From Rhizobiales bacterium NRL2 (GTDB lineage Bacteria > Pseudomonadota > Alphaproteobacteria > Minwuiales > Minwuiaceae): a stretch of 64,000 bases of DNA. The stretch is taken from assembly GCA_001664005.1 (NCBI GenBank), contig CP016093.1, forward strand, positions 2,239,001 through 2,303,000, read 5' to 3'. Under the pieces are notes generated by a model, which was not told where the DNA came from, did no database searches, and saw only the letters and a list, made by a program, of their open reading frames with translations. The translations under genes and the position numbers were made by a program. Below, one piece after another: positions 1 through 64,000 of the stretch. How positions within the stretch are numbered: the stretch's first letter is position 1; each line of letters starts with the position of its first letter.

Positions 1-154
1 CCGTTCGGTTCGGGCGCCCTTTGCCGGCGCGCGAACCCGGCCCTTCAGGGAATCTGGGAAAGGGGTCGGGACCATGACGGGGCCGGCCTGCGACCGATCT
101 GTGACGGCGCAGCGAACACGGCCTCGCGTTCGTCCCTTGCCGGACGGCGGCGGC

Positions 155-1471
155 TCAGGCGAGACGCGCCCACAGATCGTAGTGATCGGCCTCGACCACC
201 TCGGCCCGGACCATGTCGCCCGGCTGCAGACCGGTCTCGCCGTTGAGGAAGACGCATCCGTCGATCTCCGGCGCGTCGGATTTCGAGCGCCCGATCGCGC
301 CGTCCTCGTCGGCCTCGTCAATCAGGACGTCGATTTTCCAGCCGATCTTCCGCTTCATGCGCCGTTCGCTGATCGCCGCCTGGGCGGTCATGAAGCGATG
401 CCAGCGTTCTTCCTTGATCTCTTCCGGTACCGCGCCGGGCAGCTCGTTGGCGGCGGCGCCGGCAACCGGCTCGAATTTGAAGCAGCCGACGCGATCCAGC
501 TGCGCCTCCTCCAGCCAGTCGAGCAGGTAGCGGAAATCCTCTTCCGTCTCGCCGGGAAAGCCGACGATGAAGGTGGAACGGATCGTCAGGTCCGGCGCCT
601 GACGCCGCCAGTCGGCGATGCGGTCCAGGGTCCGTTCCTGATGGGCCGGCCGGCGCATCGCCTTCAGCACGGTCGGGCTGGCGTGCTGGAAAGGAATATC
701 GATGTAGGGGAGGATCTTCTCCTCCGCCATCAGCGGGATCAGCCGGTCCACGTGCGGGTAGGGGTAGACGTAGTGCAGCCGGACCCAGACGCCGAGCCGG
801 CCCAGCGCCTCGGCCAGGTCGTAAATGTGCGCCTTCACCGGCTCGCCGTGCCAGGGCGTGGCCTGATGCCTGATGTCGACGCCATAGGCCGAGGTGTCCT
901 GGGAGATGACCAGAAGCTCCTGCACCCCCGCCTGGACCAGCCGCTCGGCCTCGTAGAGCACCTTGGCCGCGGGCCGGCTGGCCAGTTTGCCGCGCATGGA
1001 CGGGATGATGCAGAAGCTGCAGGAATGATTGCAGCCTTCCGAGATCTTCAGATAGGCGTAGTGCCGAGGCGTCAGTTTCAGCCCGGCTTCCGGCACCAGC
1101 TGCGTGAAGGGCTCCGGCGGCGGCGGGGCATGGGCGTGCACCGCCTCGACGACCTGCTCGTACTGGTGGGGCCCGGTGACGGCCAGGACGCCCGGATGAT
1201 TCGCCCGGATTGCCGCCTCGTCGACGCCCATGCAGCCGGTGACGATGACGCGGCCGTTCTCCCGCATGGCCTCGCCGATGGCGTCCAGGCTCTCCGCCTT
1301 GGCCGAATCGAGGAAACCGCAGGTGTTCACGATCACCGCGTCGGCGCCGGCATATTCCGGTGAGAGTTCATAGCCCTCGGCGCGGAGCGAGGTGATGATC
1401 CGTTCGGAATCCACCAGCGCCTTGGGACAGCCCAGGCTGACGATGCCGATCTTCGGGACATGCGTATTCAT
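155..1471 (-). CDS. rimO: Ribosomal protein S12 methylthiotransferase RimO
   Basis: A radical-SAM enzyme that methylthiolates the conserved aspartate of ribosomal protein S12 in the cytoplasm. The 438-residue product has the normal RimO length. The N-terminal UPF0004 domain shows the three cluster cysteines C15, C51 and C80. The radical-SAM motif C147-x3-C151-x2-C154 follows in the context [11 protein letters not shown]. The C-terminal end looks like the TRAM RNA-binding domain. The motif [10 protein letters not shown] near the start points to RimO rather than MiaB. It lies downstream of ugpC on the same strand, 62 bases away, and shares no function with it. The 154 bases beyond its stop, at the window edge, show no gene. 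Confidence 0.95.
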
Positions 1472-1533
1472 GGGCGCGGCTTCTACGCGAGCGCGCGCGC
1501 CATGGGAAGCCGGGACGTGGCGGCCAACGGCGT

Positions 1534-2589
1534 TCAGATTGCATGGCCGGTTTCAGGATCGAACAGGCGGACATCGCCGGGCTGGATCGAAATCCTGACC
1601 ATTTCGCCGGCGCGCACCGGCTGGTGGCGGGGCAGCCGGGCAGGGAGGTCGACGCCATCGGCGCGGAGATGCGCGATCTGGTCCGCGCCCAGCACCTCCA
1701 CCAGATCCGTCTTCAGCTCGATCGGACCCTCGGGGTCCAGTTCCACGTTCTCGGGCCGGATGCCGGCGATCACTGGCCGGCCCGCCGCGAGCCGGAGCGG
1801 CGTCGGCACCCGGATGCCGCCCGACAACTCGACGGTGCAACCGTCCTCGCTGGCGCGGCCTTCCAGCAGACTCATGGGCGGTGTGCCGATGAAGCCCGCG
1901 ACGAAGGTCGTGGCCGGGCGCTCGTAGACGTCGGCCGGGGTGCCGATCTGCTCCGCGCGGCCGGCGTTCATCACCACGATGCGGTGGCCCAGCGTCATCG
2001 CCTCGACCTGGTCGTGTGTGACGTAGAGCGTTGTCTTGCCGAGTTCCGCCTGCAGCTTGTGGATCTCCAGCCGCATCTGCGCGCGCAGCTTGGCGTCCAG
2101 ATTCGACAGCGGCTCGTCGAACAGAAAGACGCTCGGTTCGCGCACGATGGCGCGGCCCATGGCGACGCGCTGGCGCTGTCCGCCGGAAAGCTCCCGGGGC
2201 TTGCGCGCCAGGAAGGGCATCAGTTCCAGGATCTCCGCCGCCTTGTGGACCCGCGTCTCGACCTCCGCCTTCGGCATGCCCTTGATGGTCAGGCCATAGG
2301 CCATGTTCCGGTAGACCGACATGTGCGGGTAGAGGGCGTAGTTCTGGAACACCATGGCGATGTCGCGCTGGGCTGGCTCCAGGCCGTTGACCACCCGCCC
2401 GTCGATGTCGATCTCGCCGCCCGAGATTTCCTCAAGTCCGGCCACCATGCGCAGCAGCGTGGACTTGCCGCAGCCCGACGGCCCCAGAATGACGATGAAC
2501 TCCCCCTCGGCGACCTCCAGATCGATGCCGTGGACGACCTGGAGATCGCCGTAGGATTTGCGTACGTCGCGGAAGCTGATGGAACCCAT
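1534..2589 (-). CDS. ugpC: sn-Glycerol-3-phosphate ABC transporter, ATP-binding subunit UgpC
   Basis: ATPase of a carbohydrate-type (CUT1) ABC importer. The 351 residues show Walker [10 protein letters not shown] at 36-44, the signature [14 protein letters not shown] near 135, Walker B with FLFDEP near 157 and the switch-region histidine in VTHDQ. A C-terminal TOBE-like regulatory domain follows from about residue 240. It is the last gene of ugpB-A-E-C, 7 bases after ugpE. The four-gene set and binding-protein type support glycerol-3-phosphate. MsmK/MalK-type ATPases look alike, so substrate assignment rests on the operon. Confidence 0.9.
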
Positions 2590-2596
2590 GGGCGTG

Positions 2597-3445
2597 CTAT
2601 TTCTCCGTTTCCACCAGTCCCTTGACGAACTGGCGCTGCATGAAGATGACGACGGCCACCGGGGGGATCATGGCCAGCATCGCCGTGGCCATGACGTAGT
2701 GCCAGACGGGAAGCTGCTCGGCCGCGTTCACCATCCGCTGAATGCCCATGACGATGGTGTAGAAGTCCTCGTCGGTGGTGATGAGCAGGGGCCAGAGATA
2801 CTGGTTCCAGCCGTAGATGAAGAGGATGACGAACAGCGCCGCGATGTTGGTTCGCGACAGCGGCAGCAGGATGTCCCGGAAGAACCGCATCGGGATGGCC
2901 CCGTCGATGCGCGCGGCCTCGGCCAGTTCGTCCGGCACCGTCATGAAGAACTGCCGGAACAGGAAGGTCGCGGTCGCCGACGCGATCAGTGGCACCGACA
3001 GGCCGGCATAGGAATTCAGCATCCCCAGATCGGCGACGACCTTGAATGTCGGCAGGATACGCACCTCGACCGGCAGCATCAGCGTCACGAAGATGCTCCA
3101 GAAACACGCCATCCTGAAGGGAAAGCGGAAATAGACGATGGCGAAGGCGGCGGTCAGCGAGATGGCGATCTTGCCCACCGTGATCAGCAGCGCCATCGCC
3201 AGGCTGTTCAGCATCATCAGCCAGACCGGGACGCCGCCGGCGTCGGCAATGCCGCTGCCGAGAACCGCGGCGTAGTTCTCGAAGAAGCGGTCGCCCGGCC
3301 ACATGGGAATGGGCGAGGTCTGCAGCTCCGAAGGCGGATGGGTGGAGGCGACGAAGGTGATCCAGATCGGCAGCAGGGTCACCACTGCGCCCGCGATCAG
3401 GATCAGGTGCGTGACGAAGCGCAGGACGGGGCGGTTTTCGACCAT
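2597..3445 (-). CDS. ugpE: sn-Glycerol-3-phosphate ABC transporter permease UgpE
   Basis: Inner-membrane permease half of the importer, 282 residues with about six hydrophobic segments. The EAA loop that docks on the ATPase is visible as [14 protein letters not shown] near residue 180. The N-terminus ([19 protein letters not shown]) is the first membrane helix. The sequence [18 protein letters not shown] after helix 1 is typical of UgpE. It starts one base after the ugpA stop, so the two permeases are probably translated together. The related MalG/LacG families share the fold. Confidence 0.9.
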
Positions 3446-3446
3446 G

Positions 3447-4325
3447 TCAGTACTGAACCCGCCGTTCGATGTAGCGGAACTGGACCACCGTCAGCGCGAT
3501 GACGACGACCATCAGCACCACGGACTGCGCCGCCGAACCGCCCAGATCGAGGCCGACGAAGCCGTCATTGTAGACCTTGTAGACCAGGATGGAGGTCGCG
3601 CCCGCTGGGCCGCCGTCTGTGGTCGCGTGGACGATGCCGAAGGTATCGAAGAAGGCGTAGACGATGTTGACCACCAGCAGGAAGAAGGTGGTGGGCGAGA
3701 GCAGCGGGAAGATGATCGTCCAGAAGCGACGGACCGGACCCGCGCCATCGATGGCCGCCGCCTCTATCAGGCTTTTCGGAATCGCCTGCAGCCCCGCCAG
3801 AAAGAACAGGAAATTGTAGCTTATCTGCTTCCAGACGGCGGCAATGACGATCAGCGCCATGGCGTCGGTCCCGTCCTGGTAGTGGTTCCAGTCGACGCCG
3901 ACGCCCTTCAGCAGCCAGGCTAGGATGCCGATGGTGGGGTTGAACATGAAGAACCAGAGCACCCCGGCGACCGCCGGCGCCACGGCATAGGGCCAGATCA
4001 GCAAGGTCTTGTAGGCCGACGCGCCGCGGATCACCCGGTCGGCGTTGACCGCCAGCAGGAGCGAGATCGACATCGACAGCAGGGTGACGAGCGCCGAGAA
4101 GATCACCGTGATCTGGAAGGAATGAAGATAGAGCGGGTTGGCGAAAAGCTCGGCGAAGTTCTCGAGTCCGATGAACTCCGAGCGCAGGCCCCAGGCGTCT
4201 TCGCGCAGCACGCTCTGCCACAGCGCCTGGCTGGCCGGCCAGATGAAGAACACGAAGGTGATGGCGAGCTGCGGCGCGAGCAGGGCGTAGGGCAGCCAGC
4301 GGTGCTTGAAGATCGCGCGTTTCAA
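3447..4325 (-). CDS. ugpA: sn-Glycerol-3-phosphate ABC transporter permease UgpA
   Basis: Partner permease of UgpE, 292 residues with six predicted membrane segments and the EAA loop [15 protein letters not shown] near residue 190. The start [20 protein letters not shown] is the usual UgpA N-terminus: a short basic tail followed by helix 1. It is separated from upstream ugpB by 109 bases that contain a perfect 11-bp hairpin, described separately. It is followed almost immediately by ugpE. Confidence 0.92.
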
Positions 4326-4395
4326 ATGCAGTTCGTCCGTCGGGGATCAATCGTCTTGAGGTCGATCGGGAGTGGTGCAGCAAGCAGCCGGCAGG

Positions 4396-4420
4396 CCGGC
4401 GGCGCCAGGGGCGCCGCCGG
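4396..4420 (-). promoter_or_regulatory. Intercistronic stem-loop between ugpB and ugpA
   Basis: Positions 4396-4406 and 4410-4420 form a perfect 11-bp, almost all-GC stem (CCGGCGGCGCC) with a 3-base loop. It sits between the ugpB stop and the ugpA start. No run of T follows on the minus strand, so it does not look like a full intrinsic terminator. In other binding-protein-dependent importers, hairpins here protect the upstream binding-protein message from 3' decay and raise its yield over the permeases. That role here is inference. Confidence 0.6.
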
Positions 4421-4434
4421 AACCCGTACGTGCT

Positions 4435-5733
4435 TCAGTTGGTGCGTTCGAACTTCCGCAGCAGTTCGTCGCCGCGGCGCTTGGCGTCGTCGAGGGCGGT
4501 CTTCGCATCCTTCTGACCGGCCCAGATCGCTTCCATCTCCTCGTTGATGACGTCGCGGATCTGGACGAAGTTGCCGAAACGCAGGCCCTTCGAGTTCTCG
4601 GTCGGCTCGTTCAGGCTGAGCTGCTTGATCGCCGTGTCCGTGCCCGGGTTCTCCGTGTAGTAGCCCTGTTCCTTGGAGAGTTCGTACGCCGCCGTGGTGA
4701 TCGGCACGTAGCCTGTGGACTGATGCCAGTCGGCCTGGATCTCGGCCGAGGACATGAACTTGAAGAACTTCGCGATGCCCTTGTATTCCTTCGATTCATG
4801 GCCGCGTAGCACCCACAGGGTCGCGCCGCCGATGACCGAATTCTGCGGCTTGTCCACGACCGTGGCCGAGTAGGGCAGCATGGCCTGGCCGAAGGCGAAC
4901 TCGGCCTGGTCCTTGATCGAAGCGTAGTAGGCCGAGGAATTCATCCACATGGCGCACTCACCGGTGGTGAACAGCGGCAGGCTCTCGCCGCGGCGGCCGC
5001 CGTACTTGAAGGTGCCGTCGGCCATGGAATCGCGCAGCCGCTGCAGCAGGCCGGTGATGGTGCCGTTGTTGAAGGTGAATTCGGTGTCCGTGCCTTCGAA
5101 GCCGTTGGCCTTTGTGCCGATCGGCAAGTCGTGCCAGGCGGACATGTTCTCGATCATCACCCAGCTCTGCCAGCCGAAGGAGATCGCGCACTTGTGGCCC
5201 GCGTCCTGCAGCTTCCCGGCCGCGTGGTAGATCCCGCCCCAGGTCGACGGAACCTCGGCGACGCCGGCCTTGTCGAGCAGATCCTTGTTGTACCAGAGCA
5301 CCGGAGTGGAGCTGTTGAACGGCAGCGACAGCAGCTTGCCGTCCGGCGTGGTGTAGTAGGAGATCACGGCGGGCAGATAGGCGGACTGGTCGAACGCCTC
5401 GCCGGCGTCCGCCATCAGTTCGTGAACCGGATAGACAGCGCCCTTGGCGGCCATCATGGAGGCGGTGCCGACCTCGAAGACCTGCACGACGTGCGGCTGC
5501 TCGCCGGCGCGGAACGCGGCGATGGCGGCGGTCATGGTCTCGGTGTAGTTGCCCTTGTAGACGGGCTTGACCGAGAACTGGTCCTGCGAGGCGTTGAACT
5601 TCTGCGCGATCTCCTCGACCTTCTCGCCGAGCTTGCCGCCCATGGCGTGCCACCATTCTATCTCGGACGCCGCCTGTGCGGTGCCGGCGAAGACCATCGC
5701 CGCTGCGGCGATGGCGCCAATGCGTTTCATCAT
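4435..5733 (-). CDS. ugpB: Periplasmic sn-glycerol-3-phosphate-binding protein UgpB
   Basis: Solute-binding protein of the ugp importer, 432 residues, exported to the periplasm. Residues 1-20 are a classic Sec signal peptide (MKRIGAIAAAAMVFAGTAQA), cleaved around A20/A21. The mature start SEIEWWHAMGGKLGEKVEEI is characteristic of UgpB, as are PFNSSTPVLWYNKDL and the GCAMWMNSSA-like stretch TGECAMWMNSSAYYA. It is the first gene of the operon; a purine-rich AAGGGGGC lies upstream of the start. A phosphate-starvation (PhoB) box could not be recognised with confidence. Confidence 0.93.
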   Translation of the reverse strand: MMKRIGAIAAAAMVFAGTAQAASEIEWWHAMGGKLGEKVEEIAQKFNASQDQFSVKPVYKGNYTETMTAAIAAFRAGEQPHVVQVFEVGTASMMAAKGAVYPVHELMADAGEAFDQSAYLPAVISYYTTPDGKLLSLPFNSSTPVLWYNKDLLDKAGVAEVPSTWGGIYHAAGKLQDAGHKCAISFGWQSWVMIENMSAWHDLPIGTKANGFEGTDTEFTFNNGTITGLLQRLRDSMADGTFKYGGRRGESLPLFTTGECAMWMNSSAYYASIKDQAEFAFGQAMLPYSATVVDKPQNSVIGGATLWVLRGHESKEYKGIAKFFKFMSSAEIQADWHQSTGYVPITTAAYELSKEQGYYTENPGTDTAIKQLSLNEPTENSKGLRFGNFVQIRDVINEEMEAIWAGQKDAKTALDDAKRRGDELLRKFERTN

Positions 5734-5846
5734 CGGAAGAGCCCCCTTGCTGGGTTTGAAGACAAGGGGAGGGGTTAACGGCCGCCTGTTGCCGAGCGAT
5801 GACTCTTGGATGACGGTCGTGTTTCAGTCGGGCGTCATCCGGGATC

Positions 5847-6881
5847 TCAGACGGTCGCGACCGGCGTGGCGGGACTGCCGACCGCGCCGGGCAGACGCAG
5901 CGGCGGCGCCGTCAGCAGGAAGCGGCTGCGGCCGTTGGCGCGCAGCCAGTCCGCCAGTTCCGACAGGAACCACAGTTCCGCCAAGGGCAGGCCGAGCTTG
6001 AACAGGCAGTGATGGTGCAGCGGCAGCATCGGCCGGCGCCCGTCCTTGGGCTGGGCCGGGATGCCCTCGACGGCGTAGTTGTCGGCGATCAGGGCCGCCG
6101 CGCCGCTCTCGCTGACCCATTGCAGCAGCTTCTCGTCGCGGCCGTCGAGCACGGCGCAGGAATTCTCCAGCCGCTCCTTCGACGGCGTGCGATTCATCGA
6201 CAGGATCTCCTCGGCGAAGCCGGTGCGGAAGACGACCATGTCGCCGCGCTCCACGGTCACGCCGTCCGCCTCCATGATCTCCATCAGCCGGTCATAGCCG
6301 ACATAGACGCGTTCGCGGCCGACATGGGCCTCAAGGTCGATCATCACCGCGCGGCCCTGCATGCCGTGGCGGGCGAAGTTCTGTATGCCGAGGCGGTTGG
6401 CGCCGAAGCCTTCGGCGTCGCTCGCCTCGCCGTCATAGGATTCGGGGCCGACCACGTCCTCGCCGGCGCGGAAGCCGTTGAAGTAGACCTTCTCCTCGGT
6501 TCCGTCGCCGTCGGCATCGAAGAACGCCCCGACATGGGAGAGCGCATCCCACTGCGTCGAATACTGCAGGCAGATGGTGACCTCGTCGTCGCTGACGACG
6601 TCGGTGTTCTGCGCGTCGAGGCGATACAGCGGGAAGTTGATGTAGGGCTTGTCCTCAAGGAAGGTCGGCCGGCGGCGCGGCGGATGGCGGCGCACGTTCA
6701 GGATGTTGCCGCCGGGAAAGTCGAGCGGCAGGCTGAGGCAGAAGGTCAGTCCCTCCTTCACCTCGGCGATCCCCTGTTTCACCTTCTCCGGCGTGATCAG
6801 GTTGACGCGGCCCAGTTCGTCGTCGGCGCCGTGCTGGCCCCATTCGGAGCCTTCCGGCCGGTTCTTCCAGCGTCCGCTCAT
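5847..6881 (-). CDS. Cyclase family protein (kynurenine-formamidase-like metal hydrolase)
   Basis: A 344-residue member of the cyclase/kynurenine formamidase-like superfamily. The metal-binding region appears as QYSTQWDALSHVG, a divergent form of the HxGTHxDxxxH signature found in the longer cyclase subgroup. SEWGQHGADDELGRVNLI near the N-terminus is typical of that subgroup. The ATG at 6881 is chosen because GGAGG precedes it at good spacing and the conserved region begins right after it. It lies 34 bases after the FAD oxidase gene, probably in one transcript. The natural substrate cannot be read from the sequence; hydrolysis of a cyclic or N-formyl amide is the family expectation. Confidence 0.8.
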   Translation of the reverse strand: MSGRWKNRPEGSEWGQHGADDELGRVNLITPEKVKQGIAEVKEGLTFCLSLPLDFPGGNILNVRRHPPRRRPTFLEDKPYINFPLYRLDAQNTDVVSDDEVTICLQYSTQWDALSHVGAFFDADGDGTEEKVYFNGFRAGEDVVGPESYDGEASDAEGFGANRLGIQNFARHGMQGRAVMIDLEAHVGRERVYVGYDRLMEIMEADGVTVERGDMVVFRTGFAEEILSMNRTPSKERLENSCAVLDGRDEKLLQWVSESGAAALIADNYAVEGIPAQPKDGRRPMLPLHHHCLFKLGLPLAELWFLSELADWLRANGRSRFLLTAPPLRLPGAVGSPATPVATV

Positions 6882-6915
6882 CCCCTCGATCCTCCCCTTC
6901 GTTCGGTTGGTTGTT

Positions 6916-8052
6916 CTATCGCAGCCTGTCCACGCCCAGATTGGCATAGTCCAGCCCGCAGTCGACGATGTCCGCCGGCACGTCGCCGCCGCCGATCAGC
7001 GCTGCCGCGATGCGGCCCATGGCCGGCGAGGTCTTGATGCCGTAGCCGCCCTGTCCGACCAGCCAGTAGAAGCCGTCGACGCGGTCGTCGAAGCCGTTGA
7101 CCGGGCTGTGGTCGTGCACGAAGGAGCGCAGCCCCGCCCAGCGGCTGGCTGGGCGCCCGACCTCCATCGTCGTCGCCCGTTCGATGCGGTCGATGCAGAT
7201 GGCGATGTCCAGTTCCTCCGGCTGGGCGTCGTTGGGTGCGGCGGGCGTCTCGTCCGCCGGGGAGGCCAGCACCCGGCCGGCGTCGGGCTTGAAATACCAT
7301 TCCTCGTCGATATCGAAGGTCAGCGGCCAGTCGCCATTGGTCGTGCCCGGCGGCAGGTCGAAGGTGATGGCCGTGCGGCGCTTCGGCACCAGGCCGACAG
7401 GGACCGCGCCGGCCATGGTGGCGATCATGTCGCCCCAGGCGCCCGCGGCGTTGATAACGATCTCGGCCCGCACGGGCTCGCCGCCCCGGGTTTCGATCTC
7501 GAAGCCCGGTCCCGTCCGCGCGATGCCGGTGACGCCGGCGTCAGTGACGATGCGGCCGCCCAGGCCGCGGAAGACGCGGATATAACCCTGATGCAGGCCA
7601 TGGACATCGATGTCCATGGCGGCGCGTTCGTGCACGCCGCCGGCGACATAGTCCGGATCGAGGGCCGGCGACAGTTCCAGGCAGATTTCCCGGCCGACCG
7701 TCTTCAGAATGTCGGGGCGGTTCATCTCGGCCAGGAAGTCGTCGATGCGGGCGGTCTGATCCGCCCGGGCGACCATCAGCGCGCCGCGCGGGCTGAGCAG
7801 CGAGTTCTCCGCATAACGCGCCTCGGGCGCCTCCATGAAGCGCCGGCTGGCCTTCACCATCGCGCGGATGGTGGCGTTGCCGTAGACCTCGGTGTACATC
7901 GCCGCCGAGCGCCCGGTGGTGTGATAGCCGGGCTGCGTCTCCTGTTCCAGTACGGCGATCCGCGCCCCGTCGCCCCTGGCCTCGGCAAGGAAACAGGCCG
8001 CTGACATGCCCGCGATCCCGGCGCCGATCACGGCGATCTCGCACTCGATCAT
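6916..8052 (-). CDS. FAD-dependent oxidoreductase (DAO/glycine oxidase family)
   Basis: A flavoprotein of 378 residues in the D-amino-acid oxidase/sarcosine oxidase superfamily. The N-terminal dinucleotide-binding motif is VIGAGIAGMSAACFLAEARG. HTTGRSAAMY follows, and the C-terminal FAD-contact segment is YWLVGQGGYGIKTSPAMGR. The start MIECEIAVIG at 8052 puts the Rossmann strand at the N-terminus, as is usual. The reading frame is open 60 bases further upstream but without family-like sequence. No signal peptide is seen. Oxidative deamination or dehydrogenation of an amine is likely; the substrate is unknown. It probably shares a transcript with the following cyclase. Confidence 0.82.
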   Translation of the reverse strand: MIECEIAVIGAGIAGMSAACFLAEARGDGARIAVLEQETQPGYHTTGRSAAMYTEVYGNATIRAMVKASRRFMEAPEARYAENSLLSPRGALMVARADQTARIDDFLAEMNRPDILKTVGREICLELSPALDPDYVAGGVHERAAMDIDVHGLHQGYIRVFRGLGGRIVTDAGVTGIARTGPGFEIETRGGEPVRAEIVINAAGAWGDMIATMAGAVPVGLVPKRRTAITFDLPPGTTNGDWPLTFDIDEEWYFKPDAGRVLASPADETPAAPNDAQPEELDIAICIDRIERATTMEVGRPASRWAGLRSFVHDHSPVNGFDDRVDGFYWLVGQGGYGIKTSPAMGRIAAALIGGGDVPADIVDCGLDYANLGVDRLR

Positions 8053-8265
8053 GATGCCCCCGCTGCTTGTCCGCTCGGGCAGCATCATCGTGCGGCTTGC
8101 GCCGCGCCGCAATCGGGGAGGGGCAGGCGCCCGATCGCCATCGGCGCCAGGAGCGCTTGGGGCAGGGGCGCAGTCGCACCGTCGTACTGCGGCGGTATCT
8201 CCTTTGAAGCATTGCAGGGGCCATGCGGGGTATGAACAATGCCGCCGGCATCAGCGGAGGGACGG

Positions 8266-9672
8266 ATGGGCGATCAGGATCTGATCTACTTGAGCGCGGG
8301 CGATCTCGTGCGCGGCTACGAGCGCGGTGATTTTTCGCCGGTCGAGGTGACGGAAGCCGTGTTCCGGCGCATCGACGCGGTCGACGGGACGCTGAACGCC
8401 TTCCGCGTGCTTGACCGCGACGGCGCCATGGCGGGCGCACGCGCATCGGAGCGGCGCTGGCGCGAAGGCGCGCCGCTGTCGCCGGTCGATGGCGTGCCGG
8501 CGACGATCAAGGACCTGTTCGACATGCGCGGCCTGTCGACCCTGCGTGGCTCGAAGACGTCCGATACAACGCCCGCGGCGGAGGACGCGCCGACCCCGGC
8601 CCGGCTGAGGGCGGCCGGCGCGGTGCTGCTGGGCAAGACCAACACGCCGGAATATGGCTGGAAGGGCGTCACCGACAGCCCGCTCACGGGCACCACCCGC
8701 AATCCCTGGAACACGGCGACCACGCCCGGCGGCTCCTCGGGCGGCGCCTCGGCGGCCTGCGCTGCGGGCATGGGGGCGCTGCACCTCGGCACCGACGGCG
8801 GCGGCTCCGTCCGCATACCGGCGGCCTTCACCGGCGTCTTCGGCCACAAGCCGAGTTTCGGGCGCGTGCCCTACTATCCGGCGAGCCCCATGGGGACGCT
8901 GGCCCATTCGGGGCCGCTGACGCGCACGGTGGCGGACTCGCTGCTGATGCTCAACATGATGATGGGGGAGGACACGAAGGACTGGTATTCCGTGCCCACG
9001 GAGCCGATCCCCGCCCGTGTGCTCTCCGGCGGCGTCGAAGGACTGCGCATCGCCTACAGCCCTGACCTGGGACATGCGCGGGTCGATGCGGAAGTTGCGG
9101 CCGCGGTGCGCGCCGCCGCGGAGACCCTGGCCGACCTCGGCGCCGAGATCGTCGAGACTGATCCGGGCATCGGCGACACGGTGGAGATCTTCAACACGCT
9201 CTGGCAGTCCGGCGCCTATGGCGTGCTCCGCAACCTGCCGGAGGAGAAGAAGGCGGAACTCGACCCGGGACTGGCCGGCATCATCGGTATCGCATCGGGC
9301 ATCTCCCTCGGCGAGTACATGGACGCAATGCGGCTCCGCGCCCTGGTTGGCTCCAACATGAAGCTGTTCATGGCCGGGTACGACGCGCTGATCACGCCAT
9401 CCCTTTCCGTGCCGGCTTTCGGCGTCGACCGGCTGGTGCCGGAAGGCTGGGACGAGGGCGGCAATGGCTGGGTCGCGTGGACGCCGTTCAGCTATCCCTT
9501 CAACCTGACGCAGCAGCCGGCCTGCTCGGTGCCGTGCGGCTTCACCGATGGCGGGCTGCCCGTGGGGCTGCAGATCGTCGGCCGCATGTTCGACGACCCG
9601 ACGGTGCTCCGCATCGCCGCCGCCTACGAGGCCGCGAATCCGGTTGCCGCGTCGCGCCGTCCGGAACTCTGA
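8266..9672 (+). CDS. Amidase (amidase-signature family)
   Basis: A 468-residue serine amidase with a complete Ser-cisSer-Lys triad. K82 lies in GVPATIKDLFD, S157 in the GGSSGG motif and S181 in TDGGGSVRIP. The spacings of 75 and 24 residues equal those of fatty-acid amide hydrolase. The ATG at 8266 is preceded by GGAGGGA; an earlier ATG at 8239 lacks a ribosome site. It is divergent from the FAD oxidase across 213 bases. It lacks a recognisable gatC/gatB neighbour, so a catabolic amidase is more likely than GatA. The substrate is unknown. Confidence 0.87.
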   Translation: MGDQDLIYLSAGDLVRGYERGDFSPVEVTEAVFRRIDAVDGTLNAFRVLDRDGAMAGARASERRWREGAPLSPVDGVPATIKDLFDMRGLSTLRGSKTSDTTPAAEDAPTPARLRAAGAVLLGKTNTPEYGWKGVTDSPLTGTTRNPWNTATTPGGSSGGASAACAAGMGALHLGTDGGGSVRIPAAFTGVFGHKPSFGRVPYYPASPMGTLAHSGPLTRTVADSLLMLNMMMGEDTKDWYSVPTEPIPARVLSGGVEGLRIAYSPDLGHARVDAEVAAAVRAAAETLADLGAEIVETDPGIGDTVEIFNTLWQSGAYGVLRNLPEEKKAELDPGLAGIIGIASGISLGEYMDAMRLRALVGSNMKLFMAGYDALITPSLSVPAFGVDRLVPEGWDEGGNGWVAWTPFSYPFNLTQQPACSVPCGFTDGGLPVGLQIVGRMFDDPTVLRIAAAYEAANPVAASRRPEL

Positions 9673-9674
9673 CC

Positions 9675-11144
9675 ATGGCCTGGCCGCCGCCTGCCGATAT
9701 CGCTCTCACGGTCCGGCAGATGTATGCCGCCGACGAGTACGCCGTAAGCCACGGCGTGGATGGCGAGACGCTGATGGAGAACGCCGGCGGCGGCGCGGCG
9801 GACGCCATCCTGGCGCGCTACGCCCCACAGCCGGTGATGGTGCTCTGCGGGCCGGGCAACAATGGCGGCGACGGTTTCGTCATCGCCCGGCATCTGCGCG
9901 CTGCCGGCTGGCCCGTGCGGCTGGCGCTGATGGGCGATCCCGCTCGGCTGCGGGGTGATGCCGCAACCATGGCCGGACGCTGGGAAGGCGAAATCGAGGC
10001 GCTCACCGGCGGCTGCCTGGGCGAGGCGACGCTGGTCGTCGACGCGCTGTTCGGCGCCGGTCTGTCGCGGCCCCTGGAAGGTGTCCCCGCCGAACTGGCC
10101 GAGGCCAGCCGGGGGCGGGCCGTGGTGGCGGTAGACGTGCCGAGCGGGGTGCGCGGCGACGATGGCGGCCATGACGGTCCGGTCTTCCGCGCCGACCTGA
10201 CGACGACGTTCTTCACCCTGAAGCCGGGTCACCTGCTGGCGCCGGGGCGGTTCCTGTGCGGCCATGTCGAGGTCATCGACATCGGTACGCCACTTTCCGC
10301 CCTGGACGAGATCGCCCCCGAATGCTTTCGCAACGCGCCGCCGCTCTGGCGGCAGGCGCTGCCCCGGCTGACGCCCGAGGGCCACAAGTACGCGCGCGGC
10401 CACGCCCTCGTTTCCGGGGGCGGCGTGACCGCTTCGGGCGCCGCGCGCATGGCGGCGGAAGGCGCGCTGAGGGCCGGGGCGGGTCTGGTCACCTGCGCCG
10501 TGCCGCCATCGGCGGCGATCGTCTACGCCGCGCACCTTACGGCAGTGATGCTGACCTCGGTCGCGGACGCCGACGCCTGGCGGGAGCTGCTTGCCGACGA
10601 TCGCAAGAACGCCGTTCTGGTCGGGCCGGGCCATGGCGTCGACCAGCGCACCCGCGACTTCGTGCTGGCGGCGCTCGACGCGGGCAAGCGCACCGTGCTC
10701 GACGCCGACGCCATCACGGTCTTCAAGGACGATCCTGCCGCGTTGTTCGCGGCCATCGCCGGTCCCTGTGTGCTGACGCCCCATTCGGGCGAGTTCGGCC
10801 GTCTGTTCGAGAGCGGCGCCGACAAGCTGACCGTCACCCGCGATGCCGCACGCCGCAGCGGCGCGGTCGTGGTGCACAAGGGACCGGATACCGTGATCGC
10901 GGCCCCCGACGGGCGCGCCGCGATCAACGACAATGCGCCGCCCACGCTCGCCACCGCGGGCGCCGGCGATGTGCTTGCCGGTATCGTCCTGGGTCTTCTC
11001 GCCCAGGGCATGCCCGCCTTCGAGGCGGCCTGCGCGGCGGTGTGGATGCACGGCGAGGTGGGACGAATTGTCGGGCCGGGGCTGATTGCCGAAGACCTTG
11101 CGCCCGCTCTGCCCGTCGTGCTGAAAGCCCTTCTCGAAACCTGA
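9675..11144 (+). CDS. nnr: Bifunctional NAD(P)H-hydrate epimerase / ADP-dependent dehydratase
   Basis: Repairs damaged NAD(P)HX. The 489-residue product fuses the two repair domains. The YjeF-N epimerase domain spans roughly 1-215, with CGPGNNGGDGFVIARHL near 58-75. The ribokinase-like dehydratase domain spans about 225-485. Its GAGD motif is at 429-432, and D432 is the expected catalytic base. The reading frame is open from 9477, but the first 66 codons overlap the amidase out of frame. The ATG at 9675, two bases after the amidase stop, begins family-like sequence (ADIALTVRQMYAADEYAV). It lies 19 bases before malonyl-CoA decarboxylase. Confidence 0.93.
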   Translation: MAWPPPADIALTVRQMYAADEYAVSHGVDGETLMENAGGGAADAILARYAPQPVMVLCGPGNNGGDGFVIARHLRAAGWPVRLALMGDPARLRGDAATMAGRWEGEIEALTGGCLGEATLVVDALFGAGLSRPLEGVPAELAEASRGRAVVAVDVPSGVRGDDGGHDGPVFRADLTTTFFTLKPGHLLAPGRFLCGHVEVIDIGTPLSALDEIAPECFRNAPPLWRQALPRLTPEGHKYARGHALVSGGGVTASGAARMAAEGALRAGAGLVTCAVPPSAAIVYAAHLTAVMLTSVADADAWRELLADDRKNAVLVGPGHGVDQRTRDFVLAALDAGKRTVLDADAITVFKDDPAALFAAIAGPCVLTPHSGEFGRLFESGADKLTVTRDAARRSGAVVVHKGPDTVIAAPDGRAAINDNAPPTLATAGAGDVLAGIVLGLLAQGMPAFEAACAAVWMHGEVGRIVGPGLIAEDLAPALPVVLKALLET

Positions 11145-11163
11145 ACTCGAGGGAGCCCGGACC

Positions 11164-12573
11164 GTGGCGAGACAGCAGCGTAACTTCTGGGTGCGGGCGC
11201 TGGACCGCGTGCGCAACTGGCGCGGCGACGATGACATCAACGTCCGTCCGGTTTCCGTCGACCGGGAATTGCGCGACAGCGATCTGCCGCTGATCCGCCG
11301 TCAGATCGACGCCTGTCTGGCCGATCGGGGCGGCGCCGTCTCGGCCCGGCTCAGGGCCGCGGAGCTCGGCCGGGCCTATCTCGGCCTCAATGCGAAGGGA
11401 CGCGCGCGCTTCTTCGCGCTGCTGGCGCGCGAGTACGACATCGACCCCGACGAGGTGGACAAGGCCTCGGCCGCGCTCCGCGCGGCGGAAGGGGAGGCGG
11501 AGCGCCGGACGGCCCGCCGCCGCCTGCGCAGAAGCCTGGTGCCGCCGCGCGTGCATCTGCTGACACAGTTCAACAGCCTCGACCGGGGCGTGAAGTTCCT
11601 GGTCGACATGCGCGCCGACCTGCTCCGTGCGGCGCGCGAGCAGCCAGACCTCAGGGACCTGGACGGCGATCTGCAGGAACTCCTGCGCGGCTGGTTCGAC
11701 GTGGGCTTCCTGGAAATGGCGCAGATCACCTTCAATTCGCCGGCTTCGCTGCTGGAGAAGCTGATCGACTACGAGGCGGTCCACGAGATCCGGTCCTGGA
11801 AGGATCTGAAGAACCGCCTCGACTCCGATCGGCGCTGCTTCTCCTTCATGCATCCGAACATGCCCGGCGAGCCGCTGATCTTCGTGGAGGTCGCGCTGGT
11901 CAACGGCATGACCGACAATGTCCACGCGTTGCTCGACGAGGCCGCGCCGGAGGTCGATCCCCACGCCGCCGACACGGCGATCTTCTATTCCATCTCCAAC
12001 TGCCAGGCGGGCCTGGCGGGCGTCGGCTTCGGCGATTTCCTGATCAAGCGCGTGGTCGACCGGCTGAGCCAGCGCTTTCCGAACCTGAAATCGTTCGCGA
12101 CCCTGTCGCCGATTCCCGGTTTCCGACGCTGGCTCGAGGGGGCGCTGGAAGGCGAGGAGCCGCTGCTGGCGGAGGCCGAGGACCGTCTGATCCGCGCCAC
12201 CGCCCGCAAGGAAAGCGGCCACCAGGGCCTGAAGGCCATCCTCGACGATCCGGGCTGGGTCGATGACGGCGATCTGGTCGAAGCCGTCCGCGAGCCGCTG
12301 ATCCGGCTCGGCGCGCGCTACCTGGCGCGGGAGAAGGATTCCCGGGGGCGGCCACTGGACCCCGTGGCCCGCTTTCACCTCAACAACGGCGCAAGGGTGG
12401 AGCGGATCAACTGGATGGGCGACCGATCCGAATCCGGCCTGCGCCAGTCGGCCGGCATGATGGTCAATTATCTCTACAAGCTGGACGAGATCGAAAAGAA
12501 CCACGAGGCCTTCCGCGGTGAGGGCAAGGTGGTCGCCTCGCCGCAGATTTCGCGTCTTTGCAAGGGCCTTTAA
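11164..12573 (+). CDS. Malonyl-CoA decarboxylase
   Basis: Converts malonyl-CoA to acetyl-CoA and CO2 in the cytoplasm. The 469 residues match the MLYCD family. They have an N-terminal helical domain and a C-terminal acetyltransferase-like catalytic domain. The latter carries CFSFMHPNMPGEPLIFVEVAL, the serine motif TLSPIPGF and the histidine motif RFHLNNGARVERINWMGD. These are the expected Ser-His catalytic elements. Translation starts at GTG 11164 after GAGGGAG. It sits just downstream of the NAD(P)HX repair gene, with no malonate transporter or malonyl-CoA synthetase nearby, so it may control malonyl-CoA levels rather than malonate growth. Confidence 0.93.
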   Translation: MARQQRNFWVRALDRVRNWRGDDDINVRPVSVDRELRDSDLPLIRRQIDACLADRGGAVSARLRAAELGRAYLGLNAKGRARFFALLAREYDIDPDEVDKASAALRAAEGEAERRTARRRLRRSLVPPRVHLLTQFNSLDRGVKFLVDMRADLLRAAREQPDLRDLDGDLQELLRGWFDVGFLEMAQITFNSPASLLEKLIDYEAVHEIRSWKDLKNRLDSDRRCFSFMHPNMPGEPLIFVEVALVNGMTDNVHALLDEAAPEVDPHAADTAIFYSISNCQAGLAGVGFGDFLIKRVVDRLSQRFPNLKSFATLSPIPGFRRWLEGALEGEEPLLAEAEDRLIRATARKESGHQGLKAILDDPGWVDDGDLVEAVREPLIRLGARYLAREKDSRGRPLDPVARFHLNNGARVERINWMGDRSESGLRQSAGMMVNYLYKLDEIEKNHEAFRGEGKVVASPQISRLCKGL

Positions 12574-12623
12574 CCCTTTGTTCAACTATTTCGTTCAGGA
12601 AGTCTTTACAACCACAGGAATCT

Positions 12624-12651
12624 TTGAACACTGTGGCTCGGGCATCACAAT
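12624..12651 (+). promoter_or_regulatory. Possible promoter for the 81-residue unknown gene
   Basis: TTGAAC at 12624-12629 and CACAAT at 12646-12651 are separated by 16 bases. Each matches the sigma-70 consensus at four of six positions. They lie in a stretch that is much richer in A+T than its surroundings, 35 bases before the small gene. No other signal explains that stretch. Confidence 0.35.
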
Positions 12652-12685
12652 CAAGAGCCAACTTTCGGATTGCGATCTTTTGACC

Positions 12686-12931
12686 ATGTTCTTTGCTCGG
12701 AAACGTGCTGCGCCACGCCCTGAAACAGGTTCGCTTCATGAACGGCGGCTTGCCGGCCGCGCCATGGAACGCGCGGAGGTCGTCGAGGTGATGACCGACG
12801 GTCAGGGTATTCCCCATGTCCGCTACCGTGTGACCCACGTGCAGGGTCAGCGCAAGGCGATTGGCGGTCTTCGCGTCCTCGCGCTCTCCTGTTTTCTCGA
12901 CCAGTTTCGCCAGGTCGACCAGTTCCTCTGA
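12686..12931 (+). CDS. Small conserved-looking protein of unknown function
   Basis: An 81-residue basic protein. The first third (MFFARKRAAPRPETGSLHE) looks disordered. The rest reads as alternating beta strands and a helix: AEVVEVMTDGQGIPHVRYRV, then RVLALSCFLDQFRQV. The frame is open upstream to 12518, but that part overlaps the end of malonyl-CoA decarboxylase out of frame. The ATG at 12686 is the sensible start. It has its own A+T-rich leader with a possible promoter. No domain family is recognised, and no signal peptide or membrane segment is seen. That it is a real gene rests on the leader, codon usage and the regular strand pattern. Confidence 0.6.
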   Translation: MFFARKRAAPRPETGSLHERRLAGRAMERAEVVEVMTDGQGIPHVRYRVTHVQGQRKAIGGLRVLALSCFLDQFRQVDQFL

Positions 12932-12970
12932 GACAGCGCCGGTTTCCGCGCCGCCGGGACCTGCCCGCGC

Positions 12971-12999
12971 TTGACGCCGTGGGGCCGGGCGCGTATGGC
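12971..12999 (+). promoter_or_regulatory. tRNA-Leu promoter
   Basis: TTGACG at 12971-12976 and TATGGC at 12994-12999 are exactly 17 bases apart. They precede the tRNA-Leu gene by about 60 bases with no gene between. This is a good housekeeping-sigma promoter by sequence. Confidence 0.65.
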
Positions 13000-13060
13000 T
13001 CCGCCGCGGCGTAGGGGCGGCCCGGCGCGCATCTGCGCGACCCGGCCATGGCCGCTTCCG

Positions 13061-13145
13061 GCGGGCGTGGCGGAATTGGTAGACGCGCCAGGTTTAGGTC
13101 CTGGTGACGCAAGTCGTGGGGGTTCGAGTCCCTCCGCCCGCACCA
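13061..13145 (+). tRNA. tRNA-Leu (anticodon UAG)
   Basis: An 85-base type II tRNA with an encoded CCA end at 13143-13145. The acceptor stem GCGGGCG pairs with CGCCCGC. The anticodon arm CCAGG-TTTAGGT-CCTGG puts TAG at positions 34-36. The T arm carries GGTTCGAGTCC. A long variable arm follows the anticodon arm, as expected for leucine. It lies between the 81-residue gene and tig. Confidence 0.96.
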
Positions 13146-13280
13146 GGTTCAGCCGTGGCTGGGGCGGAACGGTACACGACCGGGCCGCGCGGACGGAACA
13201 GCGGGCCGCGGGCGCGGCCGCAATGACAGTATGAAGGTCCCCTGTCCGGCGGGGCCCGGTGGAAAAGGAAAGAGGCGTCG

Positions 13281-14714
13281 ATGCAGATCGAACAGCTTTC
13301 GGCGGAAGGTCTGAAACGCGAATACAAGATTGTGGTGCCCGCCGAGGACGTCGAGGCGAAGATGTCGGCGAAGCTGAAGGAGCTCAGCGGCCAGGTCCAG
13401 ATGAAGGGCTTCCGGCCCGGCAAGGTGCCGCCGAAGCTGCTGCGCCAGATGTACGGCAAGTCCATCCTCGGCGAGGTCCTCGAGGAGACGCTGAACGAAT
13501 CCAGCCAGAAGGCGCTGGAAGACAATGACGTGCGTCCGGCCGTGCAGCCATCGATCGAGATCGAGAGCTTCGACGAGGGCCAGGATCTGGCCTACAAGAT
13601 GTCGCTCGAGATCCTTCCCGATTTCGAGATTGCCGACCTGTCCTCGCTGGAGGTGGAACGCCTGACCGCCGAGGTGCCCGACGAGACCGTCGACAGCGCG
13701 CTGGAGCGCCTGGCGCAGGATCAGACGACCTACGAGAAGATCGAGGAGGATCGCCCCGCTGCCGAAGGCGACGCGATCGTGATCGACTTCGTCGGCAAGG
13801 TCGATGGCGAACCCTTCGAGGGCGGCGCCGGCGAGGAGGTCCAGATCGTGCTGGGGCAGGGTCAGTTCGTGCCGGGCTTCGAGGAGCAGCTTGTCGGCAA
13901 GAAGGCGGGCGACGAGACGGTCGTCACCATCACCTTCCCCGAGGAATACGGCGCCAAGGACCTGGCCGGCAAGGAAGCGAACTTCGACGTCACCGTGCGC
14001 GAGATCCGTGCGGCCCGGGCTGCCACGATCGACGACGATTTCGCCAAGCAGCTGGGCCTGGACGATCTCGCCGCCCTGCGCGAGACCATGCGCGGCCGCA
14101 TCGCCGAGGAGTACGGCGAGATCGGCCGCATGCGCCTGAAGCGCGAGGTTCTCGACAAGCTGGCCGAACGCCATGACTTCGAGGTTCCGCCGGGTATGGT
14201 CGAGACCGAGTATGATCAGATCGTCCGTCAGGCGAAGGCCGAGGATGGCCAGCAGGACGACCATGATCACGACCACGACCACGATCACGAACATGATCAC
14301 GAACATGATCACGACCATGACCACGAACATGATCATGAACACGACCATCCGCCGGTCGACGAGGGGCTGGACGACGAGAAGAAGGACGAATACCGCAAGA
14401 TCGCGGAGCGGCGCGTCCGCCTGGGTCTCGTGCTGGCCGAGATCGGCCGCGAGAACAAGCTGGAGGTCACCCCCGACGAGGTGAACCGGGAGATCATGAA
14501 GCAGGCGCGCAACTTCCCCGGTCAGGAACGGATGGTGGTCGAGTTCTACCAGAAGAACCCGGACGCCATGCAGCGGCTGCGCGCGCCGGTCTTCGAGGAC
14601 AAGGTGATCGACTTCATCGTCGAGATGGCGAAGGTCAGCGAGCGCAAGGTGAGCCCCGAGGAGCTGTCGGCGGATCCGGACGCGGATGAGGAAAACGCCG
14701 CAGCGAGCGCCTGA
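13281..14714 (+). CDS. tig: Trigger factor, with a histidine-rich insertion
   Basis: Ribosome-associated chaperone and peptidyl-prolyl isomerase. The N-terminal ribosome-binding domain (about 1-130) carries the signature GFRPGKVPPKLLRQMYG. The FKBP domain spans about 150-245 (GDAIVIDFVGKVDGEPFEGG) and the helical chaperone domain runs to 477. The protein is longer than the roughly 430-residue norm. Much of the excess is residues 326-356, where 15 histidines at every even position from 328 to 356 alternate with Asp or Glu. The ATG follows AAAAGGAAAGAGG. It heads the tig-clpP-clpX-lon block. Confidence 0.97.
   Translation: MQIEQLSAEGLKREYKIVVPAEDVEAKMSAKLKELSGQVQMKGFRPGKVPPKLLRQMYGKSILGEVLEETLNESSQKALEDNDVRPAVQPSIEIESFDEGQDLAYKMSLEILPDFEIADLSSLEVERLTAEVPDETVDSALERLAQDQTTYEKIEEDRPAAEGDAIVIDFVGKVDGEPFEGGAGEEVQIVLGQGQFVPGFEEQLVGKKAGDETVVTITFPEEYGAKDLAGKEANFDVTVREIRAARAATIDDDFAKQLGLDDLAALRETMRGRIAEEYGEIGRMRLKREVLDKLAERHDFEVPPGMVETEYDQIVRQAKAEDGQQDDHDHDHDHDHEHDHEHDHDHDHEHDHEHDHPPVDEGLDDEKKDEYRKIAERRVRLGLVLAEIGRENKLEVTPDEVNREIMKQARNFPGQERMVVEFYQKNPDAMQRLRAPVFEDKVIDFIVEMAKVSERKVSPEELSADPDADEENAAASA
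14262..14348 (+). repeat. In-frame His-(Asp/Glu) alternating repeat inside tig
   Basis: Twenty-nine codons read CAT/CAC alternating with GAT/GAC/GAA, giving His at each even residue from 328 to 356. The DNA is built from near-repeats of CATGATCACGAA with mixed synonymous codons. The alternation therefore appears maintained at protein level rather than being a fresh slippage product. It encodes a flexible, strongly metal-chelating tract in the chaperone domain. Confidence 0.9.
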
Positions 14715-14764
14715 CGGTTTTCGAACCGCCGCGGGCGCGCCATATTTGTGGTGTGATTCCATTC

Positions 14765-14796
14765 GCGGCGGCCGGAGCGCCATCCGGTACCGCCGC
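14765..14796 (+). promoter_or_regulatory. Hairpin in the clpP leader
   Basis: Seven pairs (14765-14771 with 14790-14796) and, after a two-base bulge, five more (14772-14776 with 14783-14787) close a six-base loop. It lies 24 bases before the clpP start and is not followed by a T run. It may mark the 3' end of the tig message or influence clpP translation; neither can be decided from sequence. Confidence 0.45.
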
Positions 14797-14820
14797 TTCC
14801 CGACAGTCTAAGGAGCCGTC

Positions 14821-15480
14821 ATGCAGGACCCGCGCGACGTTTACATGAACACTCTCGTCCCGATGGTCGTGGAGCAGACCAACCGGGGCGAGCGCGCCTA
14901 CGACATCTACTCGCGCCTGCTGAAGGAGCGGATCATCTTCGTGGTCGGGCCGGTGCACGACGGCATGTCGTCGCTGGTCACGGCGCAGCTGCTTTTCCTG
15001 GAAGCGGAGAACCCCTCCAAGGAAATTTCGATCTACATCAACTCGCCCGGCGGCATCGTCACCTCGGGACTGGCGATGTACGACACCATGCAGTACATCC
15101 GCCCCAAGGTCGCGACACTGTGTATCGGCCAGGCGGCGTCGATGGGATCGCTGTTGCTGGCGGCCGGCGAGAAGGGTATGCGGTTCAGCCTGCCCAACTC
15201 CCGCATCATGATTCATCAGCCCTCCGGCGGTTTCCAGGGTCAGGCGGCGGATATCGAGATTCACGCCCGCGAGATCCTTGCCCTGCGCAAGCGGCTGAAC
15301 GAAATCTACGTTCATCACACCGGTCAGGACATCGACACGGTTGAACGGGCGATGGATCGCGACAATTTCATGACTCCGGACAAGGCGAAGGAGTTCGGCC
15401 TGATCGACGAAGTCGTCGAGAAGCGCGCAGCGCCTGGGTCCGGAACGGGTTCCGGGGGTGGCAAGACCGATTCCGAGTGA
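14821..15480 (+). CDS. clpP: ATP-dependent Clp protease proteolytic subunit ClpP
   Basis: Serine protease that assembles into the tetradecameric chamber fed by ClpX. The 219 residues show the complete triad: S107 in GQAASMGS, H132 in [10 protein letters not shown] and D181 in DRDNFM. The start [20 protein letters not shown] has little leader, as in alphaproteobacterial ClpP. AAGGAG precedes the ATG. It lies 106 bases after tig and 157 before clpX. A glycine/serine-rich C-terminal tail (about 204-219) is probably disordered. Confidence 0.98.
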
Positions 15481-15637
15481 TCGCGTTAACCGAACCTTGA
15501 ATGGCGGCGGGATAGCATTGTCCCGTTACCCGGGGACCGACAGGTTTGCGTCGACCCGTATCACGGGCGCAATGGGCTGTACGGCGCGGACGGCACTTGT
15601 TTACAATGCGTAGCGTGATCAGGAGATCGGAGCGGAT

Positions 15638-16903
15638 ATGACGAAACTTAGCGGCGGCGACTCGAAGAACACCCTGTATTGCTCGTTCTGCGGGAAGAGC
15701 CAGCATGAGGTTCGCAAGCTCATCGCCGGGCCCACCGTGTTCATCTGCGATGAATGCGTCGAACTCTGCATGGACATCATCCGCGAGGAGAACAAGGGTT
15801 CCCTCGTCAAGACCCGCGACGGCATCCCGGCGCCGGCTGAAATCTGCGCGGTCCTCGACGACTACGTGATCGGTCAGAGCACGGCCAAGCGCATTCTCTC
15901 CGTGGCCGTCCACAACCACTACAAACGGCTCAATCACAGCGCCAAGAATTCCGACGTCGAGCTGGCCAAGTCGAACATCCTGCTGATCGGCCCGACCGGC
16001 TGCGGCAAGACGCTGCTGGCGCAGACGCTGGCGCGCATCCTCGACGTGCCCTTCACCATGGCCGACGCCACCACGCTGACGGAGGCCGGCTATGTCGGCG
16101 AGGATGTCGAGAACATCATCCTGAAGCTGTTGCAGTCGGCCGACTACAATGTCGAACGCGCCCAGCGCGGCATCGTCTACATCGACGAGGTCGACAAGAT
16201 CAGCCGCAAGTCCGACAACCCCTCTATCACGCGCGACGTGTCCGGGGAGGGCGTGCAGCAGGCGCTGCTGAAGATCATGGAAGGCACGGTGGCCTCCGTA
16301 CCGCCCCAGGGCGGGCGCAAGCATCCGCAGCAGGAGTTCCTGCAGGTGGACACCACCAACATCCTGTTCATCTGCGGCGGCGCCTTCGCGGGCCTCGACA
16401 AGATCATCTCCGCCCGCGGCCAGGGCAGTTCGATCGGCTTCGGCGCCGACGTCCGTTCGTCCGACGACCGCAAGACGGGCGAGATCCTGGCCGGCGTGGA
16501 GCCGGAGGATCTGCTCAAGTTCGGTCTGATCCCGGAGTTCGTGGGCCGTCTGCCCGTGCTGGCGACGCTGCGCGATCTGGACGAGGAAGCCCTGGTCCAG
16601 ATCCTGACCGAGCCGAAGAACGCCCTGGTCAAGCAGTACCAGCGGCTGTTCGAGATGGAGGACGTGGGGCTGACCTTCGCCGACGACGCTCTCAAGGCGA
16701 TCGCGCGCAAGGCGATCGAACGCAAGACCGGCGCGCGGGGTCTGCGCTCGATTCTGGAGAACATCCTGCTGGATTCGATGTTCGATCTGCCGAACATGGA
16801 CGGCGTGGAGCAGGTCGTCGTCAACGCCGAGGTCGTGGACGGCAATGCGAGCCCGCTGAAGCTCTATGCCGACCGCGCCGGCGAAATGGACAGCTCCGCC
16901 TGA
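15638..16903 (+). CDS. clpX: Clp protease ATP-binding subunit ClpX
   Basis: AAA+ unfoldase that selects substrates and threads them into ClpP. The 421 residues carry the N-terminal zinc domain with C15, C18, C37 and C40, and Walker A GPTGCGKT at 118-125. Walker B (VYIDEVDKI) and the sensor region (PEFVGRLP) follow. The ATG is preceded by AGGAGATCGGAG. The 157-base gap from clpP includes CTTGAAT at 15496, a weak heat-shock-like -35 element. It also has TACAAT at 15602 as a possible -10, so clpX may have its own promoter. Confidence 0.98.
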
Positions 16904-16955
16904 AGAACCAACCGGCGAACAACCGGGCCGGGCCGGAACAAAAAGCGTATTCCGG

Positions 16956-16983
16956 CTTGAAGGCTGTTCCAGACCGCATAGAT
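16956..16983 (+). promoter_or_regulatory. Heat-shock (RpoH)-like promoter upstream of lon
   Basis: CTTGAAG at 16956-16962 is followed after 14 bases by CATAGAT at 16977-16983. The -35 element matches the RpoH consensus core CTTGAA, and the -10 matches only its CAT part. The distance is in the RpoH range. It lies 50 bases before the lon start, and Lon is a classical RpoH target. Confidence 0.45.
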
Positions 16984-17032
16984 CAATTGCTGGCGGCCGG
17001 ATGCTCAATGGGAGGTCCTGAGGCCGCGCTTG

Positions 17033-19456
<2,424 letters not shown>

Positions 19457-19461
19457 GAAAC

Positions 19462-19508
19462 AGCCCCCGAATCTGTGGAAAACCGCGATTTTCGGGGGCT
19501 TTTCTTTT
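19462..19508 (+). terminator. Intrinsic terminator of lon
   Basis: AGCCCCCGAA (19462-19471) pairs perfectly over 10 bp with TTCGGGGGCT (19491-19500). TTTCTTTT follows directly. It begins 5 bases after the lon stop codon. Confidence 0.9.
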
Positions 19509-19535
19509 GACGGAGGCGAGGGCCGACCCTAAGGT
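19507..19535 (+). promoter_or_regulatory. Promoter of the HU gene
   Basis: TTGACG at 19507-19512 and TAAGGT at 19530-19535 are exactly 17 bases apart, with transcription expected near 19542. The -35 box starts in the last bases of the T tract of the lon terminator. HU transcription thus restarts right where lon transcription ends. Confidence 0.6.
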
Positions 19536-19584
19536 TGCTGCGTTTTGAAGGGTTGCGAACCGGCAATCAGAAAGGGGAATTCAC

Positions 19585-19857
19585 GTGAACAAGAACGAGC
19601 TGGTGGCTGCGGTCTCGGACAAGGCCGACATTTCCAAGAGCGATGCGAGCAACGCCGTGGACGCGGTGTTCGACACCATTACCTCCGCACTGGCGGGTGG
19701 CGGCGAGGTCCGTCTGGTCGGATTCGGCACCTTTTCGGTGACGAAGCGCGCGGCCTCCAAGGGCCGCAATCCGCAGACTGGCGAGGAGATTTCCATTCCT
19801 GCGTCCAAGCAGCCCAAGTTCAAGGCCGGCAAGGGTCTCAAGGACTCCGTCAACTAG
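19585..19857 (+). CDS. hupB: DNA-binding protein HU
   Basis: Histone-like, dimeric DNA-bending protein of 90 residues, the standard HU length. MNKNELVAAVSDKADISKSDA is the HU helical body. GFGTFSV leads into the DNA-binding arm, which contains the invariant proline in GRNPQTGEEISIPAS. Translation starts at GTG 19585, preceded by AAAGGGGA. It follows lon, the usual alphaproteobacterial order. It has its own promoter overlapping the lon terminator and is followed by a strong hairpin terminator. Confidence 0.97.
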   Translation: MNKNELVAAVSDKADISKSDASNAVDAVFDTITSALAGGGEVRLVGFGTFSVTKRAASKGRNPQTGEEISIPASKQPKFKAGKGLKDSVN

Positions 19858-19887
19858 GGACGGGCTACGTCGGTCGAAGATCAGGGC

Positions 19888-19924
19888 GCCGGCCGTTCGA
19901 AGGAACGGCCGGCGGCTTCGTTTT
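19888..19924 (+). terminator. Terminator of the HU gene
   Basis: GCCGGCCGTTC (19888-19898) and GAACGGCCGGC (19903-19913) form a perfect 11-bp stem with the stable tetraloop GAAG. The following GGCTTCGTTTTC holds only a short T run, so termination may be partial. Read-through would reach tRNA-Val, for which no separate promoter was seen. Confidence 0.7.
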
Positions 19925-19969
19925 CGGCCCCTGGCGGATCGGCCGGCGCACATGGCCGGTCCGGTTCAT

Positions 19970-20045
19970 GGGCGGTTAGCTCAGCTGGTAGAGCATCTCG
20001 TTTACACCGAGAGGGTCGGCAGTTCGAACCTGTCACCGCCCACCA
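19970..20045 (+). tRNA. tRNA-Val (anticodon UAC)
   Basis: A 76-base tRNA with encoded CCA at 20043-20045. The acceptor GGGCGGT pairs with ACCGCCC. The anticodon loop TTTACAC gives TAC at 34-36. The D arm GCTCAGCTGGTAGAGC and the T arm with AGTTCGAACCT are canonical. It lies between the HU gene and the MFS transporter; the 228 bases before the latter show no further gene. Confidence 0.96.
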
Positions 20046-20273
20046 ATCAAACAGGTCAGACAAGGGGACGGGTCCGCGATCGCCCCGGCCCCCCGGCGCC
20101 TTTCAGGGCTGTCATGCAACAAGTCCTGTAGCAAACGCGAAGCCGCCGGTTCAAATGTCTACCGTCTGCGTTGATGCGCGTACGTGGTCCGGCGGTCCAG
20201 GGCCGGGATTCGGCGCAATGCAGGCACGTCGGACACGCCTTCCCGGTCCAGTTTCTCGGAGCGATCGAACCTC

Positions 20274-21584
20274 ATGACTGCGCCCTCCGCCTTCCGCGGC
20301 CGCCTCATCGACGGTCTCAACAAGCGATTCTTCTACGGCTGGATCATCGTTTTCGTCGGCGTCGTGGGCATGCTGGTGAGCGGGGCCGGACAGTCGCACA
20401 CCTTCAGCGTCTTCTTTCCGCTGATCGCCGCCGATCTCGATCTCAGTGTGACCGAGGTGGCGGCGGCCTTCAGTGCGGCCACCCTGGCGGGCGGCTTCCT
20501 GCTGCCGCTGGTCGGCCGCCAGATCGACCGCTTCGGCGGCCGGCCCGTGCTGCTCCTCGTGATCCTGCTGCTGGGCCTCGCCGCCACTCTGTTCAGCATG
20601 GTCGGGGGCGTCGCCACCCTGATGATGGGCTTCGCAGCGCTGCGCCTGCTCGGCCAAGGCTCGACCATGCTTGGCTGCACGAACATCGTCTCTCAGTGGT
20701 TCGAGCGCCAGCGCGGCTTTGCCATCAGCCTGATCATGCTGGGCTTCGCCGCCTCCATGGCGATCCATCCGCCGCTGTCGGAATGGCTGGTCTCCCGGGT
20801 GGGCTGGCGCGAAGCCTGGATCTGGATCGGGGTCGCCACCTGGATCGCGATGGTCCCGCTCGTCTTTTTCCTGGTCGAGAGCAAGCCCGAGGATGTCGGC
20901 CTGAAACCCGACGGCGGCGAGGCGGAGGCGCGCAGCGGCTTCGGCCCATCACCGGTCGGCCGCGCCGATGAAGGGCTCAGGGCCCGCGAGGCGCTCCGCA
21001 CCCGCGCGTTCTGGCTGATCGCGCCGGGGCTGTTCTCGATCTCGATGCTGGTCACCGCGCTGCATGTCTTCCAGGTCTCGATCTTCCTCAACCACGGGCT
21101 CGATCCGGCCCTGGCGGCGCGCTCCTTCCCGATCTCGGCGCTCACCATGGCGCTCGCCATGCCGCTGGTGGGGCGCATGCTGGACGCCATGCGTACCGAG
21201 CGGGTCTTCGCCATGACCCTTGTGGTGATGTGCCTGTCGCTGATCGCGGCGAGCTTCGTTCGGGACCTGCCGACCGCGATCGTCTACGCCATGATCTTCG
21301 GGCTGAACAATGCGATGATGCTATCGCTGTTCGGTTATCTCTGGCCGCGCTATTTCGGCCGCAAGCATCTCGGCAGTATCCAGGGCATGGGCCAGACCCT
21401 GGGGCTGGTCGCCGCCTCGACCGGAGCGCTGCCCTTCGGCCTCGCCTACGACATGTTCGGCACCTATGACGGCATCCTGCGCGTCAGCGCGATCATGCCG
21501 TTGTGCTTCGCGGTTCTCATCCTGCTCTTTCTGCGCACGCCGCCGCAGCTCCGTGAAAGCGGGGCCGGGGCGGCCGAGAGCTGA
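20274..21584 (+). CDS. Major facilitator superfamily transporter (OxlT-like)
   Basis: A 436-residue inner-membrane transporter with about 12 hydrophobic segments. The short cytoplasmic N-terminus (MTAPSAFRGRLIDGLNKR) precedes helix 1. The loop between helices 2 and 3 carries GRQIDRFGGRPVLL, the MFS motif A, and a matching GRMLDAMRTERV occurs in the second half. The sequence resembles the oxalate/formate antiporter-like monocarboxylate group; the substrate cannot be assigned. The ATG at 20274 follows GGAG at 12 bases; an earlier start at 20184 would add non-family sequence. It stands alone between two tRNA genes. Confidence 0.85.
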   Translation: MTAPSAFRGRLIDGLNKRFFYGWIIVFVGVVGMLVSGAGQSHTFSVFFPLIAADLDLSVTEVAAAFSAATLAGGFLLPLVGRQIDRFGGRPVLLLVILLLGLAATLFSMVGGVATLMMGFAALRLLGQGSTMLGCTNIVSQWFERQRGFAISLIMLGFAASMAIHPPLSEWLVSRVGWREAWIWIGVATWIAMVPLVFFLVESKPEDVGLKPDGGEAEARSGFGPSPVGRADEGLRAREALRTRAFWLIAPGLFSISMLVTALHVFQVSIFLNHGLDPALAARSFPISALTMALAMPLVGRMLDAMRTERVFAMTLVVMCLSLIAASFVRDLPTAIVYAMIFGLNNAMMLSLFGYLWPRYFGRKHLGSIQGMGQTLGLVAASTGALPFGLAYDMFGTYDGILRVSAIMPLCFAVLILLFLRTPPQLRESGAGAAES

Positions 21585-21747
21585 GGTTTCGGCAGGCTCT
21601 CCATCCGGGCGGTATCCGGGACGGCGAAGCTGCAGGACAACGGCTGATGCCGGAGCAGCATCGGCGGCCACGCGCGCGCCGCCGCGCCGACCCTGCGGAA
21701 GGCTGAAAAAAATCCTCCACAGGGCCCGGCGGCGCGCGGTTCCGGCC

Positions 21748-21776
21748 TTGACAGGAAACGGTCCGCGGCGTATCCC
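21748..21776 (+). promoter_or_regulatory. tRNA-Asp promoter
   Basis: A perfect TTGACA -35 box at 21748-21753 and TATCCC at 21771-21776 are 17 bases apart. They put the transcription start about 15 bases before tRNA-Asp. This is the best-matching -35 element seen in the intergenic regions. Confidence 0.7.
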
Positions 21777-21797
21777 CGCGACGCTTCATCCGCCAGC

Positions 21798-21874
21798 GGG
21801 GGTGTAGCTCAGTTGGTTAGAGCGCTGGCCTGTCACGCCAGAGGCCGCGGGTTCGAGTCCCGTCACTCCCGCCA
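21798..21874 (+). tRNA. tRNA-Asp (anticodon GUC)
   Basis: A 77-base tRNA with encoded CCA at 21872-21874 and discriminator G, a tRNA-Asp identity base. The acceptor GGGGGTG pairs with CACTCCC, with one G-T wobble. The anticodon loop CTGTCAC gives GTC. The D and T arms are canonical. A short TTTTT follows the gene. Confidence 0.96.
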
Positions 21875-21964
21875 TTTTTCCGCGCCAGATGCCGGCCACA
21901 GCCGGCGCCGGGAAATCGTTGAGAAACCTCAGGTTCTTCCCGCGCCCCTGCGGTCCTTTGGCGC

Positions 21965-21993
21965 TTTCGGAACAGGTGGCCGGACCCTATACT
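21965..21993 (+). promoter_or_regulatory. Likely promoter of the nuo operon
   Basis: TATACT at 21988-21993 is a five-of-six -10 box. A weak -35 (TTTCGG, 21965-21970) lies 17 bases upstream. It sits about 40 bases before nuoA, in the only sizeable gap upstream of the operon. The poor -35 may mean activator dependence. Confidence 0.5.
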
Positions 21994-22034
21994 CCGGCGC
22001 GGGTGTCAGGGTGCTGTGACGAAAGGGGATCGCA

Positions 22035-22409
22035 ATGGCCGGCCTTGAGACATTGCTCGCGGAATATCTGCCGATCCTGATCTTTCTGGGCGTCGCCGTC
22101 GGTCTGGCCAGCATCATGGTGATCGCCTCCTTCATCGTCGCCCGGCAGCGTCCCGACCCGGAGAAGCTTTCGCCCTATGAGTGCGGATTCGAGCCGTTCG
22201 GCGATGCGCGGCGGCAGTTCGACGTGCGCTTCTATCTCGTCGCCATCCTCTTCATCATCTTCGATCTGGAAGTGGCCTTCCTGTTCCCCTGGGCGGTGTC
22301 GCTGGCCGAGATCGGCACTTTCGGGTTCTGGTCGATGATGATCTTCCTCGGCATCCTCACCATCGGTTTCGTCTACGAATGGAAGAAGGGAGCGCTGGAA
22401 TGGGAATGA
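22035..22409 (+). CDS. nuoA: NADH-quinone oxidoreductase subunit A
   Basis: Small membrane subunit of respiratory complex I that helps join the arm to the membrane domain. It has 124 residues with three membrane helices. The conserved loop [25 protein letters not shown] (about 47-71) carries the cysteine that is exposed in the deactive enzyme. It is the first gene of a 14-gene operon. AAAGGGG precedes the ATG, and its stop overlaps the start of nuoB. Confidence 0.97.
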
Positions 22410-22954
22410 GCGACAAGGTTCCCGCCACCGAACGCTCCGCGCAGCTCGCCGCCGGCGACCAGGACGCGTTCTACCGCGACGTCGGCGAGGAGATCAGCGA
22501 AAAGGGCTTTGTCGTCAGCCAGGTCGACAAGCTGGTGAACTGGGCCCGGACGGGCTCGCTCTGGCCGATGACCTTCGGACTCGCCTGCTGCGGCGTCGAG
22601 ATGATCCACGCCTACATGCCGCGCTACGACCTCGACCGGTTCGGTGTCGTGCCGCGCGCCAGTCCGCGTCAGTCCGACGTCATGATCGTGGCGGGCACGC
22701 TGACCAACAAGATGGCGCCGGCGCTGCGCAAGGTCTACGACCAGATGGCCGAGCCGCGCTACGTGATCTCCATGGGCTCCTGCGCCAATGGCGGCGGCTA
22801 TTACCACTATTCCTACTCCGTCGTGCGCGGCTGCGACCGCATCGTGCCCGTCGACATCTACGTGCCGGGCTGTCCGCCGACGGCCGAGGCGCTGGTCTAC
22901 GGCATCCTGCAACTGCAGCGTAAGATCCGCCGGACCGGCACCATCGCGCGCTGA
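22400..22954 (+). CDS. nuoB: NADH-quinone oxidoreductase subunit B
   Basis: Carries the terminal cluster N2 that reduces quinone. The 184 residues include [11 protein letters not shown] (two adjacent cluster cysteines), the third cysteine in [17 protein letters not shown] and the fourth in [12 protein letters not shown]. Two starts compete: ATG 22400, 7 bases after AAGGGAG, and ATG 22406, which gives the classic ATGA overlap. The first is preferred for its ribosome-site spacing. It overlaps the end of nuoA by ten bases. Confidence 0.97.
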
Positions 22955-22980
22955 ACGAACCGAAAGGCGGCTGCTCTTAC

Positions 22981-23589
22981 ATGGATGAAGCGCTCAACGA
23001 ACTGCGGGAGACGATCGAGGCCGGCCTGGGCGATTCGCTGGTCGAGAGCGTCATCCGCCTGGAGGAACTCCGCATCCGGGTGCGGGCCGATCACATCGAG
23101 CGGGTGATAACGTTCCTGCGCGACGACCCCTCCTGCCTTTTCAAGATGCTGGTGGACATCACCGCCGTGGACTGGCCGGGGCGAAGCCCGCGTTTCGACG
23201 TCGTCTATCATCTGCTGTCCATGCGCCACAATTTCAGGGTCCGGGTGGTGATCCAGGCCGGCGAGGAGACGCCGGTGCCCAGCATCTGCGGCGTCTTCAG
23301 TTCGGCCAACTGGTTCGAACGCGAAACCTGGGACATGTACGGGGTGATGTTTTCGGGCCATCCCGACCTGCGCCGGATCCTTTCCGACTACGGCTTCGAG
23401 GGTCATCCGCTGCGCAAGGATTTTCCGCTGACCGGCTATGTCGAGGTCCGCTATGACGACGAGCAGAAGCGTGTGGTCTACGAGCCGGTGAAGCTGGTCC
23501 AGGAGTTCCGCCGGTTCGACTTCATGAGCCCCTGGGAGGGCGCTGAATACATTCTGCCCGGCGACGAGAAGGCCGAAGGAGCGTCCTGA
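22981..23589 (+). CDS. nuoC: NADH-quinone oxidoreductase subunit C
   Basis: Peripheral-arm subunit next to NuoD and NuoB; it has no cofactor. It has 202 residues with the 30-kDa-subunit signature [21 protein letters not shown] and [18 protein letters not shown]. It is separate from nuoD, unlike the fused NuoCD of enterobacteria. Translation begins 26 bases after nuoB, and its stop lies two bases before the nuoD start. Confidence 0.97.
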
Positions 23590-23591
23590 CG

Positions 23592-24767
23592 ATGGCCGAA
23601 GTCGAGATCAAGAGCTACATGATGAACTTCGGGCCCCAGCATCCCGCGGCCCATGGTGTGCTGCGCCTTGTGCTGGAACTCGACGGCGAGATCGTCGAGC
23701 GCGCGGACCCGCATATCGGCCTGCTGCACCGCGGCACCGAGAAACTGATCGAGTACAAGACCTATCTGCAGGCGATGCCCTATTTCGACCGGCTGGACTA
23801 TGTCGCGCCGATGAATCAGGAGCACGCCTTCGTCCTGGCGACGGAGAAGCTGCTGGGTCTGGAGGTGCCGCCGCGCGCCCAGGCGCTCAGGGTCCTGTTC
23901 TGCGAGATCGGGCGGCTGCTGAATCATCTGCTGAACTGCACGACCCAGGCCATGGACGTGGGCGCGACGACGCCGACGCTCTGGGGCTTCGAGGAGCGCG
24001 AGAAGCTGATGGAATTCTACGAGGCGGCCTCGGGCGCACGCCTGCACGCGGCCTATTTCCGCCCCGGCGGCGTCCATCAGGACATTCCCGCCGACATGCC
24101 GGAAAAGATCCTGGACTGGTGCGACAAGACCCATTTCGTCGAGGACATGGAAGAACTGCTGACGGAGAATCGCATCTTCCGCCAGCGCAATGCCGACATC
24201 GGCATCATCTCCGCCGAGGACGCCATGGACTGGGGCTTCACCGGCGTGATGCTGCGCGGCTCCGGCGTGCCCTGGGACCTGCGCAAGGCGCAACCCTATG
24301 ACGGCTACGAGACCTACGATTTCGACATTCCGGTGGGCAAGACGGGCGATTGCTTTGACCGCTATCTCTGCCGGGTCGAGGAGATGCGCCAGTCGCTGCG
24401 TATCGTCCGTCAGGTGCTGGAGAACCTGCCCGACGGGCCACACGCCTCGGTCGACAAGAAGGTGACGCCGCCGAAGCGCGCCGACATGAAGACGTCGATG
24501 GAAGCGCTCATCCATCACTTCAAGCTCTACACGGAGGGCTTCCACGTACCGGAGGGCGAGGCCTATGCGGCCGTCGAGGCGCCGAAGGGCGAGTTCGGCG
24601 TCTATCTGGTCTCGGACGGCACCAACAAGCCCTACAAGTGCAAGATTTCCGCGCCGGGCTTCCGGCATCTGCAGGCGACCGACTTCCTCTCGAAGGGCTA
24701 TCTGCTGGCCGACACCGTGGCCATCATCGGCTCGCTGGACATCGTTTTCGGGGAGATCGACCGATGA
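23592..24767 (+). CDS. nuoD: NADH-quinone oxidoreductase subunit D
   Basis: Forms the quinone-binding pocket with NuoB. It has 391 residues and is homologous to hydrogenase large subunits. The N-terminal [15 protein letters not shown] holds the conserved pocket histidines. [20 protein letters not shown] and the C-terminal [14 protein letters not shown] are signature segments. It overlaps the start of nuoE by four bases (ATGA), indicating coupled translation. Confidence 0.98.
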
Positions 24768-25381
24768 GCGCGCGTCCCGTCGCACCCAAGGACGAACAGC
24801 CCGGAAGCTTCGAGTTCGAGCCGGAGGTCTGGGCCGAGGCGGAGAAGATCATCGCCCGCTATCCGGAGGGCCGCCAGCAGAGCGCGGTGATGCCCTTGCT
24901 GGACCTGGCGCAGCGCCAGCACGGCTGGCTGCCCGAAGCGGCGATCCGCACCGTCGCGGAGAAGCTGGGCATGCCCTATATCCGCGCCTACGAGGTCGCG
25001 ACCTTCTACACCATGTACAACCTGGCGCCGGTGGGGAAATTCCACCTGCAGCTCTGCCGTACGACGCCGTGTTGGCTGCGCGGCGCCGACGACCTGCGCC
25101 GGGCGATCAGGGACCGGACGGGTCTCGATCATGCCGGCGTCTCGGCCGACGGCACGTTCTCGCTGGTCGAGGTCGAGTGCCTGGGCGCGTGCTGCAACGC
25201 GCCGATGATGCAGATCAACGATGACTATTTCGAGGACCTGGATTACGACAGCACCTGCGCGCTGCTGGACAAGCTGGCCGCGGGGGAGGACGTGACGCCG
25301 GGACCGGTCTCGGGCCGGAAGTACTCGGAGCCGGCGGAGGGCCGGAAGACGTTGCTGGAGCGGGCAGGGGGCGCTTCCTGA
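24764..25381 (+). CDS. nuoE: NADH-quinone oxidoreductase subunit E
   Basis: The 24-kDa thioredoxin-like subunit of the NADH-oxidising module. It has 205 residues with the four ligands of cluster N1a, two in [10 protein letters not shown] and two in [11 protein letters not shown]. The ATG at 24764 overlaps the nuoD stop; the frame is open further upstream inside nuoD, but without related sequence. The C-terminal tail after about residue 165 (Gly/Glu/Lys-rich) is variable in alphaproteobacteria. Its stop shares one base with the nuoF start. Confidence 0.97.
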
Positions 25382-26658
25382 TGCTGGACGACAAGGACCG
25401 CATCTTCACCAATCTCTACGGTGACGAATCCTGGGACCTGGACGCTTCGCGCAGGCGCGGGGTCTGGGAGGGCACGAAGGATCTGCTGGCGATGGATCAG
25501 GACGCCATCGTCGACCAGATCAAGGAATCGGGTCTGCGCGGCCGCGGCGGCGCCGGCTTCCCGACCGGCCTGAAATGGTCCTTCATGCCCAAGGAATCCG
25601 ACGGTCGGCCGTCCTATCTGGTGGTCAACGCCGACGAATCGGAGCCCGGCACCTGCAAGGACCGGGAAATCATGCGCAACGACCCGCACCGGCTGCTGGA
25701 AGGCTGCCTAGTGGCCGGCTATTCGATGCGCGCCTCGGCCGCCTTCATCTACATCCGCGGCGAGTTCGTCGCCGAAGCCCGCGTGCTGCAGGCCGCGATC
25801 GAGGAAGCCTATGACGCCGGCCTGATCGGCAGGAACGCCTGTGGTTCGGGCTATGACTTCGACATCATCCTGCACCGCGGCGCCGGCGCCTATATCTGCG
25901 GCGAGGAAACGGCCCTGATCGAGAGCCTGGAGGGCAAGAAGGGCCAGCCCCGGCTGAAGCCGCCCTTCCCGGCGGCGGTCGGCGTCTATGGCTGTCCGTC
26001 GACGGTGAACAATGTCGAATCGATCGCCGTCGCGCCGGAAATCCTGAAGCGCGGCGCCACCTGGTTCGCGGGGCTGGGCCGGCCGAACAACACGGGCACC
26101 AAGCTGTTCTGCGTTTCCGGCCATGTGAACACGCCCTGCAATGTCGAGGAGGAGATGGGCATCCCGCTGAAGGAGCTCATCGAGAAGCATTGCGGCGGCG
26201 TCCGCGGCGGCTGGGACAACCTGCTGGCGGTCATCCCCGGCGGTTCGTCGGTACCGCTGATCCCGAAGGCGATCTGCGACGAGGTCCTGATGGACTTCGA
26301 CAGCCTGAAGGAGGTGCAGTCGGGCCTGGGCACGGCGGCCGTCATCGTGATGGACAAGTCCACCGACGTGGTCGAGGCGATCGCCAATCTCTCGCATTTC
26401 TACATGCACGAGAGCTGCGGGCAGTGTACGCCATGCCGCGAGGGGACGGGGTGGATGTATCGGGTGATGACGCGGATGGTGAAGGGGCAGGCCTCGATCG
26501 CGGAAATCGACAAGCTGCACGACGTCACCAAGCAGGTGGAAGGCCATACGATCTGCGCCCTCGGCGATGCCGCGGCGTGGCCGATCCAGGGCCTGATCCG
26601 GCATTTCCGGCCCGTGCTGGAGCAGCGGATCCTGGATTATCGCAAACAGGCGGCCTGA
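25381..26658 (+). CDS. nuoF: NADH-quinone oxidoreductase subunit F
   Basis: Binds NADH, FMN and cluster N3, so it is the electron entry point of complex I. It has 425 residues. [16 protein letters not shown] is the FMN/NADH glycine-rich motif. [16 protein letters not shown] follows, and [15 protein letters not shown] gives three of the [4Fe-4S] ligands. The fourth is C near [11 protein letters not shown]. It overlaps nuoE by one base. Confidence 0.98.
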
Positions 26659-26701
26659 GGCCGGCTGGACTGGAAGTACGGACGAGGGACGGCGCGAAGT
26701 C

Positions 26702-28771
26702 ATGCCGAAGCTGACGGTCGACGGAATGGAAGTGGAGGTGCCCCAGGGCGCCACGGTGCTGCAGGCCTGCGAGGCCGCCGGCGCCGAGATCCCCCGCTTC
26801 TGCTATCATGAGCGGCTCTCGATCGCCGGCAATTGCCGCATGTGTCTGGTCGAGATGGAGCGTTCGCCGAAGCCGATTGCGAGCTGCGCCATGCCGGCGG
26901 GCGACAACATGGTCATCCACACCAATACGGAGACCGTGAAGAAGGCCCGCGAGGGCGTGATGGAGTTCCTGCTGATCAACCATCCGCTCGACTGTCCGAT
27001 CTGCGATCAGGGCGGCGAGTGCGATCTGCAGGATCAAGCCATGGCCTATGGCCGGGGCGGCAGCCGCTTCGAAGAGAACAAGCGCGCGGTTTCCGAGAAG
27101 TACATGGGCCCGCTGATCAAGACCATCATGACCCGTTGCATCCACTGCACGCGCTGCATCCGCTTCGTCGAGGAAGTCGCCGGCGCGCCCGACATCGGCG
27201 CCATCTTCCGCGGCGAGGACATGGAGATCACCGCGCTGGAGCAGGTGGTCGATTCGGAGCTGTCGGGCAATGTCATCGACCTCTGCCCGGTCGGCGCGCT
27301 GACCAGCCGGCCCTACGCCTTCGAGGCGCGGCCCTGGGAGCTGCGCAAGACCGAAACCATCGACGTCATGGATGCGGTGGGCTCCAACATCCGGGTCGAT
27401 GCGCGCGGCCGCGAGGTCATGCGCGTGCTGCCGCGCCTCAATGACGACGTCAACGAGGAGTGGATCTCCGACAAGACGCGTTACGCATGCGACGGCCTGC
27501 GCCGCCAGCGTCTGGACCGGCCCTATGTGCGCCGCGACGGACGGCTGAAGCCGGCGAGCTGGGAAGAGGCTTTCCAGGCGATCGCGGCGCGTCTCGACGG
27601 CGTCTCGGGCGACCGCATCGGTGCGATCGCGGGCGACCTGGCGGGCGCCGAGGAGATGATGGCGCTGAAGGATCTGATGAACGCGCTGGGCTCCGGCAAT
27701 GTCGACTGCCGTCAGGATGGCGGCAGGGTCGGCGGCGGCGCGCGCGGCGACTACCTGTTCAACTCGACCATCGCCGGCATCGAGGACGCGGATGCGATCC
27801 TGCTGGTGGGCACGAACCCCCGCAAGGAAGCCTCGGTGCTGAACGCCCGTATCCGCAAGGCCTGGATGCAGTCGGCCGGCGCGCTGAAGATCGGCGTCAT
27901 CGGCGAGCAGGCCGATCTGACCTACCCGTACGAGTATCTCGGCGCGGGTCCGCAGACCCTGACGGAGCTGGCCGGCGGCGGGCTCGGTTTCGCGGAGGCG
28001 CTGAAGGGCGCCGAGCGGCCGATGATCATCCTGGGCGCAGGCGCCGTGGCGCGCGAAGACGGGTTGGCCATCCACGCCGCCGCCCGGCGCGTCGCCGACA
28101 TGGCCGGCGCTGTCACCGATGACTGGAACGGCTTCAACATGCTGCACAATGCGGCATCCCGTGTCGCCGGCCTGGAGCTCGGACTGGTGCCGGGCGAGGG
28201 CGGCCGCGACACCACCGCGATCCTAGACGGCGCGGCGGCGGGCGAGGTGGAAGTCGTCTATCTGCTCGGCGCCGACGAGGTCGACTTCCCGAAGCTGGAG
28301 AAGGCCTTCGTCATCTACCAGGGCAGTCATGGCGACGCCGGCGCGCACGCCGCGGACGTGATCCTTCCCGGTGCGGCCTATACGGAGAAGTCGGCGATCT
28401 ACATCAACACCGAGGGCCGCGTTCAGCGGACCGATTTCGCCGTGCATCCGCCGGGCGATGCGCGCGAGGACTGGAAGATTCTCCGGGCGCTGTCGGGGGC
28501 GCTGGGCCGGACGCTGCCCTATGACGACCTCGAGGGTGTCAGATCCCGCATGAAGGAAATCATCGAAGACATCGACATGGCGGACGTGCCGCGACCCGGA
28601 GCCCTCGGCGAAGCCGGCGGCGGCGAGCCCGGCGACGCGCCGTTCAGGCCGGTCGTCGGCGATTACTATCTGACCAATCCCATCGCCCGGGCGAGCGAGA
28701 CCATGGCCAAGTGCTCGGCGCTCTACTCGGTCGGCGGCGGCGGCGCGGAGGCGACGGGCACCGATGGCTGA
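26702..28771 (+). CDS. nuoG: NADH-quinone oxidoreductase subunit G
   Basis: Large 75-kDa subunit that carries electrons from NuoF/E toward NuoI. It has 689 residues. The N-terminal ferredoxin fold has cluster N1b ligands in [22 protein letters not shown]. The N5-type motif [18 protein letters not shown] follows, then [14 protein letters not shown] for N4. The molybdopterin-oxidoreductase-like C-terminal domain lacks a cofactor. No N7 cluster motif is seen. It follows nuoF after 43 bases and overlaps nuoH by eight. Confidence 0.97.
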
Positions 28772-29822
28772 CTTCTGGAGCGGATATCTCCTGCCCTTCA
28801 TCATCATCCTGGGCAAGATCCTGCTGATCGTCGTGCCGATGCTGCTGGCGATGGCCTATCTGACGCTGGCCGAGCGCAAGGTGATGGGCTGGATGCAGAT
28901 CCGCCGCGGCCCCAACGTGGTTGGCCCCTTCGGCCTGCTGCAGCCACTGGCCGACGGCGCCAAGCTGTTCTTCAAGGAAACCATCCTGCCGACCGGCTCG
29001 GACAAGGCGATCTTCGTCATCGCGCCGATGCTGACCTTCATCCTGGCGCTGATCGGCTGGGCGGTGATCCCCTTCGACGAGGGCTGGGTGCTGGCCGACA
29101 TCAATGTCGGCGTGCTCTACCTTTTCGCGGTCTCGTCGCTTGGCGTCTATGGCATCGTCATGGCCGGCTGGGCGTCCAATTCGCGCTACGCCTTCCTCGG
29201 CGCCATGCGCTCGGCGGCGCAGATGGTTTCCTACGAGGTCTCGATCGGGTTCGTCATCATCACCGTGCTGCTCTGCGCCGGCACGCTGAATCTTTCCGAG
29301 ATCGTGGCGGCGCAGTCGAACGCCGGCGTGGCCTCGCTGCTCGGTCTGGAGAACGGCGGCATTCTGGGCTGGTACTTCATCCCGCTGTTCCCGATGTTCA
29401 TCATCTTCTTCATCTCGGCGCTGGCGGAGACGAACCGTCATCCCTTCGATCTGCCGGAGGCCGAAGCCGAGCTGGTCGCGGGCTACCAGACCGAATACTC
29501 CTCCATGACATTCGCCCTGTTCTTCCTGGGCGAGTACATGAACATGATCCTGATGAGCGGCCTGACGGTGATCCTGTTCCTGGGCGGCTGGCACTCGCCG
29601 ATCCCCGGCGAGACCTTCGTTCCGGGCATCATCTGGTTCGCGCTGAAGATCAGCATGCTGCTGTTCGTCTTCATCTGGGTCCGCGCGACCCTGCCCCGAT
29701 ACCGCTACGATCAGCTGATGCGGCTGGGCTGGAAGGTGTTCCTGCCCATCTCGCTCGCGGCCGTGGTGATCTATTCGGGCATTCTGGTCTATGCCGGGTG
29801 GCTGCCCGGCATGGCGAGCTGA
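28764..29822 (+). CDS. nuoH: NADH-quinone oxidoreductase subunit H
   Basis: Membrane subunit forming the floor of the quinone chamber. It has 352 residues and about eight helices. The signatures [21 protein letters not shown] and [23 protein letters not shown] carry charged residues coupling quinone chemistry to proton movement. It overlaps nuoG by eight bases; nuoI starts 13 bases after its stop. Confidence 0.98.
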
Positions 29823-29835
29823 AGGAGGTCCCTCG

Positions 29836-30324
29836 ATGGGCGCTCTCGACCGCACCGCACGTTCGATCCTGCTGCAGGATTTCCGCAACGGCTTCTGGCT
29901 GACGCTGAAATACATGTTCACGAAGAAGGTGACGCTGAACTACCCCTACGAGAAGGGGCCGCTCAGCCCGCGCTTCCGCGGCGAGCACGCGCTCAGGCGC
30001 TATCCCAACGGCGAGGAGCGCTGCATCGCCTGCAAGCTCTGCGAGGCGATCTGCCCGGCGCTGGCCATCACGATCGAGGCCGAGCCGCGCGATGACGGCA
30101 GCCGGCGCACGACCCGTTACGACATCGACATGACGAAGTGCATCTATTGCGGCTTCTGTCAGGAGGCCTGCCCGGTGGACGCCATCGTGGAGGGGCCGAA
30201 CTACGAATTCGCCACCGAAACGCGCGAGGAGCTCTTCTACGACAAGGAGAAGCTGCTGGCGAACGGTGACCGCTGGGAACGCGAGATCGCGGCCAATCTG
30301 GCGGCGGACGCGCCCTATCGGTAA
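29836..30324 (+). CDS. nuoI: NADH-quinone oxidoreductase subunit I
   Basis: Two-cluster ferredoxin subunit linking NuoG to the N2 cluster of NuoB. It has 162 residues with two full CxxCxxCxxxCP motifs, [16 protein letters not shown] and [16 protein letters not shown]. An amphipathic N-terminal segment ([20 protein letters not shown]) faces the membrane. The ATG at 29836 is preceded by GAAGGAGGT, an almost perfect ribosome site; an earlier in-frame ATG at 29791 lies inside nuoH. Confidence 0.98.
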
Positions 30325-30366
30325 GGGCCTGCGGGCGAGGCTGAGGCAAGGAGAGGGGACCGGCTG

Positions 30367-30981
30367 GTGATACTGCCGACTATCGCATTCTACCTGTTCG
30401 CGATCGTGACCGTGGCCTGCGGCTTCATGGTCATCGCCGCGCGCAATCCGGTCCATTCGGTGCTGTTCCTGATTCTGGCCTTCTTCAACTCGGCCGGGCT
30501 GTTCGTGCTGATGGGCGCCGAATTCCTGGCGATGATCCTGGTCATCGTCTATGTCGGCGCGGTGGCCGTGCTGTTCATGTTCGTGGTCATGATGCTCGAC
30601 ATCAATTTCGTCGAGATGCGCCAGGGCTTCCTGCAGTACCTGCCGGTCGGGCTGCTGGTCGGCGTCGTTCTGCTGATCGAGATCCTGATGGTCGTCGGCG
30701 CCTGGGTCATCGCGCCGGAAACGGCGGGAACCGTCGCCGCGCCCGCGCCGCCACCCGGCGTGCGCGAGAACACGGCCGCGCTCGGCGACCTCGTCTACAC
30801 CCGCTATGTCTATCTCTTCCAGGCGGCCGGCATGATCCTGCTGGTGGCGATGATCGGCGCCATCGTGCTGACGCTGCGCAGCCGGCCCGGCGTCAAGCGC
30901 CAGAAGATCTCCGCGCAGGTTTCGCGCAGCCGCGCCGATTCGGTCGAGGTCAGGAAGATCCGCCCCGGGCAGGGCATCTGA
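30367..30981 (+). CDS. nuoJ: NADH-quinone oxidoreductase subunit J
   Basis: Membrane subunit of the proton-pumping arm. It has 204 residues and five helices. [26 protein letters not shown] contains the third helix, the one with the conserved pi-bulge. Translation starts at GTG 30367 after AAGGAGAGG. The C-terminal 25 residues are basic and extend beyond the last helix, as in other alphaproteobacteria. Confidence 0.96.
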
Positions 30982-31000
30982 GGGGACGGGAGAAGCAGTC

Positions 31001-31309
31001 ATGGAAATCGGTCTCGGCCACTATCTCACCGTCGCGGCGATCCTGTTCACGCTGGGCATCTTCGGCATCTTCCTGAACCGGAAGAACGTCATCATCATCC
31101 TGATGTCGATCGAGCTGATGCTGCTGGCGGTCAACATCAACCTGGTGGCCTTTTCGGCGCATCTGGGGGACATGGTCGGCCAGATCTTCGCCATGTTCGT
31201 GCTGACCGTCGCCGCCGCGGAGGCGGCCATCGGCCTCGCCATCCTGGTGGTCTATTTCCGCAACCGCGGTTCCATCGCGGTCGAAGACATCAACATGATG
31301 AAGGGCTGA
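31001..31309 (+). CDS. nuoK: NADH-quinone oxidoreductase subunit K
   Basis: Small proton-channel subunit related to MrpC. It has 102 residues and three helices with the essential membrane glutamates in [20 protein letters not shown] and [15 protein letters not shown]. It follows nuoJ by 19 bases. Confidence 0.97.
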
Positions 31310-31319
31310 GGGGCGCTCC

Positions 31320-33269
31320 ATGATCTATTCGCTGATCGTCTTCGCCCCGCTGCTGGGCGCCATCCTTGCCGGCTTCTTCGGCCGCATGATCGGCGACCGG
31401 GGTTCGATGCTGGTCACCTCCGGCCTGATGACCCTGGCGGCGGTGCTGTCGTGGATCGTCTTCTTCGACGTGACCTTCGGCCACGCGCCGACCCACGTCG
31501 AGCTTCTGACCTGGATCACCGCCGGGGAGTTCCGGGTGAACTGGGCCCTGCAGGTCGATCAGCTCACGGCCGTGATGCTGATCGTGGTCAACACGGTCGC
31601 GTGCCTGGTGCACTGGTACTCGATCGGCTACATGGCCCACGATCCGCACAAGGCGCGCTTCTTCAGCTATCTGTCGCTGTTCACCTTCGCGATGCTGATG
31701 CTGGTGACCAGCGACAACTTCGTGCAGCTCTATTTCGGCTGGGAGGGTGTCGGTCTCGCATCCTACCTGCTGATCGGGTTCTGGTACCACAAGCCCTCGG
31801 CCAACGCCGCGGCGATGAAGGCCTTCATCGTCAACCGCGTCGGCGATTTCGGCTTCGCCCTGGGCATTGCCGGCATCTTCCTGGTGTTCGAGGACGTGAC
31901 CTTCGCCGGGGTCTTCGCGGCCACACCGGAAGTCGCGGGCCAGACCTTCCAGTTCCTAGGCTACGAAGTCGACATCCTGACGACCATCTGCCTGCTGCTG
32001 TTCATGGGCGCGATGGGCAAGTCGGCGCAGCTGCCGCTGCACACCTGGCTGCCGGACGCAATGGAGGGCCCGACTCCGGTTTCCGCGCTGATCCACGCGG
32101 CGACCATGGTCACCGCCGGCGTCTTCCTGGTGGTCCGCTGCAGCCACATGTTCGAGTACTCGCCGGACGCCCTGGCCGTGGTCACGGTGGTCGGCGCATC
32201 GACGGCGTTCTTCGCCGCCACCATCGGTCTGGTGCAGAACGACATCAAGCGGGTGATTGCCTATTCGACCTGCTCCCAGCTGGGCTACATGTTCTTCGCC
32301 GCCGGCCTCTCGGCCTATCCCGTGGCGATCTTCCACCTGTTCACCCACGCCTTCTTCAAGGCGCTGCTGTTCCTGGGCGCCGGCTCGGTCATTCACGCCG
32401 TCGCGGACGAACAGGACATGCGCAAGATGGGCGGCCTCGCCCGGCACATCAAGAAGACCTACGTCCTGATGTGGATCGGCAGCCTGGCGCTCGCCGGCAT
32501 CGGCATACCCTATGTCTTCGGCTTCGCCGGTTTCTATTCCAAGGACCTGATCGTGGAGAGCGCCTTCGGCGCCGGCAGCGGGGTCGGGCAGTTCGCCTAT
32601 ATCATGGGTGTGGGGGCCGCGATCATGACCGCCTTCTACTCCTGGCGGCTGCTGTTCATGACCTTCCATGGCAAGCCGCGCGCGCCGCGGGAAACCATGG
32701 CCCACATACACGACTCGCCGCCGGTGATGATGATTCCGCTCTACATCCTGGCGGTCGGCGCGGTGTTCTCCGGCCTGCTGTTCATCGGTCCGCTCACCGG
32801 GCATCACTGGCACGACTTCTGGGGCGACTCGATCCTGATCCTGCCCCAGCACGGCGCCATGGAGGCGGCCCACGAGGTGCCGCTGTGGGTCAAGCTCTCG
32901 CCGCTGGTGGCCTCGCTGGTCGGCATCCTGATCGCGTGGTTCATGTACGTGCGCAAGACCGATCTGCCGGGCAACTTCGCCAACACCCATCGGCCGCTCT
33001 ACCTGTTCCTGCTGAACAAGTGGTACTTCGACGAGCTCTATGACTGGATCTTCGTGAAGCCCGCCAAGGCGCTCGGCCGGATCCTCTGGAAGGGTGGCGA
33101 CGGCCGGATCATCGACGGGCTGGGACCCGACGGCATTTCCGCCAGCGTCCTCAGGGCCACCCGGCGGATCACGATGCTGCAGACGGGCTACGTCTACCAC
33201 TACGCCTTCGCCATGCTGATCGGCATCGCCGTATTGGTGACCTTCTACTTCTATGCCATCGGGGTCTGA
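31320..33269 (+). CDS. nuoL: NADH-quinone oxidoreductase subunit L
   Basis: Distal antiporter-like proton pump with the long lateral helix. It has 649 residues. [17 protein letters not shown] holds the key glutamate, and [30 protein letters not shown] is the discontinuous-helix region. The C-terminal 100 residues contain the lateral helix and last membrane anchor. It starts ten bases after nuoK and ends five bases before nuoM. Confidence 0.98.
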
Positions 33270-33274
33270 GACTG

Positions 33275-34831
33275 ATGACGGATTTCCCCCTTCTCAGCAT
33301 TCTGACCTTCGCCCCGCTGGCGGGCGCGGTGATCATCCTGCTGCTGATCCGCGGCGACGACGAGGCGGTGAAACGCAACTACCGCTGGGCCGCGCTCTGG
33401 ACCACGGGCGTCACCTTCGCGCTGTCGCTGGTGGTGTGGTTCCTGTTCGACAGCTCCACGCACGAATACCAGTTCGTCGAGGAGAGCGACTGGATCGGCT
33501 TCGGCATCACCTACCGCATGGGCCTGGACGGCATATCCATGCCGTTCGTGATGCTGACCACCTTCCTGATGCCGCTCTGCATCCTGGCCAGCTGGGACGC
33601 GATCCAGGTGCGCGTGAAGGAATACATGGTGGCCTTCCTGCTGATGGAGACGCTGATGATCGGCGTCTTCTGCGCGCTGGATCTGGTGCTGTTCTACCTG
33701 TTCTTCGAGGGCGGCCTGATCCCGATGTTCCTGATCATCGGCATCTGGGGCGGGGGACGGCGCATCTACGCGTCCTTCAAGTTCTTCCTCTACACCCTGC
33801 TCGGCTCGGTTCTGATGCTGCTGGCGATCCTCTGGATCTACTTCCAGGCGGACACCACCAGCATTCCGGAGCTGATCGCGCGGGCGACCTCGCCGGATAC
33901 GGCGATTCCGGCAAGTGTCCAGACCTGGCTCTGGCTCGCCTTCTTCGCCTCCTTCGCGGTGAAGATGCCCATGTGGCCGGTCCATACCTGGCTGCCCGAC
34001 GCCCATGTCGAAGCGCCGACGGCGGGTTCCGTGATTCTGGCCGGCGTGCTGCTGAAGCTCGGCGGCTACGGCTTCCTGCGCTTCAGCCTGCCCATGTTCC
34101 CGGTCGCTTCGATGGAGTTCGCGCCGTTCATCTTCGCGCTCTCGGTCGTCGCGGTGATCTACACCTCGCTGGTCGCCCTGATGCAGCAGGACATGAAGAA
34201 ACTGATCGCCTATTCGTCGGTGGCGCACATGGGCTTCGTCACCATCGGCCTGTTCACCTTCAATCCGCAGGGCATCGAAGGCGCGATCTTCGTCATGCTG
34301 GCGCACGGGCTGATCTCGGGCGCGCTGTTCCTCTGCGTCGGCGTGATCTACGACCGGCTGCACACGCGCGAGATCGCCCGCTATGGCGGCCTGGCCGACA
34401 ACATGCCGCGCTACGCCTTCGTCTTCATGCTGATGACCATGGCCTCGATCGGCCTGCCCGGCACCGCGGGGTTCGTCGGCGAGTTTCTCGCCATTGTCGG
34501 CGCCTTCGAGGCCAATACCTGGGTCGCCGTGCTGATGACCACGGGCGTCATCCTCGGTGCGGCCTACGCGCTCTGGCTCTATCGCCGGGTGATCTTCGGC
34601 AAGCTGGAGAAGGAGGATCTGAAGGCGCTGCGCGATCTCAGCCCGCGCGAGATCGCGATCTTCGCGCCGATCTGCGCCGCCGTGATCTGGATGGGTATCT
34701 ATCCCTCGGTCTTCCTCGACATCATGGAGCCGTCGGTGATGCATCTGCTCGACAACCATGACAAGGCGATCGCCGCGGCCGAAGCCATGTCTGCCGCCGA
34801 TCTGGCCGCCAACGAACCGGGGCTGAAGTGA
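33275..34831 (+). CDS. nuoM: NADH-quinone oxidoreductase subunit M
   Basis: Antiporter-like proton pump in the middle of the membrane arm. It has 518 residues and about 14 helices. [21 protein letters not shown] carries the essential glutamate. [28 protein letters not shown] is the discontinuous helix 7 region. Its stop overlaps the start of nuoN by four bases (ATGA). Confidence 0.98.
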
Positions 34832-36267
34832 TGATCCACGACTACGGTCTCGCCGGCCCGGAGATCTTCCTGGCCATCGCCTCCATGGTCCTGCTCATGG
34901 TCGGCGTGTTCAACAAGAGCGCCACGGCCGTGCGGGTCACCTGCTGGCTGGCGGTGCTGTCGATGATCGTCGCGCTGGTGCTTGTCGTCGCCAGCCCGCA
35001 GGACGGCGTGACCTTCGCCGGCATGTTCGTCTCCGACGCCTTCGCCCGCTTCGTGAAGGTGCTGATCCTCGCCGGTTCCGCGGTCTCCATCATCATGTCC
35101 ATGTCGTTCATCGAGCGCGAGCAGATGAACCGTTTCGAGTATCCGGTGCTGGTCACCATCGCCACGCTCGGCATGATGATGATGGTTTCGGCCAGCGACC
35201 TGATCTCGCTCTATCTCGCGCTCGAACTGCAGAGCCTGCCGCTCTACGTGCTGGCCGCGTTCCGTCGCGATTCGGTGCGCGCGACCGAGGCGGGGCTGAA
35301 ATACTTCGTCCTCGGCGCCCTGTCGTCGGGCATGCTGCTCTACGGCTGCTCGATGATCTACGGCTTCACCGGCTCGACCGGCTTCGAGGGCATCGCGGCT
35401 GCGCTGCAGGGTTCGGAGCGCGCCGGGCTCGGGCTGGTCATCGGCATCGTCTTCCTGTCCGCCGGGCTGGCCTTCAAGGTCTCGGCCGTGCCGTTCCACA
35501 TGTGGACGCCGGATGTCTACGAGGGCGCGCCGACGCCGGTCACGGCCTTTTTCGCCGCCGCGCCGAAGGTCGCGGCGCTGGCGCTGTTCATGCGCGCCTT
35601 CCTGGAGCCGTTCGGCGGCCTGGAGGCCGACTGGCGGCAGATCATCTGGTTCATCTCGGTGCTCTCCATGGTGCTCGGCGCCTTCGCCGCCATCGGCCAG
35701 ACGAACATCAAGCGCCTGATGGCCTATTCCTCGATCGGCCATGTCGGCTACGCCCTGATCGGTCTGGCGGCGGCGACGCCGGAAGGCGTGCGCGGCGTGC
35801 TGATCTACGTCGCCATCTACCTGGTGATGAACCTCGGCACCTTCGCCTGCATCCTGGCGATGCGCCGCGGCGAGCACATGGTCGAGGGGCTGGACGATCT
35901 CAAGGGCCTGGCGAAGACCCACCCGGGCATGGCGCTGGCGCTGGCGGTGTTCATGTTCTCGCTGGCCGGCATCCCGCCGCTGGCCGGATTCTTCGGCAAG
36001 TTCTACGTCTTCATGTCCGCCGTGAACGCGGGGCTCTACGTCCTCGCCGTGATCGGCGTGGTCTCCAGCGTGGTCGGCGCCTTCTACTATCTGCGCATCA
36101 TCAAGCTGATGTACTTCGATGAGGCTCAGGAGCCGCTCTCCCGTGGCTATGGACGGGATCTGGGCCTGATCATGGGCGTCAGCGCCGTGCTGATCGTCGC
36201 CTTCGTCATCGTGCCGTCCTGGCTGGTCGACAGCGCCGGCGCGGCCGCGCGCTCGCTCTTCGGCTGA
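34828..36267 (+). CDS. nuoN: NADH-quinone oxidoreductase subunit N
   Basis: Third antiporter-like pump, nearest the quinone site. It has 479 residues and about 14 helices. [22 protein letters not shown] carries the functional glutamate. [28 protein letters not shown] is the central lysine/histidine region. It is the last nuo gene, with birA starting 76 bases later; no terminator was seen in the gap, so the following genes may be transcribed from nuo. Confidence 0.98.
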
Positions 36268-36343
36268 CGGGCCGGACGGCCAGGGCGGCGTTCGGCGGCG
36301 GCGCGGACCTCCGTGGCGTCCCGATGAAATTGGAATCGCACGC

Positions 36344-37093
36344 ATGACCGCGCCCGCCTTTCGCTTCCGCCGCGTTTCGCTTGGCGATGTCGGCTCCACC
36401 AATGACGAGGCGCGGGCGAGGCTGGACATGCTGGCAGGCGGACCCTATGTCGTGACAGGCGTTCGCCAGCTTTCGGGCCGGGGGCGCCGCGGTCGGAACT
36501 GGGTCAGCCCGGCGGGCAATGTCTACGCATCCTTCACGCTGACGCCCGAAGCGCCGCTCAGCCGCTATCCGGAACTGTCCTTCGTCGCCGCACTGGCGGT
36601 GTCGGATGCAGCGCGGAGTTTCGTGCATGAAGCCGGTCGCGTTCGATGCAAGTGGCCCAATGACGTGCTGATCGACGGCGCCAAGGTCTCGGGCATCCTG
36701 CTCGAGACCGCGCAGGCCGAGGGGCGCACTGCGGTGATCGTCGGCATCGGAGTCAACGTCGCCTCCAGACCGACGGACACGCCCTATGCGGCAACGGCGT
36801 TGACCGAGCACGCCCCGGACGCCACGTCGGAGCAGGTCTTCGCGGCGCTGGTGGAGGCGCTCACGGCACGCATCGGCAGGTGGGAGCGCAAGGGCTTCGC
36901 CGCCATCCGGCACGCGTGGCTGGAGCGCGCCGACGGTCTGGGGGAGCCGGTCGTGGCACGGCTTTCGGACAGGGAAGTGCATGGCCGCTTCGTCGACCTC
37001 GCCCCGGACGGCGCGCTGATGCTGGAAAACGACTTGGGGGACATGGTACGCATCGCCGCCGGCGACGTCTTCCGCCCGAGAACGGAAAGCTAG
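36344..37093 (+). CDS. birA: Biotin--[acetyl-CoA-carboxylase] ligase BirA (catalytic type)
   Basis: Attaches biotin to carboxylase carrier domains. It has 249 residues. GRGRRGRNW (45-53) is the biotinyl-AMP binding loop, and KWPND (103-107) holds the active-site lysine region. The C-terminal SH3-like domain follows from about 200. There is no N-terminal winged helix, so this form cannot repress bio genes through DNA binding. The position after nuoN and before coaX is standard in many alphaproteobacteria. Confidence 0.95.
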   Translation: MTAPAFRFRRVSLGDVGSTNDEARARLDMLAGGPYVVTGVRQLSGRGRRGRNWVSPAGNVYASFTLTPEAPLSRYPELSFVAALAVSDAARSFVHEAGRVRCKWPNDVLIDGAKVSGILLETAQAEGRTAVIVGIGVNVASRPTDTPYAATALTEHAPDATSEQVFAALVEALTARIGRWERKGFAAIRHAWLERADGLGEPVVARLSDREVHGRFVDLAPDGALMLENDLGDMVRIAAGDVFRPRTES

Positions 37094-37107
37094 GAAAGAA
37101 CCGAAAC

Positions 37108-37887
37108 ATGCTACTCGCGATTGATGCGGGCAACACGAACACCACCTTCGCCGTCTTCGACGGCGATGAGATCGTCGGCGAATGGCGCTCGGGCACGAAT
37201 ACGGCGCGCACGGCCGACGAATACGCCGTCTGGCTATCGAGTCTGATGCAACTGGTGGACCTGAAGTTCGCCGATGTCGACACGGCCATCATCGCCACCG
37301 TCGTGCCGCAGGGCCTGTTCAATCTGCGCACGCTCTGCCGGCGCTATTTCAACTGCGAACCCCTGGTCGTGGGCGATCCGGACGTCGACATCGGCATCCG
37401 CATCCTGATCGAGAAGGAGCGGGACGTCGGCGCCGATCGCCTGGTCAACGCCGTCGCGGCCCATCATGCCTATGGCGGCCCGGCGATCATCCTGGATTTC
37501 GGCACCGCGACGACGTTCGACGTGATCGACGAGAACGGCAACTATCATGGCGGCGTCATCGCCCCGGGCATTCATCTCAGCCTGGAGGCCCTGCACATGG
37601 CCGCCGCCAAGCTGCCGCGCATCGCCGTCGAGCGCCCGACCCGCGTGATCGGCAACGACACCCAGTCGGCCATGCTGTCGGGTGTCTATTACGGCTATGT
37701 CGGCCTCATCGAGGGGCTGGTCGCCCGTATCAAGCAGGATTTCGGCAAGCCGATGAAAGTGGTGGCGACCGGCGGACTGGCCGCCATGTTCGACGACGGA
37801 ACCGACGAGATCGACATGATCGATCGCGACCTGACCATGAAGGGACTGCTTATGATCGCGCGGCGCAACCCGAGGACGATGAATTGA
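37108..37887 (+). CDS. coaX: Type III pantothenate kinase CoaX
   Basis: First step of coenzyme A synthesis: phosphorylation of pantothenate. It has 259 residues of the ASKHA fold. MLLAIDAGNTNTTFAVFDG is the phosphate-binding motif, GADRLVNAVAAHH is the pantothenate region, and ILDFGTATTFDVID is phosphate 2. The ATG at 37108 lies 14 bases after birA; the frame is open upstream within birA but without related sequence. Its stop overlaps the TTG start of RNase J. Confidence 0.96.
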   Translation: MLLAIDAGNTNTTFAVFDGDEIVGEWRSGTNTARTADEYAVWLSSLMQLVDLKFADVDTAIIATVVPQGLFNLRTLCRRYFNCEPLVVGDPDVDIGIRILIEKERDVGADRLVNAVAAHHAYGGPAIILDFGTATTFDVIDENGNYHGGVIAPGIHLSLEALHMAAAKLPRIAVERPTRVIGNDTQSAMLSGVYYGYVGLIEGLVARIKQDFGKPMKVVATGGLAAMFDDGTDEIDMIDRDLTMKGLLMIARRNPRTMN

Positions 37888-39599
37888 GCGCCGCCCATCC
37901 CCATCGCGACGGGCTGGTCATCGCGCCGCTGGGCGGCTGCGGCGAGATCGGCATGAACCTGACCCTCTACGGTGCGGAGGGAAAATGGCTGATGGTCGAC
38001 TGCGGCATGACCTTCGCCGACGAATCCCTTCCCGGCATCGACCTCGTGGTGCCGGACCCGAGCTTCATCGCATCGGAGGCCGACGATCTGGTCGGCCTGG
38101 TCGTGACCCATGCCCACGAGGACCATCTGGGCGCGATCCATCATCTGTGGGATCGCTTCCGCTGCCCGGTCTACGTCACGCCCTTCGCCGCCGAATCGCT
38201 GCGGCTGAAGCTGGAGGAAGCAGGGCTGCGCGACGAAGTGCCGGTGCACATCGTCCGCGACGAGGGGCCGCTGGATCTCGGCCCGTTCCGGGTCACCATG
38301 ATCGGGCTCACCCATTCGACCCTCGAAATGCAGGCGCTGGCGATCGAGACCCGTCATGGCACGGTGCTCCATTCCGGCGACTGGAAGCTGGATCCCGATC
38401 CGCTGCTGGGCGAGATGTCCGACGAAGCGGCGCTGAAGGCCTGGGGCGACCGCGGCGTGCTGGCGCTGGTCTGCGATTCCACCAACGTCTTCACCCCCGG
38501 CACATCGGGATCTGAGGCCGACGTCCGCCGGTCTCTGATTGATCTGGTGAAGGCCCGCCCGACGGGCCGTATCGTGATCACCTCCTTCGCTTCCAACGTC
38601 GCGCGTCTGGAAAGCGCGGCGGCGGCGGCCGAGGCGGCGAACCGCAGTTTCGCTCTGGTCGGCCGGTCGCTGTGGAAGTTCTACGAGGCCGCGCGGGAGT
38701 GCGGTTACCTGAAGAAGATGCGCCCGCCGCTCTCCGACCGCGAAGCCGCGGATCTGCCCTCGGACAAGGTGCTGTTTCTCTGCACCGGCTGTCAGGGCGA
38801 GCAGCGCGGCGCCATGGCCCGCATCGCCTTCGACGACCATCCGACGATCGCGCTGGGCCGGGGCGACACGGCGATCTTCTCCTCCAAGATCATTCCCGGC
38901 AACGAGCGCACGCTGATGCGCGTGCACAACGCCCTGGCGCTGGCCGGCGTCGAAGTGATCACGGAGAAGGAGCACATGGTCCATGTCTCCGGTCATCCGG
39001 CCAGGGAAGAACTCAAGCGCATGTACGAGCTGGTCCGGCCAGAGCTGCTGGTGCCCGTCCATGGCGAGGCCCGCCACCTGATCGAACAGGCCCGCTTCGG
39101 CGTCGAGGAGGGCGGCGTGCCGGCGGCTCAGGTGATCCTGAACGGCGACGTGCTCCGCCTGGCGCCCGGCAAGCCGCAGCTGGTGGGCGAGGTGCCGACC
39201 GGCCGCCTGGCTGTCGATCCGTCCGGCCTCGTCGTGATGGCCTCGGCGATGCTGCAGCACCGCCGCAAGCTGTCCTTCAACGGCGCGGCCATGATCGTCC
39301 TGGTCGTCGACGAGGACAGCGAGCTGGTGGAGGATCCCCGGGTCATGCTGCTGGGCGTGGCCGATGGCAAGGGCCTGCGCCAGCTCACCGAGGATATCGA
39401 GATCGCCATCGACAAGGAGATCGCCAGGGTCAACGGCCGCCGTCCGGCCGACGACGACGCGCTGGCGGAAGCGGCGGTGCGGGCGTTGCGCCGCGTGGTG
39501 CGGCAGATCAATGGCCGCCGCCCGATCACCGAATGCGAGGTCGTTCGCCTGGAAGACGGCGAACAGGTGTCTGTGAAGAAGCTGAAGGAGGCCGTCTGA
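37884..39599 (+). CDS. rnj: Ribonuclease J
   Basis: Metallo-beta-lactamase/beta-CASP ribonuclease for RNA maturation and decay. The start is TTG at 37884, overlapping the coaX stop as TTGA, which gives 571 residues. The segment LVIAPLGGCGEIGMNLTLYG at 11-30 is conserved and lies before the first ATG, so that ATG cannot be the start. The metal-binding motif H76-A-H78-E-D80-H81 is intact. VHVSGHPAREELKRMYELVRPELLVPVHGE is the C-terminal metal/RNA segment. Coupled translation with coaX is likely. Confidence 0.95.
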   Translation: MSAAHPHRDGLVIAPLGGCGEIGMNLTLYGAEGKWLMVDCGMTFADESLPGIDLVVPDPSFIASEADDLVGLVVTHAHEDHLGAIHHLWDRFRCPVYVTPFAAESLRLKLEEAGLRDEVPVHIVRDEGPLDLGPFRVTMIGLTHSTLEMQALAIETRHGTVLHSGDWKLDPDPLLGEMSDEAALKAWGDRGVLALVCDSTNVFTPGTSGSEADVRRSLIDLVKARPTGRIVITSFASNVARLESAAAAAEAANRSFALVGRSLWKFYEAARECGYLKKMRPPLSDREAADLPSDKVLFLCTGCQGEQRGAMARIAFDDHPTIALGRGDTAIFSSKIIPGNERTLMRVHNALALAGVEVITEKEHMVHVSGHPAREELKRMYELVRPELLVPVHGEARHLIEQARFGVEEGGVPAAQVILNGDVLRLAPGKPQLVGEVPTGRLAVDPSGLVVMASAMLQHRRKLSFNGAAMIVLVVDEDSELVEDPRVMLLGVADGKGLRQLTEDIEIAIDKEIARVNGRRPADDDALAEAAVRALRRVVRQINGRRPITECEVVRLEDGEQVSVKKLKEAV

Positions 39600-40006
39600 T
39601 GATCGGACGCTTGAACCATGTCGCCATCGCCGTGCCCGATCTGGAGGCCGCGGCGGCGACATATCGTGACACGCTCGGCGCGAAGGTTTCCGCGCCGCAG
39701 CCGGAGCCCGATCACGGCGTCACCGTCATCTTCGTCGATCTGGGCAACACCAAGATCGAGCTGCTGCATCCGCTGGGCGAGAACTCGCCGATCGCGAACT
39801 ACCTGAAGAACAATCCTTCAGGCGGCATGCACCATGTCTGCTACGAGGTCGACGACATCATCGCCGCCCGCGACCAGCTGAAGGGCGAGGGCGCACGGGT
39901 GCTGGGCGACGGCGAGCCCAAGATCGGGGCGCATGGCAACCCGGTGCTGTTCCTGCATCCGAAAGACTTCTGCGGCACGCTCGTGGAGCTGGAACAGGTC
40001 GCCTGA
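39599..40006 (+). CDS. mce: Methylmalonyl-CoA epimerase
   Basis: Interconverts (R)- and (S)-methylmalonyl-CoA in propionate breakdown. It has 135 residues of the vicinal-oxygen-chelate fold. The metal ligand H7 lies in IGRLNHVAIAVPDLE, and a second is in GGMHHVCYEVDDI. KIELLHPLGENSPIANYLKNN and GTLVELEQV are typical. The ATG overlaps the RNase J stop by one base (TGATG). The mutase genes are not in this window. Confidence 0.95.
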   Translation: MIGRLNHVAIAVPDLEAAAATYRDTLGAKVSAPQPEPDHGVTVIFVDLGNTKIELLHPLGENSPIANYLKNNPSGGMHHVCYEVDDIIAARDQLKGEGARVLGDGEPKIGAHGNPVLFLHPKDFCGTLVELEQVA

Positions 40007-40008
40007 AC

Positions 40009-40281
40009 ATGTCGGTTGTCGGCGGCATCGTCATCTTCGTGATCATCTGGTGGGTGGTGCTGTTCGCGGTGCTGCCCATCGGCGTGCGCAACGCCTACGA
40101 GGAGGGGATCGAACTGGTGCCGGGACAGGCCGATGGGGCGCCCGTGCGTCCGCGCATCCTGTTCAAGTTCGCGCTCACCACGGCGATCACCGCCGCCATC
40201 TTCGCCCTGATCTGGGCCAGTGTGTTCTTCGACTGGGTCGACTGGCGTCAGCTCATGCACGACATCGCGGCGGTGACCTGA
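40009..40281 (+). CDS. DUF1467 family small membrane protein
   Basis: A 90-residue protein with two membrane helices, about 5-26 and 52-72. It starts MSVVGGIVIFVIIWWVVLFAVLPIGVRN and ends in a tryptophan-rich tail. It matches DUF1467, a family found after mce in alphaproteobacteria; its function is unknown. It begins two bases after the mce stop and closes the birA-coaX-rnj-mce run. The next gene converges from the other strand 30 bases on. Confidence 0.88.
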   Translation: MSVVGGIVIFVIIWWVVLFAVLPIGVRNAYEEGIELVPGQADGAPVRPRILFKFALTTAITAAIFALIWASVFFDWVDWRQLMHDIAAVT

Positions 40282-40311
40282 GCGGCCGCCGTTACCCGCG
40301 CGCCGGGCGGA

Positions 40312-41337
40312 CTAGGCCTGATGCGGGTCGTCGCCGAGTTTCACGACCTGCTTGCCGAAGTTCTCGCCCTTCAGCATGCCGATGAAGGCCTTCGGCGCAC
40401 TGTCGACCCCTTCGGCGACGTCGACGCGGTAGGTCAGCTTGCCTTCCTTCAGCCATCCGCCCACGTCGCGCATGAATTCAGGCTGCAGGTCGAAATGGTC
40501 GGAGATGATGAAGCCCTGCAGCTTCACCTTGTTGACCAGCAGGCTGCGGACGTTGTGGATGCCTTCGGGCTGCTTCAGATTGTACTGGCTGATCATCCCG
40601 CACAGCGCGATGCGGGAGAACGGGTTGAGTCGCGTCAGCACGGCGTCGAGCATCCGCCCGCCGACATTCTCGAAATAGATGTCGATCCCCTCGGGGCAGT
40701 GCTGTTTCAGTGCATCTTCCAGGCTGTCGACGGTCTTGTAGTTGAAGCAGGCGTCGAAGCCGCAGCCTTCCACGCACCACTTGCACTTGGCGTCGTCGCC
40801 CGCCGAGCCGACGACGCGGCAGCCCTTGAGCTTCGCGATCTGTCCCACGACCTGTCCGACGGCCCCGGAAGCGGCGGAGACATAGACGGTCTCGCCGGCC
40901 TTCGGCTCGCCGATCTTCAGCAGGCCGTACCAGGCGGTGAAGCCCGGCATGCCGAGGATGCCGAGGAAATAGGGCAGGGGCGCCAGGGTCGGGTCGATCC
41001 GCACGATCCCCGCGCCGCCCGGCACGGCGGTGTGGGTTTCCCAGTTCAGCATGCCGGTCACGATCTGGCCGGCCTCGAACTTCGGATTGCGGCTTTCGAC
41101 GACCTCGCCCACCGCGCCGCACTGCATGACCCTGCCCAGCGCGAAACCGGCCGTGTAGGACTTCTCGTCGTTCATCCGCCCGCGCATGTAGGGATCGACG
41201 GACATGTAGATGTTGCGTACCAGCACGTCGCCATCGCCGAGTTCGGGCACCGGCGCGTCTTCGACGCGGAAGCAATCCTCGCTCACCCAGCCCTCGGGCC
41301 GCTTCTCGAAGATCACGCGGCGATTCGTGATGGTCAT
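40312..41337 (-). CDS. NADP-dependent oxidoreductase (zinc-independent MDR family)
   Basis: A medium-chain reductase of 341 residues in the leukotriene B4 dehydrogenase/CurA-like group. These enzymes reduce the double bond of alpha,beta-unsaturated carbonyls with NADPH. SVDPYMRGRMND near the N-terminus and the nucleotide motif VSAASGAVGQVVGQIAKLKGCRVVGSAG are seen; no zinc ligands are visible. The ATG at 41337 starts the family sequence MTITNRRVIFEKRPEGW, and the open frame beyond is spurious. It is the last of three minus-strand genes. Confidence 0.9.
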   Translation of the reverse strand: MTITNRRVIFEKRPEGWVSEDCFRVEDAPVPELGDGDVLVRNIYMSVDPYMRGRMNDEKSYTAGFALGRVMQCGAVGEVVESRNPKFEAGQIVTGMLNWETHTAVPGGAGIVRIDPTLAPLPYFLGILGMPGFTAWYGLLKIGEPKAGETVYVSAASGAVGQVVGQIAKLKGCRVVGSAGDDAKCKWCVEGCGFDACFNYKTVDSLEDALKQHCPEGIDIYFENVGGRMLDAVLTRLNPFSRIALCGMISQYNLKQPEGIHNVRSLLVNKVKLQGFIISDHFDLQPEFMRDVGGWLKEGKLTYRVDVAEGVDSAPKAFIGMLKGENFGKQVVKLGDDPHQA

Positions 41338-41419
41338 GTTGTCTGTTCCCCCGGTCGGACCGTTGTTCAGGGCCGAAGGGTAGTGGAGCGGCGAGCCAAG
41401 TAAAGCGGTCCGGGCGGGC

Positions 41420-41818
41420 TCAGTCCCGTTTGACGAAATGCGACGCCACCATGAGACCGGTTCCGACGAAGGCAGTGAGCAGCCCGGCGCCGAGAAGGGC
41501 GGGCAACGTCCACGGCGTGGTGTCCGCAAGCAGCCAGCCGAGCAGCGCAATACCGGGTGCCGCGAAGAGGATCACCACACCGGCGGCGCGGAGTGCGCGG
41601 GTGAGCCCGGCGCCGTCGTCGTCCTCTCCGAGGGAAAGCAGCCGGTCCCGCACGGCCTGGTCAAGGGGCTGGCCCGTGTCGATCATCCGGCGCAGGGTCT
41701 CGAGACGGGCTTCCCGGACGCGGGCACTGTACCAGATGCCGGCGAGAACGATTGCGCCGACGAAACCCCAGAAGGCGATCGCCGCCAGGCCGTCGCCGAT
41801 GGTCATGCCGCCCATCAT
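41420..41818 (-). CDS. Small membrane protein, DUF6249-like
   Basis: A 132-residue protein with three hydrophobic helices, about 9-30, 78-99 and 104-126. Between helices 1 and 2 lies a cytoplasmic segment, REARLETLRRMIDTGQPLDQ. This layout and that segment resemble DUF6249 proteins, whose function is unknown. GAGAGGAC precedes the ATG. A palindrome and -10 box lie just upstream. It sits 82 bases before the oxidoreductase gene on the same strand. Confidence 0.75.
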   Translation of the reverse strand: MMGGMTIGDGLAAIAFWGFVGAIVLAGIWYSARVREARLETLRRMIDTGQPLDQAVRDRLLSLGEDDDGAGLTRALRAAGVVILFAAPGIALLGWLLADTTPWTLPALLGAGLLTAFVGTGLMVASHFVKRD

Positions 41819-41842
41819 GTCCTCTCGTGCAATTGCCAGCGT

Positions 41843-41861
41843 ATTCTACATATCAGATATG
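41843..41861 (-). promoter_or_regulatory. Promoter -10 box with adjacent palindromic operator candidate
   Basis: On the minus strand, TAGAAT (41848-41843) is a five-of-six -10 box about 25 bases before the membrane-protein start. The perfect dyad CATATC-A-GATATG (41849-41861) abuts it upstream. No good -35 is found at 16-18 bases. A regulator binding the dyad could block or assist polymerase. Confidence 0.4.
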
Positions 41862-41884
41862 GAAAAGGAAGGGGTCGGGATTTC

Positions 41885-42637
41885 TCAGTTGGCCGGGCCG
41901 GCCGCCTGCGCCGTCTCGTCGGCGGCGATCCAGAGGCCGTTGCCCTGGAAGTCGGGCATGGCGGCGGCGACGAAGGCCTCCATGATCTCGTCGGGATGGG
42001 GCAGCGTGTCGGGGTTCTCGCCGGGGAAGGCTGTCGCCCGCATGGCCGTCCGCGTCGGGCCGGGGTTGATCACATTGACCCGGACGGCGGTCTTCTCGAC
42101 CTCGGCGGCGTAGGTCTGCGCCAGCTTCTCCAGCGCCGCCTTGGTTGTGGCATAGACGCCCCAGTAGGGCGCGGCGCGGCGGGTGATGCCCGAGGTGACG
42201 AAAAGCGCGCGCCCGGCGTCGGAACGGCGCAGCAGCGGGTCCGTCGCGCGGATCAGCCGCCAGTTGGCGTGCACGTTGACGCGGAACACGCTCTCCCATT
42301 CGTCGGGCTGGATTTCGGCCATGGGCGTCAGTGTGCCGAGTATGCCCGCATTGCCGACCAGTATGTCGAGGCGGCCGAAGCGTTCGGCCAGCGGCGCGGC
42401 GAGCCCGTCGATCGACTGCCATTCCTTCAGGTCCATGGGCACCAGCGTGGCGCTGCCGCCGAGCCGGGCGATCTCGTCGTCCAGTTCCTCCAGTTTCCCG
42501 GCGTCCCGGGCGACCGCGACGACATGTGCGCCTTCGGCGGCGTAGCGCCGCGCGATGGCCGCGCCGATGCCGCGGGAGGCGCCGGTGACCAGGGCGATTC
42601 GGCCCTCGAGTCGCTTCAGCCGGTTCTGATCGTTCAT
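41885..42637 (-). CDS. SDR family NAD(P)-dependent oxidoreductase
   Basis: A short-chain dehydrogenase of 250 residues. TGASRGIGAAIARRYA (about 19-34) is the cofactor motif and DILVGNAGILG is the NAG motif. The serine (FVTSGITRRA) and the YATTKAALEK segment give a Ser-Tyr-Lys triad. The ATG at 42637 is preceded by GGAGG at seven bases. Substrate unknown. It diverges from alr across 124 bases and may lead the three-gene minus-strand group. Confidence 0.9.
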   Translation of the reverse strand: MNDQNRLKRLEGRIALVTGASRGIGAAIARRYAAEGAHVVAVARDAGKLEELDDEIARLGGSATLVPMDLKEWQSIDGLAAPLAERFGRLDILVGNAGILGTLTPMAEIQPDEWESVFRVNVHANWRLIRATDPLLRRSDAGRALFVTSGITRRAAPYWGVYATTKAALEKLAQTYAAEVEKTAVRVNVINPGPTRTAMRATAFPGENPDTLPHPDEIMEAFVAAAMPDFQGNGLWIAADETAQAAGPAN

Positions 42638-42761
42638 GACGAAGGCCTCCTGGGGTTCGCAACGGGCGGACAATCGCCTGCCGGGGCCGGAATCGCAAAG
42701 GTCCTGTCGCCGCACCGCGCGTCCGCGATGCGCGTCTTGAATTCGCCGCGATCCGGTGCGA

Positions 42762-43880
42762 ATGGACATGGTCATGATCCCGAAACGTCTCGCGGCAGCG
42801 ACCCTGACCATCGACCTCGGCGCGCTGGCTGACAACTGGCGGCTACTGGACCGGCTCACCGGCCGCGCCGAGACGGCGGCGGTGGTCAAGGCCGACGCCT
42901 ATGGGATCGGCATTGCCCATGCCGTCCCGGCCCTCACTGCAGCCGGCTGCCGAACGTTCTTCACCGCCCTGCCCGACGAGGGCGAACAGGTTCGCCGCCA
43001 TGCGCCGGATTCGGTCGTCTACGTTCTGGACGGCCTCCTGCCCGGGGCAGAGGACGACTATACCGCGCTGGGCCTGATCCCGGTGCTGAGCGACCTGGGC
43101 CAGATCGAGCGCTGGGGGCGTCATGCCGCGGCGCTTGGCCGGCGGCTCGCCTGCGCCATTCATCTCGACACCGGCATGACGCGTCTCGGCCTGCTGGGAC
43201 AGGCGGTGGAGCGGCTGATCGCCGAACCCGCGCTGCTGGACGGGCTGGACGTCCGGGCCTGGTTGACCCATCCGGCCTGCGCCGACCTGCCGGGGCACGA
43301 GATGAACGCCCACCAGCTCGCGCTGTTTCGCGAGCGCACCGGAAGGCTGCCCCGCGCGGCGCTCAGCGCCGCCAATTCGCCCGCCGTCTTCCTCGATCCG
43401 GAATGGCACATGGACCTGGTCCGTCCCGGGGTTGCGCTGTACGGCTCGAATCCCTCGTCCCTCTGTCGTGGCGCAATGAAGGAAGTCGTGCACCTGAAGG
43501 CGCGCGTCCTGCAGGTGCACGAGGTCACGGGAGAAAGGACCATCGGCTATGGCGCGACCCATCGCCTCGGCGCGCCCGGCCGCATCGCCACCTGCGGCGT
43601 CGGCTATGGCGACGGCTACCTCAGATCCTTCGGAAACCGCGGGTTCGGCGTGATCGCCGGCCATCGCGTGCCGCTGGTCGGACGCGTCTCCATGGACCTG
43701 ATCAGCTTCGACATCACCGGGGTGCCGGAGGGCCGGGTGGACCCGACGGCGGAGATTTCGCTCATCGGCGGCGGGGTCGATATCGACGAACTTGCTGCAA
43801 AGGGCGACACGATCGCTTATGAACTGCTCACGGGTCTGGGCGCACGCTACGCCCGCGACTATGTGGGAGCATCTGTTTGA
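42762..43880 (+). CDS. alr: Alanine racemase
   Basis: PLP enzyme that makes D-alanine for peptidoglycan. It has 372 residues from this start. K43 in AAVVKADAYGIG binds PLP. The second catalytic base, a tyrosine, is in TIGYGATHRL, followed by GYGDGYLR and GRVSMDLI. Four possible starts are crowded together (GTG 42756, ATG 42762, 42768, 42774) and none has a clear ribosome site, so the exact start is uncertain. It leads the alr-mlaE-mlaF-radA-cvpA-purF run; its stop overlaps the TTG of mlaE. Confidence 0.94.
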   Translation: MDMVMIPKRLAAATLTIDLGALADNWRLLDRLTGRAETAAVVKADAYGIGIAHAVPALTAAGCRTFFTALPDEGEQVRRHAPDSVVYVLDGLLPGAEDDYTALGLIPVLSDLGQIERWGRHAAALGRRLACAIHLDTGMTRLGLLGQAVERLIAEPALLDGLDVRAWLTHPACADLPGHEMNAHQLALFRERTGRLPRAALSAANSPAVFLDPEWHMDLVRPGVALYGSNPSSLCRGAMKEVVHLKARVLQVHEVTGERTIGYGATHRLGAPGRIATCGVGYGDGYLRSFGNRGFGVIAGHRVPLVGRVSMDLISFDITGVPEGRVDPTAEISLIGGGVDIDELAAKGDTIAYELLTGLGARYARDYVGASV

Positions 43881-44662
43881 ATTCGCGCTGGAATATCTTC
43901 GCGCTGGTCGGACGTGTCATTCTCGAGTTCCTGGCGGCCATCGGTCGCCTGTGCGTCTTCACCGGCCATGGGCTGCGCCATTGCGTGACCCCGCCCTGGT
44001 ATCCTCGGCTGCTGCTGCGGCAGATGCTGCAGATCGGCTACTACTCGCTGCCGGTGATCGGTCTAACCGCGTTCTTCACCGGCGCGGTGCTCGCGCTGCA
44101 GATCTACATTGGCGGGTCGCGGTTCAATGCCGAAAGCCTCGTCTCCTCGATCGTGGTGCTGGGCATCACGCGCGAACTGGGGCCGGTCATCGGCGGTCTG
44201 ATGGTCGCGGGCCGGGTCAGCGCCGCCATGGCGGCCGAAATCGGCACCATGCGGGTGACCGAGCAGATCGATGCCCTGACCACGCTGTCGACCAATCCGT
44301 TCAAGTATCTTGTCGCGCCGCGCCTGATCGCCGGGGCCACCATGCTGCCGCTGCTGGTGCTCGTCGCCGACATCATCGGCGTCTTCGGCGGCTTCGTGAT
44401 CGGCACCCAGAAGCTGGGCTTCAACATCGGCAACTACATCTCCAGCACCATCAACTTCCTGCACGTGGACGACGTCGTTTCCGGCCTGGTGAAGGCGGCG
44501 ATCTTCGGCTTCCTGATTTCGCTGATGGGCTGCTATCACGGCTTCATGAGCCGCGGCGGCGCCCAGGGCGTCGGCCGCGCCACCACCAACGCGGTGGTCA
44601 GTGCCTCGATCCTGATCCTCATTTCCAATTACGTGGTCACGGAGCTCTTCTTCGCGCAATGA
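43877..44662 (+). CDS. mlaE: MlaE-family lipid ABC transporter permease
   Basis: Inner-membrane permease of a phospholipid transport system that helps keep outer-membrane asymmetry. It has 261 residues and five or six hydrophobic segments. The motifs ILGITRELGPVIGGLMVAGRVSAA and AEIGTMRVTEQIDAL are diagnostic of the family. Translation starts at TTG 43877, overlapping the alr stop as TTGA. Its own stop overlaps mlaF as ATGA. The substrate-carrying MlaD partner is not in this window. Confidence 0.9.
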   Translation: MNSRWNIFALVGRVILEFLAAIGRLCVFTGHGLRHCVTPPWYPRLLLRQMLQIGYYSLPVIGLTAFFTGAVLALQIYIGGSRFNAESLVSSIVVLGITRELGPVIGGLMVAGRVSAAMAAEIGTMRVTEQIDALTTLSTNPFKYLVAPRLIAGATMLPLLVLVADIIGVFGGFVIGTQKLGFNIGNYISSTINFLHVDDVVSGLVKAAIFGFLISLMGCYHGFMSRGGAQGVGRATTNAVVSASILILISNYVVTELFFAQ

Positions 44663-45435
44663 ACGCCCAGCCGAAAATCGCCATGAAGGGCGTCACCAAG
44701 TCCTTCGGTTCGAAGCAGGTGCTGCGCGGCATCGACCTGGAGGTGGGCGAAGCGGAATCGCTGGTCGTGATCGGCGGTTCCGGCACCGGCAAGTCGGTCA
44801 TGATCAAGACCGTTCTGGGCATCGTCCGTCCCGACGGCGGCTCGATCCGGATCGATGGCGAGGAAATCGCCGACGCCGGGCCCGCCGAGCGCGAGAAGCA
44901 CATGAAGAAGATGGGCATGCTGTTCCAGGGCTCGGCCCTGTTCGACAGCCTGCCGGTCTGGGAGAACGTCGCCTTCGGCCTGATCCAGGGTCAGCGGATG
45001 AAACGCTCGGAAGCGCGGGAGGCCGCGGAGGCCAAGCTGGCGCAGGTCGGCCTGAACGCCGAAGTCGGCGAACTGATGCCGGCGGAACTGTCGGGCGGCA
45101 TGCAGAAGCGCGTGGCGCTGGCCCGCGCCATCGCCACGGACCCGGAGATCATCTTCTTCGACGAGCCGACGACGGGACTCGATCCCATCATGGCCGACGT
45201 GATCAACGACCTGATCGTCAAATGCGTGCGGGAGCTGGGCGCGACTGCGGTTTCGATCACCCATGACATGGCCTCGGCGCGGAAGATCGCCGATCGGGTG
45301 GCGATGATCTACGAAGGGCGTATCCTCTGGGCCGGCGCCGCCGAAGACATCGACGATTCGGGCAACGAGTATGTCGACCAGTTCGTCCACGGCCGGGCCG
45401 AGGGACCGATACAGATGCAGGTCCGCAAGCTGTGA
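44659..45435 (+). CDS. mlaF: MlaF-like ABC transporter ATP-binding protein
   Basis: ATPase partner of the preceding permease, 258 residues. Walker A is GGSGTGKSVMIK, with SV in place of the usual ST as in MlaF relatives. The signature is LSGGMQKRVALARAI and Walker B is IIFFDEPTTGLDP. The ATG at 44659 overlaps the permease stop. The reading frame is open back into alr, but that part is spurious. It ends 21 bases before radA. Confidence 0.92.
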   Translation: MNAQPKIAMKGVTKSFGSKQVLRGIDLEVGEAESLVVIGGSGTGKSVMIKTVLGIVRPDGGSIRIDGEEIADAGPAEREKHMKKMGMLFQGSALFDSLPVWENVAFGLIQGQRMKRSEAREAAEAKLAQVGLNAEVGELMPAELSGGMQKRVALARAIATDPEIIFFDEPTTGLDPIMADVINDLIVKCVRELGATAVSITHDMASARKIADRVAMIYEGRILWAGAAEDIDDSGNEYVDQFVHGRAEGPIQMQVRKL

Positions 45436-45456
45436 TGGAGGAAGTTCAGGGCTGAG

Positions 45457-46836
45457 ATGGCCAGGGCGAGCCGCCGATATGTCTGCCGCGAATGCGGCGC
45501 GGTCTATCCGAAATGGCGCGGCTTCTGCGACTCCTGTGGCGCGGCGGACAGCGTCGAGGAGGAAACGGCCAGCGCGCGGCCCCGGGCCTTTGGCGTGATA
45601 CAGGGCGGCGGCCGCAAGCGGGCCGCCGAGTTGACCGATCTTTCCGTCGAGACACTGGACGAGCCGCGCCGCACCAGCGGTGTCGTCGAACTGGACCGCG
45701 TGCTGGGCGGGGGTCTGGTGCGCGGCTCGGCCATCCTGATCGGCGGCGACCCCGGTATCGGCAAGTCCACGCTGCTGCTCCAGTCCGCGGCCCGGATGGC
45801 CGCGACCGGCCAGAAGGTCGTCTACATCTCCGGGGAGGAAGCGACGGCGCAGATCGCCATGCGCGCGCGCCGGCTGGGCGTCGACGGCGCCTCGATGAAG
45901 GTCGCCAACGCCAATGCGCTGGGCGAGATCATGGCGGCTCTGGAACAGGGGCCCGCGCCGGATCTGCTGGTGATCGATTCCATCCAGACCGTCTTCTCCG
46001 AGAATCTCGACAGCGCGCCGGGCACCGTTGCCCAGGTGAGGGCCTGCGGCCACGAACTGGTGCAGTACGCCAAGCAGTCGGGCGCGGCGGTGGTGCTGGT
46101 CGGTCACGTCACCAAGGATGGGCAGATCGCGGGACCCCGCGTGCTGGAGCACATGGTCGACACGGTGCTGTACTTCGAAGGCGACCGCAGCCACCAGTTC
46201 CGGATCCTGCGCGCGGTCAAGAACCGCTTCGGCGCCGCCGACGAGATCGGCGTCTTCGAGATGGCCGAGAAGGGCCTGATGGAGACGCCCAACCCTTCGG
46301 CGCTGTTCCTGGGCGACCGAGACGAGCCGGTGGCCGGCGCGTCGATATTCGCCGGCATGGAGGGCAGCCGGCCGATCCTGGTGGAGATTCAGGCGCTGGT
46401 GGCGCCATCGCCGCTGGCCACGCCCCGGCGTGCCGTCGTCGGCTGGGACAGCGGTCGGCTGGCCATGATCCTGGCTGTGCTCGATACCCGTCTCGGCCTC
46501 TCGCTGGGGCAGAACGAGGTCTATCTCAACGTCGCGGGCGGGCTGCGCATCGGCGAGCCCGCCGCCGACCTGGCCGTCGCCGCGGCCCTGCTGTCTTCGC
46601 TGGCGGACCGGCCGCTGCCGGCGGCCACCGTGGTTTTCGGGGAGGTCGGGCTGGCCGGCGAGGTGCGCCGCGTCGCCCGGGCCGAGGCGCGGCTGAAGGA
46701 AGCGGCCAAGCTGGGTTTCCGCCGCGCCATCGCGCCGTCGGGCTCCGAGGGGCGGGATCTGCTGGAAACGACGGAGATCGACGGGCTGCACAGGCTGTTC
46801 AGCCTTTTCCCTCTGGACGAGGAACAGGGCGCATGA
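45457..46836 (+). CDS. radA: DNA repair protein RadA
   Basis: DnaB-like helicase that extends recombination D-loops with RecA. It has 459 residues. The N-terminal zinc finger is C10, C13, C24 and C27. The RecA-like core has Walker A GGDPGIGKSTLLLQ near 97 and the RadA-specific motif KNRFG near 255. The C-terminal Lon-protease-like domain (from about 290) has no catalytic function expected. Its stop overlaps the cvpA start by four bases. Confidence 0.97.
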   Translation: MARASRRYVCRECGAVYPKWRGFCDSCGAADSVEEETASARPRAFGVIQGGGRKRAAELTDLSVETLDEPRRTSGVVELDRVLGGGLVRGSAILIGGDPGIGKSTLLLQSAARMAATGQKVVYISGEEATAQIAMRARRLGVDGASMKVANANALGEIMAALEQGPAPDLLVIDSIQTVFSENLDSAPGTVAQVRACGHELVQYAKQSGAAVVLVGHVTKDGQIAGPRVLEHMVDTVLYFEGDRSHQFRILRAVKNRFGAADEIGVFEMAEKGLMETPNPSALFLGDRDEPVAGASIFAGMEGSRPILVEIQALVAPSPLATPRRAVVGWDSGRLAMILAVLDTRLGLSLGQNEVYLNVAGGLRIGEPAADLAVAAALLSSLADRPLPAATVVFGEVGLAGEVRRVARAEARLKEAAKLGFRRAIAPSGSEGRDLLETTEIDGLHRLFSLFPLDEEQGA

Positions 46837-47483
46837 CCTTCGCCGACCTCGTCGTCATCGGCATCATCGCCATTTCGGTGCTGTTCAGCTTCTTCTTCGG
46901 TTTCGTATGGGAAGTGCTGTTCTTCGCCAGCTGGGTCGGGGCGGCCCTGGCGGCGTATTTCGGCTTTCCCCATGTCAGCCCGTGGGTCGAGGCGCAGATC
47001 GGTTATGGCCTCGGCGCCGACATCGTTTCGGCCGTCGCGATCTTCATCGCCGCCCTTGTCATCCTGATGATCGTTACCCAGTTCATTGCCGGCCGGGTGC
47101 GCCGCAGCGGCGCGGTCAGCATCGCCGACAGGCTGCTGGGCATCCTGTTCGGCGCAGCCCGGGGCGCGCTCGTGGTGATTGCGCTCTGGCTGGTGATCGA
47201 CTACATCGCCCCCGACGATCCGCCCGAAACGGTAAGGGACGCGCGCAGCCTGCCGCTGGTCAAGCAGGCCGCCGAGACAGTACTTTCCACGGTGCCGCAG
47301 GCACTGAAGGAGCGCGCCCGCGCCGCGAGCGACGATGCCCGCGAGAAGGCCGGGGCGGCCGAAGACATGATGGACGCGGGCCGCCGTCTGCAAGGCCAGA
47401 ACGAGACGCCCGGCAAGGGCTACAGCGAAGAAGACAGCCGCCAGCTCGAGCGGATGATCGACGGTAACACCAACGACCGGTGA
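46833..47483 (+). CDS. cvpA: CvpA family membrane protein
   Basis: Inner-membrane protein of 216 residues. Four helices lie in the first 125 residues (TFADLVVIGIIAISVLFSFFFG onward). A charged, probably helical or disordered C-terminal tail follows. CvpA in E. coli is linked to colicin V production and envelope stress; its biochemical role is unknown. The placement just before purF is widely conserved. The ATG at 46833 overlaps radA; purF starts seven bases after the stop. Confidence 0.93.
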   Translation: MTFADLVVIGIIAISVLFSFFFGFVWEVLFFASWVGAALAAYFGFPHVSPWVEAQIGYGLGADIVSAVAIFIAALVILMIVTQFIAGRVRRSGAVSIADRLLGILFGAARGALVVIALWLVIDYIAPDDPPETVRDARSLPLVKQAAETVLSTVPQALKERARAASDDAREKAGAAEDMMDAGRRLQGQNETPGKGYSEEDSRQLERMIDGNTNDR

Positions 47484-47490
47484 CCCCTGA

Positions 47491-49035
47491 ATGAATGACA
47501 TGCTGACGACGCGTCCCTTCGATGCCGACGACGATCATTTCCACGAGGAATGCGCCGTCTTCGGCATCTGGGGCGCGGGATCCGACGAGGACAACCCCAG
47601 CCGCGCCGCCGCCATCACCGCGACCGGACTGCACGCGCTGCAGCATCGCGGCCAGGAGGCCTGCGGTATCGTCGCCTTCGACAAGAGCCAGTTCCTGGTC
47701 CACCGGGCCGTCGGGCTGGTCGGCGACGTCTTCGGCAAGGGCAAGGCCGATCGCGGCGGCGCCGGCCCATTGACCCGGCTGGTCGGCTCGTCGGCCATCG
47801 GCCATACGCGCTACGCCACGTCCGGCAAGGGCGCGGGGCCGGCGTCGATCCGCAATATCCAGCCGCTCTGGACCGATCTGGACGAGACCGGCGGCTTCGC
47901 GCTCGCCCACAACGGGAATCTGACCAACGCGATGGCCCTGAAGGCGGAACTGCGCGCCGAGGGACGCCGGTTCCAGTCGACCAGCGACACCGAGGTGATC
48001 CTGGACCTGATGGCCCGCAGCCGGGAGCGCCGGCTCGCCAACCGCCTGATCGACGCCCTGAGCCGCGTCGTGGGCGCCTACTCGATCGTCGGCCTTTCGG
48101 CCAAGAAGCTGATCGGCGTACGCGACCCCTCGGGCGTGCGTCCGCTGGTGCTCGGCCGGCTCGACAACGCCTGGATCATCTGCTCGGAGACCTGCGCGCT
48201 GGATATCGTCGGCGCCACTTTCGTGCGCGATATCGAGCCCGGTGAGATGATCGTCATCGACGAGGACGGCATGCAGACGCGCCGCATCGGCGCCGCGCCG
48301 CGCCGCTTCTGCATTTTCGAATACATCTATTTTTCCCGTCCTGATTCCTTCGTCGAAGGCCGCAATGTCTACAGCATCCGCCAGGCCATCGGCCGGGAGC
48401 TGGCGAAGGAGGAGACGCACAGCGCCGACATGGTCATCCCGGTGCCCGATTCAGGCACGCCGGCCGCAGTGGGCTACGCCAAGGAAAGCGGTATCCCGTT
48501 CGAACTGGCGGTGACGCGCAGCCAGCTCGCCGGCCGCAGCTTCATCGAGCCGGATCAGGAAAGCCGCGAGCAGGTCGTGCGCCGCAAGCTGAACGTCAAC
48601 CGCGACATGGTCAGGGGCAAGAGCGTGGTGCTGGTCGACGATTCCATCGTCCGCGGCACCACGTCGAAGATCCTGGTGAAGATGTTCCGCGATGCCGGGG
48701 TGCGCGAGGTTCACATGCGCATCGCCAGTCCGCCGACGCGCAGCCCCTGCTATTACGGTGTCGACACGCCCTCCAAGGGTGAACTGATCTTCAATCAGTA
48801 CGCCAATCTGGAGCAGATGGAGCGTCATCTGGGCGTCGACAGCCTGCGCTATCTCTCGGTTCCGGGCATGTACCGGGCGGTCGGTGAGACCGACATCCCC
48901 GAGGATGAGACCGAATGCGGCGCGAAGGCCGGCTATTGCGACGCCTGTTTCACGGGGAAATATCCGATCCGGCTGGTCGACAATTCCGAAGGCAGCGTCA
49001 CCCAGAAGGATCTGTTCCGCGAACTCGGCTACTGA
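47491..49035 (+). CDS. purF: Amidophosphoribosyltransferase PurF
   Basis: Commits PRPP to purine synthesis by adding ammonia from glutamine. It has 514 residues. C21 in HEECAVFGIWG would be the N-terminal nucleophile after removal of a 20-residue propeptide. VVLVDDSIVRGTT is the PRPP loop. Extra cysteines in SPCYYGVD and ECGAKAGYCDACFTGKYP suggest the Bacillus-type enzyme with propeptide and [4Fe-4S] cluster. Its end overlaps the convergent esterase gene by seven bases. Confidence 0.97.
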   Translation: MNDMLTTRPFDADDDHFHEECAVFGIWGAGSDEDNPSRAAAITATGLHALQHRGQEACGIVAFDKSQFLVHRAVGLVGDVFGKGKADRGGAGPLTRLVGSSAIGHTRYATSGKGAGPASIRNIQPLWTDLDETGGFALAHNGNLTNAMALKAELRAEGRRFQSTSDTEVILDLMARSRERRLANRLIDALSRVVGAYSIVGLSAKKLIGVRDPSGVRPLVLGRLDNAWIICSETCALDIVGATFVRDIEPGEMIVIDEDGMQTRRIGAAPRRFCIFEYIYFSRPDSFVEGRNVYSIRQAIGRELAKEETHSADMVIPVPDSGTPAAVGYAKESGIPFELAVTRSQLAGRSFIEPDQESREQVVRRKLNVNRDMVRGKSVVLVDDSIVRGTTSKILVKMFRDAGVREVHMRIASPPTRSPCYYGVDTPSKGELIFNQYANLEQMERHLGVDSLRYLSVPGMYRAVGETDIPEDETECGAKAGYCDACFTGKYPIRLVDNSEGSVTQKDLFRELGY

Positions 49036-49877
49036 CCCGGGGGCCGCGCTTCCGCCAGTTCGGATTCGATGAAGGTGGCGATCATGTGCCGTGTCGCCGC
49101 TTCCTGGCAGTCGCGCAGATGCGTCAGGTGTCCGGGGCCATTGCAGTCATAGCCCACGAGCTGCACTGAATCGGGCCAGGTCTCGGTCAGGAAGCGGAGC
49201 TCCTGCGGCCGGTTGAACTGGTCGCCCTCATAGGCGAAGACCAGCGCGTCCATCCTCTCCGCCGTCTTCATGTGCGCGATCTGCCTTGGCCGCGCCTCCT
49301 GCCGCCAGCGCGGGTAGACGTTGATCTCGTCGCGGGGGCCGGCAAAGGACGGGGCGAAGGCGATTGCACCGTTGAAGCTGTCGCCATGCTCGATGGCGGC
49401 CATGAGCGAGGACCAGCCGCCGGCCGAGTGGCCGGCCACGAAGATGCGCTCCGCTGTGACGCCCAGGGCGTTCAGCTGCGCAATCGCTTCGGCGATCTCG
49501 TCGACGCGCTGATAGATGTAATTGCCCGTCGGCCGGTCGCGGTCTTCGAGCGTTTCCGAACAGAGCCGGTAGACATGGAGGCGCTGCATCCTGAGTCCGC
49601 GGAGACTGGGCGGCACGCTGTTGTGGAAGGCGTCGCAGTCCTCACGGCGCTGGGGCCGCTCCGTGCCGTGGTTGTAGATCACGACGATTGCGCTTCCGGG
49701 CCGGTCGATGGCATCGGGGCTGTCGACGATCCGGGCCTCGGGCGGCAGCGTCGATGCCGCCTGCGGGACGCTGTTGATCGAGGGCGGGCCGGTGTTGTCG
49801 CGCGCGCCGCCTTCCTCGCCGCAGGCGGCAGCCAGAAACAGCGTCAGCAGGGAGAGGGCCGCCATCGTCGGTCTCAT
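49029..49877 (-). CDS. Lipoprotein with alpha/beta-hydrolase (esterase) fold
   Basis: A 282-residue predicted lipoprotein. The signal MRPTMAALSLLTLFLAAACGEEG ends in a lipobox with the lipid-bearing cysteine at 19. The mature part has a nucleophile elbow GHSAGG in RIFVAGHSAGGWSSLMA, a likely acid in YEGDQFNRPQ and a C-terminal histidine in GPGHLTHL. The ATG at 49877 is chosen for the signal peptide; the upstream frame is inside dnaB antisense. The substrate is unknown; dienelactone hydrolase relatives are the closest recognisable type. It follows dnaB on the same strand. Confidence 0.78.
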   Translation of the reverse strand: MRPTMAALSLLTLFLAAACGEEGGARDNTGPPSINSVPQAASTLPPEARIVDSPDAIDRPGSAIVVIYNHGTERPQRREDCDAFHNSVPPSLRGLRMQRLHVYRLCSETLEDRDRPTGNYIYQRVDEIAEAIAQLNALGVTAERIFVAGHSAGGWSSLMAAIEHGDSFNGAIAFAPSFAGPRDEINVYPRWRQEARPRQIAHMKTAERMDALVFAYEGDQFNRPQELRFLTETWPDSVQLVGYDCNGPGHLTHLRDCQEAATRHMIATFIESELAEARPPGQ

Positions 49878-49953
49878 CTGTCTGCGGCCCTTTGCGGTCG
49901 GTGACGCTCCCGTCGTTAACTGTCGATCCGAACCCGCCCGTTCAACCCTTGGC

Positions 49954-51465
49954 TCAGTGAATCTCGCTCGGGTCGTGATGGGTGTCCAGATTGCGGAAGA
50001 TGGTGAACTCGGGTTCGAAGAAGACCTCCATCGTGCCCGTGGGGCCGTGGCGCTGCTTGCCGATGATGACTTCCGCGCGGTTGTAGATCTGCGCCATCTT
50101 CTGCTGCCACTGCTCCATCTCGGCGAAGTTTTCCTCGTCGGGCTTGTCCTTCTGGGCGTAGTAGGCCTCGCGGTAGACGAACATGACGACATCCGCGTCC
50201 TGTTCGATGGAGCCGGATTCGCGCAGGTCCGAGAGCTGCGGCCGCTTGTCCTCGCGCTGCTCCACCTGGCGCGAGAGCTGGGACAGGGCGAGGACAGGCA
50301 CGTTCAGTTCCTTGGCGACCGCCTTCAGTCCCTGGGTAATCTCGGTCAGTTCCTGGACCCGGTTCTCGACGCGCTTCTGCCCGGACGGCCGCATGAGCTG
50401 AATGTAGTCGATAATGATCAGGCCGAGGCCGTGCTGGCGCTTCAGCCGTCTGGCGCGGGAGCGGAGCTGGGCGATGGAGAGCGCCGGCGTATCGTCGATG
50501 AACAGCGGCAGGTCCATCAGTTCCTGCGTCGCGGGCACCACTGTGTTGAGATAGGCGTTCTTGTCGATGCGCCCGGTGCGGAGGTCGCTGGAACTGATCC
50601 GGGTCTGTTCGGAGACGATACGGGTGGCGAGCTGTTCGCGGCTCATTTCCAGGCTGAAGACGCCGACCACGGCGCCTTCGGCGTCCACGATATCGCCGGC
50701 GTCGTTGTAGATCGGCCGGTAGGCGCGCGTGGCGTTCAGCGCAATGGTCATGGCCAGCGCAGACTTGCCCATGCCCGGTCGGCCGGCGAGAATCAGCAGG
50801 TCCGTGCGATGCAGGCCGCCCAGGCGCTGGTCCATCTCGCGCAGTCCCGTGGTCACGCCGACGAGTTGGCCTTCGCGTTTGTAGGCCGCCTCGATGCGGT
50901 CGAGACTCTCGGCCACGGCGATCTTGAAGGATCGGAAGTCGTTCTTGACCTCGCCGGCCTCGGCCAGGGTGTAGAGGCGCGATTCCGCGTCTTCGATCTG
51001 CTGGCTCGCCGCGTCGGTGAGGTCCGCCGTGCGCCCGCGCTCGGCCATTTCCTCGCTGAGCAGGATGATTTCCCGGCGGAGGAAGAGATCGTAGAGGATG
51101 CGGGCGTATTCCTCGGCCCGGATGACGTTGACCGCGCGCGCCGTCAGGTCGACGAGGTAGCCGGGGCCGCCCAGTTCCCTGATCGCCGCATCCTGTTCGA
51201 AGCGGGTCTTCAGCGTGACCGGATTGGCCAGTTCGCCGCGCTCGATCAGGGTCAGGATGGATTCGTAGATGCGGCCGTGCAACGGCTGGAAGAAGTGCTC
51301 AGGCTTCAGGAAGTCGAGCACCCGCGCCGCCGCGTCGTTGTTGTAGAGCAGGGCGCCGAGAAGCTGCTGCTCGGCCTCGAGATTGTGAGGCAGAACCTTC
51401 GGTGCGGCGTCGCCGCCTTCGTGGTCCGGCGCATCGCCGGGGAACGCTGTGATGTTGTCGGACAT
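49954..51465 (-). CDS. dnaB: Replicative DNA helicase DnaB
   Basis: Hexameric helicase of the replication fork. It has 503 residues. The N-terminal collar domain (PHNLEAEQQLLGALLYNNDAA) leads to a RecA-type core. Walker A is AGRPGMGKSALA and Walker B is LGLIIIDYIQLMRPSG. An insertion before FSLEMS (YNDAGDIVDAEGA) is usual for alphaproteobacteria. The ATG at 51465 is preceded by AGGATCGGGA; the frame is open nine codons further. Upstream lie a hairpin and DnaA-box-like sequences. Confidence 0.97.
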   Translation of the reverse strand: MSDNITAFPGDAPDHEGGDAAPKVLPHNLEAEQQLLGALLYNNDAAARVLDFLKPEHFFQPLHGRIYESILTLIERGELANPVTLKTRFEQDAAIRELGGPGYLVDLTARAVNVIRAEEYARILYDLFLRREIILLSEEMAERGRTADLTDAASQQIEDAESRLYTLAEAGEVKNDFRSFKIAVAESLDRIEAAYKREGQLVGVTTGLREMDQRLGGLHRTDLLILAGRPGMGKSALAMTIALNATRAYRPIYNDAGDIVDAEGAVVGVFSLEMSREQLATRIVSEQTRISSSDLRTGRIDKNAYLNTVVPATQELMDLPLFIDDTPALSIAQLRSRARRLKRQHGLGLIIIDYIQLMRPSGQKRVENRVQELTEITQGLKAVAKELNVPVLALSQLSRQVEQREDKRPQLSDLRESGSIEQDADVVMFVYREAYYAQKDKPDEENFAEMEQWQQKMAQIYNRAEVIIGKQRHGPTGTMEVFFEPEFTIFRNLDTHHDPSEIH

Positions 51466-51508
51466 GGTCCCGATCCTATCACGGCGCGCCACGCGGATCA
51501 GGATCGAA

Positions 51509-51539
51509 CGATCCCCGCCCGGAAATCAGGCGGGGATCG
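51509..51539. promoter_or_regulatory. Perfect 11-bp hairpin upstream of dnaB
   Basis: CGATCCCCGCC (51509-51519) and GGCGGGGATCG (51529-51539) pair perfectly around a nine-base loop. A TTTTG run follows on the plus strand, where no gene ends nearby. On the minus strand it lies 35 bases after the stop of the acidic exported protein, but only TT follows. It may end that message inefficiently or structure the dnaB leader. Confidence 0.55.
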
Positions 51540-51541
51540 TT

Positions 51542-51573
51542 TTGTCCACAGTGTGGATCGATTCGTGGATCAA
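51542..51573. promoter_or_regulatory. DnaA-box-like cluster upstream of dnaB
   Basis: TTGTCCACA (51542-51550) differs from the DnaA box TTATCCACA at one position. TGTGGATCG (51552-51560) and GTGGATCAA (51565-51573) are more degenerate and lie on the opposite strand. The first two form an inverted pair. They lie about 80-110 bases before the dnaB start. Confidence 0.4.
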
Positions 51574-52092
51574 TCAGTCGCCGCCGGTGGCGGTCGCGTC
51601 TTCGTAGGGCGCGTCGCCATCCTCGTAGGCGGTATCGTCGAACAGGGCTTGGAATTCGTCCACAGCCGCGCCCATGGATTCCTTGAAATCCGACCAGGCG
51701 TTGGCGCTCCAGCCGTCGTTGTGTTCGACCTTGGCCTCATCGAGGCGGTCGGCGATGTCCGCGCGGATGGAGCGCATCTCGGCGACACGCTGTTCCTTCA
51801 TGGGCTCGTCGGATTCCGACCAGAGATCGATCCGGCGGTCCATCGCCCTCAGCAGATCCTCGCCTGCGCTGACGGCCGGCTCCAGCTTCTCGCCGGTATA
51901 GGCTTCGAATTCCTTCCAGGCGCTCAGCACGTCCGAGCGGGCATCCGCGAGGCCGTCTTCCGTCTTCGTCATGTCGCTCTGTTCGGCCGTCGCCTGATCG
52001 GCGGCCTTGTCATCGCCGGCCTGGACGGCCAGGGGCATCGCCAGCATGGCGGCGATACAGGTCGTGGTGAGGAGATTGCGATTCCTGTTCAT
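51574..52092 (-). CDS. Acidic exported protein of unknown function
   Basis: A 172-residue protein with a Sec signal peptide of about 25 residues (MNRNRNLLTTTCIAAMLAMP ending VQA). The mature part is rich in Asp, Glu and Ala. It looks largely helical: WKEFEAYTGEKLEPAVSAGE, then a run of heptad-like Arg/Ile/Glu segments. It ends in an acidic tail. No domain is recognised. AAGGGGAAACAAG precedes the ATG. It lies alone between the dnaB upstream region and an SDR gene on the same strand. Confidence 0.75.
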   Translation of the reverse strand: MNRNRNLLTTTCIAAMLAMPLAVQAGDDKAADQATAEQSDMTKTEDGLADARSDVLSAWKEFEAYTGEKLEPAVSAGEDLLRAMDRRIDLWSESDEPMKEQRVAEMRSIRADIADRLDEAKVEHNDGWSANAWSDFKESMGAAVDEFQALFDDTAYEDGDAPYEDATATGGD

Positions 52093-52191
52093 CTTGTTTC
52101 CCCTTCGTCTTGTTGATCGCTTGCGGGGGAAGATGGGGAAGGGTGTCGGGCGACACCACCCCCCGTGCGTCCAAACGTACCGGTGGCGGGG

Positions 52192-52947
52192 TCAGCGGAT
52201 GCGCTGGGCCCGGTAGATGCGGTTGTCGGTGGGGCTGACCACCAGTTCGTTGATGCAGACATGGGGCGGGAGCGCAGCCAGCCAGGCGATGACTTCGCCC
52301 ATGTCGGCCATCTGCACCATCTTTTCCAGTTCCTCCGGCGGCGGCGGCACGGGGCGAGCATCCATGATGGGCGTATAGACCTCGCCCGGACAGAGTGCCG
52401 TGGCGCGGATGCCGTTGCCGCCTTCCTCCATGTTGATCAGCTCGTTCATGGCGCTGACCGCGTGCTTGGCGGCGTTGTAGGCGGCCCCGGCCAGATAGGC
52501 GGGCCAGCGGCCGGCCCAGGAGGAGACGTTCACGATCAGGCCGCCGCCCCGGGCGCGCATCATCGGCAGCACGGGATGAATGCACTGGAAGACGCCGTTG
52601 ACGTCGACGTCGATGACCTGCCGCCAGTCGGCGACGCTGAGGCTGTCCAGATGACGGTCCTTCACGTTGAGACCGGCGTTGGCGACCAGCACATCGATGC
52701 CCCCGAAGCGCTGCCGGGTGCGGTCGGCAACAGCGGCGCAGGCGTCCGCGTCGGCCACGTCGAGAGGTTCGACGACGCAGGTGCCGCCGGCGTCCGCGAT
52801 GATCGCGGCGGTTTCGTTCAGTGGCTCAGTGCGGCGTCCGCTGGCGACGACGGCGAATCCGTCACGCGCGAGCGCGACGGCCGCAGCCTGACCAATTCCG
52901 CTGCCCGCGCCCGTGATCCATGCAGTCCGTGCATCTGCTGTCGCCAT
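52192..52947 (-). CDS. SDR family oxidoreductase
   Basis: A short-chain dehydrogenase of 251 residues. The cofactor motif is TGAGSGIGQAAAVALARDG, the structural motif is LVANAGLN and the catalytic motif is VSSWAGRWPAYLAGAAYNAAKHA with Ser, Tyr and Lys. The ATG at 52947 follows AGGAGG; the frame beyond is open but meaningless. Arginine after the first beta-alpha-beta unit (ASGRRTE) suggests NADP preference. Substrate unknown. It follows the GNAT gene by 73 bases. Confidence 0.9.
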   Translation of the reverse strand: MATADARTAWITGAGSGIGQAAAVALARDGFAVVASGRRTEPLNETAAIIADAGGTCVVEPLDVADADACAAVADRTRQRFGGIDVLVANAGLNVKDRHLDSLSVADWRQVIDVDVNGVFQCIHPVLPMMRARGGGLIVNVSSWAGRWPAYLAGAAYNAAKHAVSAMNELINMEEGGNGIRATALCPGEVYTPIMDARPVPPPPEELEKMVQMADMGEVIAWLAALPPHVCINELVVSPTDNRIYRAQRIR

Positions 52948-53020
52948 GTCCGCCTCCTGTCGTTCCACCATCCACCCGGGGAACGAGAATAGGCCGTGCG
53001 CGGAGGAGCGGCCAGCGCAG

Positions 53021-53470
53021 CTACAGGTCCAGTCGAAGGCGGGGCAGTGTGCGGCCCGGAATCGAGGCCGAGGGGGACTCGCTGACCAGTCTTGCGCCCA
53101 TGCGTTCATAGAACGGCCGGGCGTTGGGATCGGAATCGATGTAGAGGCAGTGGGCGCCGGCACGCCGCGCCTCGACGGCGATGGCGCGGAAAAGCACACC
53201 GCCCAGACCGGTGCCGATGCGTTCGGGTGTGACGAACATGTTCCACAGCCCCAGGGCGTCCGTGTCCGGTTCCAGCCCCGCCATGGCGACCAGCCGGCCG
53301 CCGTCCTCGACCACCAGCATCGTCCGTTCGGCGATCTGACCGGGGGTCACCGTCAGTTCGTCGCGGCAGGCATCCATGAAGGTGGCATCATAGCCCCAGT
53401 GGACCTTGGAGCGCAGGGCGAGCTCCGTCAGTGCGGCGGAGTCTGCGGCTACGGCACGGCGAATCTGCAC
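53021..53470 (-). CDS. GNAT family N-acetyltransferase
   Basis: A 149-residue acetyl-CoA-dependent acyltransferase. VQIRRAVAADSAALTELALRS is the usual first strand and helix. NMFVTPERIGTGLGGVLFRAI contains the acetyl-CoA motif A, although the normal Q/RxxGxG/A is replaced by RIGTGLG. YIDSDPNARPFYERMGARLV is motif B. GTG 53470 is chosen because the family sequence begins there; no ATG is suitable. The frame stays open to 53548, but only by reading through a strong terminator hairpin. Substrate unknown. Confidence 0.8.
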   Translation of the reverse strand: MQIRRAVAADSAALTELALRSKVHWGYDATFMDACRDELTVTPGQIAERTMLVVEDGGRLVAMAGLEPDTDALGLWNMFVTPERIGTGLGGVLFRAIAVEARRAGAHCLYIDSDPNARPFYERMGARLVSESPSASIPGRTLPRLRLDL

Positions 53471-53483
53471 CGTTCTGTCCCCG

Positions 53484-53519
53484 AAAAGAAAAAAGGCGGG
53501 TCCAACGAATGGACCCGCC
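53484..53519 (-). terminator. Strong intrinsic terminator, minus strand
   Basis: A perfect 10-bp stem, 53495-53504 with 53510-53519, has a five-base loop. On the minus strand TTTTTTCTTTT (53494-53484) follows. It stops transcription entering from the LysR gene or from the candidate small RNA. It ends only 13 bases before the GTG of the GNAT gene, which runs in the same direction. Confidence 0.92.
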
Positions 53520-53613
53520 GAGTCTAACAGGGAGGCTTCACGTCTCAAGAGACGTCGGACAATCCGACAGGGAGGCGCCGGATCGCCCGTCGATGCTGCG
53601 ATGCAACATCCAT
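53484..53613 (-). ncRNA. Candidate small regulatory RNA with two CCTCCC motifs
   Basis: About 130 bases on the minus strand, with ends estimated from the promoter and terminator. A hairpin of eight pairs at 53610-53592 opens the RNA. Next, CGATCCG/CGGATTG (53585-53579 with 53566-53560) closes a 12-base loop containing CCTCCC. The ten bases GCCTCCCTGT occur twice exactly, at 53576-53567 and 53536-53527. Between them lies the hairpin ACGTCT/AGACGT. The RNA ends at the strong terminator. A -10 box CTACAT (53626-53621) lies about eight bases before the proposed 5' end, with a weak TTTATT -35 at 16 bases. No reading frame is evident. It resembles the alphaproteobacterial alpha-r14-type small RNAs with anti-Shine-Dalgarno loops; membership is not proven. 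Confidence 0.55.
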
Positions 53614-53762
53614 GCGCGAGATGTAGGTCGTCGGTGTGGTGAAATAAAGTGGTACAGTCGAAATTCAGCTATGCAAATGTCGCAGAGCTATAACGTACTG
53701 AAAAAGCACAACTTCCGTTTACGTAAACTGGTTTGTTGAAAAATGTTGCGGTTCTGCCACGC

Positions 53763-54653
53763 TCAGAACTGGGTGTCCGAGACCTGCTGGATGAGGAAAT
53801 CCCGGAACACCGCGATTCGCTTCGAGTTCCGGAGTTCCTCCGGATAGACGAAGTAGGTGTCGAAGCTCGGGCCCGCGATGTCGTCGAGCACGCGTACCGC
53901 CTTGCTGTGGCCCTGGACGATGTAGTCGGGCAGGGCGGCGATGCCGAGGCCGCTTTCGACGGCCAGCAGCAGGCCGTAGACATTGTTGACCGTCAGCACC
54001 GGCCGGCGCGGCCGGTTGGGGTTGGCGCCCAGTTCCATCACCCAGTTGCTGGTCGGCACCGGAGTGACCGTTTCCGCGCCGTAGATGATCAGGGCATGCT
54101 TGTCGAGGTCTTCCGGCGTCTTCGGTGTGCCGCGCCGCTTGATGTAGTCGGGCGAGGCGTAAAGGTGGAAGTTCATCGAGTTCATCTTGCGCTGGATCAG
54201 GTCCGGCTGGGTCGGCGGCCGGAGCTTGATGGCGATATCGGCCTCGCGCATCGTCAGGTCGACTTCCCCGTCGGTCAGCACGAGATGGACCGAGATGTCT
54301 GGGTAGGCCTCGATGAACGCGCGGATGCGCGGCGTCAGCCAGGTCGAGCCAAGGCCGACGGTGGTCGAGACCGTCAGGTCGCCGCGCGGCTTCTCCTTGG
54401 CGTCCGTCAGCATGGCCTCGGCCATGGCCAGCTTGGAGAATACTTCGCGGGCGGTCTTGTAGAGCAGTTCGCCCTGTTCGGTGAGGATGAGGCCGCGGGC
54501 GTGTCGGCGGAACAGCGTCGTCCGAAGGCTCTCCTCCAGGGCGCTTACCTGCCGGCTGACCGCCGACTGGCTGAGGTTCAATAGTTCACCCGCATGGGTG
54601 AAGCTTCCGGCGTCCGCGACCGTGTGAAAAATGCGCAACTTGTCCCAATCCAT
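53763..54653 (-). CDS. LysR family transcriptional regulator
   Basis: A 296-residue LTTR. The N-terminal winged helix-turn-helix reads MDWDKLRIFHTVADAGSFTHAGELLNLSQSAVSRQVSALE. The effector-binding domain runs from about 90 to 290. The ATG at 54653 matches the family start; the frame upstream overlaps trxB. It lies 73 bases after trxB on the same strand. This pairing is conserved in alphaproteobacteria. A redox-related target is possible, but no direct evidence is visible. No cysteine pair like that of OxyR is seen. Confidence 0.9.
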   Translation of the reverse strand: MDWDKLRIFHTVADAGSFTHAGELLNLSQSAVSRQVSALEESLRTTLFRRHARGLILTEQGELLYKTAREVFSKLAMAEAMLTDAKEKPRGDLTVSTTVGLGSTWLTPRIRAFIEAYPDISVHLVLTDGEVDLTMREADIAIKLRPPTQPDLIQRKMNSMNFHLYASPDYIKRRGTPKTPEDLDKHALIIYGAETVTPVPTSNWVMELGANPNRPRRPVLTVNNVYGLLLAVESGLGIAALPDYIVQGHSKAVRVLDDIAGPSFDTYFVYPEELRNSKRIAVFRDFLIQQVSDTQF

Positions 54654-54726
54654 GGGGCCGAAAATATCCAGTGCGCACGAGTCGACAAGCAAAAACGACG
54701 GGCAGGCCCGCCGTCGGGCGCGAATT

Positions 54727-55689
54727 CTACTCCGCGGCCTGGGGCAATTCGGCGGCGGCGGCGAACTTTTCGGCCTCCAGCGCCGCCATGCAGCCGGTGC
54801 CCGCGGCCGTGACGGCCTGGCGGTAGATCTTGTCCTGGACGTCGCCCGAGGCGAAGACGCCGGGCACGTTGGTGGCCGTCGAATCGGGCGCGGTGAGGAG
54901 GTAGCCTTCGTGGTCCATGTCGACCTGGCCACTGAACAGCTCGGTGTTCGGGTTGTGCCCGATAGCGACGAAGACGCCGTGCACCGGAATCTCCCGGGTC
55001 TCGCCGCTGGTCGCGTGACGGATGCGCACCCCGGTGACGCCCAGCGGATCCTCGTCGCCGAGAACCTCGTCCAGCACGTGATCCCAGACCACCTCGATCT
55101 TTTCATGCTTGAGCACACGCTGCTGCAGGATGTGCTCGGCACGCAGCGAATCCCGGCGATGGATGAGCCAGACCTTCGAGGCGAAGTGGGTCAGGAACAG
55201 CGCTTCCTCGGCCGCGGTGTTGCCGCCGCCGATGACGCAGACTTCCTTGCCGCGGTAGAAGAAGCCGTCGCAGGTGGCGCAGGCCGAGACTCCGAAGCCC
55301 TGGAACTTCTGCTCGCTGGGCAGGCCGAGCCACTTGGCCGAGGCGCCGGTGGAGATGATCACGGTCTCGCCGACATAGGTGTTGCCGCCATCGCCCTTCG
55401 CCACGAAGGGCCGCTTCGAAAGATCGATTTCCGCGACGATGTCGTGGACGATGCGGGTGCCGACATTGGCCGCCTGCTTTTCCATCTGCTCCATGAGCCA
55501 CGGGCCCTGGATGACGTCGGCGAATCCCGGGTAGTTCTCGACGTCGGTGGTGATGGTGAGCTGACCGCCCGGCTGGATGCCGTGCACCATGACCGGCTGG
55601 AGGCCCGCGCGCGCGGCGTAGATCGCCGCCGTGCACCCGGCCGGACCCGACCCGATGATCAGAACCTTGGTCTCAATCGTTTCGGCCAT
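54727..55689 (-). CDS. trxB: Thioredoxin reductase
   Basis: FAD/NADPH enzyme that keeps thioredoxin reduced. It has 320 residues. The FAD motif is IIGSGPAGCTAAIYAARAG (11-29). The redox pair C137/C140 lies in CATCDGFFY. The NADPH motif is VIGGGNTAAEEA, and the C-terminal FAD contact is GVFASGDVQDKIYRQAVTAAGTGCMAA. Start ATG 55689. It diverges from the PLP decarboxylase gene across 106 bases and is followed by the LysR gene. Confidence 0.97.
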   Translation of the reverse strand: MAETIETKVLIIGSGPAGCTAAIYAARAGLQPVMVHGIQPGGQLTITTDVENYPGFADVIQGPWLMEQMEKQAANVGTRIVHDIVAEIDLSKRPFVAKGDGGNTYVGETVIISTGASAKWLGLPSEQKFQGFGVSACATCDGFFYRGKEVCVIGGGNTAAEEALFLTHFASKVWLIHRRDSLRAEHILQQRVLKHEKIEVVWDHVLDEVLGDEDPLGVTGVRIRHATSGETREIPVHGVFVAIGHNPNTELFSGQVDMDHEGYLLTAPDSTATNVPGVFASGDVQDKIYRQAVTAAGTGCMAALEAEKFAAAAELPQAAE

Positions 55690-55795
55690 GGGAGTCTCCG
55701 CTGGTCAGGGTCGGGCGCAGGATGAAGGGATCACCTATTTCGTCAAGGGCGGGGCCGTGTCAAGTTCGCCGCCGTCACACGCCGGAGAGAGCCCC

Positions 55796-57208
55796 ATGGA
55801 CATCGACGAGTTCCGCAGTCACGCCCATCAGATGGTCGACTGGATGGCCGACTACATGGCGCGCGTCGAGGATTTTCCGGTGCGGGCGCAGACGAAGCCG
55901 GGAGAGGTCGCGGCGAAACTGGCGGCGAGCGCCCCGGTCGCGGGAGAATCGATGAACGCGATCATGGGCGACTTCGTCCGCGACGTGCTGCCGGGCATGA
56001 CCCACTGGCAGCATCCTTCCTTCTTCGCCTATTTTCCCGCCAATTCCAGCCCGCCCTCGGTGCTGGCGGAGATGCTGACGGCGACGCTCGGCGCCCAGTG
56101 CATGATGTGGCAGACCTCGCCGGCGGCCGCCGAGATGGAGGGCCGGGTGCTGGACTGGCTGCGGCAGATGATCGGCCTGGATGCGGGTTTCGCCGGCGTG
56201 ATCCAGGATTCCGCCTCGGGCGCGACCCTCTGCGCCCTGTTGACGGCGCGGGAGCGGGCGACGGATGACGCGGCCAACGAGACGGGCCTCGCCGGCGGCC
56301 CGGAACTTGTCGTCTACTGCTCCGACCATACCCACACCTCGATCGAGAAGGGGGCGAAGATCGCCGGCTACGGGCGGCGGAACGTGCGCAAGGTCGCGAC
56401 CGGCGACGATTTCGGCATCGTGCCCGGCGAACTGGCGCGGGCGATCGACGACGACATTGCCGCGGGACGCAAGCCCGCCTGCGTCGTCGCCTCGCTCGGC
56501 GCGACCGGCGTCGGCGCCATCGACGACCTGAAGGCGGTGGGGGAGATCTGCGCGGCCCGCGGCGTCTTCCTGCACGTCGACGCCGCCTGGGCGGGCGCGG
56601 CGCTGATCCTGCCCGAATGCCGCTGGATGCTGGAGGGGCAGGGCCATGTCGACAGCCTGGTCTTCAACCCGCACAAGTGGCTGCTGACCAATTTCGACTG
56701 CGCCGCCCATTTCGTGCGCGACCCGGAGGCGCTGGTCCGCACCTTCGCCATCGACGCCACGTACTACCAGGGACCCGAAACCGGACAGGTGGCCGACTAC
56801 CGCGACTGGGGCGTGCCGCTGGGACGCCGTTTCCGCGCGCTGAAGCTCTGGTTCGTGCTCCGGAGCTATGGCGTGGAGGGGCTTCAGGCCTTCCTGCGCC
56901 GCCATATCGCGCTGGCCGAGGACCTGGAGCGGCGCATCGCCGCCGAGCCGGACTTCGAGCTGGTCGCGCCGCGGGTGCTCTCGCTGATCAATTTCCGCTA
57001 CCGCCCGGAAGGCGCCGACGACGCCCGCTGCGACGAACTGAACGAGCGGCTGCTGTTGGCGCTGAACGACTCGGGCGAGGCCTATTTCACGCCCAACCGG
57101 GTGCACGGGCGCTCCGCCATCCGCATCTCCATCGGACAGGCCCGCACCGAGGCCCGCCATGTCGACGCGGCCTGGGATCTGATCGGACGGACGGCGCGGA
57201 CGCTCTGA
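55796..57208 (+). CDS. PLP-dependent aromatic-L-amino-acid-type decarboxylase
   Basis: A 470-residue group II decarboxylase. K294 in FNPHKWLLTNFDC is the PLP lysine. HVDAAWAGAALILPECRWML and the ring-stacking histidine in CSDHTHTSIEKGAKIAG are intact. The N-terminal FRSHAHQMVDWMADYMARVEDFPV and HPSFFAYFPANSS match the DOPA/tyrosine/tryptophan decarboxylase group. The ATG at 55796 begins that family sequence; the frame is open upstream into trxB antisense. The amine made is unknown. It has no obvious pathway partners nearby. Confidence 0.9.
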   Translation: MDIDEFRSHAHQMVDWMADYMARVEDFPVRAQTKPGEVAAKLAASAPVAGESMNAIMGDFVRDVLPGMTHWQHPSFFAYFPANSSPPSVLAEMLTATLGAQCMMWQTSPAAAEMEGRVLDWLRQMIGLDAGFAGVIQDSASGATLCALLTARERATDDAANETGLAGGPELVVYCSDHTHTSIEKGAKIAGYGRRNVRKVATGDDFGIVPGELARAIDDDIAAGRKPACVVASLGATGVGAIDDLKAVGEICAARGVFLHVDAAWAGAALILPECRWMLEGQGHVDSLVFNPHKWLLTNFDCAAHFVRDPEALVRTFAIDATYYQGPETGQVADYRDWGVPLGRRFRALKLWFVLRSYGVEGLQAFLRRHIALAEDLERRIAAEPDFELVAPRVLSLINFRYRPEGADDARCDELNERLLLALNDSGEAYFTPNRVHGRSAIRISIGQARTEARHVDAAWDLIGRTARTL

Positions 57209-57215
57209 GGCCGGG

Positions 57216-59015
57216 CTACTCGTCGCCCATGCGCAGCGCGGCCATGAAGGCCTCCTGCGGGATATCGACCTTGCCGTAGGTGCGCATGCGCCGCTTGCCG
57301 GCCTTCTGCTTCTCCAGCAGCTTCTTCTTGCGGGTGACGTCGCCGCCATAGCACTTGGCGGTGACGTCCTTGCGCATCGCCGAGATGGTCTCTCGCGCGA
57401 TCACCGAGCCGCCGATGGCCGCCTGGATCGGGATCTTGAACATCTGCCGCGGGATCAGGTCCTTCAACCGCTCACAGAGCATCCGACCGCGCTCGTAGGC
57501 CCGGTCCCTGTGGACGATGAGCGCCAGCGCGTCGACCGGCTCCGCGTTCACCAGGATCGACATCTTGACCAGGTCGCCCCGGCGGTAGCCGATCAATTCA
57601 TAGTCGAAGCTGGCATAGCCGCGGCTGACCGACTTCAGCCGGTCGTAGAAGTCGAAGACGATCTCCGACAGCGGCAGTTCGTATTCGATCATCGCCCGGG
57701 CGCCGGCATAGGTCAGGTTGGTCTGGACGCCGCGTTTCTCCTCGCAGAGCTTCAGCACCGCGCCCAGATGCTCGTCGGGGCAGAGGATCGTCGCCTTGAT
57801 CCACGGCTCCTCGATGTAGTCGACCTTGACCGGATCGGGCATGTCGGCGGGGTTGTGCAGTTCCACCAGCGTGCCGTCGGTCATGTGTAGCTTGAAGATC
57901 ACCGAGGGCGCGGTGGTGATCAGGTCCAGGTCGAATTCGCGCTCCAGTCGCTCCTGCACGATCTCCATGTGCAGCAGGCCCAGGAACCCGCAGCGGAAGC
58001 CGAAGCCCAGCGCCGCCGAGCTCTCGGGTTCGAAGTGGAAGCTGGAATCGTTGAGGCGGAGCTTGGCCAGGCTGTCGCGCAGGTCCTGGTAATCCGAGGT
58101 ATCGACCGGGAACAGGCCGCAGAACACCACCGGGATGGAGGGCTTGAAGCCGGGCAGGGGCTTCGCCGTCGGCTTGCCGTCATCGGTGATGGTGTCGCCG
58201 ACATCGGTCTCGGCCACCGTCTTGATGGAGGCGGTGAAGAAGCCGATCTCGCCCGGGCCCAGTTCGTCCAGCACGGTCATCTTCGGGGTAAAGATGCCGA
58301 CGCGGTCGATCTGGTGCGTGGCGCCGGTCGACATCAGCTTGATCTTCATGCCCTTCTTCAGCTTGCCGTCGTAAAGCCTTGTGAGCACGACGACGCCCAG
58401 ATATGGGTCATACCAGCTGTCGACCAGCAGGGCCTTCAGCGGCGCCGTCGAATCGCCGGTCGGCGCCGGGATGCGCCGGATCAGCGCCTCGATCACGTCG
58501 GGTACGCCCTGACCGGTCTTGGCGGAGATCTCGATGGCGTCGGAGGCGTCGATGCCGATGACGTCCTCGATCTGCTCCTTGACCCGTTCCGGCTCGGCCG
58601 CCGGCAGGTCGACCTTGTTCAGCACGGGTACGATCTCGAGGTCGTTCTCGATGGCGAGATAGACATTGGCCAGCGTCTGGGCCTCGACGCCCTGGCTGGC
58701 GTCGACCACCAGCAGCGCGCCCTCGCAGGCCGACAGGCTGCGGCTGACCTCGTAGGAGAAGTCGACATGGCCGGGCGTGTCGATCAGGTTCAACTGATAG
58801 ATCTCGCCGTCCGCGGCCTTGTGCAGCAGCCGGACGGTCTGCGCCTTGATGGTGATGCCGCGCTCGCGCTCCAGGTCCATGGAGTCGAGCACTTGCTGCT
58901 GCATCTCCCGGCTTTCGAGGCCGCCGGTCATCTCGATCAGGCGATCGGCGAGCGTCGACTTGCCATGATCGATGTGAGCGATGATGGCGAAATTTCGGAT
59001 ATGCGTGCGGTCCAT
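57216..59015 (-). CDS. lepA: Elongation factor 4 (LepA)
   Basis: Ribosome-associated GTPase that acts during translation stress and ribosome assembly. It has 599 residues, the standard length. G1 is [15 protein letters not shown]3 is [12 protein letters not shown] and G4 is NKVDLPAA. The LepA-specific C-terminal domain ([28 protein letters not shown]) follows. Start ATG 59015. It lies between the convergent decarboxylase gene and the amidohydrolase on the same strand. Confidence 0.98.
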
Positions 59016-59075
59016 GCGGCGGCTATGTAAGGCCTATGCGAAGGTCCGTCTACGTCGATTTGGGCCCCGGGCGGG

Positions 59076-60812
59076 TCAGGACGGTCCCGACCCCCGTGGC
59101 CCCTGCGGTCCCCGCAGCAGCGCGCCCGGCAACGCACCGGTCGGCTCGCCGTCGGCCAGTATGGGCTGACCCGACTTGATCGTCATGCGGTAGCCGCTGG
59201 CCCGCTGGATCAGCCGCCGGGCGCCGGTCGGCAGATCCCATGCCATGCGCGGCGCGTCGATGCCCAGGCTGTCGAAATCGATCAGGTTGATGTCGGCCAG
59301 ATAGCCCGGCGCCAGCACGCCGCGGTCGTTGAGACCGTGCAGCGACGCCGTGCCCTGCGTCTGCTTGTGGACCAGCCATTCCAGCGGCAGCAACCCGCCC
59401 TTCTTCCGGTCGCGGCCCCAGTAGGCCATGTTGAAGGTCGGCAGGCTGACATCGCAGATGACGCCGCAATGGGCGCCGCCGTCGGAGCCGCTGAAATGCG
59501 TGTAGGGCGCTTCCAGCATCTCGCGGACCGCCTCGAAGCCGTAGTCCGAATAGTTCAGCAGCGGGAAATAGATGAGGCCGCGCCCGCCGAACTCCAGCAG
59601 CGCGTCATAGGCGATGTCCTCGGGACGGCGGCCTTCGGCCTTCGCGCGCTCGGCGAAGCATTCCGAGCGGTCGGGCTCGTAGTTCGGCGGATCGCCGAGA
59701 CGGAACATCTTGTGCCAGCCGCGCAGGAAGAAGTCCGACATCTCGCCGCCCCTGCCGCCGGATTCCTCGGTGATGATCGCCTCGCGCACCGCCGGATCCT
59801 TCATCCGCGCGATCTTCTCCTCGTGCGGCAGGTCGCGCAGCGCGCGGTAGCTCGGCTTGCCCTGGAAGGGATGCAGCGAGCCGTCGAGGCAGAGCAGCAG
59901 GCCCGCCGTGCGGCCCGAGACCTGGGCGTAGATCCGTCCGCCCTTCGCGTTGGCCTCGGCGATGCCCTGCAGCAGCTGGCGGTACTTGCGCGGCGCTTCG
60001 TCGTTCTGGAACAGCAGCAGGCTGACCGGGACGCCATAGCGCGTCGACAGTTCGCGGATCCATTCCAGGTCGCCGCCGCCTTCCTTCAGGGTCAAATCGG
60101 TGGCCATTTCCAGCACGCCGTGGCCGGCTCGGCGCATGCCGTCCGCGATGCCGAACATCTCCGGCGCGCCGGCCCAGGTGCCGGGGACGTACTCGCCCGC
60201 CTTGGTCTTGTGGAAGATCGTCCGCGAAGTGGAGAAGCCTAGCGCGCCGGCTTCCAGTCCCTCCTGGACGATCGCGGCCATACGGGCGATGTCGTCCTCG
60301 TTCGCGGTCTCCTCCTCGATGCAGCGTTCGCCCATGACATAGGCGCGCACCGCGCAGTGCGGCACCTGCGCGCCGACGTCGATGGCGCGCCGCTTGCCGT
60401 CGAGCGCATCGAGATAGCCGGGGAAGTCCTCCCAGCCCCACTCGATCCCGTCGGCCAGGGCCGCGCCGGGAATGTCCTCGACCGATTCCATGAGCTCGAT
60501 CAGCCAGTTCTCCTCGCCGGAGTGGACCGGTGCGAAGCCGACGCCGCAATTGCCCATCACCACAGTGGTGCAGCCATGCCAGGAGGAGGGCGTCAGGTAG
60601 GGATCCCAGAGGGCCTGACCGTCATAATGGGTGTGGATGTCGACCCAGCCGGGCGCGACCATCAATCCGTCGGCGTCGATCTCCCGCCGCGCCGGACCGT
60701 CGACCTTGCCCACGGCGACGATGCGGTCGCCGTCGATGGCGATATCGCCGCTGAACGCGTCCTTGCCGGTGCCGTCATGAATGCGGCCGCCCCGTATCAC
60801 CAGATCATGCAT
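59076..60812 (-). CDS. D-aminoacylase-type amidohydrolase
   Basis: A 578-residue metal-dependent hydrolase of the N-acyl-D-amino-acid deacylase group. The metal motif is VDIHTHYDGQALWD, followed by VMGNCGVGFAPV with the conserved bridging cysteine. FSGSDGGAHCGVICD holds the catalytic aspartate. The small beta-sandwich formed by both ends is seen in LVIRGGRIHDGTGKDAF and AYRMTIKSGQPILADG-like sequence. Start ATG 60812. The substrate is uncertain: deacylation of N-acyl-D-amino acids or a related amide. Confidence 0.88.
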   Translation of the reverse strand: MHDLVIRGGRIHDGTGKDAFSGDIAIDGDRIVAVGKVDGPARREIDADGLMVAPGWVDIHTHYDGQALWDPYLTPSSWHGCTTVVMGNCGVGFAPVHSGEENWLIELMESVEDIPGAALADGIEWGWEDFPGYLDALDGKRRAIDVGAQVPHCAVRAYVMGERCIEEETANEDDIARMAAIVQEGLEAGALGFSTSRTIFHKTKAGEYVPGTWAGAPEMFGIADGMRRAGHGVLEMATDLTLKEGGGDLEWIRELSTRYGVPVSLLLFQNDEAPRKYRQLLQGIAEANAKGGRIYAQVSGRTAGLLLCLDGSLHPFQGKPSYRALRDLPHEEKIARMKDPAVREAIITEESGGRGGEMSDFFLRGWHKMFRLGDPPNYEPDRSECFAERAKAEGRRPEDIAYDALLEFGGRGLIYFPLLNYSDYGFEAVREMLEAPYTHFSGSDGGAHCGVICDVSLPTFNMAYWGRDRKKGGLLPLEWLVHKQTQGTASLHGLNDRGVLAPGYLADINLIDFDSLGIDAPRMAWDLPTGARRLIQRASGYRMTIKSGQPILADGEPTGALPGALLRGPQGPRGSGPS

Positions 60813-60918
60813 GGCCCCTGTCCCCCCGCTGTGGCGCGCTGTGCGCGTCTCCCCGCGCGCAAGGAGGGCAGTATCTCAGGCCCGTGGCGCGGCGTACAGA
60901 CGGGGCGGCGGGGAGGGG

Positions 60919-61542
60919 CTATGCAGCCTTGCGGGCCGCGATCACCCAGCCGTCGACGCCGGCGCCGGGCATGTGGTCGCCCTTCTCCTCCCTGACGACC
61001 TCGAGTTTCCCCTGGGCTTCCAGGCTCTCCAGCTTGGCCGATACGTTGCCTTCGTCGTGGTACTTCTCGTTGATGCCGATGATCAGCGGCCCGCCGGGCT
61101 TCAGCACGCGGATCATCTCCTCCAGCGCATCCGGGTCCACATGGGCGAAGCTGAAGGCGCCGACGGCGGTGACGGCGTCATAGCTCTCGTCGACGGCGTC
61201 GATCGGCGGCTCGTTCAGATCGGTCTCGAACAGGGCATCATAGGCCTTCGAGAGCTTCGCTTTCTCCAGCATTTCGGGGGAATAGTCGCAGCCCTCGACA
61301 TGGGCGTAGCCGTGGGCCCTGAGCGCGCGCCCGGAAAGCCCGGTGCCGCAGGCGACGTCCAGGATGCGCGCCTCGCCGTCGGGCAGCATCTCGCGCAGTA
61401 CCTCGGCGCAGCGCCCGGGCTGGGCGTACTGCTTTTCCTCAAGTTCCTGATCGTAGACTTCGGCCCAGTCCTCGTAGAGGGCGCGGGTCTCGCGCTTGTT
61501 CTGCACCTCGTAGGCGCGGTCGAAATATCGTTTGGCGGCCAT
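60919..61542 (-). CDS. Class I SAM-dependent methyltransferase
   Basis: A 207-residue methyltransferase. The SAM-binding motif I is ARILDVACGTGLSGRALRAHG (about 58-78). The acidic residue after strand 2 is in GCDYSPEMLEKAK. The post-core motif is AVTAVGAFSFAHVDPDALEEM. It resembles the WBSCR27-like group; its substrate is unknown. The ATG at 61542 is preferred; the upstream ATG at 61584 adds 14 residues without family character. It follows the alpha/beta hydrolase gene on the same strand, 66 bases away. Confidence 0.85.
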   Translation of the reverse strand: MAAKRYFDRAYEVQNKRETRALYEDWAEVYDQELEEKQYAQPGRCAEVLREMLPDGEARILDVACGTGLSGRALRAHGYAHVEGCDYSPEMLEKAKLSKAYDALFETDLNEPPIDAVDESYDAVTAVGAFSFAHVDPDALEEMIRVLKPGGPLIIGINEKYHDEGNVSAKLESLEAQGKLEVVREEKGDHMPGAGVDGWVIAARKAA

Positions 61543-61608
61543 GATACGCTTGGCTCCGTTCTTGTTGCTTCCGCAGACCTCCAATATCGGGTGTGCGGGC
61601 GTTCGGGC

Positions 61609-62730
61609 TCAACCCCCTGCGGCAGTAGCGTTCATCCAGTCCAGAACCTCGCCGTTCAGATCCGGGGCGTAGGTGTGGCTCAGGTCGGCGATCTCCCGAT
61701 AGGTGACGGTCGCGCCGGCGCTCAGCAGCCACTCATGCGCCATGCGCGCCATGTCGGCCGGGAACATCCAGTCCAGCGCGCCGTGGATCAGGTGAACGGG
61801 CAGGCCGTGGACGCGCCCGGCGTCCGCGAACGCGCCCAGCATCGGATGGAAGGCGGCGGAGAACGGGGCGAGGTGCGTGAAGGGCGATCGCGCCCGGAGC
61901 CCCGAGACATAGGTGAAGGTGCCGCCGTCGCTCATGCCGGTCAGCAGCATCCGCCCCGCATCGATCCGCCACTTGTCCCGCGCCAGCGCCACGATGCGGT
62001 CGAGATGCGGCGAATCGATGTCGTCGCCCTGCAGCGCCCAGGTGCCGCCCAGAGAGGTGGGCGCGATCAGGATGGCGCCACGGCTGCGGGCGTCGCTGAG
62101 CCAGCTCCACAGGAAGCCGCGTCCCCGTCCTCTGCCGCCGTGCAGCGCCACCACCAAGGGCCACTCGCGGCCGGGATCGTAGTATTCGGGGACGTAGACC
62201 CAGAAGGTCTGCCGGCTGTCGAGATCCGGTCCGAAGGCGAGGATGCCGGTTCCTTCGGGCGCTGCGCCCGCAAGCGATTGCACCAGGGTCTCATCGTCCC
62301 GGACCGCGGGATCCAGAAAGAAGCGGCTGACGGGTGGCAGGAAGCCCGCGATCGGATAGAGCGCCTCCAGGGCCTTCGGCAGATGCCGCAGCGCCCCGTA
62401 GGCGAGACGGATGCCTTCGGGTGCGGCAGCGGCGTCGCGCAGGCCGGAGAGGGCGGCCGCGGCGTGGCCGGCCGCAAGATCGAGTTGCGCGCCGAGCGGT
62501 GACAGGCGCTCGGGCCAATCGGGTGTGTCGGTCCGGGCCGCGCGCAGGGCTTCCTCGGCTTCCGCCGCCTCCACGGCCAGCCCGGCGATCGCCGCCGGGT
62601 GCAGCCGCCGCGCCACGGACTGCAGCGCGGTCAGAGCATCCAGAAGGGGCGTCAGCAGCCGCTCGATCCGGGCGGTCTCCGCCTGGTCGAGGTCGATGCG
62701 GGTCTGTTCGGGCGCGCCATCGTCGGACAT
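61609..62730 (-). CDS. Alpha/beta hydrolase (esterase/depolymerase-like) with helical N-terminal extension
   Basis: A 373-residue protein in two parts. Residues 1 to about 135 are a helical, Ala/Arg/Glu-rich region of unknown role. The rest is an alpha/beta hydrolase with oxyanion segment VVALHGGRGRGRGF, nucleophile elbow LLTGMSDGGTFTY, and a late Asp/His pair around HGALDWMFPADMARM and DLSHTYAPD. It has no signal peptide and so is probably cytoplasmic. It most resembles the polyhydroxybutyrate-depolymerase/feruloyl-esterase group; substrate unknown. It diverges from ubiD by 78 bases. Confidence 0.8.
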   Translation of the reverse strand: MSDDGAPEQTRIDLDQAETARIERLLTPLLDALTALQSVARRLHPAAIAGLAVEAAEAEEALRAARTDTPDWPERLSPLGAQLDLAAGHAAAALSGLRDAAAAPEGIRLAYGALRHLPKALEALYPIAGFLPPVSRFFLDPAVRDDETLVQSLAGAAPEGTGILAFGPDLDSRQTFWVYVPEYYDPGREWPLVVALHGGRGRGRGFLWSWLSDARSRGAILIAPTSLGGTWALQGDDIDSPHLDRIVALARDKWRIDAGRMLLTGMSDGGTFTYVSGLRARSPFTHLAPFSAAFHPMLGAFADAGRVHGLPVHLIHGALDWMFPADMARMAHEWLLSAGATVTYREIADLSHTYAPDLNGEVLDWMNATAAGG

Positions 62731-62808
62731 CAGGTCTCACCCCCACTTGCCGAAACCGCATAGTTTGCGGGATTGTCGCGCTGCGGCGTCCAGATTGACA
62801 GGAACAAC

Positions 62809-64000
62809 ATGGCCGATCAGTCCCTTCGCGAATTCATGACGCGCCTGGAGCAGGCGGGCGAACTGGTCCGCGTGAAGGAGCCGGTTTCGACCGAACTGGA
62901 GATGACCGAGATCCAGACCCGGTTGCTGGCCGAAGGCGGGCCGGCGGTGCTGTTCGAGCACCCGGTCAATCCCGACGGCACGCGCGCCGAGATGCCGGTC
63001 CTGGTCAACCTGTTCGGCACGGTCGAACGCGTGGCGAATGGCATGGGCCGCAAGCCGTCGGAACTCCGCGAGGTCGGCGAGATGCTCGCCTTCCTGCGCC
63101 AGCCGGAGCCGCCGGGCGGGTTCCGCGACGCCATCGACAAGCTCCCACTGCTGAAGACCGTGCTCGCCATGCGGCCCAGAACGAAGGGCTACGGCCCGGT
63201 CCATGACGTCATCCTGACCGGGGAGCAGATCGACCTGAACCGTCTGCCGGTGCAGACCTGCTGGCCGGGCGAGCCGGCGCCGCTGATCACCTGGCCGCTG
63301 GTGGTCACGAAAGGCCCGTCGGAGGCGAAGGAGGACGACTTCAACCTCGGCATCTACCGCATGCAGGTGATCGGCCGCGACCGCACCATCATGCGCTGGC
63401 TGAAACACCGGGGCGGGGCCCAGCACCATCGGCGCTGGAAGGGGGCACGGCCGGAGCCGTTACCCGCCGCGGCCGTGATCGGGGCCGATCCGGGCACCAT
63501 CCTGGCGGCGGTGACGCCGGTGCCGGACACGCTCTCCGAATACCAGTTCGCCGGCCTGCTGCGCGGCCGGAAGGTGGAACTGGTCGACTGCCAGACCGTG
63601 CCGCTGAAGGTGCCGGCGGAAGCCGAGATCGTTCTGGAAGGCCATGTCAGCCTGGACGAGACGGCCGAGGAGGGACCCTATGGCGACCACACGGGCTACT
63701 ACAACGCCGTCGAGCGCTTCCCCGTCTTCCACGTTTCCGCGATCACGATGCGGAAGGATCCGATCTACCTCTCCACCTTCACCGGCCGTCCGCCCGACGA
63801 GCCGAGCGTGCTGGGCGAGGCGCTGAACGAGGTCTTCGTGCCGCTGTTCCGCCAGCAGTTTCCGGAGATCGTCGACTTCTGGCTGCCGCCCGAGGGCTGC
63901 TCCTACCGCATCGCGGTGGTGTCGATGAAGAAGGCCTATCCGGGCCACGCCAAGCGGGTGATGCTGGGCGTCTGGTCCTATCTCCGCCAGTTCATGTACA
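62809..64000 (+). CDS. ubiD: UbiD-family decarboxylase (3-octaprenyl-4-hydroxybenzoate carboxy-lyase), truncated by the window edge
   Basis: Prenyl-FMN-dependent decarboxylase of ubiquinone synthesis. It supplies quinone for complex I and other respiratory enzymes. The first 397 codons are present and the frame is open at the edge. [22 protein letters not shown] is a typical start. The glutamates in [16 protein letters not shown] (about 287-288) correspond to active-site residues of E. coli Ubi[18 protein letters not shown] and [19 protein letters not shown] are also diagnostic. AGGAACAAC precedes the ATG. The prenyl-FMN synthase UbiX is not in the window. Confidence 0.95.

Follow-up and report, generated by a model that had tools for sequence, protein, structure and literature searches.

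The question raised by this locus is why a trigger factor (TF), a protein regarded to our knowledge as a general chaperone without metal, should carry a long run of histidines. The window, that is, the whole stretch of DNA analysed, comprises 64,000 nucleotides of Rhizobiales bacterium NRL2 (contig CP016093.1, positions 2,239,001 to 2,303,000). It contains a complete TF open reading frame on the plus strand, with the following features:

13281-14714, plus strand: tig, trigger factor of 477 amino acids; Pfam Trigger_N, FKBP_C and Trigger_C; closest solved relatives by sequence and fold are E. coli TF 1w26 and 2vrh
13281-13712, plus strand: ribosome-binding domain, residues 1-144; Trigger_N, with GFRPGKVP at residues 43-50
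13752-13997, plus strand: FKBP-type prolyl isomerase domain, residues 158-239; Pfam FKBP_C
14190-14267, plus strand: first helix of the arm-1 hairpin, residues 304-329; AlphaFold2 model, arm 1 being named after E. coli TF (PMC5722895)
14262-14348, plus strand: alternating His-(Asp/Glu) tract, residues 328-356, with 15 His; probable metal-binding loop at the arm-1 tip, from sequence; disordered in the AlphaFold2 model
14373-14453, plus strand: second helix of the arm-1 hairpin, residues 365-391; AlphaFold2 model, within the Trigger_C stretch 365-448

The N-terminal part of the protein matched Trigger_N with an E value of 2.7e-42, and its residues 43-50 fit GFRxGxxP, the ribosome signature of TF (PMC5988418). 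The FKBP domain and the two-armed C-terminal domain were both present (FKBP_C and Trigger_C), and the nearest solved folds to the model of this protein were E. coli TF 2vrh and 1w26. The gene is the sole Trigger_C locus in the 4.70 Mb source genome. It is preceded by a tRNA-Leu at 13061-13145 and followed by open reading frames which we take to be clpP, clpX, lon and an HU-type gene by resemblance. The antisense strand of tig (13149-14783, minus strand) is open for 544 codons and, opposite the tract, encodes successive Val, Ile, Met and Phe residues; this frame is probably a by-product of the high G+C content and the repeat and not a gene. Judged by its sequence, the protein is an otherwise ordinary trigger factor whose arm-1 hairpin is closed by a loop carrying an inserted His/acid tract.

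The tract is 29 residues long, with His at 15 alternate positions and Asp or Glu at the remaining 14, and it holds all but one of the 16 His of the whole protein. It is written with 8 CAC, 7 CAT, 5 GAC, 5 GAT and 4 GAA codons. An earlier note on this DNA had described 15 alternating His at residues 328-356, and our recount reproduced its position and composition exactly. The same note placed the tract inside the helical C-terminal domain, which the structure prediction did not bear out. In the AlphaFold2 model (33 sequences, mean pLDDT 84.6), residues 325-356 had a pLDDT under 50 and lay between the helices 304-329 and 365-391, which makes the tract a disordered loop at the hairpin tip and no part of a helix. 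The alignment to E. coli TF stops after residue 323 and restarts at 336, with the insert in between; E. coli TF has about 12 ordinary residues at this site. Since arm 1 of E. coli TF consists of residues 302-360 (PMC5722895), the insert is located at the arm-1 tip.

The earlier note had named absence of the tract from all close relatives as one outcome that would refute its reading. A His-rich insert at the arm-1 tip was found in all seven full-length TFs of the family, five from the source genus including the protein itself and two from other genera, which rules out a private expansion of the source genome. The note had also asked whether the length varies, and it does: the compared tip regions of the seven proteins contain 15, 14, 14, 9, 11, 7 and 5 His, so that length is not conserved within one family. 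An eighth TF of the family (L122 and L123 of genome G002) is split over two contigs inside its own repeat. Fragmented assemblies may therefore often lose or shorten such tracts, and surveys would undercount them. No TF was found in one further genome (G006).

The comparison across the class used a single TF per family and covered 120 alphaproteobacterial families. These were drawn from 142 genomes, 133 of them with a TF match, after leaving out four second family members, six weak matches and three sequences that were contig-broken, truncated or frameshifted. HxHxH was present at the arm-1 tip in 13 families (one positive contains unread bases) and HxH only in 5 more, while the other 102 had no HxH at the tip whatever. 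Elsewhere in the protein, HxHxH occurred in just two families, both times in the C-terminal tail (L187 of G144 and L012 of G040) instead of the arm tip; that of L187 is a long His/Asp tail, a placement like that of SlyD. Over the 120 families, 3.6% of the tip residues are His compared with 1.0% in the remaining TF, and because of this enrichment and the rarity of the motif in the genome as a whole, the tract is far beyond chance. Long tracts of at least nine His were seen in families f1, f58, f96, f97, f107, f109, f133 and f135. Two families have short tips with both His and Cys (L227 of G076, a genome of 0.9 Mb, and L197 of G115), which resemble compact metal sites in sequence. Other tips of low complexity were also observed, with a tract of Lys/Asp in L213 and one of Ala/Pro in L144.

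The distribution is patchy. In family f135 the tract was present in four of four genomes. In genus g99 a long tract was found in one of four species, with an ordinary loop in the other three, indicating that tracts arise quickly and that the tract is dispensable in that genus. A TF tree was built from 134 rows with the tip columns excluded and 12 broken or very divergent rows left out; on it the HxHxH state required 14 parsimony changes, a soft figure because 60 of the 131 inner branches are weakly supported. With this number and the 102 families lacking tip HxH, a single old trait of the whole class is not favoured. A class-wide search with a pattern starting with CAC matched 10 of 385 genomes, one of these matches (G297) being no TF. 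A search with an anchored pattern of three His gave matches in 2 of 398 Pseudomonadota genomes, both alphaproteobacterial, and in none of the 263 other Pseudomonadota among them. On the loci retrieved, this pattern recovers just 8 of the 13 His-tip families, and the search is thus a weak negative that hints at a tip confined to Alphaproteobacteria.

A different form of the tip was found in Rhodobacterales. All 56 TFs of this order in named genomes, among the best 80 of 139 loci, have a 39-residue tip with five His spaced as H-x3-H-x8-H-x-H-x8-H (within loci L035-L112). Four of these His are invariant and the fifth is present in 55 of 56, whereas several neighbouring positions differ between the sequences, and the His codons include CAC as well as CAT. 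The motif appears from its sequence to be a fixed site without repeat. Among the same best 80 loci, tip HxH was found in none of the 10 Hyphomicrobiales rows and none of the 7 Sphingomonadales rows. In the model of a Celeribacter TF (L060; mean pLDDT 88.4) the tip is ordered, with block means of 80 and 87; His 317 and 321 sit close to where one helix ends, 330 and 332 fall within the loop, and 341 begins the helix that follows. Such an arrangement could be what a small metal site resembles.

Selection and slippage both appear to shape the tract. The earlier note took the variety of synonymous codons as an argument against recent slippage, and this argument fails. The tract DNA is an imperfect tandem array with periods of 6, 12 and 24 bases, and it diverges rapidly: compared with a close relative in the source genus (G004), 69 of 81 tract bases are identical and there is one 6-base indel, while the flanking coding sequences are identical at 964 of 981 and 359 of 363 bases. 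Between these two genomes the changes in His codons are all synonymous, and at the acidic codons Asp and Glu replace each other in places and one Gly appears. Residues were counted by register in seven uninterrupted tracts, taken from seven families and each with at least nine His, leaving out three interrupted or shifted tracts of f135 and short tracts. None of the 78 interior residues in the His register was anything other than His, whereas 15 of the 85 residues in the other register were not Asp or Glu (Fisher p = 3.7e-5). The clustered His are thus retained while the sequence turns over. In a wider table of 25 tips, 34 residues in the His register were not His, mostly at register shifts or in tips without a repeat. 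Fast turnover of the tract with retention of His argues for selection on His. Hence, of the note's statement that the tract looks selected and not recently slipped, the first half is supported and the second is not, since slippage does occur.

Other genes with the same kind of motif were sought with a four-His acidic pattern in nine genomes, and it was matched in six, all of the source genus. In the source genome it was found in TF and in one other gene, the cobaltochelatase CbiX. The other genomes of the genus have it in TF, CbiX, UreE, NicO, an ABC ATPase (Pfam ABC_tran) that we infer to be ZnuC-like, and one protein (L273 of G005) which is presumably sensor-kinase-like. The N-terminal part of the latter contains a short stretch of His and acidic residues, and this protein is possibly a metal sensor. 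The source genome also encodes a separate SlyD-like FKBP, in which a His tail was looked for and not found. UreE is present in all six genus genomes of the search, the source included. Across families, UreE was found in 6 of the 8 with at least eight His versus 28 of the 112 others (p 0.006; genome-size-stratified p 0.008). On the tree, this association came down to two independent pairs in a run that also counted a second member of the source family, too few for a link between UreE and the tract to be upheld. NicO showed no association with the TF tract among the families compared.

The earlier note had likened the tract to the His-rich regions of SlyD and HypB. As far as this points to hydrogenase maturation it is disfavoured, since neither the source genome nor any of the 12 other sampled genomes with tip HxHxH yielded a HypA (0 of 13); the HypA search matched 14 of 142 genomes, 11 of them above the cut-off. 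The note's general reading of the tract as metal-binding fared better. It is consistent with the recurrence of the tip, the five-His motif of Rhodobacterales, the His/Cys tips of two families, and a motif shared with proteins of cobalt, nickel and probably zinc.

Taken together, we consider it somewhat better than an even chance that the tract loosely and reversibly binds several ions of divalent transition metals (Zn, Ni or Co), which would let TF serve as a buffer or sink for metal. TF is an abundant protein, and when bound to the ribosome it would adjoin the exit tunnel; with this abundance and position, it may buffer metal in the cytosol and near nascent chains at the ribosome, much as the tail of SlyD and the extension of Helicobacter HspA probably do. 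This proposal, drawn from sequence comparison and analogy, would account for the use of the same tip site in many lineages, HxHxH being there in 13 of 120 families, for the presence of the tract in all seven TFs of the family and for the conserved Rhodobacterales motif. It also agrees with the retention of His (0 of 78 changed versus 15 of 85), with the Cys that joins the His cluster in L197 and L227, with the other carriers of the motif in the genus (CbiX, a ZnuC-like ATPase, NicO, UreE and one sensor-kinase-like protein), with the absence of a His tail from the SlyD-like FKBP of the source genome, and with the Ni binding that E. coli SlyD owes to its unstructured tail (PMC7055735). Against it stand the variable length (5 to 15 His), the three of four g99 species without a tract, the 102 of 120 families without tip HxH, the UreE link that did not hold on the tree and the lack of a link with NicO.

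Several of these observations can be read differently. If the tip is a permissive disordered loop, it may have gained hexameric repeats by slippage in a nearly neutral manner, without any function. The tandem units of 6, 12 and 24 bases, the fast divergence from G004, the single g99 species with a tract and the Lys/Asp and Ala/Pro tips of L213 and L144 are all what such a process would leave behind. However, His should then be lost as readily as the acidic residues, and none of the 78 interior His positions had changed. Moreover, the loop repeats are mostly His-rich, the Rhodobacterales motif is conserved and is not a repeat, and two families carry the His tract at the C-terminus instead, so we regard expansion without function as unlikely.

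A metal could also act as a switch. Bound at the arm-1 tip, it would stabilise or block the dimer of TF, a form that buries the ribosome-binding loop, and thereby set the share of TF working at ribosomes. The insert lies between E. coli TF residues 323 and about 336, and in NMR the strongest shifts on addition of the ribosome-binding domain were at arm-tip residues 323, 331, 335 and 336 and at 376, 380 and 386 (PMC5722895). Leu314, Phe322, Leu332, Leu336 and Phe337 of arm 1 pack on the ribosome-binding domain of the other protomer (PMC5988418), and Ni reversibly inhibits the prolyl isomerase of SlyD (PMC7055735). In the Celeribacter model the Rhodobacterales motif reaches from one helix end to the other across an ordered loop, which might suit a regulatory site. 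On the other side, the E. coli dimer data may not transfer to alphaproteobacteria, and a long disordered tract of variable length suits precise switching poorly; we hold the switch to be rather unlikely. Its broad form, in which arm-1-tip metal would shift TF between a ribosome-bound monomer and a storage dimer in many Alphaproteobacteria, with Rhodobacterales using an ordered five-His site and other groups expandable His/Asp tracts, we likewise judge unlikely. Another proposal is that the tract passes metal to nascent metalloproteins in the TF cradle. The TF arms do form a substrate cavity (PMC5722895), and the urease accessory protein UreE is encoded in all six searched genus genomes. Such loading has no known client, urease is already served by UreE, and the hydrogenase partner HypA was absent in 13 of 13 tip-HxHxH genomes, which makes it quite improbable. 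Polyphosphate binds His repeats, and a tract that is half acidic might be a metal-free brush of acidic and imidazole groups for TF solubility, pH sensing or polyphosphate binding. The term 'histidine repeats' does occur in a polyphosphate paper (PMC13202173), but His is retained while its acidic partners vary and Cys accompanies His in two families, so that we give this idea very little credence.

We found no publication on a His-rich trigger factor in the open-licence full-text literature, judged by titles and abstracts, and the word 'histidine' is absent from the main text of a study on TF duplicates (PMC11559001). His-rich tracts on other chaperones are already known; what is new here is a probable metal-binding tract, recognised by its sequence, on a chaperone not known for one. 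The recurrent His patches at the tip suggest that a general folding helper may have been repeatedly converted into a metal holder. If metal buffering by TF is true, the recurrent His tip and the Rhodobacterales five-His motif would connect metal homeostasis with the folding of proteins at the ribosome; if the switch is true, folding capacity at the tunnel exit would be tied to cytosolic metal. A practical nuisance is also predicted, since the native TF of these bacteria should stick to nickel columns.

Among known systems, the TF of the source genome is like canonical TF (E. coli 1w26) in its three domains, ribosome signature and hairpin arms, and differs in holding a His tract where E. coli TF has ordinary residues. 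E. coli SlyD binds up to 7 Ni with a Kd below 1.8 uM, its metal-binding tail is unstructured, and the tail differs between species (PMC7055735). Like SlyD, the TF combines an FKBP prolyl isomerase, a chaperone domain and a disordered His-rich tract with acidic residues (PMC7055735). It is not itself a SlyD, which is an insert-in-flap FKBP without a ribosome-binding domain, because it has Trigger_N and Trigger_C. Unlike the C-terminal, Cys-containing tail of SlyD, its tract is internal, at a hairpin tip, on a ribosome-bound chaperone of another family, in a genome where HypA was not found. HspA of H. pylori is a GroES with a His/Cys-rich extension that acts as a nickel sequestration domain (PMC7840056). 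Both HspA and the TF are general folding chaperones with a lineage-specific His-rich addition; however, the addition of HspA is C-terminal, contains His and Cys and belongs to one genus, whereas the TF tract is internal, recurs over many families and sits on an unrelated chaperone. The His-rich tails and loops of CbiX, UreE, NicO and the ZnuC-like ATPase are of the same alternating His/acid type and occur in the same genus, but these are dedicated metal proteins and TF is not.

Follow-up and report, generated by a model that had tools for sequence, protein, structure and literature searches.

Judged from its sequence, the minus-strand segment 53613-53484 of the window (the whole 64-kb stretch of DNA that was analysed) is a compact, structured, and conserved small RNA (sRNA) gene with two anti-Shine-Dalgarno (aSD) motifs. 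It most probably encodes a VtlR-activated, Hfq-dependent sRNA that blocks the translation of uptake-system mRNAs, which would make it a widespread, uncatalogued relative of SorY with an AbcR1-like action. The features of the locus are as follows.

53484-53613, minus: small RNA gene (folding z-score; covariance model R1, 65.8 bits over 53488-53560; sister-species conservation)
53592-53610, minus: 5′ hairpin of 8 bp, GATGTTGC-ATC-GCAGCATC (fold)
53556-53589, minus: hairpin 2 with the loop CCUCCC, aSD1 (fold)
53567-53576, minus: first copy of GCCTCCCTGT, aSD1 (motif search; sister-species alignment)
53540-53555, minus: hairpin 3 of 6 bp, ACGUCU-CUUG-AGACGU (fold and covariation)
53527-53536, minus: second copy of GCCTCCCTGT, aSD2, single-stranded (alignment; predicted target seed)
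53489-53519, minus: intrinsic terminator GGCGGGTCCA-TTCGT-TGGACCCGCC-TTTTTT (sequence and covariation)
53621-53626, minus: -10-like element CTACAT (sequence)
53667-53689, minus: LysR-type operator dyad AGCTCTGC-N7-GCATAGCT (T-N11-A; 7 of 8 arm positions complementary)
53662-53674, minus: VtlR/LsrB box GCAT-N3-TG-N3-T, perfect match GCATAGCTGAATT (sequence versus published box)
53763-54653, minus: LysR-type regulator, VtlR/LsrB-like, P0001 (Pfam HTH_1 and LysR_substrate; trxB-LysR-sRNA order)
54727-55689, minus: trxB, thioredoxin-disulfide reductase (TIGR01292, 402 bits, cut-off 343)
53021-53468, minus: GNAT acetyltransferase gene (Pfam Acetyltransf_1)

Sequence elements and predicted fold

The 5′ end at 53613 is an unmapped position inferred from the spacing to the -10 element, and the predicted length of the RNA is ~125-130 nt. 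The folding z-score was -6.6, and none of 200 shuffled sequences was equally stable. GCCTCCCTGT occurs twice, 40 bases apart, and nowhere else in the 64 kb, against an expectation of 0.18; two copies appeared in none of 100 shuffles, which bears out the view of an earlier note on this DNA that the duplication is unlikely by chance. Both window motifs read GCCUCCCUGU. Most of the architecture described there was also recovered: the -10 box CTACAT (53626-53621), the 8-bp hairpin (53610-53592), the second exact copy of GCCTCCCTGT (53536-53527) with another hairpin (ACGUCU-CUUG-AGACGU), and the perfect intrinsic terminator (53519-53489). The exception is the 7-bp hairpin described with CCTCCC in a 12-base loop; in the best fold, hairpin 2 has a 14-pair stem (G-U pairs included) and a 6-base loop that is exactly CCUCCC. 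Hairpins with a CCTCCC loop are found at the same place in several relatives. Between hairpin 3 and the terminator lies the single-stranded GAAGCCUCCCUGUUAGACU, and aSD2 is situated within the single-stranded stretch CCUCCCUGUUNGACU.

Conservation and covariation

Identity to the window RNA is 77-79% in four Minwuia sister species, compared with 20-34% directly past the T tract and 32-43% in the upstream spacer. Among the 101 related loci compared, the intergenic stretch after the LysR gene shows a recurring GATGTTGC-N-GCAAYATC, often a CCTCCC-loop hairpin, and then the near-invariant ACGTCTCCCAGACGTGAAGCCTCCCTGTTnnACTy with a terminator. A version of the 5′ hairpin with at least six pairs and compensating changes was found at 31 loci.

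A covariance model of the 3′ part of the RNA (R1, 68 positions) was built from 14 LysR-adjacent sequences. R1 scored 65.8 bits on the window RNA and had matches at 77 places across 99 loci. All 14 pairs of the R1 alignment have changes on both sides, and 97.9% of the cells are paired, compared with 77.6% after shuffling and 18-46% when the partner was slid. In the model-based alignment, both-side changes were seen in 6/6 pairs of hairpin 3 (95% of cells paired) and in 8/8 pairs of the terminator stem (99.8% paired), and the CCTCCCT of aSD2 did not vary across 43 aligned sequences. RNAalifold found no structure in the raw MAFFT alignment because the variable terminators were misaligned, a problem that the model-based alignment solved. 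The earlier note had held that loss of the stems and of both motif copies in relatives would speak against the RNA; the stems covary, and both copies of GCCTCCCTGT are unchanged in the four sister species. Its central proposal of a small RNA gene with two aSD motifs is thus upheld for a conserved and structured RNA.

The minus strand of the RNA gene does contain two open frames, each 22-23 codons long, and the statement that the unit holds no reading frame is correct only in that neither frame is conserved. These frames could be taken to encode a small protein. This is highly improbable: indels between the sister species shift the frames but leave the stems intact, there is neither a consistent start nor a consistent ribosome site, and the compensatory base-pair changes are strong.

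Distribution in Alphaproteobacteria

An R1 match is present in 192 of 385 sampled alphaproteobacterial genomes, or 138 of 276 genera. Of the 97 genomes with a strong match, 78 carry the RNA on the strand of the LysR gene and 145-613 bp downstream of it, and 12 more carry it within 7 kb; in the other 7 it lies far from that gene (R1 positions versus LysR search), a point against the VtlR-based explanation. The best-scoring matches may lean towards LysR-linked loci owing to the LysR-adjacent training set. In seven genomes (G041, G169, G266, G045, G172, G269, and G345), a gap of 0.9-5.6 kb replaces the direct adjacency of the RNA and the LysR gene; genes have therefore been inserted or moved between them. 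The window genome, a single contig of 4.7 Mb, has a single copy. A second R1 match in the window (41039-41073, 17.7 bits) looks like chance and was rejected. Tandem second or third copies downstream of the LysR gene were observed at loci L005, L006, and L014 (about 3829-4159), L008 (3654-3984), and L091 (2568-2843). Their 5′ hairpins differ, and the CCTCCCTGTTAGACT-terminator 3′ part is the same. The third copy in Sneathiella chungangensis (L006) scored 50.4 bits, above the Rfam cut-off of SorX.

Neighboring genes

In 86 of 97 testable related loci, trxB directly precedes the LysR gene, and the order trxB-LysR-sRNA in the window agrees with the VtlR/LsrB synteny (PMC7486931, PMC8844928). The window LysR thus matches in synteny the trxB-linked VtlR/LsrB-type regulators. 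VtlR/LsrB is a LysR regulator of Agrobacterium and Sinorhizobium, encoded after trxB in Agrobacterium; together with its Brucella orthologue, it activates the AbcR sRNAs via GCAT-N3-TG-N3-T (PMC7486931, PMC8844928). The window protein is 83-85% identical to the LysR of Minwuia records (Minwuiales), and a close solved relative is available in the PDB (9hh1, E 7.7e-93, for 53763-54653, minus), which could help to work out how this stress-sensing regulator perceives its signal.

The setting between a LysR and a GNAT gene, which the earlier note had named, is informative on one side only: the LysR is of the type that activates AbcR1 in rhizobia, and the GNAT gene is irrelevant. The latter is present in just 3 of 101 related loci and is therefore a chance neighbor outside the module. 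The end of the terminator, ~20 nt before the GNAT start, might point to a 5′ leader or attenuator of that gene. We give this reading almost no credence, as the RNA is conserved while GNAT is not, and in the sister species the identity falls to 20-34% right past the T tract. Further along the window, a 172-residue protein with a signal-peptide-like start (51574-52092, minus) has no Pfam or NCBIfam match.

Predicted promoter and regulator site

At the place of the -10-like element, relatives have CTAAAT, CTAAGT, or CTATAT. The operator dyad AGCTCTGC-N7-GCATAGCT precedes the RNA in most related loci. Given the assumed start at 53613, the box GCATAGCTGAATT extends from -61 to -49, the same spacing as in PabcR1 of S. 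meliloti, whose VtlR/LsrB box is at -61 to -49 (PMC7486931, PMC8844928). The four Minwuia sister species have only a degenerate dyad without the strict GCAT-N3-TG-N3-T box, and regulation may differ in them.

These elements bear on whether the RNA has its own promoter. It lies on the lysR strand, 150 nt downstream, with no terminator-like site detected between the two, and SorX, its top Rfam match (32.3 bits), is cut out of a 3′ UTR by RNase E (PMC6238624). The RNA could accordingly be derived from the 3′ UTR of the LysR transcript by SorX-like processing without a promoter of its own, or be the mere terminator region of that transcript. We regard this as unlikely. The VtlR box and the -10 element stand directly before the RNA at the published spacing, the 5′ hairpin begins just past the conserved -10 in many relatives, and SorY and AbcR1, found in the same slot, are transcribed from promoters of their own (PMC6238624, PMC8844928).

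Comparison with known RNA families

At the Rfam gathering scores, the whole window contained tRNAs alone and no family for the sRNA, and the loci of relatives contained nothing but one SorX match in a downstream extra copy. Below the thresholds, the window RNA was matched by SorX, suhB, and SorY. In sequence, its nearest known relatives are SorY and SorX; in locus and proposed mode of action, the nearest is AbcR1.

The earlier note had considered membership in the suhB and CcsR/Cuckoo groups, and neither is supported. The suhB/mmgR model (RF00519) gave 30.7 bits, below its cut-off of 41. Both RNAs have CUCCCU before the terminator hairpin; suhB/mmgR has one motif only, whereas the window RNA has two. 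The suhB/mmgR family shares Rfam clan CL00108 with ar15. CcsR/Cuckoo RNAs expose CCUCC motifs as the window RNA does, but no model of this type matched the sRNA region of the window at E values up to 10. Whereas CcsR is a four-copy array whose homologous members, CcsR1-4, are co-transcribed with ccaF1 (PMC8307010), the window genome has a single copy, with trxB, lysR, and GNAT as its neighbors.

SorX of R. sphaeroides (RF02784) gave the best Rfam score (32.3 bits, E 3.7e-6), below the cut-off of 46.6, and shares the CCUCCCUGUU-GAC-terminator 3′ part with the window RNA. It acts on a spermidine transporter (PMC5036791) and derives from an OmpR-like gene, whose 3′ UTR is processed by RNase E (PMC6238624). 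As to SorY (RSs1543, RF02651), the window RNA scored 27.0 bits against a cut-off of 111. A CCUCCCUGUU-N-GACU seed directly before the terminator is common to both; the extra 5′ hairpin and the second seed, located in a hairpin loop, are found in the window RNA and not in SorY. SorY acts on the mRNA of takP, a malate transporter, and binds Hfq (PMC5036791, PMC8307010, PMC6238624). Among 100 Rhodobacteraceae genomes, the SorY model exceeded its cut-off in one, at contig position 1632645 (L277, G439:C4:1632645; 115 bits). The published 5′ end of SorY in R. sphaeroides is 1,632,642 (PMC6238624), and the match is therefore almost certainly R. sphaeroides SorY itself. There, a LysR homologue (48% identical) on the same strand ends ~200 nt upstream of sorY, with a dyad AGGTATGC-N7-GCATGGCG in between, and a VtlR-type LysR is found in front of 11 of the 12 best SorY loci. 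Like the window RNA, SorY thus sits directly downstream of a VtlR-type LysR gene with an ATGC-N7-GCAT dyad. The common CCUCCCUGUU-N-GACU-terminator part supports shared descent of SorY and the window RNA. SorY has been reported to depend on RpoHI/RpoHII and not on VtlR, which counts against an explanation based on VtlR.

AbcR1 and AbcR2 (alpha-r15) of Sinorhizobium, Agrobacterium, and Brucella resemble the window RNA in other respects. They occupy the trxB-vtlR/lsrB slot (Agrobacterium and Sinorhizobium), with the VtlR box and spacing as in the window. Like the window RNA, AbcR carries a pair of aSD motifs, of which one occupies the loop of an upstream hairpin and the other lies between hairpins, and periplasmic solute-binding proteins are numerous among its targets (PMC8844928, PMC5461406). 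The motifs of AbcR are M1 CUCCCA and M2 GUUCCC, compared with two CCUCCCUGU in the window RNA, and AbcR forms a tandem pair compared with the single gene in the window. Neither the window region (E up to 10) nor the whole genome yielded a match to the AbcR model (ar15, RF02345). A weak R1 match at AbcR loci of Roseibium covered the terminator alone and was not counted as homology. In Pleomorphomonas, a sequence right behind this LysR gene (L077:3705-3839) exceeds the Rfam cut-off of AbcR (ar15), so the AbcR slot reaches past the studied rhizobia. Locus and architecture alone suggest descent shared with AbcR; no sequence homology was found. By gene order and predicted operator, one and the same locus accommodates all three RNAs, SorY, AbcR1, and that of the window. 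No paper in the literature searched named SorY and AbcR1 together.

Predicted targets

The aSD2 motif (CCUCCCUGU) is the exact complement of the Shine-Dalgarno sequence ACAGGGAGG, and targets were predicted by searching for this pattern 3-10 bases before ATG. The window genome has 18 such sites, and the reversed control pattern has none. By Pfam, 7 of the 18 genes encode periplasmic solute-binding proteins (one SBP_bac_5, three DctP, two NMT1_3, and one Peripla_BP_6), and most of the others look like catabolic enzymes by eye. The seven solute-binding-protein genes lie at genome positions 134778, 210655, 1734611, 1752931, 3215518, 3923367, and 4460555. Among the control genes with the GGGAGG core, the share was 1/73 (Fisher p 2.8e-5); controls that lacked a signal-peptide-like start were assigned by eye, and the set includes some doubtful reading frames. 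The proportions elsewhere were 4/11 in a sister species and 3/9 in another family; three of the four solute-binding-protein genes of the sister species are homologous to targets in the window genome.

The test pattern was the complement of the RNA seed itself, and the control GGGAGG leaders were predicted to pair, on average, only a few kcal/mol more weakly. The bias might then reflect a Shine-Dalgarno preference of genes for exported proteins, with the real targets of the RNA lying elsewhere. There is a small chance that this is so. The controls with the same GGGAGG core had only one case in 73, so the extra ACA is what matters, and the bias recurs in the two other RNA-carrying genomes. The predicted target classes are those of AbcR1 (amino-acid solute-binding proteins) and SorY (malate transporter), which supports an AbcR/SorY-like action. 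An Hfq gene is present in the window genome.

Proposed mechanism

Here, we propose a mechanism that starts from what can be read in the DNA, namely the gene, its structure, its linkage, the box, and the target bias. VtlR would bind the ATGC-N7-GCAT dyad ~55 bases before the start of a free-standing sRNA gene. We infer that the bound regulator activates transcription of an RNA of ~125-130 nt ending at the intrinsic terminator. The two exposed CCUCCC seeds, aSD1 in its loop and the single-stranded aSD2, would then pair with Shine-Dalgarno sequences of the ACAGGGAGG type with the help of Hfq. Such pairing would keep the mRNAs of periplasmic solute-binding proteins (those of TRAP, TAXI, peptide, and branched-chain amino-acid systems) and of some catabolic enzymes from being translated, and nutrient uptake would be turned down while the regulator is active.

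Biological implications

Both AbcR1 and SorY have been well studied, but separately: the former in the context of symbiosis and virulence in rhizobia and Brucella, the latter in that of photo-oxidative stress in Rhodobacter. The present comparison unites them with an RNA that has no Rfam family and is found in about half of the sampled alphaproteobacteria, at one locus beside one redox-linked regulator. A VtlR-activated aSD sRNA that silences nutrient-uptake mRNAs may be an ancient core circuit of the Alphaproteobacteria, of which AbcR1 in rhizobia, SorY in Rhodobacteraceae, and the uncatalogued family elsewhere would be lineage versions; we consider the case for and against this broader view to be evenly balanced. 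If it is true, SorY would be an unrecognized member of the VtlR regulon, and the family would be far larger than Rfam shows. The prediction is that VtlR controls both SorY and the window RNA and that AbcR1, SorY, and the window RNA all turn down uptake systems. R1 provides a ready model for annotating the RNA across the class. What emerges is a unification, testable in laboratory strains, more than a novel type of system.
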